Origin: a virus
Strand: one strand, 5' to 3'
Length of the DNA stretch: 39,168 nt
IMG/VR virus record: IMGVR_UViG_3300021425_000076
Location: 1-39,168 of that record
In this document: positions 1-39,168 of the stretch, piece by piece
How the letters are laid out: each line of letters begins with the position of its first letter
How positions within the stretch are numbered: position 1 is the stretch's first letter
Made by a program: the position numbers and the translations under genes
The notes under the pieces: generated by a model
What the model was told of the DNA's origin: nothing
The model's database searches: none
What the model saw: only the letters and a program-made list of their open reading frames with translations

Positions 1-72
1 TGGTAGGACATCACCTCAGATAACGGCAAATTTTCACCGCCATAACCAACTAATAGACCGAACGTTATACGC
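1..72 (+). other. Window edge and leader of the packaging operon
   Basis: No independent gene is seen. Bases 1-6 read TGG TAG, which would complete the open frame at 39061-39168 if the molecule is circular. The rest would then be a 66-base leader before the small terminase. No convincing Shine-Dalgarno site or promoter lies here. A lambda-type enzyme would be expected to act on a cos site near this position, but none can be identified by eye. Confidence 0.4.
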
Positions 73-570
73 ATGGCACGCAAACGAGTGAATCGCACAT
101 CGGGACCGGCTGAGATTTGCGACCAGTTGGACATCGCTAAGTCTACTCTTGACACCTACGTAAAACGCGGTTGTCCGTACACGAAGGGCGCGCCGGGCAA
201 AGCGAACAAGTACGACGTTGGCGAGGTTGCGGCGTGGATGCGGGACAACAATTTAACGGGTAATCCGGGTCCACCCCGCAAGTCTGATTCTCCCGACCTT
301 GAGGCCGCGCGACTCCGCAAGGAGAACGCGATGGCTCGCAACTGGGAGATTCGCAACGACGAACTCGATGGCCGGTTGGTTGACGCTGACGAGGTGCGGA
401 CGCGGTGGGGTGGTATCGGCGCTGCGGTGCGTAGTTCGCTTGAATCAATGGGCGAACAGATAGCACACCTTGTGGTGGGCAAGACAGAGCAGGACGCGGC
501 GCGGGTTATCAACGAAGAACTAAAACGAAGGCTACGGGTGTTGGTCGATGGTGCAAGCAGCGAAACTTGA
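73..570 (+). CDS. Terminase small subunit (Nu1-like)
   Basis: DNA-recognition subunit of the packaging motor, 165 aa. Residues about 10-60 form a winged helix-turn-helix (ICDQLDIAKSTLDTYVKRG, then a YDVGEVAAWM wing), as in lambda Nu1 and excisionase-type proteins. The second half is charged and helical, with the pattern LEAARLRKENAMARNWEIRN that is usual in Nu1-family proteins for oligomerisation and contact with the large subunit. The length is close to that of Nu1 (about 180 aa). It overlaps the large-subunit gene by 23 bases, which suggests coupled translation. Function is inferred from fold pattern and position. Confidence 0.88.
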   Translation: MARKRVNRTSGPAEICDQLDIAKSTLDTYVKRGCPYTKGAPGKANKYDVGEVAAWMRDNNLTGNPGPPRKSDSPDLEAARLRKENAMARNWEIRNDELDGRLVDADEVRTRWGGIGAAVRSSLESMGEQIAHLVVGKTEQDAARVINEELKRRLRVLVDGASSET

Positions 571-2515
571 CAACGCCGAACGCGCCTTTTGGTCTGCAAT
601 TTACCCGCGTGAAAAATGGTCACCTTCCGAGTGGGCTGAACAAGCACCGCGACACATCCCCGATAACGGCATCAACCCTGAGCCGGGACCGTGGAAGAAT
701 GACCGAACGCCTTACCTTTGCGGAATCCTAGACGCGATTGTGTCTCCGGACGTTCGCGAGGTGGTGTTTCTCAAGCCTACGCAGGTTGGTTACACCGAAG
801 GCGTGCTGGTTAACTTGCTTGGCTACGCGGTGGACATGGACCCCGGTTCCGCGTTGGTCCTGATGCCTGACGAACAGTCGGCGAAGGAACTGCTGGACGA
901 ACGGGTAATGCCGACGTTCCGCGAGACGCCGTGCCTGAAAAAGCATATCAGCGACAAGCCGTGGGACACCAAAACGGTACAGGTGAAGTTTGACACCATG
1001 CCGGTATTCATGGCGTGGGCGGGTTCACCGATGCGTGTTGCGTCTCGCGCGATTCGCTGGTTGATTTGTGACGAGATTGATAAGTACCCACCGTTCAGCG
1101 GCAAAGAGGCTGACCCGATCAGCTTGGCGCGGAAGCGTACAAGCAACTGGCGGGGCAGGGCGAAAGAGGTTTACGGCAGCACGCCGACGATCCGCACGGG
1201 CAACATCATGCGCCGGTGGGAAATGTGCGGCGCGAAGATGCACTATTGGGTTCCGTGTCCGCATTGCTCGCGGTATCAGGTGCTGATTTGGTCGCAAGTG
1301 AAGTGGCCGAAGTACGACGAGGACGACCGCGCGAAGAAAGCGGAGATGATTCTTTCGTCGCATGAGGCGCACTACGAGTGCGAGCATTGCCACGGCGAAA
1401 TTGAGGATTGGCAAAAGCCTGAAATGCTTTCTCGCGGCAAGTGGGCGAGCGAGGACCAGGTTGTAAACGCAGACGGTGAAGTTCGCGGGCCGAAGATTGA
1501 ATCGTCGCGTATCGGCTTCCATATCAACAGCCTGTACAGCCCGTGGCTGACGTTTTCGCAGTTGGCTTCCGAGTTTTGTTTGGCGCAGGGCGACCCGACG
1601 TTGTTGATGGACTTCCTGAACTCGCGGCTTGCAGAGCCGTTTGAGCAGCAGATCGCAAAGCCTGACGCAACGGAATTGCGCAAGTCGCTTGAGTTGGTGA
1701 CGTGGCGACCGGGGACCGTGCCGAAGTGGGCGGGTTTGCTGATTGCCACGGTTGACACGCAGAAAGACCACTTTTGGTTACGCATTCGCGCATGGGGGCA
1801 TCGCTTCCGAAGTCGCGGCGTGTTGTGTTCGCGCGTTGAGACGTTCGACGACCTTTATCGGCTGGCATTTGAAACGCCATACGAGATAGAGGGCGGCGGC
1901 GTCATGCAGCCTATGGCGATGCTGATTGACTCGGGCGGTACGCGACACGAAGGCGATGCGGTTTCCCGCACGTTTGAGGTTTACCAATTCTCGCAACGCG
2001 ATCCGGGGCGTATATGGCCGTTGAAGGGTGCGAGCAATAAACAGAATAAGCCGGTGCGATTGTCGCAGATATCTCCGAAGTCGCCGCCGGGGTTTGGTGA
2101 AATGCCGCCGATAACGCTGCGGCTGATTGACACCGATTGGTACAAAGACTTGCTCATGTCTCGCATGAGCGCGAAGCCCGACGATAAGGGTGGGCGGATT
2201 TGGGAATTGGCTGGCGACGAGGACGATGCGTACTTCAAGGCGATGGAGTCTGAGCGCAAAGTGTTCGACCGCAAGGCGAATCGCAGCACGTGGGTTCCGG
2301 TGTCGGCGGGTGCGCAAAACCACGCATGGGACATCGAGGTTTACCAGATGCCCGCAGCGGAGTTGTGCAACGTATCAACCATCCCGCCCGAATCTGAATT
2401 GACGCGAATGCGTGACTCTGTTGAAAGACAGCAGGAGAAACGCGAGACGGAAATCACATCACCACAGCGGAGCGGTTCGGGCTTCACCGCAAACGGACAC
2501 AGGGGCAAATACTAA
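548..2515 (+). CDS. Terminase large subunit (lambda gpA / GpA family)
   Basis: ATPase-nuclease of the packaging motor, 655 aa, the usual size for the gpA family. Visible motifs: a degenerate Walker A loop at about 75-84 (LKPTQVGYTE, the GpA-type form), Walker B LICDE at 172-176, a four-cysteine zinc-ribbon pattern (CPHC near 237-240 and CEHC near 278-281), and a C-terminal nuclease domain with acidic residues in IATVDTQKD (about 399-407) and IDSGG, plus a conserved NHAWDIE near the end. It should cut concatemers at cos-like sites and load the portal. The start overlaps the small-subunit stop, and the stop overlaps the next ATG (TAATG). Confidence 0.96.
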   Translation: MVQAAKLDNAERAFWSAIYPREKWSPSEWAEQAPRHIPDNGINPEPGPWKNDRTPYLCGILDAIVSPDVREVVFLKPTQVGYTEGVLVNLLGYAVDMDPGSALVLMPDEQSAKELLDERVMPTFRETPCLKKHISDKPWDTKTVQVKFDTMPVFMAWAGSPMRVASRAIRWLICDEIDKYPPFSGKEADPISLARKRTSNWRGRAKEVYGSTPTIRTGNIMRRWEMCGAKMHYWVPCPHCSRYQVLIWSQVKWPKYDEDDRAKKAEMILSSHEAHYECEHCHGEIEDWQKPEMLSRGKWASEDQVVNADGEVRGPKIESSRIGFHINSLYSPWLTFSQLASEFCLAQGDPTLLMDFLNSRLAEPFEQQIAKPDATELRKSLELVTWRPGTVPKWAGLLIATVDTQKDHFWLRIRAWGHRFRSRGVLCSRVETFDDLYRLAFETPYEIEGGGVMQPMAMLIDSGGTRHEGDAVSRTFEVYQFSQRDPGRIWPLKGASNKQNKPVRLSQISPKSPPGFGEMPPITLRLIDTDWYKDLLMSRMSAKPDDKGGRIWELAGDEDDAYFKAMESERKVFDRKANRSTWVPVSAGAQNHAWDIEVYQMPAAELCNVSTIPPESELTRMRDSVERQQEKRETEITSPQRSGSGFTANGHRGKY

Positions 2516-2754
2516 TGACCATCGACGTAGACGGTTTACAGACGTTCACGCTGGCTGAACAGTTGAAGCTGGTTAATCACGCTATCGCTCACATCATGGC
2601 GGGCGGTCAGTCTTACGCGATTAACGGCAGGTCTTACAACCGCGCGGACCTCGACAAGCTGCGTGATTGGCGTCGTGAACTGCAAACCGAAATTGATGCG
2701 GCAAACACATCCGAGGGCGGCGTTGCGCTCGTCCGCTTTAATCGGCCAAGCTAA
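2515..2754 (+). CDS. gpW-like head-tail joining protein
   Basis: A 79-aa protein between terminase and portal, the place of gpW in lambda. It shows the gpW-family arrangement: an N-terminal helix (LAEQLKLVNHAIAHIMAGGQ), a short hairpin with SYAINGRSYNRADLDKL, then a second helix ending in a basic tail. gpW seals the portal after packaging. Its start overlaps the terminase stop as TAATG, and the portal ATG follows its stop with no gap. Assignment rests on size, position and helix-hairpin-helix pattern. Confidence 0.75.
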   Translation: MTIDVDGLQTFTLAEQLKLVNHAIAHIMAGGQSYAINGRSYNRADLDKLRDWRRELQTEIDAANTSEGGVALVRFNRPS

Positions 2755-4308
2755 ATGGCAAACAAACTAGAGACGGCAATTGACTGGGTAGCAAGTGGCT
2801 TTCCGGCGTGGTCTGCTGCGCGGAACCTTGCGCGTGCGCGTGCCTCGTACTATGAGCAGGCGCAGCGCAGCATGTCTCGCGGTTCGTCCATGTCTTATCG
2901 CGGCGCGGTCACGACGCGGCTTAATGAGTCGGTCCCGTCAGGGTATGGACAGACGGGCATTCGCTCGTTGACGGGCAGCAAGTACCGCAAGATGGCGGCA
3001 CGCGCTCAACACCTCGTCGAAAACAACGGGCTTGCATCTTCGCTGCTTGGCTCATCTGTTGACCTTGTGATTGGCAGCGGCACGCGCATTGAGCCGGAAA
3101 CTAAGGATAAAGACTTTAACGCCCGCGCCGGTGATACTTGGCGCGAATGGTGGAACGGTGAAAACGGCGGTTCACCCGAAGTGCGGGGGATGTTCAGTGG
3201 TCCGAAGCTGGAACGCCTCAAGTATCGCCAGCGATTGCGCGATGGTGACGGCGGCGTGATTCTGCTTGGCAACGGCAAGATTCAATCTATTCGCGGCGAC
3301 ATTATCGAATCGCCCTACGGCAGTTCATCGCAAACCGGCGTTATCGACGGACTCAAACTAGACAACAAGGGCATGGTTCTTGGCTATTGGCTACGTACCA
3401 TTGACCCATCTAACCCGACCCGTCGCGCGTGGAAGTTCATTAAGGCGCGCGACTTTGTACGCAGCGCCCGCATTAAAGATGAAGACCAAATACGCGGCGA
3501 AACGTGCTTTGCGCAACAGTTTGAACTGTTCGAGCAGTTAGACGGCTACATCGACGGCGTGATTGTCGCCTCGCGCATGGCTGCGATGTTCGGTTTGATA
3601 ATCGAAGAAGCTCCCGCGCAGTTCAACGCCTACACCAATGGGTTGACCAAGGATGGCAATGGCACAGACCGCCCCGCATTCGACATGGAAGCGGGCATGG
3701 TCAAGCGAATCAATGCCGGTGAAAAAGTACAGCAGGTCAAGCCCGAACAGCCCGCGTCAAACTTTGACCAATTGGTTACGTCGCTGGTTCGCTTCGCGGG
3801 TATCGAGTTAAACCTTCCGCTTGAGATGGCGTTGTTGGATTTTTCCAAGACGACGTACAGCAGTGCAAAGGCCGCGTTTGAGGTTGCGAAGCGCAGCGCC
3901 ACAGCAGACCACCAAGAGTGGTCGCGTGAGTTTATCAGCCCGATTTACCGTTGGAAGATTAGCCAGTGGATTCGTGACGGCGTGCTTGACCCACCCAAGG
4001 GCGACGACAAGCCGTGGCGTCACCGCGCGGTGCAGCAACCCTATCCGTACCTCGACCCGCAAAAAGACGCGCAAGGCGAACTGTTGCTACGCGACGGCGG
4101 CTTGAAGTCGCATGAACAGTGCTTGGCTGAACGCGATACGACGGTCGAAAAGCTCGCAGCATCGAACGCACGTACGAACAAGACGCTGGCGAAGCACGGG
4201 GTAACGGTAGGGCGGTCGCGTCTGGTGGATATGACCGCGACAAACACACCAAAAGAACCAATGCCCGAAGCTGGCAAGGCCAAGGGCGCGGAGGATAAAA
4301 CCCAATGA
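2755..4308 (+). CDS. Portal protein (lambda gpB family)
   Basis: A 517-aa dodecameric portal candidate forming the DNA entry vertex. It has typical lambda-family features: an N-terminal SYRGAVTTRLNESVPSGYG region, then GSKYRKMAARAQHLVENNGLAS, where many portals read R.L..N..y....v......VG, and a mid-protein LELNLPLEM / TTYSSAKAAFEVAKRS segment typical of this family. The length matches gpB (533 aa). The C-terminal 60 residues are charged and low in complexity. The last four bases overlap the protease start (ATGA). Confidence 0.93.
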   Translation: MANKLETAIDWVASGFPAWSAARNLARARASYYEQAQRSMSRGSSMSYRGAVTTRLNESVPSGYGQTGIRSLTGSKYRKMAARAQHLVENNGLASSLLGSSVDLVIGSGTRIEPETKDKDFNARAGDTWREWWNGENGGSPEVRGMFSGPKLERLKYRQRLRDGDGGVILLGNGKIQSIRGDIIESPYGSSSQTGVIDGLKLDNKGMVLGYWLRTIDPSNPTRRAWKFIKARDFVRSARIKDEDQIRGETCFAQQFELFEQLDGYIDGVIVASRMAAMFGLIIEEAPAQFNAYTNGLTKDGNGTDRPAFDMEAGMVKRINAGEKVQQVKPEQPASNFDQLVTSLVRFAGIELNLPLEMALLDFSKTTYSSAKAAFEVAKRSATADHQEWSREFISPIYRWKISQWIRDGVLDPPKGDDKPWRHRAVQQPYPYLDPQKDAQGELLLRDGGLKSHEQCLAERDTTVEKLAASNARTNKTLAKHGVTVGRSRLVDMTATNTPKEPMPEAGKAKGAEDKTQ

Positions 4309-5645
4309 GTGACCAAGTAACCAAATGCGCCGCGCAGCACTTCGGACCGTGGCTGATTGAGCCGCAATGGATGCACGAAGCGGTTTCCGCTGTCAAGGCT
4401 GGCACGTTCAAGGCCGCGCACGGTGATAACGGCGAAGGCGGCAAGGGCTATTCGAGAATGTCTGGCGGCATTGCCTACGTGCCGATTTTTGGCCAATTGG
4501 TCAAGGGTGACAGTTCCTTCGGCGGTACGTCGATGGTTCGCGTTAAACGCGCCATTCGCATGGCTGCACGAGACGAATCCATCGAAGGCATCTTGATTCA
4601 CATCGACTCGCCTGGCGGCACTGTCGCTGGCGCGTTTGACCTCGCCGACGAAATCAAGGCGGCTCGCGGTGTTAAGCCTGTGTTTGCTCACATTGACGAC
4701 ATGGGGGCATCTGGCGGGTTCCTGCAAGCTAGCCAGGCTGATTACATCGCCGCTAACGCGAACGCTCTAGTGGGTTCTCTGGGCGTTGTGACGCAAGTGG
4801 TCGATACGTCCGGCGCGATGGACAAGGCGGGTGTAAAGGTCCACGTGATTAGCACTGGTCCATACAAGGGCGCTGGCGCTGATGGCGCGCCTGTCACTGA
4901 CGAACAATTAGCCGACATGCAGGGTCGGGTTGACGATTTGAATGAACTGTTCATCGCTGCGGTACGCGACGGTCGCGGCATGGACGAAAAAGAACTACGA
5001 ACGCTATTCGATGGCCGCGTACACATTTCAGAAAAGGCCCAACGTTTGGGCCTGATTGACGCGGTGCAATCCTTCGATGCAACGGTCGCAAAACTTACGG
5101 AGACAATTATGAGCGACAAACCCATTGCAGAGCAGGCCACCGCGCTGAAAGAAACCAACGCGGACCTGTACGACCACATTTGGACTGACGGTAAAGGACT
5201 TGGCGTTGACGAAGGCGTCGAGTCGGGCAAAGCCGAAGGTTACGCCGAGGGCCGCAAGCACGAGCAAGACCGCATGGCCGAACTCGCCGAAGCCTTCCCC
5301 AATCGACCGGCGTTTGCGATTGAGCAGTTCGTCGCTGGTCACGGTGTGGCAAAGGCGACCGAAGCCCTTGCGCCAATCCTCGCGGCTGAAACGAAAGCCA
5401 AAGACGACCGTATCGCCGCGCTTGAAAAGCAACTTGCCGAAAGCGCGCAAGGTGAAACCGGCATCATCATCGCCCGCGAAGATGAAATCGTGACCGATAC
5501 GACTGACGACATCGACATTGACGCCATCACCGACCCTAAAGAGCGGGCAACTGCTGAATGGGCCGCGATGCCTGCCGATGAACGCAACAACTACATCAGT
5601 GAGGCGGTGTTTGTTGCCGCCCGCAAACGCGAACTTTCTCGCTAA
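4305..5645 (+). CDS. Prohead protease, S49 (SppA/ClpP-like) fused to scaffold region
   Basis: A 446-aa capsid maturation protease of the lambda gpC type. Residues about 55-250 carry the S49 fold: HIDSPGGTVAGAFDLADEI (99-117), the nucleophile Ser136 in MGASGGF and the general base Lys188 in GPYKGAGAD. The C-terminal 180 residues are acidic and coiled-coil rich (AEGYAEGRKHEQDRMAELAE), as in the scaffold part of gpC/Nu3. A strong internal start at 5109 would give the scaffold alone (separate entry). It lies directly between portal and decoration genes. Confidence 0.93.
   Translation: MSDQVTKCAAQHFGPWLIEPQWMHEAVSAVKAGTFKAAHGDNGEGGKGYSRMSGGIAYVPIFGQLVKGDSSFGGTSMVRVKRAIRMAARDESIEGILIHIDSPGGTVAGAFDLADEIKAARGVKPVFAHIDDMGASGGFLQASQADYIAANANALVGSLGVVTQVVDTSGAMDKAGVKVHVISTGPYKGAGADGAPVTDEQLADMQGRVDDLNELFIAAVRDGRGMDEKELRTLFDGRVHISEKAQRLGLIDAVQSFDATVAKLTETIMSDKPIAEQATALKETNADLYDHIWTDGKGLGVDEGVESGKAEGYAEGRKHEQDRMAELAEAFPNRPAFAIEQFVAGHGVAKATEALAPILAAETKAKDDRIAALEKQLAESAQGETGIIIAREDEIVTDTTDDIDIDAITDPKERATAEWAAMPADERNNYISEAVFVAARKRELSR
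5109..5645 (+). CDS. Nested in-frame scaffold protein (Nu3-like)
   Basis: An in-frame ATG at 5109 (Met269 of the protease) is preceded by GGAG at 5099-5102 with a 6-base spacer, so a 178-aa product equal to the C-terminal scaffold could be made independently. This mirrors lambda, where Nu3 is translated from inside gene C in the same frame. The product starts MSDKPIAEQATALKE and is rich in Glu, Ala and Lys with heptad-like stretches, as expected for a scaffold that is later degraded by the protease. The RBS and frame are seen. Expression is inferred. Confidence 0.6.
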   Translation: MSDKPIAEQATALKETNADLYDHIWTDGKGLGVDEGVESGKAEGYAEGRKHEQDRMAELAEAFPNRPAFAIEQFVAGHGVAKATEALAPILAAETKAKDDRIAALEKQLAESAQGETGIIIAREDEIVTDTTDDIDIDAITDPKERATAEWAAMPADERNNYISEAVFVAARKRELSR

Positions 5646-5680
5646 CCACATCAACAATCAACCCATAGGAGGGTTTACAC

Positions 5681-6106
5681 ATGACAACTTTGGCTGCTGA
5701 CAATCCCCGTGTTTTTGAAACGGGGCATGACAACCACATCAACGAACTGCCGGTTATCGCGTCCGACATTATCTATCTCGGCGCGGCTGTCGGCGAAAAC
5801 GGCAGTGGTTACTACCGCCCGCTCGTTGGCGCTGACCCCTTTGAGGGCTTCGCCGTCGCAACGGTGGATAACTCCGCCGGTAGCGCTGGCGACAAAAACG
5901 TCAAGGTTTACCAGCGTGGCGTTGTGACCCTTTCCGTTACCGGCGTTACCGCCGTGACTGACGAAGGCTCTACCGTTTACGCTACCGATGACAACACCTT
6001 CACGCTCACTGCGTCAGGTGCTACGTCCATCGGCAAAATCATTCGATTTGTCTCTGGCACGACCGTTCAGGTCTTGTTCGAGGCTGCACCCGTTCGCTCC
6101 ATCTAA
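5681..6106 (+). CDS. Head decoration protein (gpD-like)
   Basis: A 141-aa protein between protease and capsid genes, the position of lambda gpD. It is beta-rich with few charged residues and has repeated GT/VTG turns (VYQRGVVTLSVTGVTAV, TLTASGATSIGK), typical of trimeric capsid-stabilising proteins. The RBS is strong (AGGAGGG at 5667-5673, 7 bases before ATG), fitting a highly expressed structural protein. Close gpD similarity cannot be shown by eye; the call rests on position, size and composition. Confidence 0.7.
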   Translation: MTTLAADNPRVFETGHDNHINELPVIASDIIYLGAAVGENGSGYYRPLVGADPFEGFAVATVDNSAGSAGDKNVKVYQRGVVTLSVTGVTAVTDEGSTVYATDDNTFTLTASGATSIGKIIRFVSGTTVQVLFEAAPVRSI

Positions 6107-6192
6107 CAACCCATAAGGAAGTCCGTCTCGCGTGGCGAGCGTCTTGGCATAGACGTTTGTTTTGCTGCGCATGACGGGAGAAAGGAATCAAT

Positions 6193-7155
6193 ATGCCTGT
6201 TCAAGGTTTTGACGACCGTAACATTCTCGGTCTTTTCGATATCAAGTCGTACGACGCTTTTCAGCGTTCGTGGGCCAGCGCCGTATCGTTCTATAACGGT
6301 ATGAGCGATCGTGCTGCGGAGGACTACGGCATTCTCGGTGCAAACTCCGAGATGCGTGAGTGGATCGGCGCTCGTCAGGGTCAGGTGCTTCGCAAGAAGT
6401 CCTACACGATCCAGAACGCCAAGTACGAATCCACACTGGCAATCCCGAAAGAAGAAGTCGAACGCGACAAATCGGGCTTGCTTGAGGCCCGCATGGGAAC
6501 ATTTGCCACCGACGCCACCGCAGGACATTGGGAGACTCTTGTTGAGAGCCTCATCAACAACGGTGCAACCGACACCTGCTACGACGGCGCTGCGTTCTTC
6601 AGCGCATCCCACTCGTGGGGTGACAGCGGCACGCAGAAAAACCTCCTGACTTCGAACGAGGTTTCAGCGCTGAATGTCAGCACGGTTGCCGCACCGACCC
6701 CGGTTGAAATGGCTCGCGCCATCCTTGGTGTTGTTGGTCACATGCTGACCTTCAAAAACGACAAGGGCCGGTTTGTCAACGGCAGCGCCCGCAACTTCCT
6801 CATCATGTGTCCGACTGTGAATTATTTCTCGGCGGCATCACAGGCGGTTGGTTCGGACATGCTGAGCGACAGCGGCACAATCGACAACCCGCTCAAGGGT
6901 CTTGGCGTGTCCGGCTTCAACTTCAACGTGACGCTTGACTCCAACATCACCGACACCGACGCCATCCACGTTATTCGTACCGATGGCGACCTTGGCGCGT
7001 TCATCCTTCAGGACGAACAAGCCCCGGAACTGTCGATTCTCGGCCCCGGCTCGGATTATTACTTCGACAACGACGCCTACAAGGTTGGTGTCAACGCCCG
7101 TCGCGGCGCTGGCTATGGCCTGTGGGAATATGCGGCGAACGCAACCCTGTCCTAA
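6193..7155 (+). CDS. Major capsid protein (Mu gpT-like)
   Basis: A 320-aa shell protein. The segment ATDTCYDGAAFFSASHSWGD (about 122-141) is the hallmark seen in Mu gpT-type major head subunits, where a YDG.pFF...H motif is conserved. N-terminal ANSEMREWIGARQGQVLRK also fits this family. The C-terminus (SDYYFDNDAYKVGVNARRG) resembles the family's exposed R-G-Y end. The RBS (GAGAAAGGA, about 7 bases upstream) is strong. The 86-base gap before it holds a small CTCGC-gtg-GCGAG hairpin at 6126-6138. The capsid is Mu-like whereas portal and protease are lambda-like, so the head module is mosaic. Confidence 0.9.
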   Translation: MPVQGFDDRNILGLFDIKSYDAFQRSWASAVSFYNGMSDRAAEDYGILGANSEMREWIGARQGQVLRKKSYTIQNAKYESTLAIPKEEVERDKSGLLEARMGTFATDATAGHWETLVESLINNGATDTCYDGAAFFSASHSWGDSGTQKNLLTSNEVSALNVSTVAAPTPVEMARAILGVVGHMLTFKNDKGRFVNGSARNFLIMCPTVNYFSAASQAVGSDMLSDSGTIDNPLKGLGVSGFNFNVTLDSNITDTDAIHVIRTDGDLGAFILQDEQAPELSILGPGSDYYFDNDAYKVGVNARRGAGYGLWEYAANATLS

Positions 7156-7180
7156 ACGACAGAACCACAATCTAAGGCGC

Positions 7181-7200
7181 ACGGGGCTTGACGGCCCCGT
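7181..7200 (+). terminator. Hairpin after the capsid gene, possible weak terminator
   Basis: A perfect 7-bp stem ACGGGGC / GCCCCGT (7181-7187 with 7194-7200) and a 6-base loop lies 25 bases after the capsid stop. The following sequence (TCGTCATTTC) has only a poor T-tract, so termination is likely partial. It could also act as a 3' stabiliser that keeps capsid mRNA abundant relative to the downstream cassette. Confidence 0.55.
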
Positions 7201-7239
7201 TCGTCATTTCAATAACTCTACTTTTCAGGGAATACGAGA

Positions 7240-7521
7240 ATGGCAAAGAAACGAACGATTGAAGACTTGCAGAACAACTACGACGCGCTTGCGGCTGAAT
7301 GCTCGCGGCTGTCACAGTTGAAGCAAAAATCGCAAAAGGAAATCGAGAAGCGCCTTCGTGAACAGATTACGAAGGAAGTCGCCGCCGAAGTGGTTGAACT
7401 CGATGGGCTGATGAAGCAAAAGCATGAGGCGCGCATGGCTCTCGACAAGGCGATTGCCGAAAAGGAAGCCGCCGACACCAAAGAACGCGAGCGCCTTTTG
7501 TCGCAGGTCGGCAAAAAGTGA
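7240..7521 (+). CDS. Small coiled-coil protein, unknown
   Basis: I do not recognise this 93-aa protein. It is almost entirely charged helix (KKRTIEDLQNNYDALAAE, then KQKSQKEIEKRLREQITKEV), with heptad-like spacing over the whole length and no cysteine apart from one near residue 25. It is the first gene after the capsid hairpin, and its TGA overlaps the GTG of the glycosyltransferase gene, so it belongs to that transcription unit. A virion head-fibre or scaffold-like role is possible but unsupported. Confidence 0.75.
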   Translation: MAKKRTIEDLQNNYDALAAECSRLSQLKQKSQKEIEKRLREQITKEVAAEVVELDGLMKQKHEARMALDKAIAEKEAADTKERERLLSQVGKK

Positions 7522-8144
7522 CCGACGCCACCCGCATCGTGTTCGTCGCCTTCTACACCGAGGGTACGCGATATCAGCAGGAGGCGGCGCGGCTCCAAGG
7601 TTCAATGCTGCGTGCAAACCTACGGTATGACGTTCGCGCGGTCCCCGACCTTGGCTCTTGGGTGGCGAATACAAAGCAGACTGCGGGGTTCATCCTTCGC
7701 ATGATGGATACCTACCCCGACCTTCCGCTTGTGTACCTGGATGCAGACGCTTACGTGTGGTCGCAGCCGTCTTTGTTTTGGTCGATGGATTGCGACATTG
7801 CTTTTCACCGAAGGCGCGGCGTGGAACTGCTGAATGGCACGTTATACATCGCACCAACGGCAAAGGCGCGTGAAGCGATTGCGACCTACGCGCGGTTGTG
7901 CAGTGAACAGGCAGAACACCGCAACGAGCAGGCTTTGCTTGACGAGGCGCTTAAGGTGGTGGCTGGCGTGCGGGTGGGTGAATTGCCCGCGTCGTACTGC
8001 TGGATACACGACATCATGGCGAAGGATATCGGCGACGAACAGCCGGTGATTGAACATTTGCAGGCATCGCGCGACGTAAACGACACGGGGGCGTTTTACG
8101 AGAATCGCCAACGACGCCTCGCGGAGATTGCAGGGAATGGCTAA
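7518..8144 (+). CDS. Putative glycosyltransferase, GT-A fold with DxD
   Basis: 208 aa. A Rossmann-like start (TRIVFVAFYTEGTRY) is followed by PLVYLDADAYVW with the DAD metal/nucleotide-sugar motif at about 75-77, and by LLNGTLYIAPT, like the LNtGv-type motif of GT8/GT77-like enzymes. It should transfer a sugar from a nucleotide-sugar donor; acceptor unknown. Start is GTG overlapping the upstream TGA. It is the first enzyme in a run of glycan-type genes placed between capsid and neck genes. The nucleotide-diphospho-sugar transferase fold is fairly sure, the family is not. Confidence 0.75.
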   Translation: MTDATRIVFVAFYTEGTRYQQEAARLQGSMLRANLRYDVRAVPDLGSWVANTKQTAGFILRMMDTYPDLPLVYLDADAYVWSQPSLFWSMDCDIAFHRRRGVELLNGTLYIAPTAKAREAIATYARLCSEQAEHRNEQALLDEALKVVAGVRVGELPASYCWIHDIMAKDIGDEQPVIEHLQASRDVNDTGAFYENRQRRLAEIAGNG

Positions 8145-8748
8145 GCGAACGAAAAAGAAAACGAACGCGCCGAAGCCTACGGGCCTCACGCTTGACGACT
8201 ACCTTGCTGGCATCAAGTCGGGCAAGTACCCGCAGCCGATGCACGGTGGCGACGGCAGACCCCCCGGATGGTTTACCGACGACCAGGGGCGCGCGTACAT
8301 GGCCGAAGTCGCCGAGATTCGCAACGGTGTTGTGGTCGAGGTCGGCTGCTATATGGGCCGGTCCATGTCATGGATTGCACCATCCTGCATTGATAACGGC
8401 AATACGCTGGTTGCCGTTGACCCGTGGGAGAATTGCCCGCGATGCGAGTTTGAGGCGTTTATGCGCGACGGTGGGTGGCTCGACCACATCACCATCATGC
8501 AGTCGCGAAGCGTTGACGCCGCGAAAAAGTTTGACGATGGCACGGTAAGCCTATGTTTTATCGACGCATGGCACGACTACGAAAGCGTGAAGGCTGACAT
8601 TGACGCATGGTGGCCAACGGTAAAAGCGGGCGGCGTGCTGATGGGCCACGACTATGCAGATGGCGGCTATGGCGTGAAGCGTGCGGTCGATGAAAAGTTC
8701 GCCGGAATGGTGCGCGAAGCATGCGGCATGTTTGTTGTTCGCAAGTAA
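8137..8748 (+). CDS. Class I SAM-dependent methyltransferase (Methyltransf_24 type)
   Basis: 203 aa. Motif I GVVVEVGCYMGRSMSWI (64-80) binds S-adenosylmethionine. The acidic end of strand 2 is VAVDPWE (92-98), and LCFIDAWHDYESVKADI (139-155) with VKAGGVLMGHDYAD is the pattern of Methyltransf_24 enzymes, often encoded with glycosyltransferases and thought to O-methylate sugars. The first 15 residues are very basic. ATG at 8137 is chosen over the TTG at 8128 because GGAG at 8123-8126 is then suitably placed. It overlaps the upstream gene by 8 bases. Confidence 0.85.
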   Translation: MAKRTKKKTNAPKPTGLTLDDYLAGIKSGKYPQPMHGGDGRPPGWFTDDQGRAYMAEVAEIRNGVVVEVGCYMGRSMSWIAPSCIDNGNTLVAVDPWENCPRCEFEAFMRDGGWLDHITIMQSRSVDAAKKFDDGTVSLCFIDAWHDYESVKADIDAWWPTVKAGGVLMGHDYADGGYGVKRAVDEKFAGMVREACGMFVVRK

Positions 8749-8763
8749 AAGGGAATAACGGGA

Positions 8764-9339
8764 ATGATGTTGAGCGACAAACATCGGTTTGCATTTAGCG
8801 CAATCACCAAGACGGCTACGCAGAGCGTTTTGCAGGTTTTGCGTGAGCATTACCACGGCTACCTTGAGGGCGGCGTTGCGATGCACAGCATGAAGCCACC
8901 TGCACGCGCTGCGGAATACTTCACGTTTACCGTGTGCCGCAACCCCTACGACCGTGCGGTGTCGCTTTGGTGGTCAACGTGCAAACGAGATGTTGACAAA
9001 TACGGGTTTCGCGCGAAGTGTCCACGTGCCGACGATTTTACGTCGTTTATGAAATGGGTGGCGACCACGCGACCCGACCATGAGTTGACGCGCCCGCAAT
9101 GGCTGCATATTCACGGCGTTCGTATTGACCGTGTGTTGCGGTTCGAACACCTCGCCGACGATTTTAAGTCGCTTCCGTTTTATTCGGGTGAGCCTGCCGA
9201 GTGGCCGCGAAACAACACGACCATTGAGAACCGCTTGCCGTGGCAGCAATACATGAGCCGCGATTCGGTTCGATGGATTCACGAATGGTGCGGGCTTGAT
9301 TTTGACAAGTTCGGATACGAACGCATTGAGTGGTCCTAA
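8764..9339 (+). CDS. Sulfotransferase (PAPS-dependent, Sulfotransfer_2-like)
   Basis: 191 aa. The 5'-phosphosulfate loop is visible at about 12-21 (SAITKTATQS, equivalent to the PKtGsTs loop), and the 3'-phosphate motif is FTVCRNPYDRAVSLWW (55-70) with the canonical R-N-P-x-x-R-x-x-S spacing. This family transfers sulfate from PAPS to hydroxyls, commonly on glycans. The protein is short but holds both cofactor motifs, so it should be intact. PAPS must come from the host. Its stop overlaps the next ATG as TAATG, so it is translationally coupled to the GT29 fusion. Confidence 0.87.
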   Translation: MMLSDKHRFAFSAITKTATQSVLQVLREHYHGYLEGGVAMHSMKPPARAAEYFTFTVCRNPYDRAVSLWWSTCKRDVDKYGFRAKCPRADDFTSFMKWVATTRPDHELTRPQWLHIHGVRIDRVLRFEHLADDFKSLPFYSGEPAEWPRNNTTIENRLPWQQYMSRDSVRWIHEWCGLDFDKFGYERIEWS

Positions 9340-10571
9340 TGATTGTCGCCGCTTTTATTTCCCGCGACGACGATTGGATTCTCCCGCATAAGCTGCGCGT
9401 TTATAGCCAGTTTTGCGACCGCGTGTTTGTCCTGCTGGATCGTTCGCCGCAATCCGCTTTGATATGCGACCGCTTCGCAAAGGTTGAGTGCAGGCACTAC
9501 GAATCAGCCGATTACCCTATGGGTGATGATGGTCCGCGATGGGACGAGGGCGCAATGCGTCAAGCTGTGTGGGATTGGGCTGTCGAGTGCGGCCCGTCTT
9601 ACGTTGTGCTTGGCGACACCGACGAAATACCAACCCCCGCGATTGCGTGGTGGTTGCTTGACGGCATGGGTTCTGACGCTGGCGTTCAATGCTGGTATGC
9701 GGATTGGGTGAACCTGATCCACGACGCTGGACACGCTATCGGCGGCGCTTCGGCGTGGTCATATCAGCGAACGGACAACAACAAAAAGGGGCTGGTGGTC
9801 AAATATGATCCCGCCCGCGAATATCGTTACCGACTTGGCACGCGACACGTTCGCATGGAGCCGTCGCCACTTTCCGAAAACTCGACGCGCCACGATAACG
9901 AACACCGCATCGGACCTGTACCGTTAGTTCATTACCGATGGGCGAATTGGTCGCGTTGGTGCGCGTCTGAAATGTCGGGCCTGCCCGCGTATCAGCCTTG
10001 GCCTCCTGCCGACTCTAAAATCGTGGAAGTCCCGCTGCATATGTTGTGGCGATGGGACGCCGACAAGCTAATCGAAAGCCTGCCCGATGACGTAGCCGTT
10101 GTTGGCAATGGCCCGTGTTTCGGCAAGGGCGAGCAGATCGACTCGCATTCGTGTGTTATCCGCTTCAACAACTGGAACACGGACGGCAATGAAAGCGATA
10201 TCGGCTCGCGCACCGACGTTTGGTGTACCAACACATGGGACGACGTTGCAATGCGTGATTGGTCGGGCGACATGCTGACCGTTACGACGCATGACGAAGA
10301 CGCGGCGAGGTCCAACCGCTGGCTTGGCGCTTACCCGCACATGCACGTACCGAAGGTTTCATGGACGGATGCGGCACGAGCGTTAAAGCCTATCAAGCCT
10401 TCAACGGGTTTGGTATTGCTTCACCGCTTAGCGCAAACGAACAAGCGCATCACTGCTTATGGCTTCGACGGTCTGGTGGGTGGTCACTACGGCAATCCGC
10501 AGCACGAACACGATCACCCGCAAGAGTCGCGGGCGCTGGCGTCGTTGGGTGCTTCGGTGGTGTTTGCGTGA
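9339..10571 (+). CDS. Glycosyltransferase fused to GT29 sialyltransferase domain
   Basis: A 410-aa two-domain enzyme. Residues 1-240 look like a GT2/GT92-type transferase (MIVAAFISRDDDWILPHKL, DxD-like VVLGDTDEIP at 89-98). Residues 251-410 carry the sialyl motifs: L-motif VAVVGNGPCFGKGEQIDSH plus VIRFNNW (252-279), S-motif KPSTGLVLLHRL to ITAYGFDG (353-378), and a HDHPQE element (391-396) that fits the HxxxxE VS motif. GT29 enzymes use CMP-sialic acid. ATG at 9339 is preferred over GTG at 9330 because of the TAATG overlap with the sulfotransferase. The last 58 bases overlap a minus-strand gene tail to tail. Confidence 0.85.
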   Translation: MIVAAFISRDDDWILPHKLRVYSQFCDRVFVLLDRSPQSALICDRFAKVECRHYESADYPMGDDGPRWDEGAMRQAVWDWAVECGPSYVVLGDTDEIPTPAIAWWLLDGMGSDAGVQCWYADWVNLIHDAGHAIGGASAWSYQRTDNNKKGLVVKYDPAREYRYRLGTRHVRMEPSPLSENSTRHDNEHRIGPVPLVHYRWANWSRWCASEMSGLPAYQPWPPADSKIVEVPLHMLWRWDADKLIESLPDDVAVVGNGPCFGKGEQIDSHSCVIRFNNWNTDGNESDIGSRTDVWCTNTWDDVAMRDWSGDMLTVTTHDEDAARSNRWLGAYPHMHVPKVSWTDAARALKPIKPSTGLVLLHRLAQTNKRITAYGFDGLVGGHYGNPQHEHDHPQESRALASLGASVVFA

Positions 10572-10780
10572 GTCCCGATAATCTTTGACGGCGGTTGTTT
10601 TTCAGACATTGCTTTATACAACTCAAGTCCGTTGTCTACTCCCGCGTTTTCGAGAAGTTCAAGAAAATCACCCCGGATACAGTCGGGGTCGTCGTCATAG
10701 TAAACCTCGCCCGCGTCAATAAACGTCTTTCGGAACGCATCAAACAACTGGCGAAGCGTGATTGTGTCGGTTTCTTTCAT
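10514..10780 (-). CDS. Small acidic protein on the minus strand, unknown
   Basis: 88 aa, not recognised. The sequence starts MKETDTITLRQLFDAFRK and has an acidic centre (YYDDDPDCIRGDFLELLENA) and a polar tail. Start is placed at 10780 because it follows the stop of the other minus-strand gene by 17 bases, with GCAGG in between as a modest RBS. It runs against the surrounding operon and its end overlaps the GT29 fusion gene by 58 bases. The amino-acid composition looks genuine, unlike the plus-strand frames over the same bases. Confidence 0.6.
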   Translation of the reverse strand: MKETDTITLRQLFDAFRKTFIDAGEVYYDDDPDCIRGDFLELLENAGVDNGLELYKAMSEKQPPSKIIGTHANTTEAPNDASARDSCG

Positions 10781-10797
10781 GGTGTTCTGCCTGCAAC

Positions 10798-11142
10798 TTA
10801 TGGGGTGCTTGCGTCCGAGTAATCCATCCACTCGAAAATGGCAAACGAAACTTTGGTCGCTGGAAAGTTCGCGGCCACAACAATGGACTCGCCACGATTC
10901 GGCGTGAACACATCCATTGGTATCCGTGTGAACTCCTCCCGGTATTCGGCTAACGGCTGCACGGTGATTTGGTATTCATTCGGCAGATATGAAATCCTAA
11001 CGGTTATTGGAACACGATCACCATTCGAGACTCTTAGCTCGCACGGCTCCAAACATCCGTTTGGCTTGCTCGGCGATATTGTCACTCGCGGTCTGTCCGA
11101 ATCAAGTTTTGTTGAAAATATTCCATTCATAGGCCGCATCAT
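10798..11142 (-). CDS. Beta-rich protein on the minus strand, unknown
   Basis: 114 aa from the chosen start (MMRPMNGIFSTKLDSDRP); an upstream ATG at 11187 would add 15 residues but overlap the divergent gene. Not recognised. It alternates hydrophobic and polar residues (VPITVRISYLPNEYQITVQPL, ESIVVAANFPATKVSFAIF), suggesting a single beta-sandwich domain. It precedes the 88-aa minus-strand gene by 17 bases, making a two-gene leftward unit. A TTGACA box on the minus strand lies at 11156-11151, but its spacing to a -10-like TATGAA is 19 bases, so a promoter is uncertain. Confidence 0.55.
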   Translation of the reverse strand: MMRPMNGIFSTKLDSDRPRVTISPSKPNGCLEPCELRVSNGDRVPITVRISYLPNEYQITVQPLAEYREEFTRIPMDVFTPNRGESIVVAANFPATKVSFAIFEWMDYSDASTP

Positions 11143-11156
11143 AAACCCGCTGTCAA

Positions 11157-11759
11157 GTGAAAGCCGCAATCCTAAACCCCGGCCCATCCCTGAACACGAC
11201 GTACAAGGGGCGACATGGCTATGACGTTGTAATCGGCGTCAACCGCACCATGCTCGCACACGACCTTGATTGGTGGGTGTGGATGGACACCAACCCGCCC
11301 ATGCCTCGCAGGGTATGGGAAGCACCCGACGATGAATGGAAGCGTGAGAAGCCGGCCACGGCCCCGCATCAGTTCACCACGGGGACCGGCGCGGAGTACC
11401 TCGAATCGCAAGACCTGCCGCGAAACGGAAACGTGTGGCGGTTCAACGATTATCAGGACTACATACCAAATCATTTGAAGTGGCACGTGTTCAGCGCAAC
11501 GGCGGCTATCTCGCTGGCGTTTCTGTTGGGCGCAACATCGGCAGACGTGTACGGCGCTGACATGCGGGGTGAATCGGACTTCGACGGTAGCCGTGATAAA
11601 CGAGACAACCGCGACGAAAAGCGTTGGCTGCGTGAGGCTGGAATCTGGAACGAAACAATCGCGTGGCTGTCGTTTAACGGCATGGCGGTGCGGCGCATAG
11701 TTCCGCAGGGTTTGTATCACGCGCCACGACCTGAAAGGCGAACGCATGGGATTGCTTGA
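11157..11759 (+). CDS. Rossmann-type glycosyltransferase-like protein (DUF115/GT42-like)
   Basis: 200 aa. The N-terminus MKAAILNPGPSLNTTYKGR with YDVVIGVNRTML and LDWWVWMDT is the G-x-G-P-S-L...D-x-V-x-x-x-N pattern shared by MptE/DUF115-like proteins and GT42-type sialyltransferases. A second segment (SATAAISLAFLLGATSADVY to GADMRG) matches the STG..A...A..LG...I...G.D pattern of the same fold. It may handle nucleotide-activated sugars, consistent with the cassette. Start is GTG without a clear RBS, so the exact start is unsure. It overlaps the neck gene by 14 bases. Confidence 0.6.
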   Translation: MKAAILNPGPSLNTTYKGRHGYDVVIGVNRTMLAHDLDWWVWMDTNPPMPRRVWEAPDDEWKREKPATAPHQFTTGTGAEYLESQDLPRNGNVWRFNDYQDYIPNHLKWHVFSATAAISLAFLLGATSADVYGADMRGESDFDGSRDKRDNRDEKRWLREAGIWNETIAWLSFNGMAVRRIVPQGLYHAPRPERRTHGIA

Positions 11760-12090
11760 CGAATCAATGGCTATCGACGCGAGGTATGGGTTCATGGATA
11801 CCGACGCATTCGCGGAGGCTATCACGTACAAGCCAATTGGCGGCAGCGCGCAAAGCATCAACGCAATTGTTGAGCGTGAAATTCCCGACGATATCGTTCT
11901 GCCTGAAATCAAGGGGCCGACGATGATTATCAACGTAGCAAAAAGCGCCACGACCTCCATCGGCGTATCAGCGGTGAGCATTAACGACGAGGTAACGCTT
12001 CCACGTCAACCGGGCGGCTCGACCGTCACAGTCTACGTCCAACAAATCATCGAACAGGACACGCAGGCATGGCGGCTTCTGGTCCATTAG
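11746..12090 (+). CDS. Head-tail connector (gpFII-like)
   Basis: 114 aa, the size of lambda gpFII (117 aa). A helical start (MGLLDESMAIDARYGFMDTD) leads into a beta-rich domain with TYKPIGGSAQSINAIVERE and a C-terminal TVYVQQIIEQDTQAWRLLV, a pattern common to neck proteins that extend the portal channel. It is followed by the gpZ-like and tail terminator genes, which is the expected order. It overlaps the next gene by 22 bases. No catalytic motif is present or expected. Confidence 0.68.
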   Translation: MGLLDESMAIDARYGFMDTDAFAEAITYKPIGGSAQSINAIVEREIPDDIVLPEIKGPTMIINVAKSATTSIGVSAVSINDEVTLPRQPGGSTVTVYVQQIIEQDTQAWRLLVH

Positions 12091-12707
12091 TAAAACTCGA
12101 TATTGACGATAAGCAGCTACGGGAACTTGAGCGAGTCTTTCGCGCGGTCCCCAAGGCTATCCCCGTCGTTATGTCTGCTGGCATCAACGACACGTTGAAG
12201 CAGGGGCGTACGCAGGTTAAGGATGATGTTGCAAGCGTCGTGAATCTCAAAAAGGGCTTCATCGCCAAGCACATGCGCCTGACGAAAGCGAACAGGTCGA
12301 AGCTGTCCGGCGCTATCCACCTATCACACAATCCCGTTCCGCTTGTTGTGTACGCGGGCAAAGCCGCTGTCGCATCGCGCGTTTCTCGCATCGGCAAGCA
12401 AGGCCCGCGCATCCGCATTCGCGTGCGAAAGAACCAACCCGCAGAGCGCAAGAGCAATCGGTTCGTGACTGTGGTTGGCGCTGGTCATGTCGGCGTATTC
12501 CGTAGGGCGAAAAAAGGGCAGGGACTACCCATTAGAGAAGAATACGGACCCAGCGTGACGGGCGCTTTTCAGGGCGCGCCGGGTGTCGAAAAGCGCGTGC
12601 TGGCAAAAATCCACAACGCACTAGAACGCCGAATTGACGCGCAGATGAATCTTGTGCTTGAGGGCAAGCGGTTCAAGCAATTCGGTCGCGCCCTTGGAGT
12701 TATCTAA
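12069..12707 (+). CDS. Minor tail / neck protein (gpZ-like)
   Basis: 212 aa, close to lambda gpZ (192 aa). Family-like features: an N-terminal VVMSAGINDTLKQGRTQVKD helix, a basic middle (RIRIRVRKNQPAERK), and QGLPIREEYGPSVTGAF, matching the LPI.e.yGPSv motif of prophage minor tail protein Z. These proteins help close the tail onto the head. It sits between the connector and the tail terminator. Confidence 0.8.
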   Translation: MAASGPLVKLDIDDKQLRELERVFRAVPKAIPVVMSAGINDTLKQGRTQVKDDVASVVNLKKGFIAKHMRLTKANRSKLSGAIHLSHNPVPLVVYAGKAAVASRVSRIGKQGPRIRIRVRKNQPAERKSNRFVTVVGAGHVGVFRRAKKGQGLPIREEYGPSVTGAFQGAPGVEKRVLAKIHNALERRIDAQMNLVLEGKRFKQFGRALGVI

Positions 12708-13190
12708 ATGCCTACGCCTCGCGTTGAACTAATCGCGCAAAACATCGCCACAACATTGGCAACAATTACCACGGACAACGGGTACAACCAAGACGTTACC
12801 GTTACTCGCCCGGCGATGAACAATGCCAACACGGTGCGCGGTGACGACCACCTTGTGTTGGTATTCCGCGATGCGGAGCGAACGGAGAATCCACCGCATG
12901 GGCGCATGGAGTGGCGACAGGGTTTTTCGGTCGGCATTATCAAGCGGCTTGACGGTGACGACACAACGCCCATCGACCAGCAATTCTTAACGGTCGCGGC
13001 TGACGTTATGAAAGCCCTGCGCACCGACTACAAACGCGGAACCGATAGCGGCGGCAATCCGCTTGCAATCCAAACCGATATGGTCGGTCTCGCTTGGGAT
13101 ATCGCAGAGCAAGGCGACATCAACAGCCTTTCCGTGGACTTCATCGTCCAATATCGCACCGACGAAAACGATCCTTTCGCGGCTGGTTAA
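12708..13190 (+). CDS. Tail terminator / completion protein (gpU-like)
   Basis: 160 aa. It starts immediately after the previous stop (TAAATG) with GGAG at 12696-12699. The domain alternates helices and strands and ends with SVDFIVQYRTDENDPF, a common end in tail-completion proteins. The place between a gpZ-like gene and the tail tube gene is where gpU is found. It should cap the growing tail tube and set its end. The family is assigned from order and secondary-structure impression only. Confidence 0.65.
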   Translation: MPTPRVELIAQNIATTLATITTDNGYNQDVTVTRPAMNNANTVRGDDHLVLVFRDAERTENPPHGRMEWRQGFSVGIIKRLDGDDTTPIDQQFLTVAADVMKALRTDYKRGTDSGGNPLAIQTDMVGLAWDIAEQGDINSLSVDFIVQYRTDENDPFAAG

Positions 13191-13235
13191 TCAGCCGCAC
13201 CCCAAAACACATACCAACTCTCAAGGGGAGACACT

Positions 13236-14165
13236 ATGAGTGCTACCGCACCGCTTATCACGCGCCAACGTGTTGTCGCGTTCAAGGCCGAATCTACACC
13301 CGGCACAGCTATATCACTTTCAGCGGCAGACGGCGTTATCAATGCGTTCGATGCCAAGATCACACCCGACATCGGCATGAAGGAGCGAGAGGGGCAAGGC
13401 TCTATGTCGAACCTGAACAGCGTTGCCACTACGCGCGCCGCTGATGGTGAGTTTATGACCGAACTGCAAGGCGACGGCGCGGGTGGTCCGCTCGCCGCAC
13501 TTGCCACACTGCTTACCGCATCCGGCTTTGTCGCTGGCTCTGGCGGTCTGTATAGCCTGACCAGTGACCCGACCACCACGCTGACCTACGCTCGCTACAT
13601 CGACGGCCACAAGGAGTTTATGGCTGGTGCAATGTGCGACCTTGAGTTTGACTTCAAGGCTGGCGAGCCGGTGATGATTAGCGTTAAGGCAAGGGGCGTC
13701 TATCAGGAACGAACATCGACGGCGCTGATTACACCGACATATCCCGCGTCGAACCCGATGACGTTCAGTGGTGCCACCTTGACGCTCGCAAGCTACACAC
13801 CGCGCGTCTCAAACGTCAAAATCTCGCTGAACAATGCGCTTGTCCTGCGCGAGGATGGAACGCAACCGGAGGGCTATCTGGCCGCGACCATCACTGGGCG
13901 CAGCATCACGGTAAGCATGGACCCGGAAGAAGACGCCATTGCGACCAAGGACTTCATCGGCGAATTGCTCGCCAATACCGAAGTCGCCTTGACGCTGGTT
14001 GTGGACAACGGAACCGACGATTGCACGTTCAGCATTCCGAAGTTCCAGATTGACAGTGCCGCGCCCGGTGACCGTGAAGGCATCTTCACGCGCAGCATCG
14101 AAGGCAAGGCCAACCGCAGCAGCGCGGACAACGACGAAATGACAATCACTTTTGGTTCTGCCTAA
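13236..14165 (+). CDS. Major tail tube protein
   Basis: 309 aa. Typical tube-protein features: TRQRVVAFKAESTPGTAIS at the start (a VafK.E.tpGt motif shared by many siphovirus tube proteins), beta-rich body, and a C-terminal immunoglobulin-like or extended region (SITVSMDPEEDAIATKD, FQIDSAAPGDREGIF). The RBS GGGGAG is 6 to 8 bases upstream, fitting high expression. It precedes the chaperone pair and tape measure, as in almost all long-tailed phages. Confidence 0.85.
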   Translation: MSATAPLITRQRVVAFKAESTPGTAISLSAADGVINAFDAKITPDIGMKEREGQGSMSNLNSVATTRAADGEFMTELQGDGAGGPLAALATLLTASGFVAGSGGLYSLTSDPTTTLTYARYIDGHKEFMAGAMCDLEFDFKAGEPVMISVKARGVYQERTSTALITPTYPASNPMTFSGATLTLASYTPRVSNVKISLNNALVLREDGTQPEGYLAATITGRSITVSMDPEEDAIATKDFIGELLANTEVALTLVVDNGTDDCTFSIPKFQIDSAAPGDREGIFTRSIEGKANRSSADNDEMTITFGSA

Positions 14166-14191
14166 TTCAAGGCAGGGAATGGAGGGGCGTT

Positions 14192-14620
14192 ATGCCCATT
14201 GCTTTGGACCCGCAGGAAACTACGTGGTTTCCGCTTGCGATTGACGAGAATAAGCCGGATGGTGAGCGGCCCGAATTTGAATGCCGGTTTATTGAATACG
14301 CAACGGCGCGGCGTATTCGCACCGCGATTGAAAAGGCAATCAAGGAAAAGAGTGACGATAAGGCGAGCGAAATACTCGATGACGCAATATGCTCCGCAGT
14401 CGTGGGGTGGAGGGACATGCGCCGCGGTGATGACGATATCGAGTTTTCTCGCGATGCACTGTCAGAAGTCTTGACCGTTACAGAAAAGTTTGAGCTTGCC
14501 GGTTTGTGCGTGATGCGCACTCAACTCGCGGAGTGGGACCGAAAAAAATCCGCTTGGCAGTCGCGATCGAATGCGGAAGCGTCTGCCGAGAATGCAACCG
14601 ATCCGCAGGAAAGTGCGTAG
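14192..14620 (+). CDS. Tail assembly chaperone (gpG-like), zero-frame product
   Basis: 142 aa, acidic and helical, with conserved-looking ATARRIRTAIEKAIKEKSDD and LTVTEKFELAGLCVM. Position between tube and tape measure genes, plus a slippery A_AAA_AAA site near its end (14542-14548), identify it as the upstream chaperone of a gpG/gpGT-type pair. It should coat the tape measure until the tube polymerises. The RBS GGAGGGG is strong. The C-terminal tail after the slip site (SAWQSRSNAEASAENAT) is low in complexity, as is common past such sites. Confidence 0.8.
   Translation: MPIALDPQETTWFPLAIDENKPDGERPEFECRFIEYATARRIRTAIEKAIKEKSDDKASEILDDAICSAVVGWRDMRRGDDDIEFSRDALSEVLTVTEKFELAGLCVMRTQLAEWDRKKSAWQSRSNAEASAENATDPQESA
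14542..14548 (+). promoter_or_regulatory. Programmed -1 ribosomal frameshift site, A_AAA_AAA
   Basis: Seven A residues read as cgA AAA AAA tcc in the zero frame, the canonical X_XXY_YYZ heptamer. A -1 slip enters the frame that stays open to 14892 and encodes the remaining chaperone extension. A possible stimulator lies downstream: GGCAG at 14556-14560 can pair with CTGCC at 14583-14587, starting 7 bases after the heptamer. Frames and heptamer are seen; efficiency is unknown. Confidence 0.8.
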
Positions 14621-14892
14621 ACAAACCGAGCCAGTTAGAACCGCTTCGCGTCCATCTCCCCGGTGGCGAGCGGTGGACTATTACCGACTGCCCGTACACG
14701 CACGTTACCGCAGACGTGTGGGACGCGGTTGAAGAATCACATTTTGCAAAGCGCGGGTCGTGGCCCGTAACGGGTGGCACATTGAGTCAGTGCGCATCAT
14801 TCCGCGATGCGTGCCGTGACATTTGGTCGCTGCGTTCAGAATGGGCCGCAAAGAACAACCCGTTCGCATCATTGATGGATAACGATGGCTAA
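14548..14892 (+). CDS. -1 frame extension of the tail chaperone (gpT-like part)
   Basis: After frameshifting, 119 residues of the upstream chaperone are joined to 114 more, giving about 233 aa. The extension begins IRLAVAIECGSVCRECNRS and has a four-cysteine cluster followed by QLEPLRVHLPGGERW and a C-terminal RDIWSLRSEWAAKNNPF. The frame has no well-placed start of its own (a GTG at 14506 lacks an RBS) and its stop overlaps the tape measure start by 8 bases. This matches the gpGT fusion, which links chaperone to tube subunits. Confidence 0.75.
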   Translation: MRLAVAIECGSVCRECNRSAGKCVDKPSQLEPLRVHLPGGERWTITDCPYTHVTADVWDAVEESHFAKRGSWPVTGGTLSQCASFRDACRDIWSLRSEWAAKNNPFASLMDNDG

Positions 14893-16858
14893 GAATAAAG
14901 ACATTAACATTCGTCTAAACGCTAAGGACCGCGCCTCTGGCGTGTTCGCAAAGGTGGGACGAAGTGTAGGCGCGTTTGAACGCCGCGTGATGGGTGCGGG
15001 CATGAATATCGCCGCATTGCCTGCGGCACTGGGCGCGGCCGGGCTCATCACGTTTTTGTCAAAATCTGTTGCTGCCGCTGCTGAGCAGGAAAAGGCCGAG
15101 CGGGGGTTGGCTGCGGCGATTCGTTTGGTGGGCGACGATAGCCGTGAATCACTGGACGACCTCAAGGCGTTCGCTTCTGGAATCCAACAGGTAACGACGC
15201 TTGGCGATGAGGCTGTCTTGCAGCTTATGTCGTTGGGCGCTACATCGGGCCAGCTTGCTGGTCGAGACTTAAAGCGCGCCACGACTGCGGCTATCGGTCT
15301 TGCAAAGGCGTTTGGCATTGATACGGTTGCAGCGATGCGGCTGGTGGCGCGTGCTGCGGTGGGTGATACCGCGCAGCTAAAACGCTACGGCATCATGATT
15401 GAGCAGACGTTGCCGGTGCAGGAAAAATTTAACGCTTTGCTTCGCATCGGCGAGCGGAACTTTGCGCTTGCGACCGACGAGGTGAATACACTTTCGGGCG
15501 GCATTCAGCAGCTTAAAAACGCGCTCGGCGACACGATGGAAATCATCGGCGGTGTTGCTGGGGGCGGTGAGGATAATTGGTTTGCGCGGCAGGCGCAAGG
15601 CGTGTCTGCCCTGAACTCGGCACTGGCCGACACGGACAGCAATCTAAACAGTTTTACCGACCAACTCGGCGACCTGTACGACGCATCGAAATACCTTCCC
15701 GGCATAACGATGCTCATGGGGTTCGCCAACAAACTTGGCGACTTCATCGGGACCAAGCTAACGGAGGACCAGTTAAATCTTGCGCCGTCGCGGGAGTCTG
15801 TTGCGGCGTTTCGGCAGATGGTTGACGATCAAGAACGCGCCGTTCTACTTGGCCAAAACCTTAGCGAACTACAAGCAGACCGCGAGGCGTCGGCAAAACG
15901 TCAGGCAGAAATAGGCGCGGTTATTAACGCCGAACTCAAAGAATCGCTTGATCGGCAGTTGAAGAAGTCTGATGAGGCCGCGAACAAAGAACGCCAGCGG
16001 TTAGACACGGTTGAGTTGGTGTTGGCCCGTTATCGGGAACTGTACGTGGCAATGTCCGGAGCGACGCGCGAGCAGGGCGTGCAAATTGAGCAGCAACTTG
16101 ACGGACTTCGCCGGATTTACTTTGAGCAGAAACGCGCCTTGCTCGAATCTGAGTTTGGGGCCGACCCCGCAAGTGCGTCACGCCGCGCCATTGAGGCGGA
16201 GTCGCTACGCCAAAAGCTCGACCTTGCCGCTGCCGGTGACTTCTCGGCAGAAATCAGCGCTGCGCTAGAGTCATTCACGTCATCGTTTGGTTCTCGTGTT
16301 GATGCTCTTGAGCGATTGCGACTGTCTGACGCGCCAGAAGATGTACGTAGGGACGCAGGGGCGTTGTCGGTGCTGCTGCAAGGCATGGAGGATGTTTTGC
16401 GTGATCAGGCACGTGAAGATGTGCTGCGAAACCAAAATGACAGAATTAAGGCATTCATCCAAACACCTATCGAGTCGGCTATCGAGTCGATTGGACGCAC
16501 AGCCGATGATGCTCGCCGAATTATCGACGGTCAGTTGAACGCTGGCGTAATCAACGCAAAAGAAGCTGCGGCGAAAATCGCAGCGATTGAAAAGACGCGT
16601 GACAAGCGAATCGCGGACGCGCGTTCGTCCGGTTCGCGCGCTGCGGAAGCCTTGCCCGACCTTATCAGTGGTCGCCTATTAACCGGCATGACAGCAGCTT
16701 TCCGTTCCGGCCAACAACGCGCCAACCCAAACAAGGGCGTTGAGGACCGAATCGAAACGGGCAACCGGCTTACCAAGGAAATGATTAGGACCATGCAGGA
16801 CATGCGCGACGTTCTGCGTTCTGGGCGCAATCCGCTTATTCGCGTGGGGAGCATTTAA
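14885..16858 (+). CDS. Tape measure protein
   Basis: 657 aa. It begins with a short basic segment, then a small and hydrophobic stretch (GAGMNIAALPAALGAAGLIT, about 38-57), followed by long helical, alanine and charge-rich sequence (REASAKRQAEIGAVINAELK, DRQLKKSDEAANKERQRL). Gene position right after the chaperone pair and length confirm the tape measure. At the usual 1.5 angstrom per residue this predicts a tail of about 100 nm. The end IRTMQDMRDVLRSGRNPLIRV probably binds the tail tip. Confidence 0.92.
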   Translation: MAKNKDINIRLNAKDRASGVFAKVGRSVGAFERRVMGAGMNIAALPAALGAAGLITFLSKSVAAAAEQEKAERGLAAAIRLVGDDSRESLDDLKAFASGIQQVTTLGDEAVLQLMSLGATSGQLAGRDLKRATTAAIGLAKAFGIDTVAAMRLVARAAVGDTAQLKRYGIMIEQTLPVQEKFNALLRIGERNFALATDEVNTLSGGIQQLKNALGDTMEIIGGVAGGGEDNWFARQAQGVSALNSALADTDSNLNSFTDQLGDLYDASKYLPGITMLMGFANKLGDFIGTKLTEDQLNLAPSRESVAAFRQMVDDQERAVLLGQNLSELQADREASAKRQAEIGAVINAELKESLDRQLKKSDEAANKERQRLDTVELVLARYRELYVAMSGATREQGVQIEQQLDGLRRIYFEQKRALLESEFGADPASASRRAIEAESLRQKLDLAAAGDFSAEISAALESFTSSFGSRVDALERLRLSDAPEDVRRDAGALSVLLQGMEDVLRDQAREDVLRNQNDRIKAFIQTPIESAIESIGRTADDARRIIDGQLNAGVINAKEAAAKIAAIEKTRDKRIADARSSGSRAAEALPDLISGRLLTGMTAAFRSGQQRANPNKGVEDRIETGNRLTKEMIRTMQDMRDVLRSGRNPLIRVGSI

Positions 16859-17781
16859 TGGCAGCGGAGGCAACAGAAAAATGGAGTGGTCGCAGTCTCG
16901 ACAAGACTGTTGACAACTGGACGGCTACGCGCGTGTTTCAGGTTAAGGGCGCTTCAACGATTACGGCGGCGCTCGCGTCTTCCGTAAACACTGGCGGCGT
17001 GCTTCCCGTGCTAAACAGTGCGCATCCCGACAACTCGCGTCTCAAGTGCAAGAGTATTTCCCCGACATCACAAGGCCCGACGTTTTGGGAAATCCGATAC
17101 ACCTACGAAATCCCCGAAGATGGCGATGAGCATGTTGGCAAGGGGGCGGCGTATGAAGAAAACGCCGACCCGCTTTTGCAGCCTCCCGTTATTTCGTGGA
17201 GCGACGTAAGCGCAACGGAGGAAATTGAGTCTGACCGTGACGGCAACGCGATACTTGTATCGTCGCGCCGACCGCCCGCGCAGCAGGTGAACAAGCGCGT
17301 CACGTGGAAGGAACTGTCCATCACGCGCCCTGAGCCGTTCTTCGATATCGTGAAATCGAACACGTACACCGACACGGTTAACAGCGTGGCTTTCCCGCTA
17401 AAGGGCGGCGGCACGGTCAATGCTGGCGAGATGTACTGTGTGTCAATTCTCCCCGCGACTGATTACAGCCCCGATGCGTTATTCATTCTGATGCGCTATC
17501 GGTTTTGGATTCGTTCGGGCGGGTTTCAGGCTCGATTCCTCGACCAAGACATCATGCAATACCTAAGCGGCGCGAGTGGTCAAACACCCGTCACCGATGA
17601 GTTTGGCACAGAGGTATCACAACCCCAATTGCTTGACGGTACAGGCGCGGTTTTGGGTTCGGGTGATACGGGCATCGGCGCGCCAACGGGCGGCACAGCA
17701 GAGACGACCGATTACGCGGTGTTTATGAATTACAACATCTACCCCGCTACGAACTTCGCAAACCTTCGACTGTTCAACTAG
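16858..17781 (+). CDS. Tail-tip structural protein candidate, unknown
   Basis: 307 aa, beta-rich, with no motif that I recognise. The first gene after the tape measure usually encodes a distal tail or hub protein. It contains VTWKELSITRPEPFFDIVKS and a Gly/Thr-rich C-terminal stretch before TTDYAVFMNYNIYPATNF. Start overlaps the tape measure stop as TAATG. No lambda M/L/K/I/J-type motif (for example the NlpC/P60 or iron-sulfur part of gpL/gpK) is seen, so the tail tip appears unlike lambda. Confidence 0.7.
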   Translation: MAAEATEKWSGRSLDKTVDNWTATRVFQVKGASTITAALASSVNTGGVLPVLNSAHPDNSRLKCKSISPTSQGPTFWEIRYTYEIPEDGDEHVGKGAAYEENADPLLQPPVISWSDVSATEEIESDRDGNAILVSSRRPPAQQVNKRVTWKELSITRPEPFFDIVKSNTYTDTVNSVAFPLKGGGTVNAGEMYCVSILPATDYSPDALFILMRYRFWIRSGGFQARFLDQDIMQYLSGASGQTPVTDEFGTEVSQPQLLDGTGAVLGSGDTGIGAPTGGTAETTDYAVFMNYNIYPATNFANLRLFN

Positions 17782-17783
17782 CT

Positions 17784-18308
17784 ATGCCTGATGAAATCTT
17801 CGGATTAGACGCCGCGTCCCTTGCCAAGCTGAAGCGCATGGCTGCGTGGTTTGAGACGTTCAACGGCCCCGGCGTTACTAATTCGCCGTTTGGCCCATCG
17901 TCTGCCTCGCAGCGTGGCGGTTCGCCGTTTAATGCGCGTTCGCCGATCCGATGGTTTGGCATTGACTCAAGCAGTGCGACGGCAACGGTGGACACCAACG
18001 GCAACGCTGTTAAGTGGACCTACACCGTCACCGAAAAATACAAGGCGACAGCGGGCTACGGTGGGTGGTCAACCAAGACGGGCGGCTACACGGGGACGGC
18101 GTACAACTCGGCAGAGGAAGGCAACGACGGCAGCGGCAGGCAAATGAACGGCGTAGACCATGACGGCACGGATTACCCCGCGACGGTGCAGATGTATCCG
18201 CTTCAAAATGGCGCGGTGATTCCCGGCGTGTTGATTTACACCGCGACGGGGACGGCAGAGGTGTGGTTGATGCCGTTCGGTTTGGGTGAGGACGGCACAT
18301 GCTCCTAA
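17784..18308 (+). CDS. Tail-associated protein, unknown
   Basis: 174 aa, not recognised. An N-terminal helix (LAKLKRMAAWFETFNGPGV) is followed by an aromatic, Gly/Thr-rich beta region (GGWSTKTGGYTGTAYN, YPATVQMYPLQNGAVIPG). This helix-then-beta pattern suggests a tail-tip attachment helix with a small fibre-like domain. It lies two bases after the previous stop and overlaps the next gene by 10 bases, so the three genes 16858-19486 form one unit. No clear RBS is seen, so it may be translated by coupling. Confidence 0.65.
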   Translation: MPDEIFGLDAASLAKLKRMAAWFETFNGPGVTNSPFGPSSASQRGGSPFNARSPIRWFGIDSSSATATVDTNGNAVKWTYTVTEKYKATAGYGGWSTKTGGYTGTAYNSAEEGNDGSGRQMNGVDHDGTDYPATVQMYPLQNGAVIPGVLIYTATGTAEVWLMPFGLGEDGTCS

Positions 18309-19486
18309 CCCCTTCCAACTTTCACCGCGCGGGTGGCTTTGCTTCGTGGATGCATTTGTGTTGCTGCCAAAATACATGCACGCGAACCACGCTTGATATC
18401 GGCCTAAACAATGGCGGGCTGTGGATTGCGGATTACAGCACCACAGCCAAGCAGGGGAAGATAGACGCATCGACACTAGTGACAACCACTGCGTGGGCTG
18501 AGGATGTTTTTGGCCACGGCATTGAAAAAGGCATCCGGGTTGGATACGGTGGCACGGATGCGTATTACCTTACGCAAAGCCCCGCAACCACCACGTTTGG
18601 AAACATCGTGGCTGTTGATACATCCAGTGCTTTAGCGAGGTGGGGAAAATTCGGGACCGGAGTGGGTTACTTCACAACAGGCGGAAAACCGTCGTCGGCT
18701 GGTGTTGCCGTTGGCGGCAACGACTATCGATTGTTAAGCACAAGGCGATCCGCGCTATACGCCCTTGATTCTTCGACGGGCGCGGAAATTGATGTCCACT
18801 TACTTAACGCTCTTGGCGGCTCCCTTCACTGCGGGGACGTGGAGACGGATGGCTATTGGCATTACTTTTCAACCGTGTGGCCCGCGAGTGGTGGAGCATC
18901 AACCGGCCTGATTCTGCTGTGCCGGGTATGGTTCGATGTGGGAACCCAATCATTTACGCAGGCCGTCGGTGGCGCGTGGGGCGGCACTTTGGGTGACCCC
19001 GCTGGGCGATACGCTAATGATTTGGGTGGTCCCGGTGGCGGCGGTGAAGCAATCTATCGCCTTCGACTTGCCAGCACATCAACGCTCTATGCAACCTGTT
19101 CAGCGGTAACGGGTGCGACCATTCTGAAGATAGCCACGTCGGACGGAAGCCTGCGAGCCTCCGCAAACCCCGGATACTCCGTGATTGCTGGCAACACAAG
19201 CGGATGCGTCCCGTTGGCGGTAAGCGGATCGGCAGTTTACGCGGGCGGATCACTGAACACGTCCGGAAATACTTACGAGGTTGTGTGGTCATACTCCACC
19301 GATTTGTCAACGCAGAACTGGGCGCTTGAGCTAAACAAGGTGACCGGCAAAAACAACCCCGCATGCCTCGGCCTAGAACTGAGTGGTGGATACCTTTACG
19401 CGGTGGTGCAATGCCCGACACAAGAGGGATACGTGACGATTCTAAAAATCGACCCGAGCGATGGCTCCATAGTGGCGCAGGCTTAG
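18299..19486 (+). CDS. Putative receptor-binding protein with beta-propeller-like repeats
   Basis: 395 aa. The body shows repeated blade-like units: short strands with YALDSSTGAEI, TILKIATSDGSLRASA, and TILKIDPSDGSIVAQA, the D-x-x-G/T-G-x-I pattern of PQQ/WD-type propellers. A cysteine cluster lies near the N-terminus (MHLCCCQNTCTRTT, about 18-31). Last of the tail genes, it is the best candidate for host receptor or glycan binding. The propeller is inferred from the repeated units. Confidence 0.6.
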   Translation: MLLTPSNFHRAGGFASWMHLCCCQNTCTRTTLDIGLNNGGLWIADYSTTAKQGKIDASTLVTTTAWAEDVFGHGIEKGIRVGYGGTDAYYLTQSPATTTFGNIVAVDTSSALARWGKFGTGVGYFTTGGKPSSAGVAVGGNDYRLLSTRRSALYALDSSTGAEIDVHLLNALGGSLHCGDVETDGYWHYFSTVWPASGGASTGLILLCRVWFDVGTQSFTQAVGGAWGGTLGDPAGRYANDLGGPGGGGEAIYRLRLASTSTLYATCSAVTGATILKIATSDGSLRASANPGYSVIAGNTSGCVPLAVSGSAVYAGGSLNTSGNTYEVVWSYSTDLSTQNWALELNKVTGKNNPACLGLELSGGYLYAVVQCPTQEGYVTILKIDPSDGSIVAQA

Positions 19487-19794
19487 CGCCGCAGCCCACA
19501 GACACGCCCCCTACGCCGTCCATCCTGCGCCCCGGTGATGTGTTGTCCTACGCAATCAAAGCCGTCACAGGCAAGCCATCGGCGACCTGCGGACCTTGCG
19601 CGGCTCACGTGCGAGAGATGAACCAACGCGGCTGGTTGTGGTGCTTGCGTAACCGCGAAACCGTCGCTGGATGGTTGGTTGAAGGCGCGAAGCGGCGCGG
19701 GCATGAAATCGACAAGGGCGCTGCGTTGGAATTGCTGGCGGTGGCGGTGAAGGAACTCAAACAGCGGAGGCGAGGGGATGGCGCGAATACCTGA
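19411..19794 (+). CDS. Small CxxC protein after the tail genes, unknown
   Basis: 127 aa from ATG 19411 (GGTGG about 7 bases before). The start is uncertain: an earlier ATG (19363) and a later GTG (19540) are in frame. The convincing part begins at GDVLSYAIKAVTGKPSATCG, then CGPCAAHVREMNQRGW, a GC.xR...LN-type pattern seen in small phage proteins, and a helical KRRGHEIDKGAALELLAVAV end. The N-terminal 25 residues lie over the end of the upstream gene. Function unknown. Confidence 0.55.
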   Translation: MPDTRGIRDDSKNRPERWLHSGAGLAPQPTDTPPTPSILRPGDVLSYAIKAVTGKPSATCGPCAAHVREMNQRGWLWCLRNRETVAGWLVEGAKRRGHEIDKGAALELLAVAVKELKQRRRGDGANT

Positions 19795-20083
19795 ACGTGT
19801 GATTATCTGCGAGTGGGAAGTTCCTTTGCGGCACTACCCGCCAGAGATTGACGGCCCAGACTTCGGCGATTGGCGGTTTTTTCCGTCGCCGGAAATTCGC
19901 GTTAACAGGAAGCTCGACCGCTTCACGACAGCACAAACGATCCTGCACGAATCTATCCACGCTATCAGCGACATGCACGGGTTGGAATTGACCGAGGCGC
20001 ACGTGCGTACGCTTGAACAGTGCGTGTCGTCCTGGCTGCGCAACAATCCTTCACTTGCGCGAACACTGATAAAGGGGAGTTGA
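19778..20083 (+). CDS. Small HExxH zinc-metallopeptidase-like protein
   Basis: 101 aa. The helix TAQTILHESIHAISDMHGLE (about 50-69) holds an HExxH zinc site, with a downstream glutamate in LTEAHVRTLE as a likely third ligand. This is a minimal form of the ImmA/IrrE/M48-like gluzincin core, frequent in phages and plasmids. The protein ends SWLRNNPSLARTLI. An RBS (GGAGG near 19766) precedes the ATG. It closes the late operon, directly before a strong terminator. No lysis domain is attached. Substrate is unknown. Confidence 0.68.
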   Translation: MARIPERVIICEWEVPLRHYPPEIDGPDFGDWRFFPSPEIRVNRKLDRFTTAQTILHESIHAISDMHGLELTEAHVRTLEQCVSSWLRNNPSLARTLIKGS

Positions 20084-20144
20084 CTAAAAAAGGAATGGAT
20101 TAACAACGGTTCAAACAACAGACTAACAGCCCGTCCATTCCCGG

Positions 20145-20179
20145 CCCCCGTCATGCTTTATGTGTGGCGGGGGTTTTTT
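20145..20179 (+). terminator. Rho-independent terminator of the late operon
   Basis: Stem CCCCCG (20145-20150) with CGGGGG (20168-20173), a loop holding an inner CAT/ATG pairing, then TTTTTT (20174-20179). It reads on the plus strand and ends the structural-gene transcript. It overlaps the 3' end of the convergent minus-strand gene (stop at 20158), whose own strand has no T-run here. Confidence 0.9.
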
Positions 20180-20367
20180 GTGCGCAGGTGGTCGGGCAGT
20201 TCTCCCGGCGTCCACGCCTCCGCGACCTGCCGCCGTATCAGCACCCTGCCGCACAGCGTATTGGTGGACGGTATCACGCCGTCGTTGACGTGCTTGCTGA
20301 TGCACTGGCGCGTTACGCCGTGGAGGTCGGCCATGCCGGGGATGGTGTAGTAGGGGACGGGGTTCAT
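20158..20367 (-). CDS. Small helix-turn-helix DNA-binding protein
   Basis: 69 aa. The pattern MADLHGVTRQCISKHVNDGV, then NTLCGRVLIRRQVAEAW, is a MerR/excisionase-type winged helix: a first helix for the site, a recognition helix and an R-x-x-V-x-x-W wing. It may be a Cox/Xis-like or regulatory protein; no integrase is present, so a regulatory role is more likely. It overlaps the upstream minus-strand gene by 4 bases (ATGA). Confidence 0.7.
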   Translation of the reverse strand: MNPVPYYTIPGMADLHGVTRQCISKHVNDGVIPSTNTLCGRVLIRRQVAEAWTPGELPDHLRTKNPRHT

Positions 20368-20621
20368 GCGTTGGCCAATCGGTGGGCTTGGAGTACGTCA
20401 CTGGCTGCACGGCGAGAGGCGAACCACGTCCCGCGATGTATCAGCATTGGCGCGACGATTGACGCATCGGCACCACGCACGGTCTTGGACCGCACCGCGT
20501 CGCCAAAACCGTCACAATGCGGGCAAAGTTCTTCCGCCGGCTCGTCGTCGGCGCGTAGAAGGTCCGCCCATCCGCTGCCGTCGCAGTGCTTGCAATCGTC
20601 AATGTAGTAGATGCGTTTCAT
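20364..20621 (-). CDS. Small zinc-binding protein with two CxxCxGxG-like motifs
   Basis: 85 aa. CKHCDGSGW and CPHCDGFGD (about 10-18 and 33-41) resemble half of the DnaJ-type zinc domain and probably bind one zinc. The C-terminus GTWFASRRAASDVLQAHRLA is a helix. RBS AAAGGA lies about 7 bases upstream on the minus strand. It is coupled to the HTH gene by ATGA. Such short proteins are common in phage early regions; the function is unknown. Confidence 0.72.
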   Translation of the reverse strand: MKRIYYIDDCKHCDGSGWADLLRADDEPAEELCPHCDGFGDAVRSKTVRGADASIVAPMLIHRGTWFASRRAASDVLQAHRLANA

Positions 20622-20664
20622 CGTGCTATCCTTTCTGCCTGTGTGTGGGGTGGGGCGGAGGGCG

Positions 20665-20898
20665 TCAGCTAATGTTGCAGTCGCACCCGTAAGCGTCGGC
20701 GGTTTGGTTAATGGTCACAACAGCTTCGGCCCACGTCTCGCCAGCGAATCGCTCATAGCCTTCATGGTCTACAAAAAACCACGTGGCGGGCTTGCGGCGG
20801 TCGTGCCAGAAATACCACTTCAAACGCTCGCCGGTTTCGCGGTACTTCAGAGAAAAGCCCGTCCGCTTGCTAATCATGTTGTCGGTGGTGGTCATCAT
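20665..20898 (-). CDS. Small protein on the minus strand, unknown
   Basis: 77 aa (or 76 from the second ATG). Aromatic-rich: GFSLKYRETGERLKWYFW and PATWFFVDHEGYERFAGETW. It ends ADAYGCDCNIS. Not recognised. An AAGG lies about 11 bases before the start. It follows the 74-aa gene in the same leftward unit, separated by a UUCG hairpin. Confidence 0.6.
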   Translation of the reverse strand: MMTTTDNMISKRTGFSLKYRETGERLKWYFWHDRRKPATWFFVDHEGYERFAGETWAEAVVTINQTADAYGCDCNIS

Positions 20899-20941
20899 GG
20901 ATGTGTTGCCTTCGTTGGTGGTTTCGAGGCCAAATCCGCTG

Positions 20942-20955
20942 GCCCCCGAAGGGGC
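20942..20955 (-). other. UUCG tetraloop hairpin between two minus-strand genes
   Basis: On the minus strand the bases read GCCCC-TTCG-GGGGC, a perfect 5-bp stem closed on a UUCG loop, among the most stable RNA tetraloops. There is no T-run after it, so it is more likely an mRNA stabiliser or processing barrier than a terminator. Confidence 0.55.
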
Positions 20956-20974
20956 TGGCGGACGGGGCGTCGGT

Positions 20975-21199
20975 TCAGGCCGTGGCCATTTCCGCGGCGC
21001 GGTCGAGAATATCCATCAGCAGGTCAACCGCCTTGCCGCCGTGTCGGTTTTCGTACTCATTGAGGAGCCGAACGCGAACCATGCGTTTTTCAGGCGAGCG
21101 CAACTCCCACGGCCCGTTCAGTTCGCGAAGGGCCGCGAGGATTTGCTTGTCGTCGAGCGATTCGATTTTCTGGTTCAGTTTGATTTCGGCGGTCTTCAT
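20975..21199 (-). CDS. Small charged protein, first leftward gene, unknown
   Basis: 74 aa, starting MKTAEIKLNQKIESLDDKQI. Highly charged and helical (RSPEKRMVRVRLLNEYENRH). Start 21199 is preferred to 21235 because AAAGGA sits 8 bases before it, and the predicted promoter would place transcription start right at the longer version's ATG. It is the promoter-proximal gene of the leftward unit. Function unknown. Confidence 0.65.
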   Translation of the reverse strand: MKTAEIKLNQKIESLDDKQILAALRELNGPWELRSPEKRMVRVRLLNEYENRHGGKAVDLLMDILDRAAEMATA

Positions 21200-21242
21200 G
21201 GTTCTGGTCCTTTGGTTGGTGGTTGTGTTCATCACTGCCTAT

Positions 21243-21271
21243 ACAATATCGGCACTGTTGCGGTATGTAAA
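21243..21271 (-). promoter_or_regulatory. Sigma70-like promoter for the leftward genes
   Basis: Read on the minus strand: TTTACA (21271-21266), a 17-base spacer, and TATTGT (21248-21243). It lies just upstream of the 21199 start and leaves a leader of about 37 bases containing AAAGGA. It diverges from the Panacea gene promoter region. Confidence 0.55.
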
Positions 21272-21398
21272 CAGGGAAAAACAAAGAAAAGCAAAAATAA
21301 TGCAACAATATAGCCTGCGGTGAATACTTGACGATTCGCCGCAAAGCACGCGGTTTTGTTGTGGGTTTTGGGCGGTTTCCTCAATAGGTCGATTTTCC

Positions 21399-21475
21399 GC
21401 GACCGGAAAATGCAGCGACCGGGGAAAACCCCTTGACACGCACCATAGCTAAGACGTGGTAGTGGTATACTTTGA
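21399..21475 (+). promoter_or_regulatory. Promoter and repeat region upstream of the Panacea gene
   Basis: The 300-base divergent region 21236-21536 holds no gene. It contains a direct repeat GCGACCGG (21399-21406 and 21415-21422, 16 bases apart), each followed by an A-run, an imperfect TTTTCC/GGAAAA dyad around the first copy, a GGGG-AAAA-CCCC hairpin (21421-21432), a TTGACA at 21433-21438, and an extended -10 (TG-g-TATACT, 21463-21471). TTGACA and TATACT are 27 bases apart, so they are not one standard promoter. The repeats look like operator or activator sites. Confidence 0.45.
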
Positions 21476-21497
21476 AATGAGCCGCAAAACAACTTAA

Positions 21498-21514
21498 TTG
21501 TTGATTTTCAACAA
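21498..21514 (+). promoter_or_regulatory. Inverted repeat in the Panacea leader, possible operator
   Basis: TTGTTG (21498-21503) and CAACAA (21509-21514) form a perfect 6-bp dyad around ATTTT, placed between the extended -10 element and the RBS (AAAGGA, 21528-21533). Antitoxins often autoregulate by binding such dyads; the hairpin could also affect translation. Confidence 0.45.
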
Positions 21515-21543
21515 CTCGGCAAGCGAGAAAGGATATATGCGCC

Positions 21544-22293
21544 ATGACAATTATCGGTCGCACCAACCAATTTATTCTTAAAACTCTGTATTGGTTTGAT
21601 TTTTTAATCCGACAGTACATAATGAAAGAGGAACGAACAGGGAACCGCAGCGGGCCACGCCCCCTCCAGACAGGCAGAGTGACCGACATGGTTAGCGAAC
21701 CACGCAACCCGACCATTAGTGGTCTGGCTCCATTCAATCTCCCCCGCTTCAAGGCGGCGATGGGGTATTTGTCCGCTAAGTACGGGGCCGATCTGGACCC
21801 GTACCGGCTAGTAAAGTTTCACGTTCTCATTGATGCCCTACACGTCGTAAAACATGGCCGACCCATTATCGGCGGAAAGCTTGAGGCTTGGAAGTGGGGT
21901 CCGGTGTGTGGTCAATCGTATCGCACGGTGAGTGATTGGATTGAGGATCACGACCACTTTGGGGGGGAGCCTGGCGAAGTTCACGTCGTCGATCCGTCCG
22001 GAGGACAGCGATATCCAAGCGTTGAGGCTGATCACGGCATGGAACATTATGCCGACGAGTTCAGCCCCGTTGAACTTGAATCCATTGACACAGCATGGAA
22101 CGAGATTGGCAGAAAATCATTCAACGAATGTAAACACTACTTCCACGAGCCAAACGGCAGTTTTTTGGGCGCAGCTTGGAAGCAAGTACGCGAATCCAAG
22201 AAGGAAGAAATTGACTGGCGCGATGTGATCGCTGAATACGAACACTGGTTTAAGGCGGACTGCCGTATGGCAAAGCTCGCTGTGGCAATCTAG
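21544..22293 (+). CDS. Panacea / SocA-like antitoxin domain protein (DUF4065)
   Basis: 249 aa. Residues about 60-130 carry the DUF4065 pattern: MGYLSAKYGADLDPYRLVKF, then HVVKHGRPIIGGKLEAWKW and GPVCGQSYRTVSDW, equivalent to the k.LYl.d...l...G.pi.g..y.A...GPv core. The rest is acidic and helical. Panacea domains are antitoxins that neutralise diverse neighbouring toxins and occur in phages. The N-terminal 55 residues (aromatic, basic) are unusual, and internal ATGs at 21622 or 21688 could be the true start. AAAGGA is 10 bases before ATG 21544. The downstream gene starts one base after the stop. Confidence 0.75.
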   Translation: MTIIGRTNQFILKTLYWFDFLIRQYIMKEERTGNRSGPRPLQTGRVTDMVSEPRNPTISGLAPFNLPRFKAAMGYLSAKYGADLDPYRLVKFHVLIDALHVVKHGRPIIGGKLEAWKWGPVCGQSYRTVSDWIEDHDHFGGEPGEVHVVDPSGGQRYPSVEADHGMEHYADEFSPVELESIDTAWNEIGRKSFNECKHYFHEPNGSFLGAAWKQVRESKKEEIDWRDVIAEYEHWFKADCRMAKLAVAI

Positions 22294-22294
22294 C

Positions 22295-22558
22295 GTGGAC
22301 CACTTAGTGCGCGGGGGAATCTATAAAATATCTATCGACGGCAACGATGAAGCGGACAAGCATCCGCGTGTTGTAATTCTTGGGAATCAAGATTCCGACC
22401 AATGCCTAGTGATTCCGTGCTATAGCGCTGGTGGTGAGTGGGCAGAGGCTTGGATTAAAGAGCTTATGGGCGGCGGTATCCCTCCGAGTCAGACATCCCC
22501 CGTTGCTGGAAAGATGCCTTTAGGTTGTCCGCCACGTCCCCGTCAAGCACTAATCTGA
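22295..22558 (+). CDS. Possible toxin partner of the Panacea protein (PemK/MazF-like start)
   Basis: 87 aa from GTG, one base after the Panacea stop. The start LVRGGIYKISIDGNDEADKH and PRVVILGNQDSDQCLVIPCY resembles the R-G-x-I-Y...hPrVVl...v.v.p pattern of PemK/MazF-like RNase toxins. The second half (GIPPSQTSPVAGKMPLGCPP) does not continue that fold well, so the gene could be truncated or frameshifted, or a different small toxin. The pair order fits a two-gene toxin-antitoxin unit. Toxicity is inferred only. Confidence 0.5.
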   Translation: MDHLVRGGIYKISIDGNDEADKHPRVVILGNQDSDQCLVIPCYSAGGEWAEAWIKELMGGGIPPSQTSPVAGKMPLGCPPRPRQALI

Positions 22559-22624
22559 GATTTTTTGTATTTGCCACAAACATAGTGTAGCTCCACTGTT
22601 ATATAGCATAGTAGGGCGCATGTA

Positions 22625-22676
22625 TAGCACAAATGCTAAAAAATGTGTTGACAATTAGCACAAATGTGCGATAGTG
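22625..22676 (+). promoter_or_regulatory. Early promoter with two operator-like dyads
   Basis: TTGACA (22648-22653), a 16-17 base spacer and GATAGT/ATAGTG form a sigma70-like promoter. The 11-mer TAGCACAAATG occurs at 22625-22635 and 22656-22666, 31 bases apart (about three helical turns). The first copy is in a TAGCA-CAAA-TGCTA dyad, and the second is in GCAC-AAAT-GTGC (22658-22669), between the -35 and -10 boxes. This is a classic place for a repressor. The AT-rich stretch 22559-22624 before it has no gene. Confidence 0.65.
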
Positions 22677-22696
22677 ACATCAGCAGGACAACGCTG

Positions 22697-22897
22697 ATGC
22701 AAAACACCGCAAAAACAAACACGACTTGGAACTGGGCGCAAACGCTACGGCGGCGTGAACAGATTCATGGCTCGCTCCTGAAATCAGGTGCGGCGTCCGT
22801 GCGTGGTGAAAAGAATCGCGGCCCTGCAATCCTTACGAATGACAAAGCCTTTGAGAAGGGGCTTGGTTGTATCGACCGTCCGGGTTGCCGCCCGTAG
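22697..22897 (+). CDS. Doubtful leader ORF
   Basis: 66 codons from ATG 22697, with AGGA at 22685-22688. The start MQNTAKTNTTWNWAQTLRRR looks plausible but the end (KGLGCIDRPGCRP) does not, and the frame overlaps the structured leader. It could be a leader peptide that tunes the downstream terminator, or a chance ORF. Confidence 0.25.
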   Translation: MQNTAKTNTTWNWAQTLRRREQIHGSLLKSGAASVRGEKNRGPAILTNDKAFEKGLGCIDRPGCRP

Positions 22898-23080
22898 GTC
22901 ATTTAGCGGGTTACGCCTTGCCGGGCATGACTCCGCTTTGCAGAACATAGCAGGTACGGATGCCTGCGTCAAGACTTTTACGGGTTTACGCGGGAGTGGT
23001 ATCTGTGCGTAGTGTTGGACTTGTCAATTCAAATACTCTGACCACTCCTGTCGTGCAAGGTCGCGCGACATTGAAAACCC

Positions 23081-23114
23081 ACCCGGTGGCGCTTCACGGC
23101 GCGACCGGGTTTTT
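23081..23114 (+). terminator. Terminator in the early leader, with alternative pairing
   Basis: ACCCGGT (23081-23087) pairs with ACCGGGT (23104-23110), with an inner GCGC/GCGC and one mismatch, followed by TTTTT (23110-23114). The 3' arm overlaps GCGCGACC (23099-23106), which can pair instead with GGTCGCGC at 23059-23066. This gives a terminator/antiterminator choice before the early genes. Confidence 0.75.
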
Positions 23115-23211
23115 GTTTGCGCAATTCTTTGCAAATAGCACACACACAAATGGTCGGATTGTACCGGCCACACACACGCGGCATCGCCGCACTGCATAAA
23201 GGAATGAATCG

Positions 23212-23856
23212 ATGGCAAAAGCAAAGGTATCGTCGGCGGCTGAACAGGTCGCCATTCCCGCACCCAATTTCAAAACGTGCGAGTTCACAATTGTTGGCTC
23301 GGCCCCGTATGTGCAAAACGCTTTCAGTAAGAAGGCGCTCGAAACCATGCGGGCCAAACAAGGTGCCGGTTCGACCGCTAAGAAGGGCGGCAAGAAAGAA
23401 GCCAAGGACTTTGATGAGTGCTTCCGGCAGTCGATGCACAGGTCGCGTGACGGATGGTATGGCATTCCAGCCGGGGCGTTTCGCGCGGCGATTGTGAGCG
23501 CGTGCAGGACCGTCGGTTTCAAGATGGTGCTTGCAAAGCTGTCTGCATTCGTTGAAGCGGACGGGTTTGATGCTGTTGATGGCACACCGCTTGTCCGCAT
23601 CACAAAGGGCGATCCGCGTCACGTTGAACACTACGTCCGAATCCAACAGACGACCGACATTCGCGTGCGTGCGATGTGGGATGAGGGCTGGGAGGCGGTC
23701 TTGCGTGTTCGGTTCGATGCGGACCAATTCACAACTGCCGACATGGCCAACCTAATCATGCGAGTTGGTCAACAGGTTGGCATCGGCGAGGGCAGGCCCG
23801 ACAGCAAGAGCAGTACGGGCATGGGCTGGGGGTTGTTCATTATCAAAGGCGACTAG
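23212..23856 (+). CDS. Conserved phage early protein, unknown function
   Basis: 214 aa. Features I associate with a widespread phage early protein family: TCEFTIVGSAPYVQNAFSKK at the start, a Lys/Gly-rich linker, RDGWYGIPAGAFRAAIVSAC in the middle, and a C-terminal GWGLFIIKGD. No catalytic motif is evident. It is the first gene after the attenuator-like leader, AAAGGAA precedes the ATG, and a pentamer array begins at its stop codon. A role in recombination or replication is suggested only by the downstream ERF and SSB genes. Confidence 0.8.
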   Translation: MAKAKVSSAAEQVAIPAPNFKTCEFTIVGSAPYVQNAFSKKALETMRAKQGAGSTAKKGGKKEAKDFDECFRQSMHRSRDGWYGIPAGAFRAAIVSACRTVGFKMVLAKLSAFVEADGFDAVDGTPLVRITKGDPRHVEHYVRIQQTTDIRVRAMWDEGWEAVLRVRFDADQFTTADMANLIMRVGQQVGIGEGRPDSKSSTGMGWGLFIIKGD

Positions 23857-23976
23857 GCAGGCGAGGCGAGGCGTGGCGAGGCCGGGCCTGGCGCGTCGCG
23901 GCAAAGCAAGGCAGGCAAGGCCAGGCTTGGCACGGCGTGGCACGGCTAGGCACGGCAACGCAAGGCAGGCACGGAA
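23854..23976 (+). repeat. Degenerate pentanucleotide array 1 (NGGCN type)
   Basis: About 120 bases of back-to-back 5-mers of the form (A/T/C/G)GGC(A/G/C), for example AGGCG AGGCG TGGCG AGGCC. The first unit, TAGGC, contains the stop codon of the upstream gene. The array is free of stop codons in the frame of the next gene. It ends about 17 bases before the next ATG, followed by an RBS (AAAGGAA). A related array follows the next gene. Confidence 0.9.
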
Positions 23977-23992
23977 ACACGAAAGGAATCAA

Positions 23993-24463
23993 ATGCAAAG
24001 CGCAATCGAAATGGAATTGGAAGCGATTAGGAAGAAGGCGGGGGGGGTTCTCAACCCGCCCGACGTGGTGGAGTTCGCCAAGAATCCCAAAACCGCACTT
24101 CACATGCGGTTTGAGTGGGATGACACGAAGGCTGCGGCGGAGTACCGATTGTGGCAAGCGCGTGAAATCATTCGCGTGTGCGTCACCGTTCTGCCGCAGG
24201 ACAATAAGCCCATCCGCGCCTACGTGTCACTCGTGGATGATCGTGGCAAGAACGGGTATCGCTCTATCGGTGACGTAATGGCCGATCCCGAAAGGCGATC
24301 CGCACTGATTGATCAGGCGTTGCGGGAACTAAACCAATTCCAAGCTAAGTACCGACGCATCAAGGAACTTTCCCCGGTTTTTGATGCGGCTAAACGAGTG
24401 CAAAAGTCTCACGCGGCGAATATTCCTTCGCGGCAAGGCGTGGCTGCGCAGGCAGTTGCTTAG
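23993..24463 (+). CDS. Conserved phage protein between the pentamer arrays, unknown
   Basis: 156 aa from ATG 23993, after AAAGGAA. Helical, charged protein: MELEAIRKKAGGVLNPPDVV, then FAKNPKTALHMRFEWDDTKA and AAEYRLWQAREIIRVCVTVL. This resembles a phage protein family with an HTH-like or small wHTH layout, but I know no function. The last residues (SRQGVAAQAVA) are encoded by sequence that already resembles the following array. A longer in-frame version reading back through array 1 is possible but lacks an RBS. Confidence 0.78.
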   Translation: MQSAIEMELEAIRKKAGGVLNPPDVVEFAKNPKTALHMRFEWDDTKAAAEYRLWQAREIIRVCVTVLPQDNKPIRAYVSLVDDRGKNGYRSIGDVMADPERRSALIDQALRELNQFQAKYRRIKELSPVFDAAKRVQKSHAANIPSRQGVAAQAVA

Positions 24464-24586
24464 GCAGGCGATGCGAGGCGATGCGGGGCGAGGCACGGCA
24501 TGGCAAAGCAAGGCAGGCGTGGCAAGGCTAGGCGTGGCGTGGCGAGGTACGGCCGGGCAAGGCATGGCGAGGCAGGCAAAAACCAA
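24461..24586 (+). repeat. Degenerate pentanucleotide array 2 (NGGCN type)
   Basis: About 125 bases of the same 5-mer type, same strand. It again starts at the stop codon of the preceding gene, with TAGGCAGGCGA shared exactly with the first 11 bases of array 1 (23854-23864). After the opening, unit order differs (ATGCG, GGGCG, CGGCA, TGGCA, AAGCA, AGGCA), so it is not a simple copy. Similar units reach back into the gene's last 30 bases. Confidence 0.9.
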
Positions 24587-24803
24587 AGGCAAATTACCAA
24601 TGACTCCAACACACTCAACAAAAAGGACTAAGCGGGTACAGGCTAGCGCCCGCACCTTCGCCGCTTTCCGTTCGCGACGGCAGGCGGCACTTTGTCATCT
24701 TCGTGGCAGCGACGTGTGCGAGCCGGGCTTACCCCCCGTGGCGGCGCGTCGCAATTACTCAACCGGCTCCCGACCTGTTCGTTCAAACCGATTCGCGAGC
24801 CTG

Positions 24804-24838
24804 CGCCGTCATTGCTTAATTGCGATGGCGGCGTTTTT
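24804..24838 (+). terminator. Strong rho-independent terminator
   Basis: A 12-bp stem (CGCCGTCATTGC, 24804-24815, with GCGATGGCGGCG, 24822-24833, including two G-U pairs), a 6-base loop TTAATT, and TTTTT at 24834-24838. Length and U-run are as expected for an efficient terminator, yet early genes continue on the same strand, so antitermination or a new promoter is needed downstream. Confidence 0.82.
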
Positions 24839-24913
24839 CGTGCGCCAAGGGACTGGCGTTTGTTGCCACCGTATTGCAAAGGATGCGGTGGGTGCGGTGG
24901 TCTCTCCATGCTC

Positions 24914-24947
24914 GGCGCGTCGGGCTTTACTGTCCGGCGCGCCTTTT
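24914..24947 (+). terminator. Second terminator-like hairpin
   Basis: GGCGCG-T-CGG (24914-24923) pairs with CCG-G-CGCGCC (24934-24943) around a 10-base loop, followed by TTTT (24944-24947). It lies 76 bases after the strong terminator and just before the next RBS. Confidence 0.6.
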
Positions 24948-24969
24948 CATTTCATGCGGAGGTATGACT

Positions 24970-25491
24970 GTGCGTAACACCTTACAAGGCGAATCTTCAC
25001 AAATGCACATAAAGCGGCTTGGCAACGTGCATTCGATTAACGCAAGCGTTAACGCGCGGATTGAATACACCTGCGCAGTTCTACTGAATCGCGCATGCCC
25101 AACGCTCACATTCAAGGGTGACCGCGTGGTACGTGGAAAGCCAACGCCGCCAGTTGTGCGAGAGGTGAAAGATACGTCGGATTGGGACAAGTACAACGCG
25201 CTGATTAAGCAGGGCCGACACTTACCAACCAAAGTCGTGGGGCAAATGCTGAATGTTCACACAACTTCCGTTCGTGACTTGTGGTCAACACACGCGATTC
25301 ACTGTGTAGAGATTGGCAATCGCGTGCTTTACACCTCGCGTTCTGTTGCGCGACTCATGGTTGAACGCCACAACGACAAAACCAACCCGTACCAGATGAA
25401 CGACGAACAACGCCGGTTTGCCAATCGGCATGGAGGCGGTCATGGACGACCCGCTAAAGATTCAGGACGAACAGTATTGGGCGGCGCTTGA
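24970..25491 (+). CDS. DNA-binding protein with MerR/excisionase-like helix-turn-helix
   Basis: 173 aa from GTG 24970, 7 bases after GGAGG (24958-24962). An ATG at 24964 is also in frame but only one base from that RBS. Residues near 90-135 (LPTKVVGQMLNVHTTSVRDL, then HCVEIGNRVLYTSRSVARLM) form a winged helix of the MerR/excisionase type. The preceding part holds LTFKGDRVVRGKPTPP, which resembles a stretch in the next protein. Likely a regulator of early genes. It overlaps the following gene by 50 bases. Confidence 0.72.
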   Translation: MRNTLQGESSQMHIKRLGNVHSINASVNARIEYTCAVLLNRACPTLTFKGDRVVRGKPTPPVVREVKDTSDWDKYNALIKQGRHLPTKVVGQMLNVHTTSVRDLWSTHAIHCVEIGNRVLYTSRSVARLMVERHNDKTNPYQMNDEQRRFANRHGGGHGRPAKDSGRTVLGGA

Positions 25492-25720
25492 GGAATACTG
25501 CCACAACCTGCCGCTCGCGAGGCTTGGAATCAACCTTGTGTTCGACGGCAATACGCTGGTTCGCGGAAAGCTGCCGCCACGACCGATTCACCCGTTTTGC
25601 GAAAAAAGACAGATAACGATTGACACCAAGCGCATGGAACTTGACGCGCAGTTGAGAATAGAAGGCGACGACACCTCGATGTTTCTCGATTTTGAAGCAG
25701 CCACGGAAGGCAGCAAATGA
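25442..25720 (+). CDS. Small acidic protein, shares a motif with the previous gene
   Basis: 92 aa from ATG 25442 (GGAGG 5 bases upstream). INLVFDGNTLVRGKLPPRPI is close to the LTFKGDRVVRGKPTPPVV stretch of the upstream protein, so both may contain the same small domain. The rest is acidic (LRIEGDDTSMFLDFEAATEG). Function unknown. Ends with an ATGA overlap into the next gene. Confidence 0.7.
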   Translation: MDDPLKIQDEQYWAALEEYCHNLPLARLGINLVFDGNTLVRGKLPPRPIHPFCEKRQITIDTKRMELDAQLRIEGDDTSMFLDFEAATEGSK

Positions 25721-26133
25721 CACTTGCAGATGCAAAACGACTTGAAGAACGCAACGAAGAATACGCACGGCAGCAGGTTCGCGCGAGGCAAGATGACTAC
25801 TCGCCTCTGTCGCCGCAACAATTCTGGAACCGCAACAGCACGCTCGCCATCGAGGCGGGACGCGACTACGGCGCGTTGTACGACCAGATTGCCGCGTGGT
25901 GCAAGCAAGATAACCGCGTCCCCTATGACACCGAATACACCGTGCGATTCATTTACGTGCGGTTCTCGCGCGAGTTTCAATTGCCGGGACGAATTACGCG
26001 CAACGTCAACATTCAGGGCGAGCGCCGCGAACTAACTATCGAACTGGAACCCCACCCCGACCCCACGGTTAAAGACGACGGAAACGGCGGGTACGTGGAG
26101 GTGGATTTACACGTAAGCATTTTGGAGGCTTAA
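25717..26133 (+). CDS. Early protein, unknown
   Basis: 138 aa. An N-terminal charged helix (MTLADAKRLEERNEEYARQQ) leads to aromatic sequence (YDQIAAWCKQDNRVPYDTEY) and a beta-rich, acidic C-terminus (IELEPHPDPTVKDDGNGGYV). Not recognised. It starts with an ATGA overlap and is followed within two bases by the membrane protein gene. Confidence 0.68.
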   Translation: MTLADAKRLEERNEEYARQQVRARQDDYSPLSPQQFWNRNSTLAIEAGRDYGALYDQIAAWCKQDNRVPYDTEYTVRFIYVRFSREFQLPGRITRNVNIQGERRELTIELEPHPDPTVKDDGNGGYVEVDLHVSILEA

Positions 26134-26135
26134 CC

Positions 26136-26525
26136 ATGACACACATACGACTTGATAAATGCAGCGAAGTAATCGGCAAGATGCGCGACCCGAACTATCC
26201 ATCGGTAGACAGCGCAGAGTTTGGCGCGGCGATTGGTGCGTTGGTCGCGTCGTGTGATGACGGCCCGGAAGTTATCGACAGCAAATCCGAACTTGGCCAA
26301 GCGATCAATCGTGCCATCGCCCCAGAGTGCGAAGCGTCTCGCGTTGCCTGCGGCTGGACGTGGTTCGACTGGATCATCGTCGGCTACATGCTCTTGGCGC
26401 TCACCTGCGAGGTGATGCTTGCCGCGCAAATCATGGCGGGGCAGGTGCGTTGGCAAACGGTTGTCGTTGCGGTGCTGTCCGTGGTTGGCATGTTTGGGTT
26501 TGGCGTGATGAGAGGGGGGAAGTAA
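26136..26525 (+). CDS. Small protein with two transmembrane segments
   Basis: 129 aa. About 85 soluble residues precede two hydrophobic helices: WFDWIIVGYMLLALTCEVML (about 75-94) and VVVAVLSVVGMFGFGVMRGG (about 109-128). Not recognised. With two helices and a short charged end it has the outline of a class II holin with a large N-terminal domain, but it lies in the early region, away from late genes. An RBS (GGAGG) is near 26125. Confidence 0.68.
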   Translation: MTHIRLDKCSEVIGKMRDPNYPSVDSAEFGAAIGALVASCDDGPEVIDSKSELGQAINRAIAPECEASRVACGWTWFDWIIVGYMLLALTCEVMLAAQIMAGQVRWQTVVVAVLSVVGMFGFGVMRGGK

Positions 26526-26698
26526 TGGGAACGAAGCAAGAGGTAAAGCCCGACCCGCGCAAACTCGCCGCAATGGACATCGAACACCGGCGCGTGCGCC
26601 AGTCGCGCGAACCACGACCCGGCGACCTGTACTTGCCGAGCGAAACAAACACCGACCGCATCGAAGCATTCAACCAACAGGAGCCGCAACGTGTCTAA
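26525..26698 (+). CDS. Small charged protein, unknown
   Basis: 57 aa from ATG 26525 (TAATG overlap with the membrane protein gene). Very charged: MGTKQEVKPDPRKLAAMDIE and HRRVRQSREPRPGDLYLPSE. No domain recognised. It overlaps the next gene, which starts at a GTG 26691, by 8 bases. Confidence 0.62.
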   Translation: MGTKQEVKPDPRKLAAMDIEHRRVRQSREPRPGDLYLPSETNTDRIEAFNQQEPQRV

Positions 26699-27170
26699 CC
26701 AATTGACCACCGTATCAATCAACGACGCGATTAACTCGCTTATCGACGAAGTATCGTCCCTTTCACCCGAAGCGCCTGTTGAGCAGGTGTTGACGGTGCG
26801 TGAGCGTATCGACGCGGCAACGCAACGCCTGCGCGAAGTCAAGGGCATGATCGACGATGCGATGCTGCAATGGATCAACGCCAACGGCGAGATTGAACAC
26901 GGCACGATTCGCTACTACGTCGGCAAGACCACGACGAAGAAATGTCGAGACAACGCCAAGACCATCGAAGCTGCATATGAGGCGGTTGAAGGTGATGCCG
27001 ACCGCTTCGCCGAACTGTTGAGCAGTAACGCATTCAAGCCGGGCGCGTGCAGCAAGGTGTTCACCGACGAGCAATTCGATGAATGCTTTGAAGTGGTCGA
27101 GCAGCAAGATGTCAAGACCGGAAAACCCAAGAAGTCAGTCCACAAGGTGGATTCACGTTTCCTGAAATAA
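26691..27170 (+). CDS. Conserved phage protein preceding ERF, unknown
   Basis: 159 aa from GTG 26691, RBS CAGGAG about 8 bases upstream. Helical N-terminus (PEAPVEQVLTVRERIDAATQ) and a central GEIEHGTIRYYVGKTTTKKC typical of a phage protein often found next to single-strand annealing genes. The second half has a run of acidic helices. Function unknown, possibly an accessory to recombination. Confidence 0.7.
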   Translation: MSNQLTTVSINDAINSLIDEVSSLSPEAPVEQVLTVRERIDAATQRLREVKGMIDDAMLQWINANGEIEHGTIRYYVGKTTTKKCRDNAKTIEAAYEAVEGDADRFAELLSSNAFKPGACSKVFTDEQFDECFEVVEQQDVKTGKPKKSVHKVDSRFLK

Positions 27171-27181
27171 GGAGTCTCGAA

Positions 27182-27805
27182 ATGTCAACAGATAAAGCAC
27201 CAAACTTATACCTACGCCTTTTGAGAGTGATGGGGGCCGTGGGCTACATTCAGAAGGGCGACAAAAAGGTCAACAATCAATATCGGTTCGTGTCGCACGA
27301 TCAAGTGACGGGCGCGGTGCGTCCGCATTTGGTTGATCAGGGCGTCGTCTACTTCGCGTCCGTCGTTGAGTACAAACAGGACGGCAACCGCACCGAGGTA
27401 ACAGTGGATGTGACGTTCGTGAATACGGACGATCCGAGCGACAAACTGACTGTGCGAAGTCTCGGCTTCGGCGTTGACCCGCAAGATAAAGGTCCGGGCA
27501 AAGCCGTTAGCTACGCGGTGAAGTACGCGCTGCTTAAAACGCTTGGGCTTGAAACCGGCGACGACCCCGACGCGGACACAGGCAACGACTTCACCCACAA
27601 GCCTGCCACGGCTTCCACCGAGTCCGTCGCTGAACTGCGGCGCTTAATTGGCGCGGCTCGCATTGCGGACGATATGGTCGCCGTATGGCTGGACAAAGCA
27701 AATGTTAGCGACCTTGCGGGCATGACACAGAATCAGGTGGATAAATGCACCACCCTGATTCAAACCAAATATCTAGCGGCTGGTCGCAAAGGAAATGCAG
27801 CGTGA
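27182..27805 (+). CDS. ERF-family single-strand annealing recombinase
   Basis: 207 aa. The ERF signature is clear: YRFVSHDQVTGAVRPHLVDQ, a YFASVVEYKQDGNRTEVTVD strand pair, and LGFGVDPQDKGPGKAVSYAV followed by KYALLKTLGLETGDDPD. ERF proteins anneal complementary single strands during recombination-dependent replication. The C-terminal 60 residues form a small helical domain (SVAELRRLIGAARIADDMVA). It is followed by a NinB-like gene and SSB, a usual recombination set. Confidence 0.92.
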   Translation: MSTDKAPNLYLRLLRVMGAVGYIQKGDKKVNNQYRFVSHDQVTGAVRPHLVDQGVVYFASVVEYKQDGNRTEVTVDVTFVNTDDPSDKLTVRSLGFGVDPQDKGPGKAVSYAVKYALLKTLGLETGDDPDADTGNDFTHKPATASTESVAELRRLIGAARIADDMVAVWLDKANVSDLAGMTQNQVDKCTTLIQTKYLAAGRKGNAA

Positions 27806-28221
27806 CCGAGATGATCGTTGACATGTCGAACGCGAAACAATCGTCAATGTTTCTCAACGGACTGCGCCGCCTTCGGGGTTCGTACCGCTTTGACTTTTGC
27901 AAGCATCGTCCGCGCCGCAGCGACCGACAAAACCGCTACTACTGGCCGTGCATGGTTCACCCGTTCGCCGATTTTCTACGCGACCAGGGTGAAACCACCA
28001 CCGATGAAGAGGCGCACGAACTACTCAAATACAAGTTTCTGCGCCGCAGCAAAGTTAATCCAACGACTGGCGAGGTCATCGAATACGTGCCAAGCACAAC
28101 GAGCCTCGATACCGCAGAGTTCAACGAATACCTAGACAAGTGCGCCGCGTGGCTGGCTGACATGTTTGGAATCATTGTTCCAGACCCCGACGCATATCAC
28201 GAAAAGGAAAGCAAGCAATGA
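27802..28221 (+). CDS. NinB/Orf-like recombination mediator candidate
   Basis: 139 aa from GTG 27802, overlapping the ERF stop as GTGA. The pattern RRSDRQNRYYWPCMVHPFAD, TTTDEEAHELLKYKFLRRSK and SLDTAEFNEYLDKCAAWLAD resembles the NinB family, including the short motif before the last helix pair (STTSL). NinB/Orf assists recombinase loading on SSB-coated strands, which fits neighbours ERF and SSB. Family assignment is by pattern only. Confidence 0.65.
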   Translation: MTEMIVDMSNAKQSSMFLNGLRRLRGSYRFDFCKHRPRRSDRQNRYYWPCMVHPFADFLRDQGETTTDEEAHELLKYKFLRRSKVNPTTGEVIEYVPSTTSLDTAEFNEYLDKCAAWLADMFGIIVPDPDAYHEKESKQ

Positions 28222-28655
28222 ACACCATCGTAATCCTTGGACGACTCACCCGCGATTTTGAATTGCGGTACACGCAGAACAACACCGCCGTTGCAAGTGG
28301 CAGCGTTGCGTCAAACCGAAAGTTTGGCAGCAATGAAGAAACGGCATTCTTTGATTTAACGGTTTGGGGCAAGTCTGCCGAGGCCATTGCCGAACACACG
28401 CACAAGGGCGACATGCTGCACATCGTTGGCCGTGTCATCACTGAAACGTGGGAAGGCAAAGACGGCGGCAAGCGTAGCAAAAACGGCGTCACGGTTACGG
28501 ACTGGACATTCGCGCAATCCAAGGGCGGCGCTCAATCCGAATCGCGTGCGTCTCAAGGTTCGCGCGTGGATGACGGGCCGCATGAACACGCGGCGATTGA
28601 CTCCGAGGACATACCGTTCACCCCTGATGGATTCTACGGAAAGGCATGGATGTAA
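28218..28655 (+). CDS. ssb: Single-stranded DNA-binding protein
   Basis: 145 aa. The OB fold is typical (MNTIVILGRLTRDFELRYTQ, then FFDLTVWGKSAEAIAEHTHKG, HIVGRVITETWEGKDG). SSB proteins usually end in an acidic D-D-I-P-F tip that recruits partners. Here DSEDIPF is present but followed by 11 more residues (TPDGFYGKAWM), so the tip is not terminal. It overlaps upstream by ATGA and downstream by TAATG. Confidence 0.93.
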   Translation: MNTIVILGRLTRDFELRYTQNNTAVASGSVASNRKFGSNEETAFFDLTVWGKSAEAIAEHTHKGDMLHIVGRVITETWEGKDGGKRSKNGVTVTDWTFAQSKGGAQSESRASQGSRVDDGPHEHAAIDSEDIPFTPDGFYGKAWM

Positions 28656-29998
28656 TGGCACAGTACGTAATGATTCAAAACCGTGGCGAGATTCCCCTTC
28701 GCGGGGTGCGTCTGCTCGGCATGTCGAACAAATCCGATGAACAAATCGGACAGTTTGGCACAGGCTTGAAAGAGGCTATTGCGCTGCTCGCGCGTCGGGG
28801 TGTCGCCCTGACCATCTATTCCGGCGAAACACCCATTTCGTTCGAGGCGCAGGACGTGGACGGCGAACGGGAAATCATGTTCCGCGTCGGTGATGGCGAC
28901 TGGCAGGCGATGAACCTGCACGTCAACTTCGGCCAGAGGGACTGGACTGAACCGTGGCAGGCGCTGCGTGAGATTACCTGCAACGCCATCGACGAGGGTA
29001 TCGACGATCTTCACCATGAAGTGACAAGCGACGTGCATGGTGTGGCTGGCGCGACGCGGGTTTATGTCGAAGCCGACTTTGACGTTCTCGAAAGCTATTC
29101 GCAGTTACCGAAGCGACTGATGATGCTGTCGAACCGCGAACCGTTATGGCGCGACAGCTACCACGGCGACATCTACGCGAAGAACGGTAACCCGTCATGC
29201 CAGATTTTTCACCGTGGCGTGTGGGTTCAGGAAAGCGAAGAACCGTCGCTGTTTGACTACGAAATGCGGAAACTCAGCCTCAATGAAAGCCGGTCGTGTT
29301 CGTGGTATGAGGTGCATTCTGAAATGGCGACACTGGTCGCGATCGCACCATCCAGCGTCATTGCCCGCTTGCTCATCGCGTCACAGCAGCCTGAGTTTGA
29401 GTCGCTATTCGAGGGCAAGCACTTCAACCCATCGACGGCGGCGTTATTGGCAAAGTCGTACTCAAAAGCCAGTGATTGGCAAGAGGCATGGGATAAGGCG
29501 TTCGGCGATGGTGCTGTCGCCTGCTACCCGACACACCACCTGTACGAAAAGTTGATTAAGCGCGGCTATGCGCCCAAGCCGTTTCCCTCTACGTGGTTCA
29601 AATTGTTTCGCGCCGTTGGGATTAAGACGCATGATGAAATATTAGACGAATCAGACCGCACGCCGATGCAGGTCATTCCAGACGCAACGGCCCCGCAATT
29701 CAACCATGTTTGGGATTGCCTCGATCTGCTCGGGTTCACGGACAGAAAAGACCGCCCGCCCGTAGTGGTATTCCGCGTGGTTGGAACCGAAGAAGGCGGG
29801 CGGCGCAACGGCTTCTACGCGAACGGAACGGTGTACGTGAACGAGGACATCATCGGTTCGCGCGAAGAGCGCGTGACGTGCCTTGAAGAAGCCATCCACT
29901 ACATCACCGACAAGCCGGACTGTTCTATCGACCTGCAAAACTGGCTTATGGACCGCCTCGACCGAACGTTGTTTGAAATGGAAAGGCTGATGGCATGA
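28655..29998 (+). CDS. Bergerat-fold (GHKL)-like ATP-binding protein, permuted order
   Basis: 447 aa from ATG 28655 (TAATG; GGAAAGG 10 bases upstream). IGQFGTGLKEAIALLARRGV (31-50) resembles the GxGxG lid/G2 motif of GHKL ATPases and ALREITCNAIDEG (103-115) the N-box, but their order is reversed relative to HSP90/MutL, suggesting a circularly permuted Bergerat fold. The C-terminal half is longer and unrelated, with a LEEAIHYITD helix. I recall phage proteins with this pattern but no known function. It precedes nuclease, helicase and methylase genes. Confidence 0.6.
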   Translation: MAQYVMIQNRGEIPLRGVRLLGMSNKSDEQIGQFGTGLKEAIALLARRGVALTIYSGETPISFEAQDVDGEREIMFRVGDGDWQAMNLHVNFGQRDWTEPWQALREITCNAIDEGIDDLHHEVTSDVHGVAGATRVYVEADFDVLESYSQLPKRLMMLSNREPLWRDSYHGDIYAKNGNPSCQIFHRGVWVQESEEPSLFDYEMRKLSLNESRSCSWYEVHSEMATLVAIAPSSVIARLLIASQQPEFESLFEGKHFNPSTAALLAKSYSKASDWQEAWDKAFGDGAVACYPTHHLYEKLIKRGYAPKPFPSTWFKLFRAVGIKTHDEILDESDRTPMQVIPDATAPQFNHVWDCLDLLGFTDRKDRPPVVVFRVVGTEEGGRRNGFYANGTVYVNEDIIGSREERVTCLEEAIHYITDKPDCSIDLQNWLMDRLDRTLFEMERLMA

Positions 29999-30756
29999 CC
30001 ACGGCACAGACCACAACCATAGACCACGGAGCGCTTGTGATGATCGGCGAGCAATGGGCCAAGCGCGAAGGCTATCACCAGACGCTTACCGAGACAGCAG
30101 CGAAGCACCTGCGCGACGAACACCTGGAATCTCTCGGCGACGATAACTCGCGCGGCTTCAAATCATTCCCCGACGTTTACGCATTCAACGGCATTTACAG
30201 CCTAAACATTGAAGCGAAGGCAAGCCGTGCGGACGCGCAGCGAGACAAAAAGAAACGATCCGTGCGAGCCGCGCGGCGTGTCGGCGATCAGCAATGGCTT
30301 ATCTACCCGCGTGGGATGCTCACCGTGGCCGAGGTTCACCAAATGGGGCGTGCGCCTATCGAGGTGGATGAGTCCGGCGAGGTTGTCATGGTCGGCGATC
30401 CTGCGTGGAACGACAGCGTGGATTTATACGCAGAGCGTTACATGAACTGGCTTGCGTGGAAGTCTCACGAAATGCACGACCACATGATGACCGCGCAGGA
30501 CAAGCGCAAAGCCATGTATGGCGGTACGAAGTTCCCTGCGGACCTGGCTGACGGCGTGCGTGAATACTTGGATGAATGCGGCCCCGCGACATTCAGCGCC
30601 ATCTTCGGCGGCGTGCATGGCTTGCGTTCAAAGTTCAAGAAGATTCACGCAGCGCAGAAAGCAATGGACGCGATGCTTGACCGTGGCGCTACAAAGGGAT
30701 TCGGCGAAGTGCCGTTCACAGTTCCGAAACAGTACGACGTTGAAAGTCGACTCTAA
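29995..30756 (+). CDS. PD-(D/E)XK nuclease-like protein
   Basis: 253 aa. FPDVYAFNG (PD at 59-60) followed by YSLNIEAKASRADAQRDKKK (E73-A-K75) is the PD-(D/E)XK motif with the ExK-S-R-x-D extension seen in MmcB-like and phage nucleases. WLIYPRGMLTVAEV continues the core. The C-terminal third is helical and basic. It should cut or bind DNA, perhaps in repair or restriction. It overlaps the upstream ATPase gene by ATGA, so the two are likely made together. Confidence 0.68.
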   Translation: MTTAQTTTIDHGALVMIGEQWAKREGYHQTLTETAAKHLRDEHLESLGDDNSRGFKSFPDVYAFNGIYSLNIEAKASRADAQRDKKKRSVRAARRVGDQQWLIYPRGMLTVAEVHQMGRAPIEVDESGEVVMVGDPAWNDSVDLYAERYMNWLAWKSHEMHDHMMTAQDKRKAMYGGTKFPADLADGVREYLDECGPATFSAIFGGVHGLRSKFKKIHAAQKAMDAMLDRGATKGFGEVPFTVPKQYDVESRL

Positions 30757-30882
30757 CTCTTGACAGCCCCCGCATGATGGGGTGAGACATTTTCCACCGG
30801 CGCAATCCTTAGCGATAGAGGAAAGCGGGCAAGTGCAGCGGCGTGAATGCCGCCCGGTGATTTAAGAAGCAAGGACGCAAGC
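30757..30882 (+). other. Structured leader of the helicase gene
   Basis: A 126-base gap, long for this operon. It contains a CCCC/GGGG hairpin (30768-30782), a GCGGC-gtgaat-GCCGC hairpin (30838-30853) with an alternative CGGGC/GCCCG pairing (30826-30830 with 30852-30856), and a TTGACA at 30760-30765 without a matching -10. An upstream in-frame start at 30847 is within this hairpin, so 30883 is preferred. Confidence 0.4.
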
Positions 30883-32364
30883 ATGAGAACATCATTTGAT
30901 ACGGCGACGGCTGATAGCTACCGGCAATTTTTGCGGGTTAAGCGACTCCCGCAATACCGCATTGTGGGTCGCTCGGCGTGGTTCCCCGATGAGTATGCCG
31001 AACTAATTGGCAAAGACGCTGCGGACGCGGAAGATACCGACTATGAGCCGTGGCCGGGACTGTTTGACTATCAACGCGATATCGCGGCGCTCGCTATTCG
31101 CAAGCGTCGGTTTAGCGTGTTTGCTGATTGCGGCCTCGGAAAAACGCGTATCTTTTGTGAGTTTGCCCGCCACGTTGCGCAGCAAATCAAGCCGGGGCGG
31201 TGCGTGTTGATCGTGTCGCCGCTCATGGTTGTAAGCCAAACTATCGGCGAGGCCCATGAAGTGTACGGCGATGCTCTGCCGATGCGACGTATTGCCGCCA
31301 ACGAACTGAATGACTGGCTGGCTAACGGATCGGAATCCGTCGGCATCACAAACTACGACGCACTGACGGACGATATTGAACCGGGCAGGCTTGCGGGCCT
31401 CATCCTCGATGAGTCGTCTATGCTCAAGAGTCACTACGGAAAGTGGGGTCAAACGTGTCTGCGCCTTGGCAGCGGCCTTGAATGGAAGATGGCCTGCACC
31501 GGAACCCCCGCACCGAACGATCGGATTGAGTATGCGAACCACGCGGTATTTATGGGTGCGTTCCCAACCGTCAATGCATTTTTGGCCCGCTACTTTGTCA
31601 ATCGCGGGCAGACTGACAACCGCTGGGAATTGAAGCCGCATGCGCTGGACCCGTTCTATCGTTCAATTTCGCACTGGTCTATCTTCCTGACCAACCCCGC
31701 GACGTACGGGTGGAAAGATAACTGCGAAAACATCCCGCCGATCAATGTGCATATTCACGACGTACCCTTGACCGATGAGCAGCAGTCGCTCGCATTCGAT
31801 AAGACCGGATCGCTTTTTGCGGATCGCGTCGGCGGCATCACCGGGCGATCGGTCCTATCCCAAATCGCCAAGGGCTACTACAAAGGCAAACTTATCCCCA
31901 CGAACAAGTCGCACCACATCCGGGCGTTGGTCGATGAGTGGCCGAACGAATCAACCATTATTTGGTGTATCTACAATGCCGAACAGGACATCATGGCCGC
32001 GACGTTCCCCGGCGCGGCGAGTATCACGGGCGCGACACCGCTTGACGAGCGAGAGCGCAAGATTGCGGACTTCAAGGCTGGCCGCACGCGAATCCTAATC
32101 AGCAAGCCAAAGATTCTCGGATTCGGCCTTAACCTCCAGATCGCAACCCGTCAGGTATTCAGCGGATTACAAGACTCCTACGAAAGCTACTACCAAGCTG
32201 TGAAGCGGTCGAATCGCTACGGATCAACGCGCCCGCTCAACGTCCACATCCCAATCACCGATATCGAACGACCCATGATTGAAACCGTGCTGACCAAAGC
32301 GGCGCGGGTGCAACACGACACCGAACAACAGGAAAGGATTTTTAAGAATGCCTCTCATTCCTAA
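30883..32364 (+). CDS. SF2 helicase (SNF2/DEAD-like)
   Basis: 493 aa from ATG 30883 (AAGGA 8 bases before). Motif I ADCGLGKT (81-88), motif II LILDESS (173-179, DES rather than DEAH), motif III ACTGTPAPND (204-213), and the C-terminal lobe with motif VI QAVKRSNRYGSTRP. The pattern ITGATPLDERERKIADFKAG precedes it. This is the phage SNF2-like helicase type, often beside methyltransferase and replication genes. It may drive translocation on duplex DNA during replication, recombination or restriction. It overlaps the methylase by 17 bases. Confidence 0.9.
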   Translation: MRTSFDTATADSYRQFLRVKRLPQYRIVGRSAWFPDEYAELIGKDAADAEDTDYEPWPGLFDYQRDIAALAIRKRRFSVFADCGLGKTRIFCEFARHVAQQIKPGRCVLIVSPLMVVSQTIGEAHEVYGDALPMRRIAANELNDWLANGSESVGITNYDALTDDIEPGRLAGLILDESSMLKSHYGKWGQTCLRLGSGLEWKMACTGTPAPNDRIEYANHAVFMGAFPTVNAFLARYFVNRGQTDNRWELKPHALDPFYRSISHWSIFLTNPATYGWKDNCENIPPINVHIHDVPLTDEQQSLAFDKTGSLFADRVGGITGRSVLSQIAKGYYKGKLIPTNKSHHIRALVDEWPNESTIIWCIYNAEQDIMAATFPGAASITGATPLDERERKIADFKAGRTRILISKPKILGFGLNLQIATRQVFSGLQDSYESYYQAVKRSNRYGSTRPLNVHIPITDIERPMIETVLTKAARVQHDTEQQERIFKNASHS

Positions 32365-33238
32365 CGAGTCAGAATACGCCGTACATCATGGCGATTGCAT
32401 CACGCACATGCATGACATGCCGCCCGCGTCGGTGGATATGTCAGTGTTTAGCCCGCCGTTTCCGTCGCTCTACGCCTACACATCGAGCGAATCAGACCTC
32501 GGCAACAGCGACGACTTGCGCGGCGAAGCAAAGTTGCATCTGTCGTTTTTCTACAAAGCTCTGCGCCGCGTGGTCAAGCCGGGACGTGTGATATGCGTTC
32601 ACGTGATGCAGATCCCCCGGCTCAAGCGTAGCGGTGAAGTTGGCCTGCATGACTTTCGCGGCATGAACATCAAACTCGGCGAACGCGCCGGACTGGTTTA
32701 TGAGTACGACTGGTGCATCCGAAAGAATCCGCAATCACAGGCGATTCGAACAAGGTCACGTGAATTGCAATTCACCGGCCTTGAATCGGATCGCGCCAAG
32801 AGTCGCGGCGCATTGGCCGATTACATCATTAAATTCCGCGCCCCCGGCAACAACGAAACTCCCATCAAGTCAGAAGGTGACGTGAGCCGAAATGACTGGA
32901 TCGACTGGGCTGAATGTGCATGGCACGACATAAAAGAAACCGACACGTTGAACACGGCAGAGGCCAAGGGCGAGGACGACACAAAGCATATATGTCCGTT
33001 GCAGCTTGGCGTGATTGACAGGCTTGTGAGGCTCTACACAAACCCCGGCGAGATTGTTTTTAGCCCGTTCGCTGGCGTTGGCAGTGAGGGATATATCGCA
33101 CTGAAACACGGGCGGCGCTTCTACGGGTGCGAACTCAAGGATGAGTATTTTGATACGTGCCTATTGAATATGGAGCGGGCAATCGAGGCGCGGAAGTCGG
33201 AGCAAATGGGACTGTTCACGCCTGCGGAGGCGTCATGA
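32348..33238 (+). CDS. DNA methyltransferase (N4/N6, beta class)
   Basis: 296 aa. Catalytic motif IV SPPFPS (35-40) precedes FxGxG motif I (SPFAGVGSEGYIALKHGRRF, 239-258), i.e. permuted beta class order; SPPF suggests N4-cytosine or N6-adenine specificity. Other motifs: VDMSVF before IV, PGEIVFSPF. No adjoining recognition-domain subunit is seen, so target choice is internal. It may protect the phage genome from host restriction or work with the upstream nuclease and helicase. Confidence 0.92.
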   Translation: MPLIPNESEYAVHHGDCITHMHDMPPASVDMSVFSPPFPSLYAYTSSESDLGNSDDLRGEAKLHLSFFYKALRRVVKPGRVICVHVMQIPRLKRSGEVGLHDFRGMNIKLGERAGLVYEYDWCIRKNPQSQAIRTRSRELQFTGLESDRAKSRGALADYIIKFRAPGNNETPIKSEGDVSRNDWIDWAECAWHDIKETDTLNTAEAKGEDDTKHICPLQLGVIDRLVRLYTNPGEIVFSPFAGVGSEGYIALKHGRRFYGCELKDEYFDTCLLNMERAIEARKSEQMGLFTPAEAS

Positions 33239-33399
33239 AAAAGGAAGCAGTAGAGAAGCCCGACAGATGCCACCTGTGCCGTCGCAGGATGAGCGAGGTA
33301 TCGGGCGGGGTAGGGAACGTCACAGCGTCAGGAAAGCTCTGGTGCGGATGCGTGGCAAGTAGCGCGTCTGTTGAATCAACCCCCACAGGTACGGAGTAA
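33235..33399 (+). CDS. Small zinc-ribbon-like protein
   Basis: 54 aa from ATG 33235 (ATGA overlap with the methylase). CHLCRRRM near 12-19 and LWCGCVASS near 35-43 supply four cysteines in a CxxC...CxC arrangement. The start is very basic. Function unknown. It is coupled to the methylase gene. Confidence 0.6.
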   Translation: MKKEAVEKPDRCHLCRRRMSEVSGGVGNVTASGKLWCGCVASSASVESTPTGTE

Positions 33400-33402
33400 A
33401 GC

Positions 33403-33591
33403 ATGGAAGCAGTAATAAAACACTTGCAACAGAGTGCGCGACGTGTTAATCTGTGGTCACTCTTCCGACATACGTGGTCACCTAAAAAATCCCACGGAAC
33501 GCCGCGCCCACCTTGCCGCATCTACTCACGTAGGTCGGAAGAGTCTTGGTGGGTGGCGGCTTGCGCATTGGACACGGAGGTCCAGTCGTGA
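33403..33591 (+). CDS. Small basic protein, unknown
   Basis: 62 aa, starting MEAVIKHLQQSARRVNLWSL. ACGGAG is about 10 bases upstream. Basic and aromatic (RHTWSPKKSHGTPRPPCRIY). Its TGA overlaps the GTG of the replication gene (GTGA), which supports its being real, since the neighbouring genes use the same arrangement. Function unknown. Confidence 0.5.
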   Translation: MEAVIKHLQQSARRVNLWSLFRHTWSPKKSHGTPRPPCRIYSRRSEESWWVAACALDTEVQS

Positions 33592-34580
33592 CAATTGCCT
33601 ATCGCATTCGCGACTGGAACGGGCGCTTTGAGACTGCCGAGTCTCGCAAGGTTAAGCGCCTGAATTGGGTCGCAGTACCAAACAAGCAAGACGGTGGCGG
33701 ACGACGCCATTTGCTCAAGCTGCCAGACGGCCCGGCACTGTTTGGCGCGTGGAATGCGCTCATCCAAGTAGCCTCCCGGTGTCCAGAACGCGGCCTATTA
33801 ATGGACGATATCGGACCGCTCGACGCGCATGAGCTTGAAGTGAGAACAGACATACCCGCCGAACTGTTCGACCGACTGTTTGACGTACTGACCGACCCGA
33901 AAAACCGCATTCTTTGGCTTGAAACGGCGAACCTCCCGGAGCATCCGGATGAGCCGGGATGCAATCCGGTTGCGACCGGATTCGTCAGGGAAAAACCCCC
34001 GATACAGGACAGGACAGGACAGGACAGGACAGACCCCACAAACACGGGTGTCGCTGGCGAGCAGGATGAACCCGACCCGTCAGCCTACCGCCACTTCGCG
34101 CCAGAGGTTTTGTCGCACTACCCGGAGGATCGGCAGTCGAAGGGCGGCTCGACCGTCGAAGCGATTGCGAAAGCGTTGGCGGTGGCTTCGCGCGACAAGG
34201 GCGATGCGGAGGTAGGGCGGTTGTGGCTGATCGACCGCGTGAAGGCATACGCGGACCTGTGCGGGCGAGTACCGACTGATCGGCGCAAGTTCATTCCGCT
34301 GGCAAAGAATTGGTTTGACGGTGGGCCAGATCAAACGGTGGAGCAGTGGGCGTCGGCGCTTAGCGTTCCGGTTCCGGCATCGTCGCAACCAAAACCAAAA
34401 TTCTCGCCGAAGTCTGCGCGTGATGTCGTTGACGCGGTTAACGCGCTGCGCGTCCGCAGCGTTGGCGGCTTTCCTGTCATGGCTGGCGACCTTCGGGCGC
34501 GTGACGGCGACGTGATACAGGCTGAAACGGGAACGGTGATTTTATCGGCAGAGCAGGTCGAAGGGGCGGTGTACGCATGA
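33588..34580 (+). CDS. Replication initiation / helicase-loader-like protein
   Basis: 330 aa from GTG 33588, GGAGG at 33576-33580 exactly 7 bases upstream. The N-terminal 130 residues form a helical winged-helix type domain (LFGAWNALIQVASRCPERGL, LEVRTDIPAELFDRLFDVLT). A linker encoded by tandem ACAGG repeats (IQDRTGQDRTDP) follows. The C-terminal part (RLWLIDRVKAYADLCGRVPT to FIPLAKNWFDGGP) is like the DnaB-loading tail of phage initiators. It immediately precedes the DnaB gene, as in lambda O/P-like layouts. Confidence 0.72.
   Translation: MTIAYRIRDWNGRFETAESRKVKRLNWVAVPNKQDGGGRRHLLKLPDGPALFGAWNALIQVASRCPERGLLMDDIGPLDAHELEVRTDIPAELFDRLFDVLTDPKNRILWLETANLPEHPDEPGCNPVATGFVREKPPIQDRTGQDRTDPTNTGVAGEQDEPDPSAYRHFAPEVLSHYPEDRQSKGGSTVEAIAKALAVASRDKGDAEVGRLWLIDRVKAYADLCGRVPTDRRKFIPLAKNWFDGGPDQTVEQWASALSVPVPASSQPKPKFSPKSARDVVDAVNALRVRSVGGFPVMAGDLRARDGDVIQAETGTVILSAEQVEGAVYA
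34004..34033 (+). repeat. ACAGG tandem repeat inside the replication gene
   Basis: Five perfect ACAGG units (34004-34028) and a sixth ACAGA. The stretch encodes an RTGQD-type linker of the initiator protein. Similar linkers are common in phage initiators, and lambda's replication origin lies inside its O gene, so an origin or slippage site is possible. The repeats are too short for classical iterons. Confidence 0.85.
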
Positions 34581-35911
34581 GCAAGACTACCGCGCCACAT
34601 TCACCCGAATCGGAAGCCGCGTTGCTTGGCTCGATCATGCTTGGCAATGGACAGCCGTTGGTCGAGGTTTTGCAGATCATCCAAAGCCCTGCCGATTTTT
34701 ACGTCAGTGCAAACGCGAAGGTTTACGCGGCGATGTTGCATGTTCACGGCAATGGCACACCGGCTGAGATTGTCGCTGTTAAAAACCGACTTAACGACGA
34801 GGGTGAACTCGACCGCGTGGGTGGCGTTGAATACTTGGTTAGCCTGAGTGAGAGCGTACCGTCAACGGAAAGCACTGAATACTACGCCAAGCAGGTGCGC
34901 GGCTATGCCCGGCATCGTGACGCCATCCGCGTGGTGAGCGAGACATTGCATTCGCTGACTCACGACGGCGACCAGCTTGACGACGTTTTGACGACTTGCG
35001 AGCGAAATGTGTTCGCGCTAACCGAGTTTGATGATGGGCGCAAGCCGCGATACATCCGCGACATTCTCGCCGCAGAACTTGAGGTGTGGGCGTCGGGTGG
35101 CAAAAAGACGCGGGCGGTTGCGACTGGATTCTTTGAACTCGACGCGATGCTTGGCGGCGGCATTCACAGCCAAGAACTTTTGATACTTGCCGCGCGTCCG
35201 TCTGTCGGCAAAAGCGCGCTGATGATGGACTTCGCCGAACACGTATCTCGCGTGTCTGGGCCAGTCGCGGTGTTTAGCGCCGAAATGAGCGGTTCGATGA
35301 TCGCGCAGCGCATCGTTGCCAAGCATTGTGATATCCCCGCAAGCAATCTTCGCGCGTCGAAATTGCACAAAGACGACATTGCAATCCTGACTGGCGTTGT
35401 GGCGCGCGTGTCCGAATCCGAATTGATTATCGACGATACGCCATCGCCGACCGTGGATGAGATATGCGGCAAGGCTCGCCGGTTGGCATCGTCAGACAAG
35501 ATTGTTGCGGTATTCGTTGACTACTTGCAGCTTGTACGCAATCGCGTGGCTGGCCGATCCCGCGAGCAAGAGGTTGCGGAAATCAGCCGGTCGCTAAAGG
35601 CAATGGCGCGTGACCTGTCGTTGCCCGTGGTTTGCCTTGCACAGCTTAACCGTGGTCCAGAGGCACGCGACGACGGACGACCAAAGGTTAGTGACCTGCG
35701 TGATAGTGGACAGATCGAGCAAGACGCGGACGCGGTTTTATTGCTCTACCGCGAGGACCAACACAATCGCGGTAATCCGAATTGGGATGACAACAACATC
35801 GCCGAGGTGATCGTCGGTAAGCAGCGCAACGGCGCAACGGGCGTTGTGAAATTGTTGTTTGACGGCCCGCGTACAACATTCAAAAACATGGAGGCTCGCC
35901 ATTACGATTAA
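34577..35911 (+). CDS. dnaB: Replicative DNA helicase (DnaB-like)
   Basis: 444 aa, the usual DnaB length. N-terminal domain HSPESEAALLGSIMLGNGQP, VEYLVSLSESVPSTESTEYY; ATPase core with Walker A ARPSVGKSA (206-214), FSAEMS, Walker B in AVFVDYLQLV, and C-terminal RRPKVSDLRDSGQIEQDADA-type arrangement (KVSDLRDSGQIEQDADAVLL). It unwinds the fork. Its start overlaps the loader gene by ATGA, and the next gene starts within its last codons. Confidence 0.96.
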   Translation: MSKTTAPHSPESEAALLGSIMLGNGQPLVEVLQIIQSPADFYVSANAKVYAAMLHVHGNGTPAEIVAVKNRLNDEGELDRVGGVEYLVSLSESVPSTESTEYYAKQVRGYARHRDAIRVVSETLHSLTHDGDQLDDVLTTCERNVFALTEFDDGRKPRYIRDILAAELEVWASGGKKTRAVATGFFELDAMLGGGIHSQELLILAARPSVGKSALMMDFAEHVSRVSGPVAVFSAEMSGSMIAQRIVAKHCDIPASNLRASKLHKDDIAILTGVVARVSESELIIDDTPSPTVDEICGKARRLASSDKIVAVFVDYLQLVRNRVAGRSREQEVAEISRSLKAMARDLSLPVVCLAQLNRGPEARDDGRPKVSDLRDSGQIEQDADAVLLLYREDQHNRGNPNWDDNNIAEVIVGKQRNGATGVVKLLFDGPRTTFKNMEARHYD

Positions 35912-36209
35912 CCCCACACTACGAACCACCACCCCGCGCATTGCCGCCACAATCGGCGTGAGTGAGCGCACAATTCTCCGATGGTGCTGCGCTGGTATGC
36001 CGCACGGCACGGGCGCAGATTGCGACCTCGACGCGCGTTGGTATTTGGTGAGCCTCGACGACGTAGGGCGATGGCTTGCGATGCACCGTTCCTACTGCGT
36101 TGACGGGAACTTTACCGCGTTGCAGCAATCGCGCCTTTGCGGGCTTGCTGATCGGTACGCGATGCGCGTGGAAGCTGACAGCCTAACCAACAAGACGGAG
36201 GCAGCTTAA
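35901..36209 (+). CDS. Small HTH protein with probable ATT start
   Basis: 102 aa. The frame contains a clear helix-turn-helix (RIAATIGVSERTILRWCCAG) and a wing (LVSLDDVGRWLAMHR), like Nu1/excisionase-type domains. No ATG, GTG or TTG lies at a useful place: GTG at about 35957 would remove half the HTH, and the upstream TTG (35859) lacks an RBS. GGAGG (35890-35894) is 6 bases before ATT at 35901, so an ATT start is likely. Its stop overlaps the next ATG (TAATG). Confidence 0.6.
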   Translation: MTINPTLRTTTPRIAATIGVSERTILRWCCAGMPHGTGADCDLDARWYLVSLDDVGRWLAMHRSYCVDGNFTALQQSRLCGLADRYAMRVEADSLTNKTEAA

Positions 36210-36286
36210 TGCCCACCCCCAAAGTAAAAACCCGGCGATTACTACTCCCGAAGCACACCCTTAATCGCGTGGAGGCTGAACGATGA
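36209..36286 (+). CDS. 25-residue basic peptide bridging two genes
   Basis: A micro-ORF starting ATG 36209 (TAATG with the HTH gene) and ending TGA 36286, overlapping the next ATG (ATGA). Its sequence MPTPKVKTRRLLLPKHTLNR is basic. Exact couplings on both sides suggest it is translated, either as a small protein or to carry ribosomes to the next gene. Confidence 0.5.
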   Translation: MPTPKVKTRRLLLPKHTLNRVEAER

Positions 36287-36654
36287 GTACGACCGACCAA
36301 CCAACGCTATTCGAGACTGCGCTGAGAGGCGACGGAACGGGCAGGACGTATGGCGAGGATAAACCCATCGCCCGGCTATTCACCCCCGAGCAGTACGACC
36401 GCGACCACCCCGACGTGTGGCAGCTGTTTGTCAAACTCGCTCGTGAGGCCAGGGACAAAGGCCTGACGCGATTCTCTGCGCGGGCAATCATCCACCGCAT
36501 CCGATGGGAATACACCATCGACCGAGCGGATAACGACGGTTTCAAAATCAACGACCACATGAGTACCTACTACGCGCACAAGCTGATTGGCGTTGACCCG
36601 CGATTCACGGACTTTTTTGAGTTTCGATCCACCACCCCCGACAAACACGATTGA
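36283..36654 (+). CDS. Conserved phage protein, unknown
   Basis: 123 aa. HPDVWQLFVKLAREARDKGL, RFSARAIIHRIRWEYTIDRA and FKINDHMSTYYAHKLIGVDP plus FTDFFEFR fit a widespread phage protein family (hp.v...F...a...g......a..i...lRw......kin......a......P.f..fFe.R). Function unknown. Coupled by ATGA to the micro-ORF. Confidence 0.75.
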   Translation: MSTTDQPTLFETALRGDGTGRTYGEDKPIARLFTPEQYDRDHPDVWQLFVKLAREARDKGLTRFSARAIIHRIRWEYTIDRADNDGFKINDHMSTYYAHKLIGVDPRFTDFFEFRSTTPDKHD

Positions 36655-36666
36655 AAGGTAATGAGC

Positions 36667-36957
36667 ATGACAAAGATAGATAAATCATGGGACTACGAAC
36701 GCAGCGTAAGCGGCGTGTGGAGTCGCATTAAGCGCGAGCAGACTTTAAACGGCTACTACCTACACGGAACCGTATTTACTCCGCAAGGCATCGTGGATGT
36801 GTGGAGCGATGCGAAGTACGCGGGCCTTGAAATCGTCGTCAACGGTCGCGTCTACACAAAGCAATTTCGCCAAGGCAAGACGGCTCGCGGCCTTGCGATA
36901 GCGGCTGGAAAACTGGCTCGCGCGGTCGAGTCTCACATTAACGACAAGGACTCTTGA
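36667..36957 (+). CDS. Small basic protein, unknown
   Basis: 96 aa from ATG 36667 (AAAGG 8 bases upstream; ATG 36661 is only 2 bases from it). Sequence MTKIDKSWDYERSVSGVWSR, with a beta hairpin region (YYLHGTVFTPQGIVDVWSDA) and a helical, basic end (TARGLAIAAGKLARAVESHI). Not recognised. Confidence 0.62.
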   Translation: MTKIDKSWDYERSVSGVWSRIKREQTLNGYYLHGTVFTPQGIVDVWSDAKYAGLEIVVNGRVYTKQFRQGKTARGLAIAAGKLARAVESHINDKDS

Positions 36958-36958
36958 T

Positions 36959-37411
36959 ATGACCGACCAACAAACACAGATTGACTGGCAGGCGCGCGCC
37001 GAAGCTGCGGATCGACAGGTGCGGGAGGCGCGGGGGTTGCTTGAGGTGTGCATCAACCGGCTGACACAGTTGTGCCGGAAGCCATGCGCATGCACGGACA
37101 AGGTGGAATGCACCACACACGCTATCGCCAATCGCGTTGCTACCTACCTCACCACCCCTGCACCCTCACCCGCGCAGGCGACGGAGGTGGAGCGGTTGCA
37201 CATCGTGTTTGATGGACCGCCTAGCCCTGAATCCGGTCGATTTGTGGAAGTTGAAAACGACGCGGGCGAGTCAGTTAATGCGGGCGAGTGGTTACATCGT
37301 AAGGACGGTTTGTGGGAGTTGATTATTGCGGGCGTACTTCCCACCCCGCCCGCCGCGCAAGTGGCAGAGCAGGTGAACGCACCCGCCGAGTGCGGGAAGG
37401 ATGGGGAGTGA
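36959..37411 (+). CDS. Protein with helical, Cys-rich start, unknown
   Basis: 150 aa. An N-terminal helix (QIDWQARAEAADRQVREARG) is followed by a cysteine patch (CINRLTQLCRKPCACTDKVE) that may bind metal, a Pro/Ala-rich linker, and a small beta-rich domain (LHIVFDGPPSPESGRFVEVE, GEWLHRKDGLWELIIAGVLP). It ends with TGATG overlapping a membrane peptide start. Function unknown. Confidence 0.65.
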   Translation: MTDQQTQIDWQARAEAADRQVREARGLLEVCINRLTQLCRKPCACTDKVECTTHAIANRVATYLTTPAPSPAQATEVERLHIVFDGPPSPESGRFVEVENDAGESVNAGEWLHRKDGLWELIIAGVLPTPPAAQVAEQVNAPAECGKDGE

Positions 37412-37494
37412 TGCTGCTGGCGATGTCGCTGATCGTACTTATTGCCGTTGTGAATGTTGCGGTGATTGTCACCGTCGCAGTGATATTTGACTAA
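37411..37494 (+). CDS. 27-residue single-transmembrane peptide
   Basis: ATG 37411 overlaps the upstream TGA (TGATG) with GGGGAG just before it. The peptide (starting MLLAMSLIVLIAVVNVAV, ending IFD) is nearly all hydrophobic, one membrane-spanning helix. It resembles small phage membrane peptides that act on host membranes or proteins, but there is no direct evidence. Longer in-frame ORFs to the left are shadows of the upstream gene. Confidence 0.5.
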   Translation: MLLAMSLIVLIAVVNVAVIVTVAVIFD

Positions 37495-37526
37495 CCCCCA
37501 CGCCGCCCAGCGGCAGGAGCATGAAG

Positions 37527-37868
37527 ATGAGTGAGTCGCTTTGGATTCATCTTGCACGGCTGGCGGTCGATCATCGGCAATCTACCAATCAAGACCAAAT
37601 TGGTAGTTCGTTAGTAGATCGGCAGCGGCAGGAGTGGGTGAAGATCGTTGACCCCAAAGATAAAAGCGCGTGGCCTGAAAGCCATCGCATCACACAGTTT
37701 TACAACACCCGCAACCAGCATCGCTCGCTCGGTGTGCCGAGTGGTCTACGCGACAGCACGGGTTTGCAAATAAACCACGACGGCGGCGTGTCGCATCTCA
37801 AAGATTGGACGCACTACATGCCCTACACACCCCCCACACCACCGAAGGATGAACAAGATGCCGAGTAA
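37527..37868 (+). CDS. Early protein, unknown
   Basis: 113 aa from ATG 37527 (GGAG 9 bases upstream; ATG 37521 is too close). Sequence MSESLWIHLARLAVDHRQST, then aromatic and polar regions (DPKDKSAWPESHRITQFYNT, SLGVPSGLRDSTGLQINHDG) and a Pro-rich end (MPYTPPTPPKDEQDAE). Not recognised. It overlaps a micro-ORF at its end. Confidence 0.62.
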   Translation: MSESLWIHLARLAVDHRQSTNQDQIGSSLVDRQRQEWVKIVDPKDKSAWPESHRITQFYNTRNQHRSLGVPSGLRDSTGLQINHDGGVSHLKDWTHYMPYTPPTPPKDEQDAE

Positions 37869-37944
37869 ACTACGCGCCATTTGTGAAGCCGCGCTCGCAG
37901 CCCTTGACGCGGAGAGCAAAGCGGAAGGGGGCGGGGATGAGTGA
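37858..37944 (+). CDS. 28-residue micro-ORF
   Basis: ATG 37858 (AAGGA 8 bases upstream) to TGA 37944, overlapping the preceding gene's stop by 11 bases and the next ATG (37937) by 8. It encodes a short amphipathic helix (MPSKLRAICEAALAALDAES). RBS and overlaps on both sides support translation; function unknown. Confidence 0.5.
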   Translation: MPSKLRAICEAALAALDAESKAEGGGDE

Positions 37945-38167
37945 CTTGATTCCATGCCCGATGATTCGTCGTGTGCAGCGATGGCAAAAGATTGATTGGG
38001 GATGGGGTGCCGCGTGGTACGACGTGATGCACGATGAGTTGGTTGTGGCCCCGATCCCGCTTAATTGGCTGTTCGCGTGCGCTAGGTGGCTAGTGTGTTG
38101 CGCGATGCGCGGACCTCGGAAGTTTATTGACGACGACACCAACCGACAGCGAAAGGAACTGCGATGA
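37937..38167 (+). CDS. Small tryptophan-rich, possibly membrane-associated protein
   Basis: 76 aa from ATG 37937 (GGAAGGGG upstream). Trp-rich start (RRVQRWQKIDWGWGAAWYDV) and a hydrophobic helix (PIPLNWLFACARWLVCCAMR) followed by a basic end. It may sit at the membrane. It ends by ATGA overlap with the next gene. Confidence 0.55.
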   Translation: MSDLIPCPMIRRVQRWQKIDWGWGAAWYDVMHDELVVAPIPLNWLFACARWLVCCAMRGPRKFIDDDTNRQRKELR

Positions 38168-38682
38168 CTGACGAATCAATCGCCGAACTTCAAGCAATGC
38201 TCGACGACAGAAGGAAGGACGCCTGTGACCGCGCAGATAAGCTTGCTCGCCTTCGCGCCGCCGAACAATCCGCCCGCGACTACATTGCCGAACTGACCGA
38301 CGATCAAATCGGTAGCGGTGACGACCCCGTAGGGTTTTTGGTTGCGAGCCATCGTGTGTTGGCAAACGAACTCGCCCGCCTGCGCGAAATCGACGGGAAG
38401 CTCGGCGGGATTGATTGCGAGTGGAGGCCGACACGGTGGGTACACAAGGGGGATGCAAGGCGCTACAGCCTATTCATTGTGTCGGTCGAACTCCAAGTTA
38501 GCCCGTTTTATGAAGGTGAGAGGTATGCGATTCGCAACGGCGCGGGTAGCTGCCTCAACACGTCGGGCGAGTGGGAACACGAACCGCTACCTTCATCGCG
38601 CGACGATGCGTTTTATGAACGGTGTAGGTTCAAGTCGTGGAAACTGGCCGAAGCCGCCGCGCGCGATGCGAGGGGGGCGTGA
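38164..38682 (+). CDS. Early protein with coiled-coil start, unknown
   Basis: 172 aa. A charged helical N-terminus (SIAELQAMLDDRRKDACDRA), then RVLANELARLREIDGKLGGI, then a mixed aromatic domain (HKGDARRYSLFIVSVELQVS, GEWEHEPLPSSRDDAFYERC). Function unknown. It overlaps genes on both sides by 3-4 bases. Confidence 0.65.
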   Translation: MTDESIAELQAMLDDRRKDACDRADKLARLRAAEQSARDYIAELTDDQIGSGDDPVGFLVASHRVLANELARLREIDGKLGGIDCEWRPTRWVHKGDARRYSLFIVSVELQVSPFYEGERYAIRNGAGSCLNTSGEWEHEPLPSSRDDAFYERCRFKSWKLAEAAARDARGA

Positions 38683-38684
38683 AC

Positions 38685-39053
38685 GTGGGGGATACCTTGA
38701 CCATCGAACTACCTTTGCCGCCGAAAGAATTGTCGCCGAACGCGCGCGTGCATTGGGCGCGGAAGGCTGATCGCGTGAAGTGGTATCGCGGTCGCGCGTG
38801 GGCTGAGGCGTTGGCGGCGCAGGGCCGCAACGTGCGTGGATGGAAGCGTGCGACGGTGCAATTGACGTTCTACCGCAAGACGCGAGGGCGAATCGACACT
38901 GATAACGCCTTGGCATCATGCAAGGCGCTTTTCGACGGACTCACCGACGCGGGCGTGATTGAAGATGACTGCGGGCTAACTCACCTGCCCGTGAAGATTG
39001 ATAAAGACAAAGACAACCCGCGCGTAGTCGTGGAGTTGACAGCACAAGGATGA
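38685..39053 (+). CDS. rusA: RusA-type Holliday junction resolvase
   Basis: 122 aa from GTG 38685 (a G-run ends 7 bases before; GTG 38679 overlapping the upstream TGA is also possible). RusA features: IELPLPPKELSPNARVHWAR, RTRGRIDTDNALASCKALF-like core with DTDN (active-site Asp pair), DGLTDAGVIEDDCGLTHL with the DD motif, and a basic C-terminus. It resolves recombination junctions, fitting ERF, NinB-like and SSB genes upstream. Confidence 0.88.
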   Translation: MGDTLTIELPLPPKELSPNARVHWARKADRVKWYRGRAWAEALAAQGRNVRGWKRATVQLTFYRKTRGRIDTDNALASCKALFDGLTDAGVIEDDCGLTHLPVKIDKDKDNPRVVVELTAQG

Positions 39054-39060
39054 TATAGGC

Positions 39061-39168
39061 ATGACAACAGCGACAGAACAGTTCGACGTGGATAGGTGCG
39101 TGAATGAGGACGGCAAGCGGTGCGAGGTGCGCCCAATCGTTGGCGCGACGTGGGACGAGGCGACATAT
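39061..39168 (+). CDS. Partial gene at the right edge, unknown
   Basis: ATG 39061 (AAGGA about 10 bases upstream) opens a frame of 36 codons that reaches the window end in phase: MTTATEQFDVDRCVNEDGKR and on. If the molecule is circular, it ends after one more codon (TGG TAG), giving 37 aa. Otherwise the rest lies outside the window. Not recognised. Confidence 0.5.
   Translation, partial: MTTATEQFDVDRCVNEDGKRCEVRPIVGATWDEATY

Follow-up and report, generated by a model that had tools for sequence, protein, structure and literature searches.

A compact GT29 sialyltransferase-family domain in a two-domain protein encoded among the late structural genes of a phage

The window, that is, the whole stretch of DNA that was analysed, is an IMG/VR virus record of 39,168 bases that lacks end repeats. 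Its genes run from terminase, portal, protease and a Mu gpT-like major capsid protein (MCP) through a possible DxD transferase, a Methyltransf_24 and a Sulfotransfer_2 protein to a fusion protein with a C-terminal GT29 domain, followed by two small opposite-strand ORFs, the ORF at 11157, and then neck and tail genes. The features of this region, with the evidence for each, are the following.

6193-7155, plus strand: major capsid protein, Mu gpT-like (PF10124, 7.5e-34; phrog_371, 5.9e-42)
7518-8144, plus strand: possible glycosyltransferase, recognised by eye (VYLDADAYVWSQ, DxD), with a relative in the uncultured phage LR756500 (3e-20)
8137-8748, plus strand: Methyltransf_24, SAM-dependent methyltransferase (PF13578, 5.8e-24)
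8764-9339, plus strand: Sulfotransfer_2 sulfotransferase, overlapping the start of the GT29 gene (PF03567, 2.6e-9)
9339-10571, plus strand: two-domain protein of 410 aa (single open frame)
9339-10058, plus strand: N-terminal region, residues 1-240, possible GT-A type glycosyltransferase (motif, predicted secondary structure)
9615-9626, plus strand: DTDE motif, residues 93-96 (sequence)
10086-10568, plus strand: GT29 domain, residues ~250-410 (PF00777, independent profile, AF2 model, PDB fold search)
10092-10214, plus strand: sialylmotif L, residues 252-292, VAVVGNG..IDSHSCVIRFNNWNTDGNESDIGSRT (alignments, Pfam)
10398-10469, plus strand: sialylmotif S, residues 354-377, PSTGLVLLHRLAQTNKRITAYGFD (alignments, profile alignment)
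10485-10496, plus strand: motif III, H383-Y384-G-N (HYGN), with the acidic fourth residue missing (alignments)
10509-10526, plus strand: motif VS, H391-x4-E396 (alignments)
10514-11187, minus strand: two small ORFs between the GT29 gene and the 11157 ORF (ORF positions)
11157-11759, plus strand: NPGPSL..SATAAISLAF..ADVYGAD protein, with a 98% identical copy behind GT29 in the related contig L002
12069-12707, plus strand: neck or tail completion protein (phrog_27, 2.7e-23)

The gene boundaries given in the preliminary description of this DNA are correct: the ATG at 9339 overlaps the TGA of the preceding sulfotransferase gene (TGATG), and the stop codon ends at 10571. The description also placed the gene in a phage structural region, which is borne out by the MCP upstream and the neck and tail genes downstream, and the GT29 gene shares a glycan-decoration cassette with the Methyltransf_24 and Sulfotransfer_2 genes between the major capsid and neck genes. 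The possible glycosyltransferase at 7518-8144 has no Pfam match, and its kinship with the Nucleotid_trans protein of another viral contig, L014, is undetectable.

On the downstream side, L002 retains the end of the GT29 gene and the 11157 homologue, and the intervening stretch differs from that of the window. Because both genes are kept while the DNA between them differs, this part of the genome is a variable decoration locus inside a fixed structural block, with the region of small opposite-strand ORFs as a site of gene exchange. The 11157-11759 ORF itself belongs to no Pfam family, has no meaningful NCBIfam match and, besides the L002 copy, no close relative. By eye, its Rossmann-like start (NPGPSL) and a stretch resembling motif S give it a faint likeness to the GT29/GT42 superfamily, of whose fold the product is possibly a far relative.

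Judged by profiles and by predicted fold, residues ~249-405 of the 410-aa protein are a true member of GT29, the animal-type sialyltransferase family. Pfam PF00777 matches the whole protein at 3.6e-10 with 40.1 bits, against a cut-off of 23, and the C-terminal domain alone with 43.7 bits. A profile built from relatives, leaving out the window sequence and its near-twin L002, scores the domain at 72 bits over the full domain length, the best of 2000 shuffled copies reaching 5.6 bits. The L, S and VS sialylmotifs, described earlier as readable in the C-terminal 160 residues, could be located residue by residue in alignments and in the profile alignment, intact and with the order and spacing of GT29, and above chance: the DNA pattern for motif L has a single match in the window, whereas 100 shuffles gave none. 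Motif III (H-Y-aromatic-acidic) is partial, with H383 and Y384 kept and followed by G-N. H383, H391 and E396 are common to all 18 sequences of one GT29 alignment, and the latter two residues are invariant among all aligned viral and bacterial GT29. Identity to the IMG/VR relatives is mostly 21-28%, with L, VS and both histidines kept throughout and S in most. The cysteines of the L-S disulfide and a membrane anchor are absent from the window protein.

A viral GT29 profile that includes the window recovers ST3Gal1 at 6e-29 across the whole domain. The AlphaFold2 model of the domain, which is template-free yet was computed from an input alignment of GT29 relatives, has a pLDDT of 77 and a pTM of 0.78. 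All 30 Foldseek matches in the PDB with E <= 1e-3 are GT29 sialyltransferases, and the VIA-align Z scores are 13.3 for ST3Gal1, 12.5 for ST6GalNAc2 and ST8SiaIII and 12.4 for ST6Gal1, followed by the GT42 enzyme CstI. Membership in GT42 (CstI/CstII) was considered and rejected, CstII being reached only at E 0.06-0.3 compared with 6e-29 for ST3Gal1, and the CstI fold scoring Z 11.0 compared with 13.3. The outcome that would have spoken against the family assignment, a missing GT29 match together with a different fold, is thus contradicted both by the Pfam match, which lies above the gathering score, and by the predicted fold. Sequence and model together show the C-terminal half to be a compact GT29 transferase, with inverting CMP-sugar transfer as its predicted activity, and the phage enzyme as a whole would be cytoplasmic.

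The first half of the protein is more difficult to interpret. It had been described as another glycosyltransferase that, fused to GT29, could build a two-sugar unit; the 240 residues at the N-terminus do contain a DxD motif, but their identity as a transferase, and with it the two-sugar unit, found no backing in homology searches, all of which were negative. Residues 1-240 have no significant homologue in Pfam, PHROGs, NCBIfam, the PDB, phages or viral contigs (IMG/VR). The candidates that did surface were discarded: a match to Pseudomonas phage Littlefix is weak (30%, E 1), two bacterial matches (L054, L055) are due to chance and fall outside real genes, and the structure-search rows for residues 1-123 are of mixed folds, with Z <= 6.7, and uninformative. 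Given this lack of homologues, the region could instead be a non-catalytic, acceptor-binding or structural domain, which would make the protein a monofunctional GT29. Such a reading is in line with the bacterial GT29 proteins L028, L033 and L053, which bear N-terminal extensions that are helical-looking by eye and seem non-catalytic; no comparable extension was found among the other viral GT29 proteins examined. However, the DTDE motif follows a predicted strand-helix alternation that would suit GT-A (model confidence there is mostly pLDDT < 50), and in a profile comparison with the Glycos_transf_2 protein of L014, which stayed below significance, the DxD regions of the two proteins were paired. 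We therefore consider a monofunctional enzyme possible but not the likelier interpretation, and treat the N-terminal half as a putative GT-A type transferase.

The fusion rests on a single contig, since the near-identical L002 begins only at residue 255 of the window protein, and one might suspect that an assembly or base-calling artefact merged two genes, the N-terminal half being known from this contig only. We regard this as improbable: the ORF is a single open frame of 413 codons, codon-position GC is even over both halves, including the junction, and similar to that of other late genes, and no Shine-Dalgarno-like start was found near residue 240. The product of ORF 9339-10571 is a real phage GT29 of an uncommon kind, and its domain arrangement is new.

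Relatives were sought with DNA motif patterns rather than with a conserved-stretch search, because an alignment of 15 viral GT29 contained no sufficiently conserved stretch. With the pattern for sialylmotif L, 20 stretches were picked up in IMG/VR, and every one of them encodes a GT29-like protein, so that the earlier view of GT29 as rare in viruses needs adjustment: phages carrying it are less isolated than assumed. The viral sequences fall, by eye, into 11 groups (window/L002; L014/L021; L010 type; L004; L006; L007; L008; L013; L018; L035; L036). In eight of these, genes for CMP-ulosonate synthesis (NeuB, NeuA or KdsB-type) lie near GT29, several within 100 bp; the count was made within limited flanks, such that absence in the other three groups is no proof. 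In two related phages (L014 and L021/L038), portal, major head protein, Glycos_transf_2, Nucleotid_trans-like and GT29 genes occur in this order and are followed by NeuB, a NeuC-type epimerase and a CTP_transf_3 cytidylyltransferase; this full NeuB-NeuC-NeuA type cassette stands right behind the stand-alone GT29, past the MCP gene (L014, 8013-10707; L021, 526-3265). NeuB is also found near GT29 in L004, L007, L013, L018 and the phage LR756508, and CTP_transf_3 in L004, L008, L013 and L036, the last copy being KdsB-like by eye; NeuB and a CMP-sugar synthetase are linked to the transferase in L004, L013, L014 and L021. With the L014 NeuB as query, only 3 of 50,697 phage records gave matches, LR756508 among them.

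Other members of this set differ in layout. The uncultured phage LR756508 (484 kb) holds a large glycan island, with four clustered GT29 genes, NeuB and GDP-sugar (fucose type) genes at 1221-8037 of L035 (LR756508.1:318809-331958). A 170-kb viral contig encodes GT29 and a KdsB-like cytidylyltransferase with a homing-endonuclease-like ORF between them (L036, 2139-4210). A single phage type, represented by eleven contigs, has a solitary GT29 gene of 180 aa (L010, 4026-4568; also L003, L005, L011 and L017), which in the contigs read in detail sits inside the packaging-to-tail block with no sugar-synthesis genes visible.

GT29 has been described mostly in eukaryotes and is rare in bacteria. The family is thought to have reached eukaryotes from bacteria (PMC5811610), and the open-licence literature yielded no article on a tailed-phage GT29. 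In a tree of 28 rows, the window shares a group with the viral sequences L036, L014/L021 and the L010 type, and bacterial sequences and ST3Gal1 fall outside it; the support of 92/89 for this viral grouping is under the strict mark. Phylogeny, which had been proposed as a check, thus places the domain with viral sequences only. Typical of the viral group is motif L in its RFNN[FWY] form, for which genome_contigs (84,980 species) gave no match. The general L pattern has 12 matches there, seven of them in GT29; matches in Kordia, Acidobacteria and Oscillatoriales genomes lie outside GT29 and appear to be fortuitous. The label virus-only is limited to the exact RFNN[FWY] pattern, because bacterial L053 has a related IRFNNY without DVG. 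In this small-genome bacterium of the Rhodovulum class, an RFNNY-type GT29 domain follows a helical-looking N-terminal region (L053, 715-2040). Within that class, GT29 occurs in 2 of 385 genomes, one of which is the genome picked as centre.

From the family and from the CMP-ulosonate genes near relatives, we infer that the GT29 half would take a CMP-activated 2-keto-3-deoxy sugar acid from the host, either Kdo or a nonulosonic acid (sialic, legionaminic), and move it onto an acceptor glycan. Neither NeuB nor a cytidylyltransferase was found in the window, and therefore the host would have to supply the donor, which we assume it does. The proposal that the donor is CMP-sialic or a related acid from the host is plausible in view of the NeuB, NeuA and KdsB-type genes by relatives, but sialic acid and Kdo are indistinguishable here. 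CMP-Kdo would be as likely a donor as CMP-nonulosonate, because it is present in LPS-bearing hosts and because CMP-Kdo transferase activity has been proposed for the plant GT29 RCKT1. As RCKT1 indicates, GT29 members can use other donors (PMC11288761). The N-terminal half may, through its putative GT-A type domain, add the preceding sugar, and two further products of this late operon, the sulfotransferase and the methyltransferase, could help to build an acidic, decorated short glycan.

The position of the gene suggests a virion protein, of the capsid or the tail, as the most likely acceptor, although it is equally compatible with alteration of the host surface, the main rival to virion decoration. 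Phage-borne glycosyltransferases often target the host O-antigen, and the same chemistry applied to host LPS or capsule would block superinfection or protect the infected cell, in keeping with the whole glycan island of LR756508 (four GT29, NeuB and GDP-fucose type genes). However, nothing was recognised as a membrane protein, a flippase or a moron-like promoter context, the GT29 gene overlaps its upstream neighbour within the late structural operon, and unrelated phages also have GT29 in the structural block, after the MCP in L014 and L038 and inside the run of packaging to tail genes in the L010-type phages. A host-surface acceptor accordingly strikes us as a real but minority prospect. Much less credible still is glycosylation of phage DNA (base hypermodification), which we consider very improbable: DNA-glycosylating phage enzymes are known and the window has a DNA methyltransferase-like gene at 32348-33238, but no hypermodification biosynthesis gene was recognised, the neighbouring methyl- and sulfotransferase suit a glycan, and the donors of GT29 enzymes are CMP-keto-acids.

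Overall, we see about an even chance that a late phage transferase caps a glycan with a keto-acid sugar, acting together with N-terminal sugar addition, sulfotransferase and methyltransferase on an acceptor that is likely the virion. A broader proposal, under which tailed phages sialylate or Kdo-decorate their virions through a virus-specific compact GT29, some with a full CMP-nonulosonate pathway and the present one with a bifunctional hexose-transferase-GT29 protein, is decidedly more speculative. Among tailed phages, mycobacteriophages are known to have glycosylated virions (Freeman et al. 2023, as cited in PMC11256854); virion glycosylation with ulosonic acids was not found in the searched literature. 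Since GT29 and virion glycosylation have each been described before, the ORF is no categorical novelty. The viral GT29 branch and its tie to phage-borne synthesis of the CMP-sialate type is a more interesting result than the single protein: the existence of a largely viral branch in which CMP-ulosonate genes accompany GT29 suggests that bacterial viruses build sialic-acid-like caps, and it is probable that some phages finish a glycan, which may be one on their own particles, with acidic sugars of the sialic acid type. Such caps would bear on phage-host recognition, on virion shielding and on the origin and spread of GT29, and the very small soluble domains (about 160-180 aa) are on offer for biochemistry.

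With the eukaryotic GT29 enzymes ST3Gal1, ST8SiaIII, ST6GalNAc2 and ST6Gal1, the window domain shares the sequence family, sialylmotifs L, S and VS and the fold (Z 12-13). In contrast to these GT29 sialyltransferases of ~270 residues, it is about 160 residues long, anchor-free and devoid of the L-S disulfide cysteines, has an incomplete motif III, is fused behind another region and is phage-encoded. GT29 domains of eukaryotic viruses (Mimiviridae ChoanoV1, herpesviruses, squirrelpox) are likewise viral and appear as structural matches, but their hosts are eukaryotic. Bacterial GT29 is similar in that the L-S disulfide pair and the membrane anchor are absent, as reported for 23 sequences (PMC5811610), and L024, L025, L028 and L031-L034 also have the motifs and the missing disulfide pair in common with the window, which nevertheless groups with viral sequences only and has the L form that genome_contigs lack. 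The plant proteins RCKT1/MGP2 share the GT29 domain, but are eukaryotic Golgi enzymes acting on pectin, the CMP-Kdo transferase activity of RCKT1 being proposed from mutant analysis (PMC11288761). In overall design, counterparts would be the bifunctional hexosyl-/sialyltransferases of meningococcal capsules, of GT97 type (PMC5811610), which combine hexose and CMP-sialic acid transfer in one chain; the window protein would work alike, with a putative hexose part and with a sialyltransferase part from a different family, GT29.
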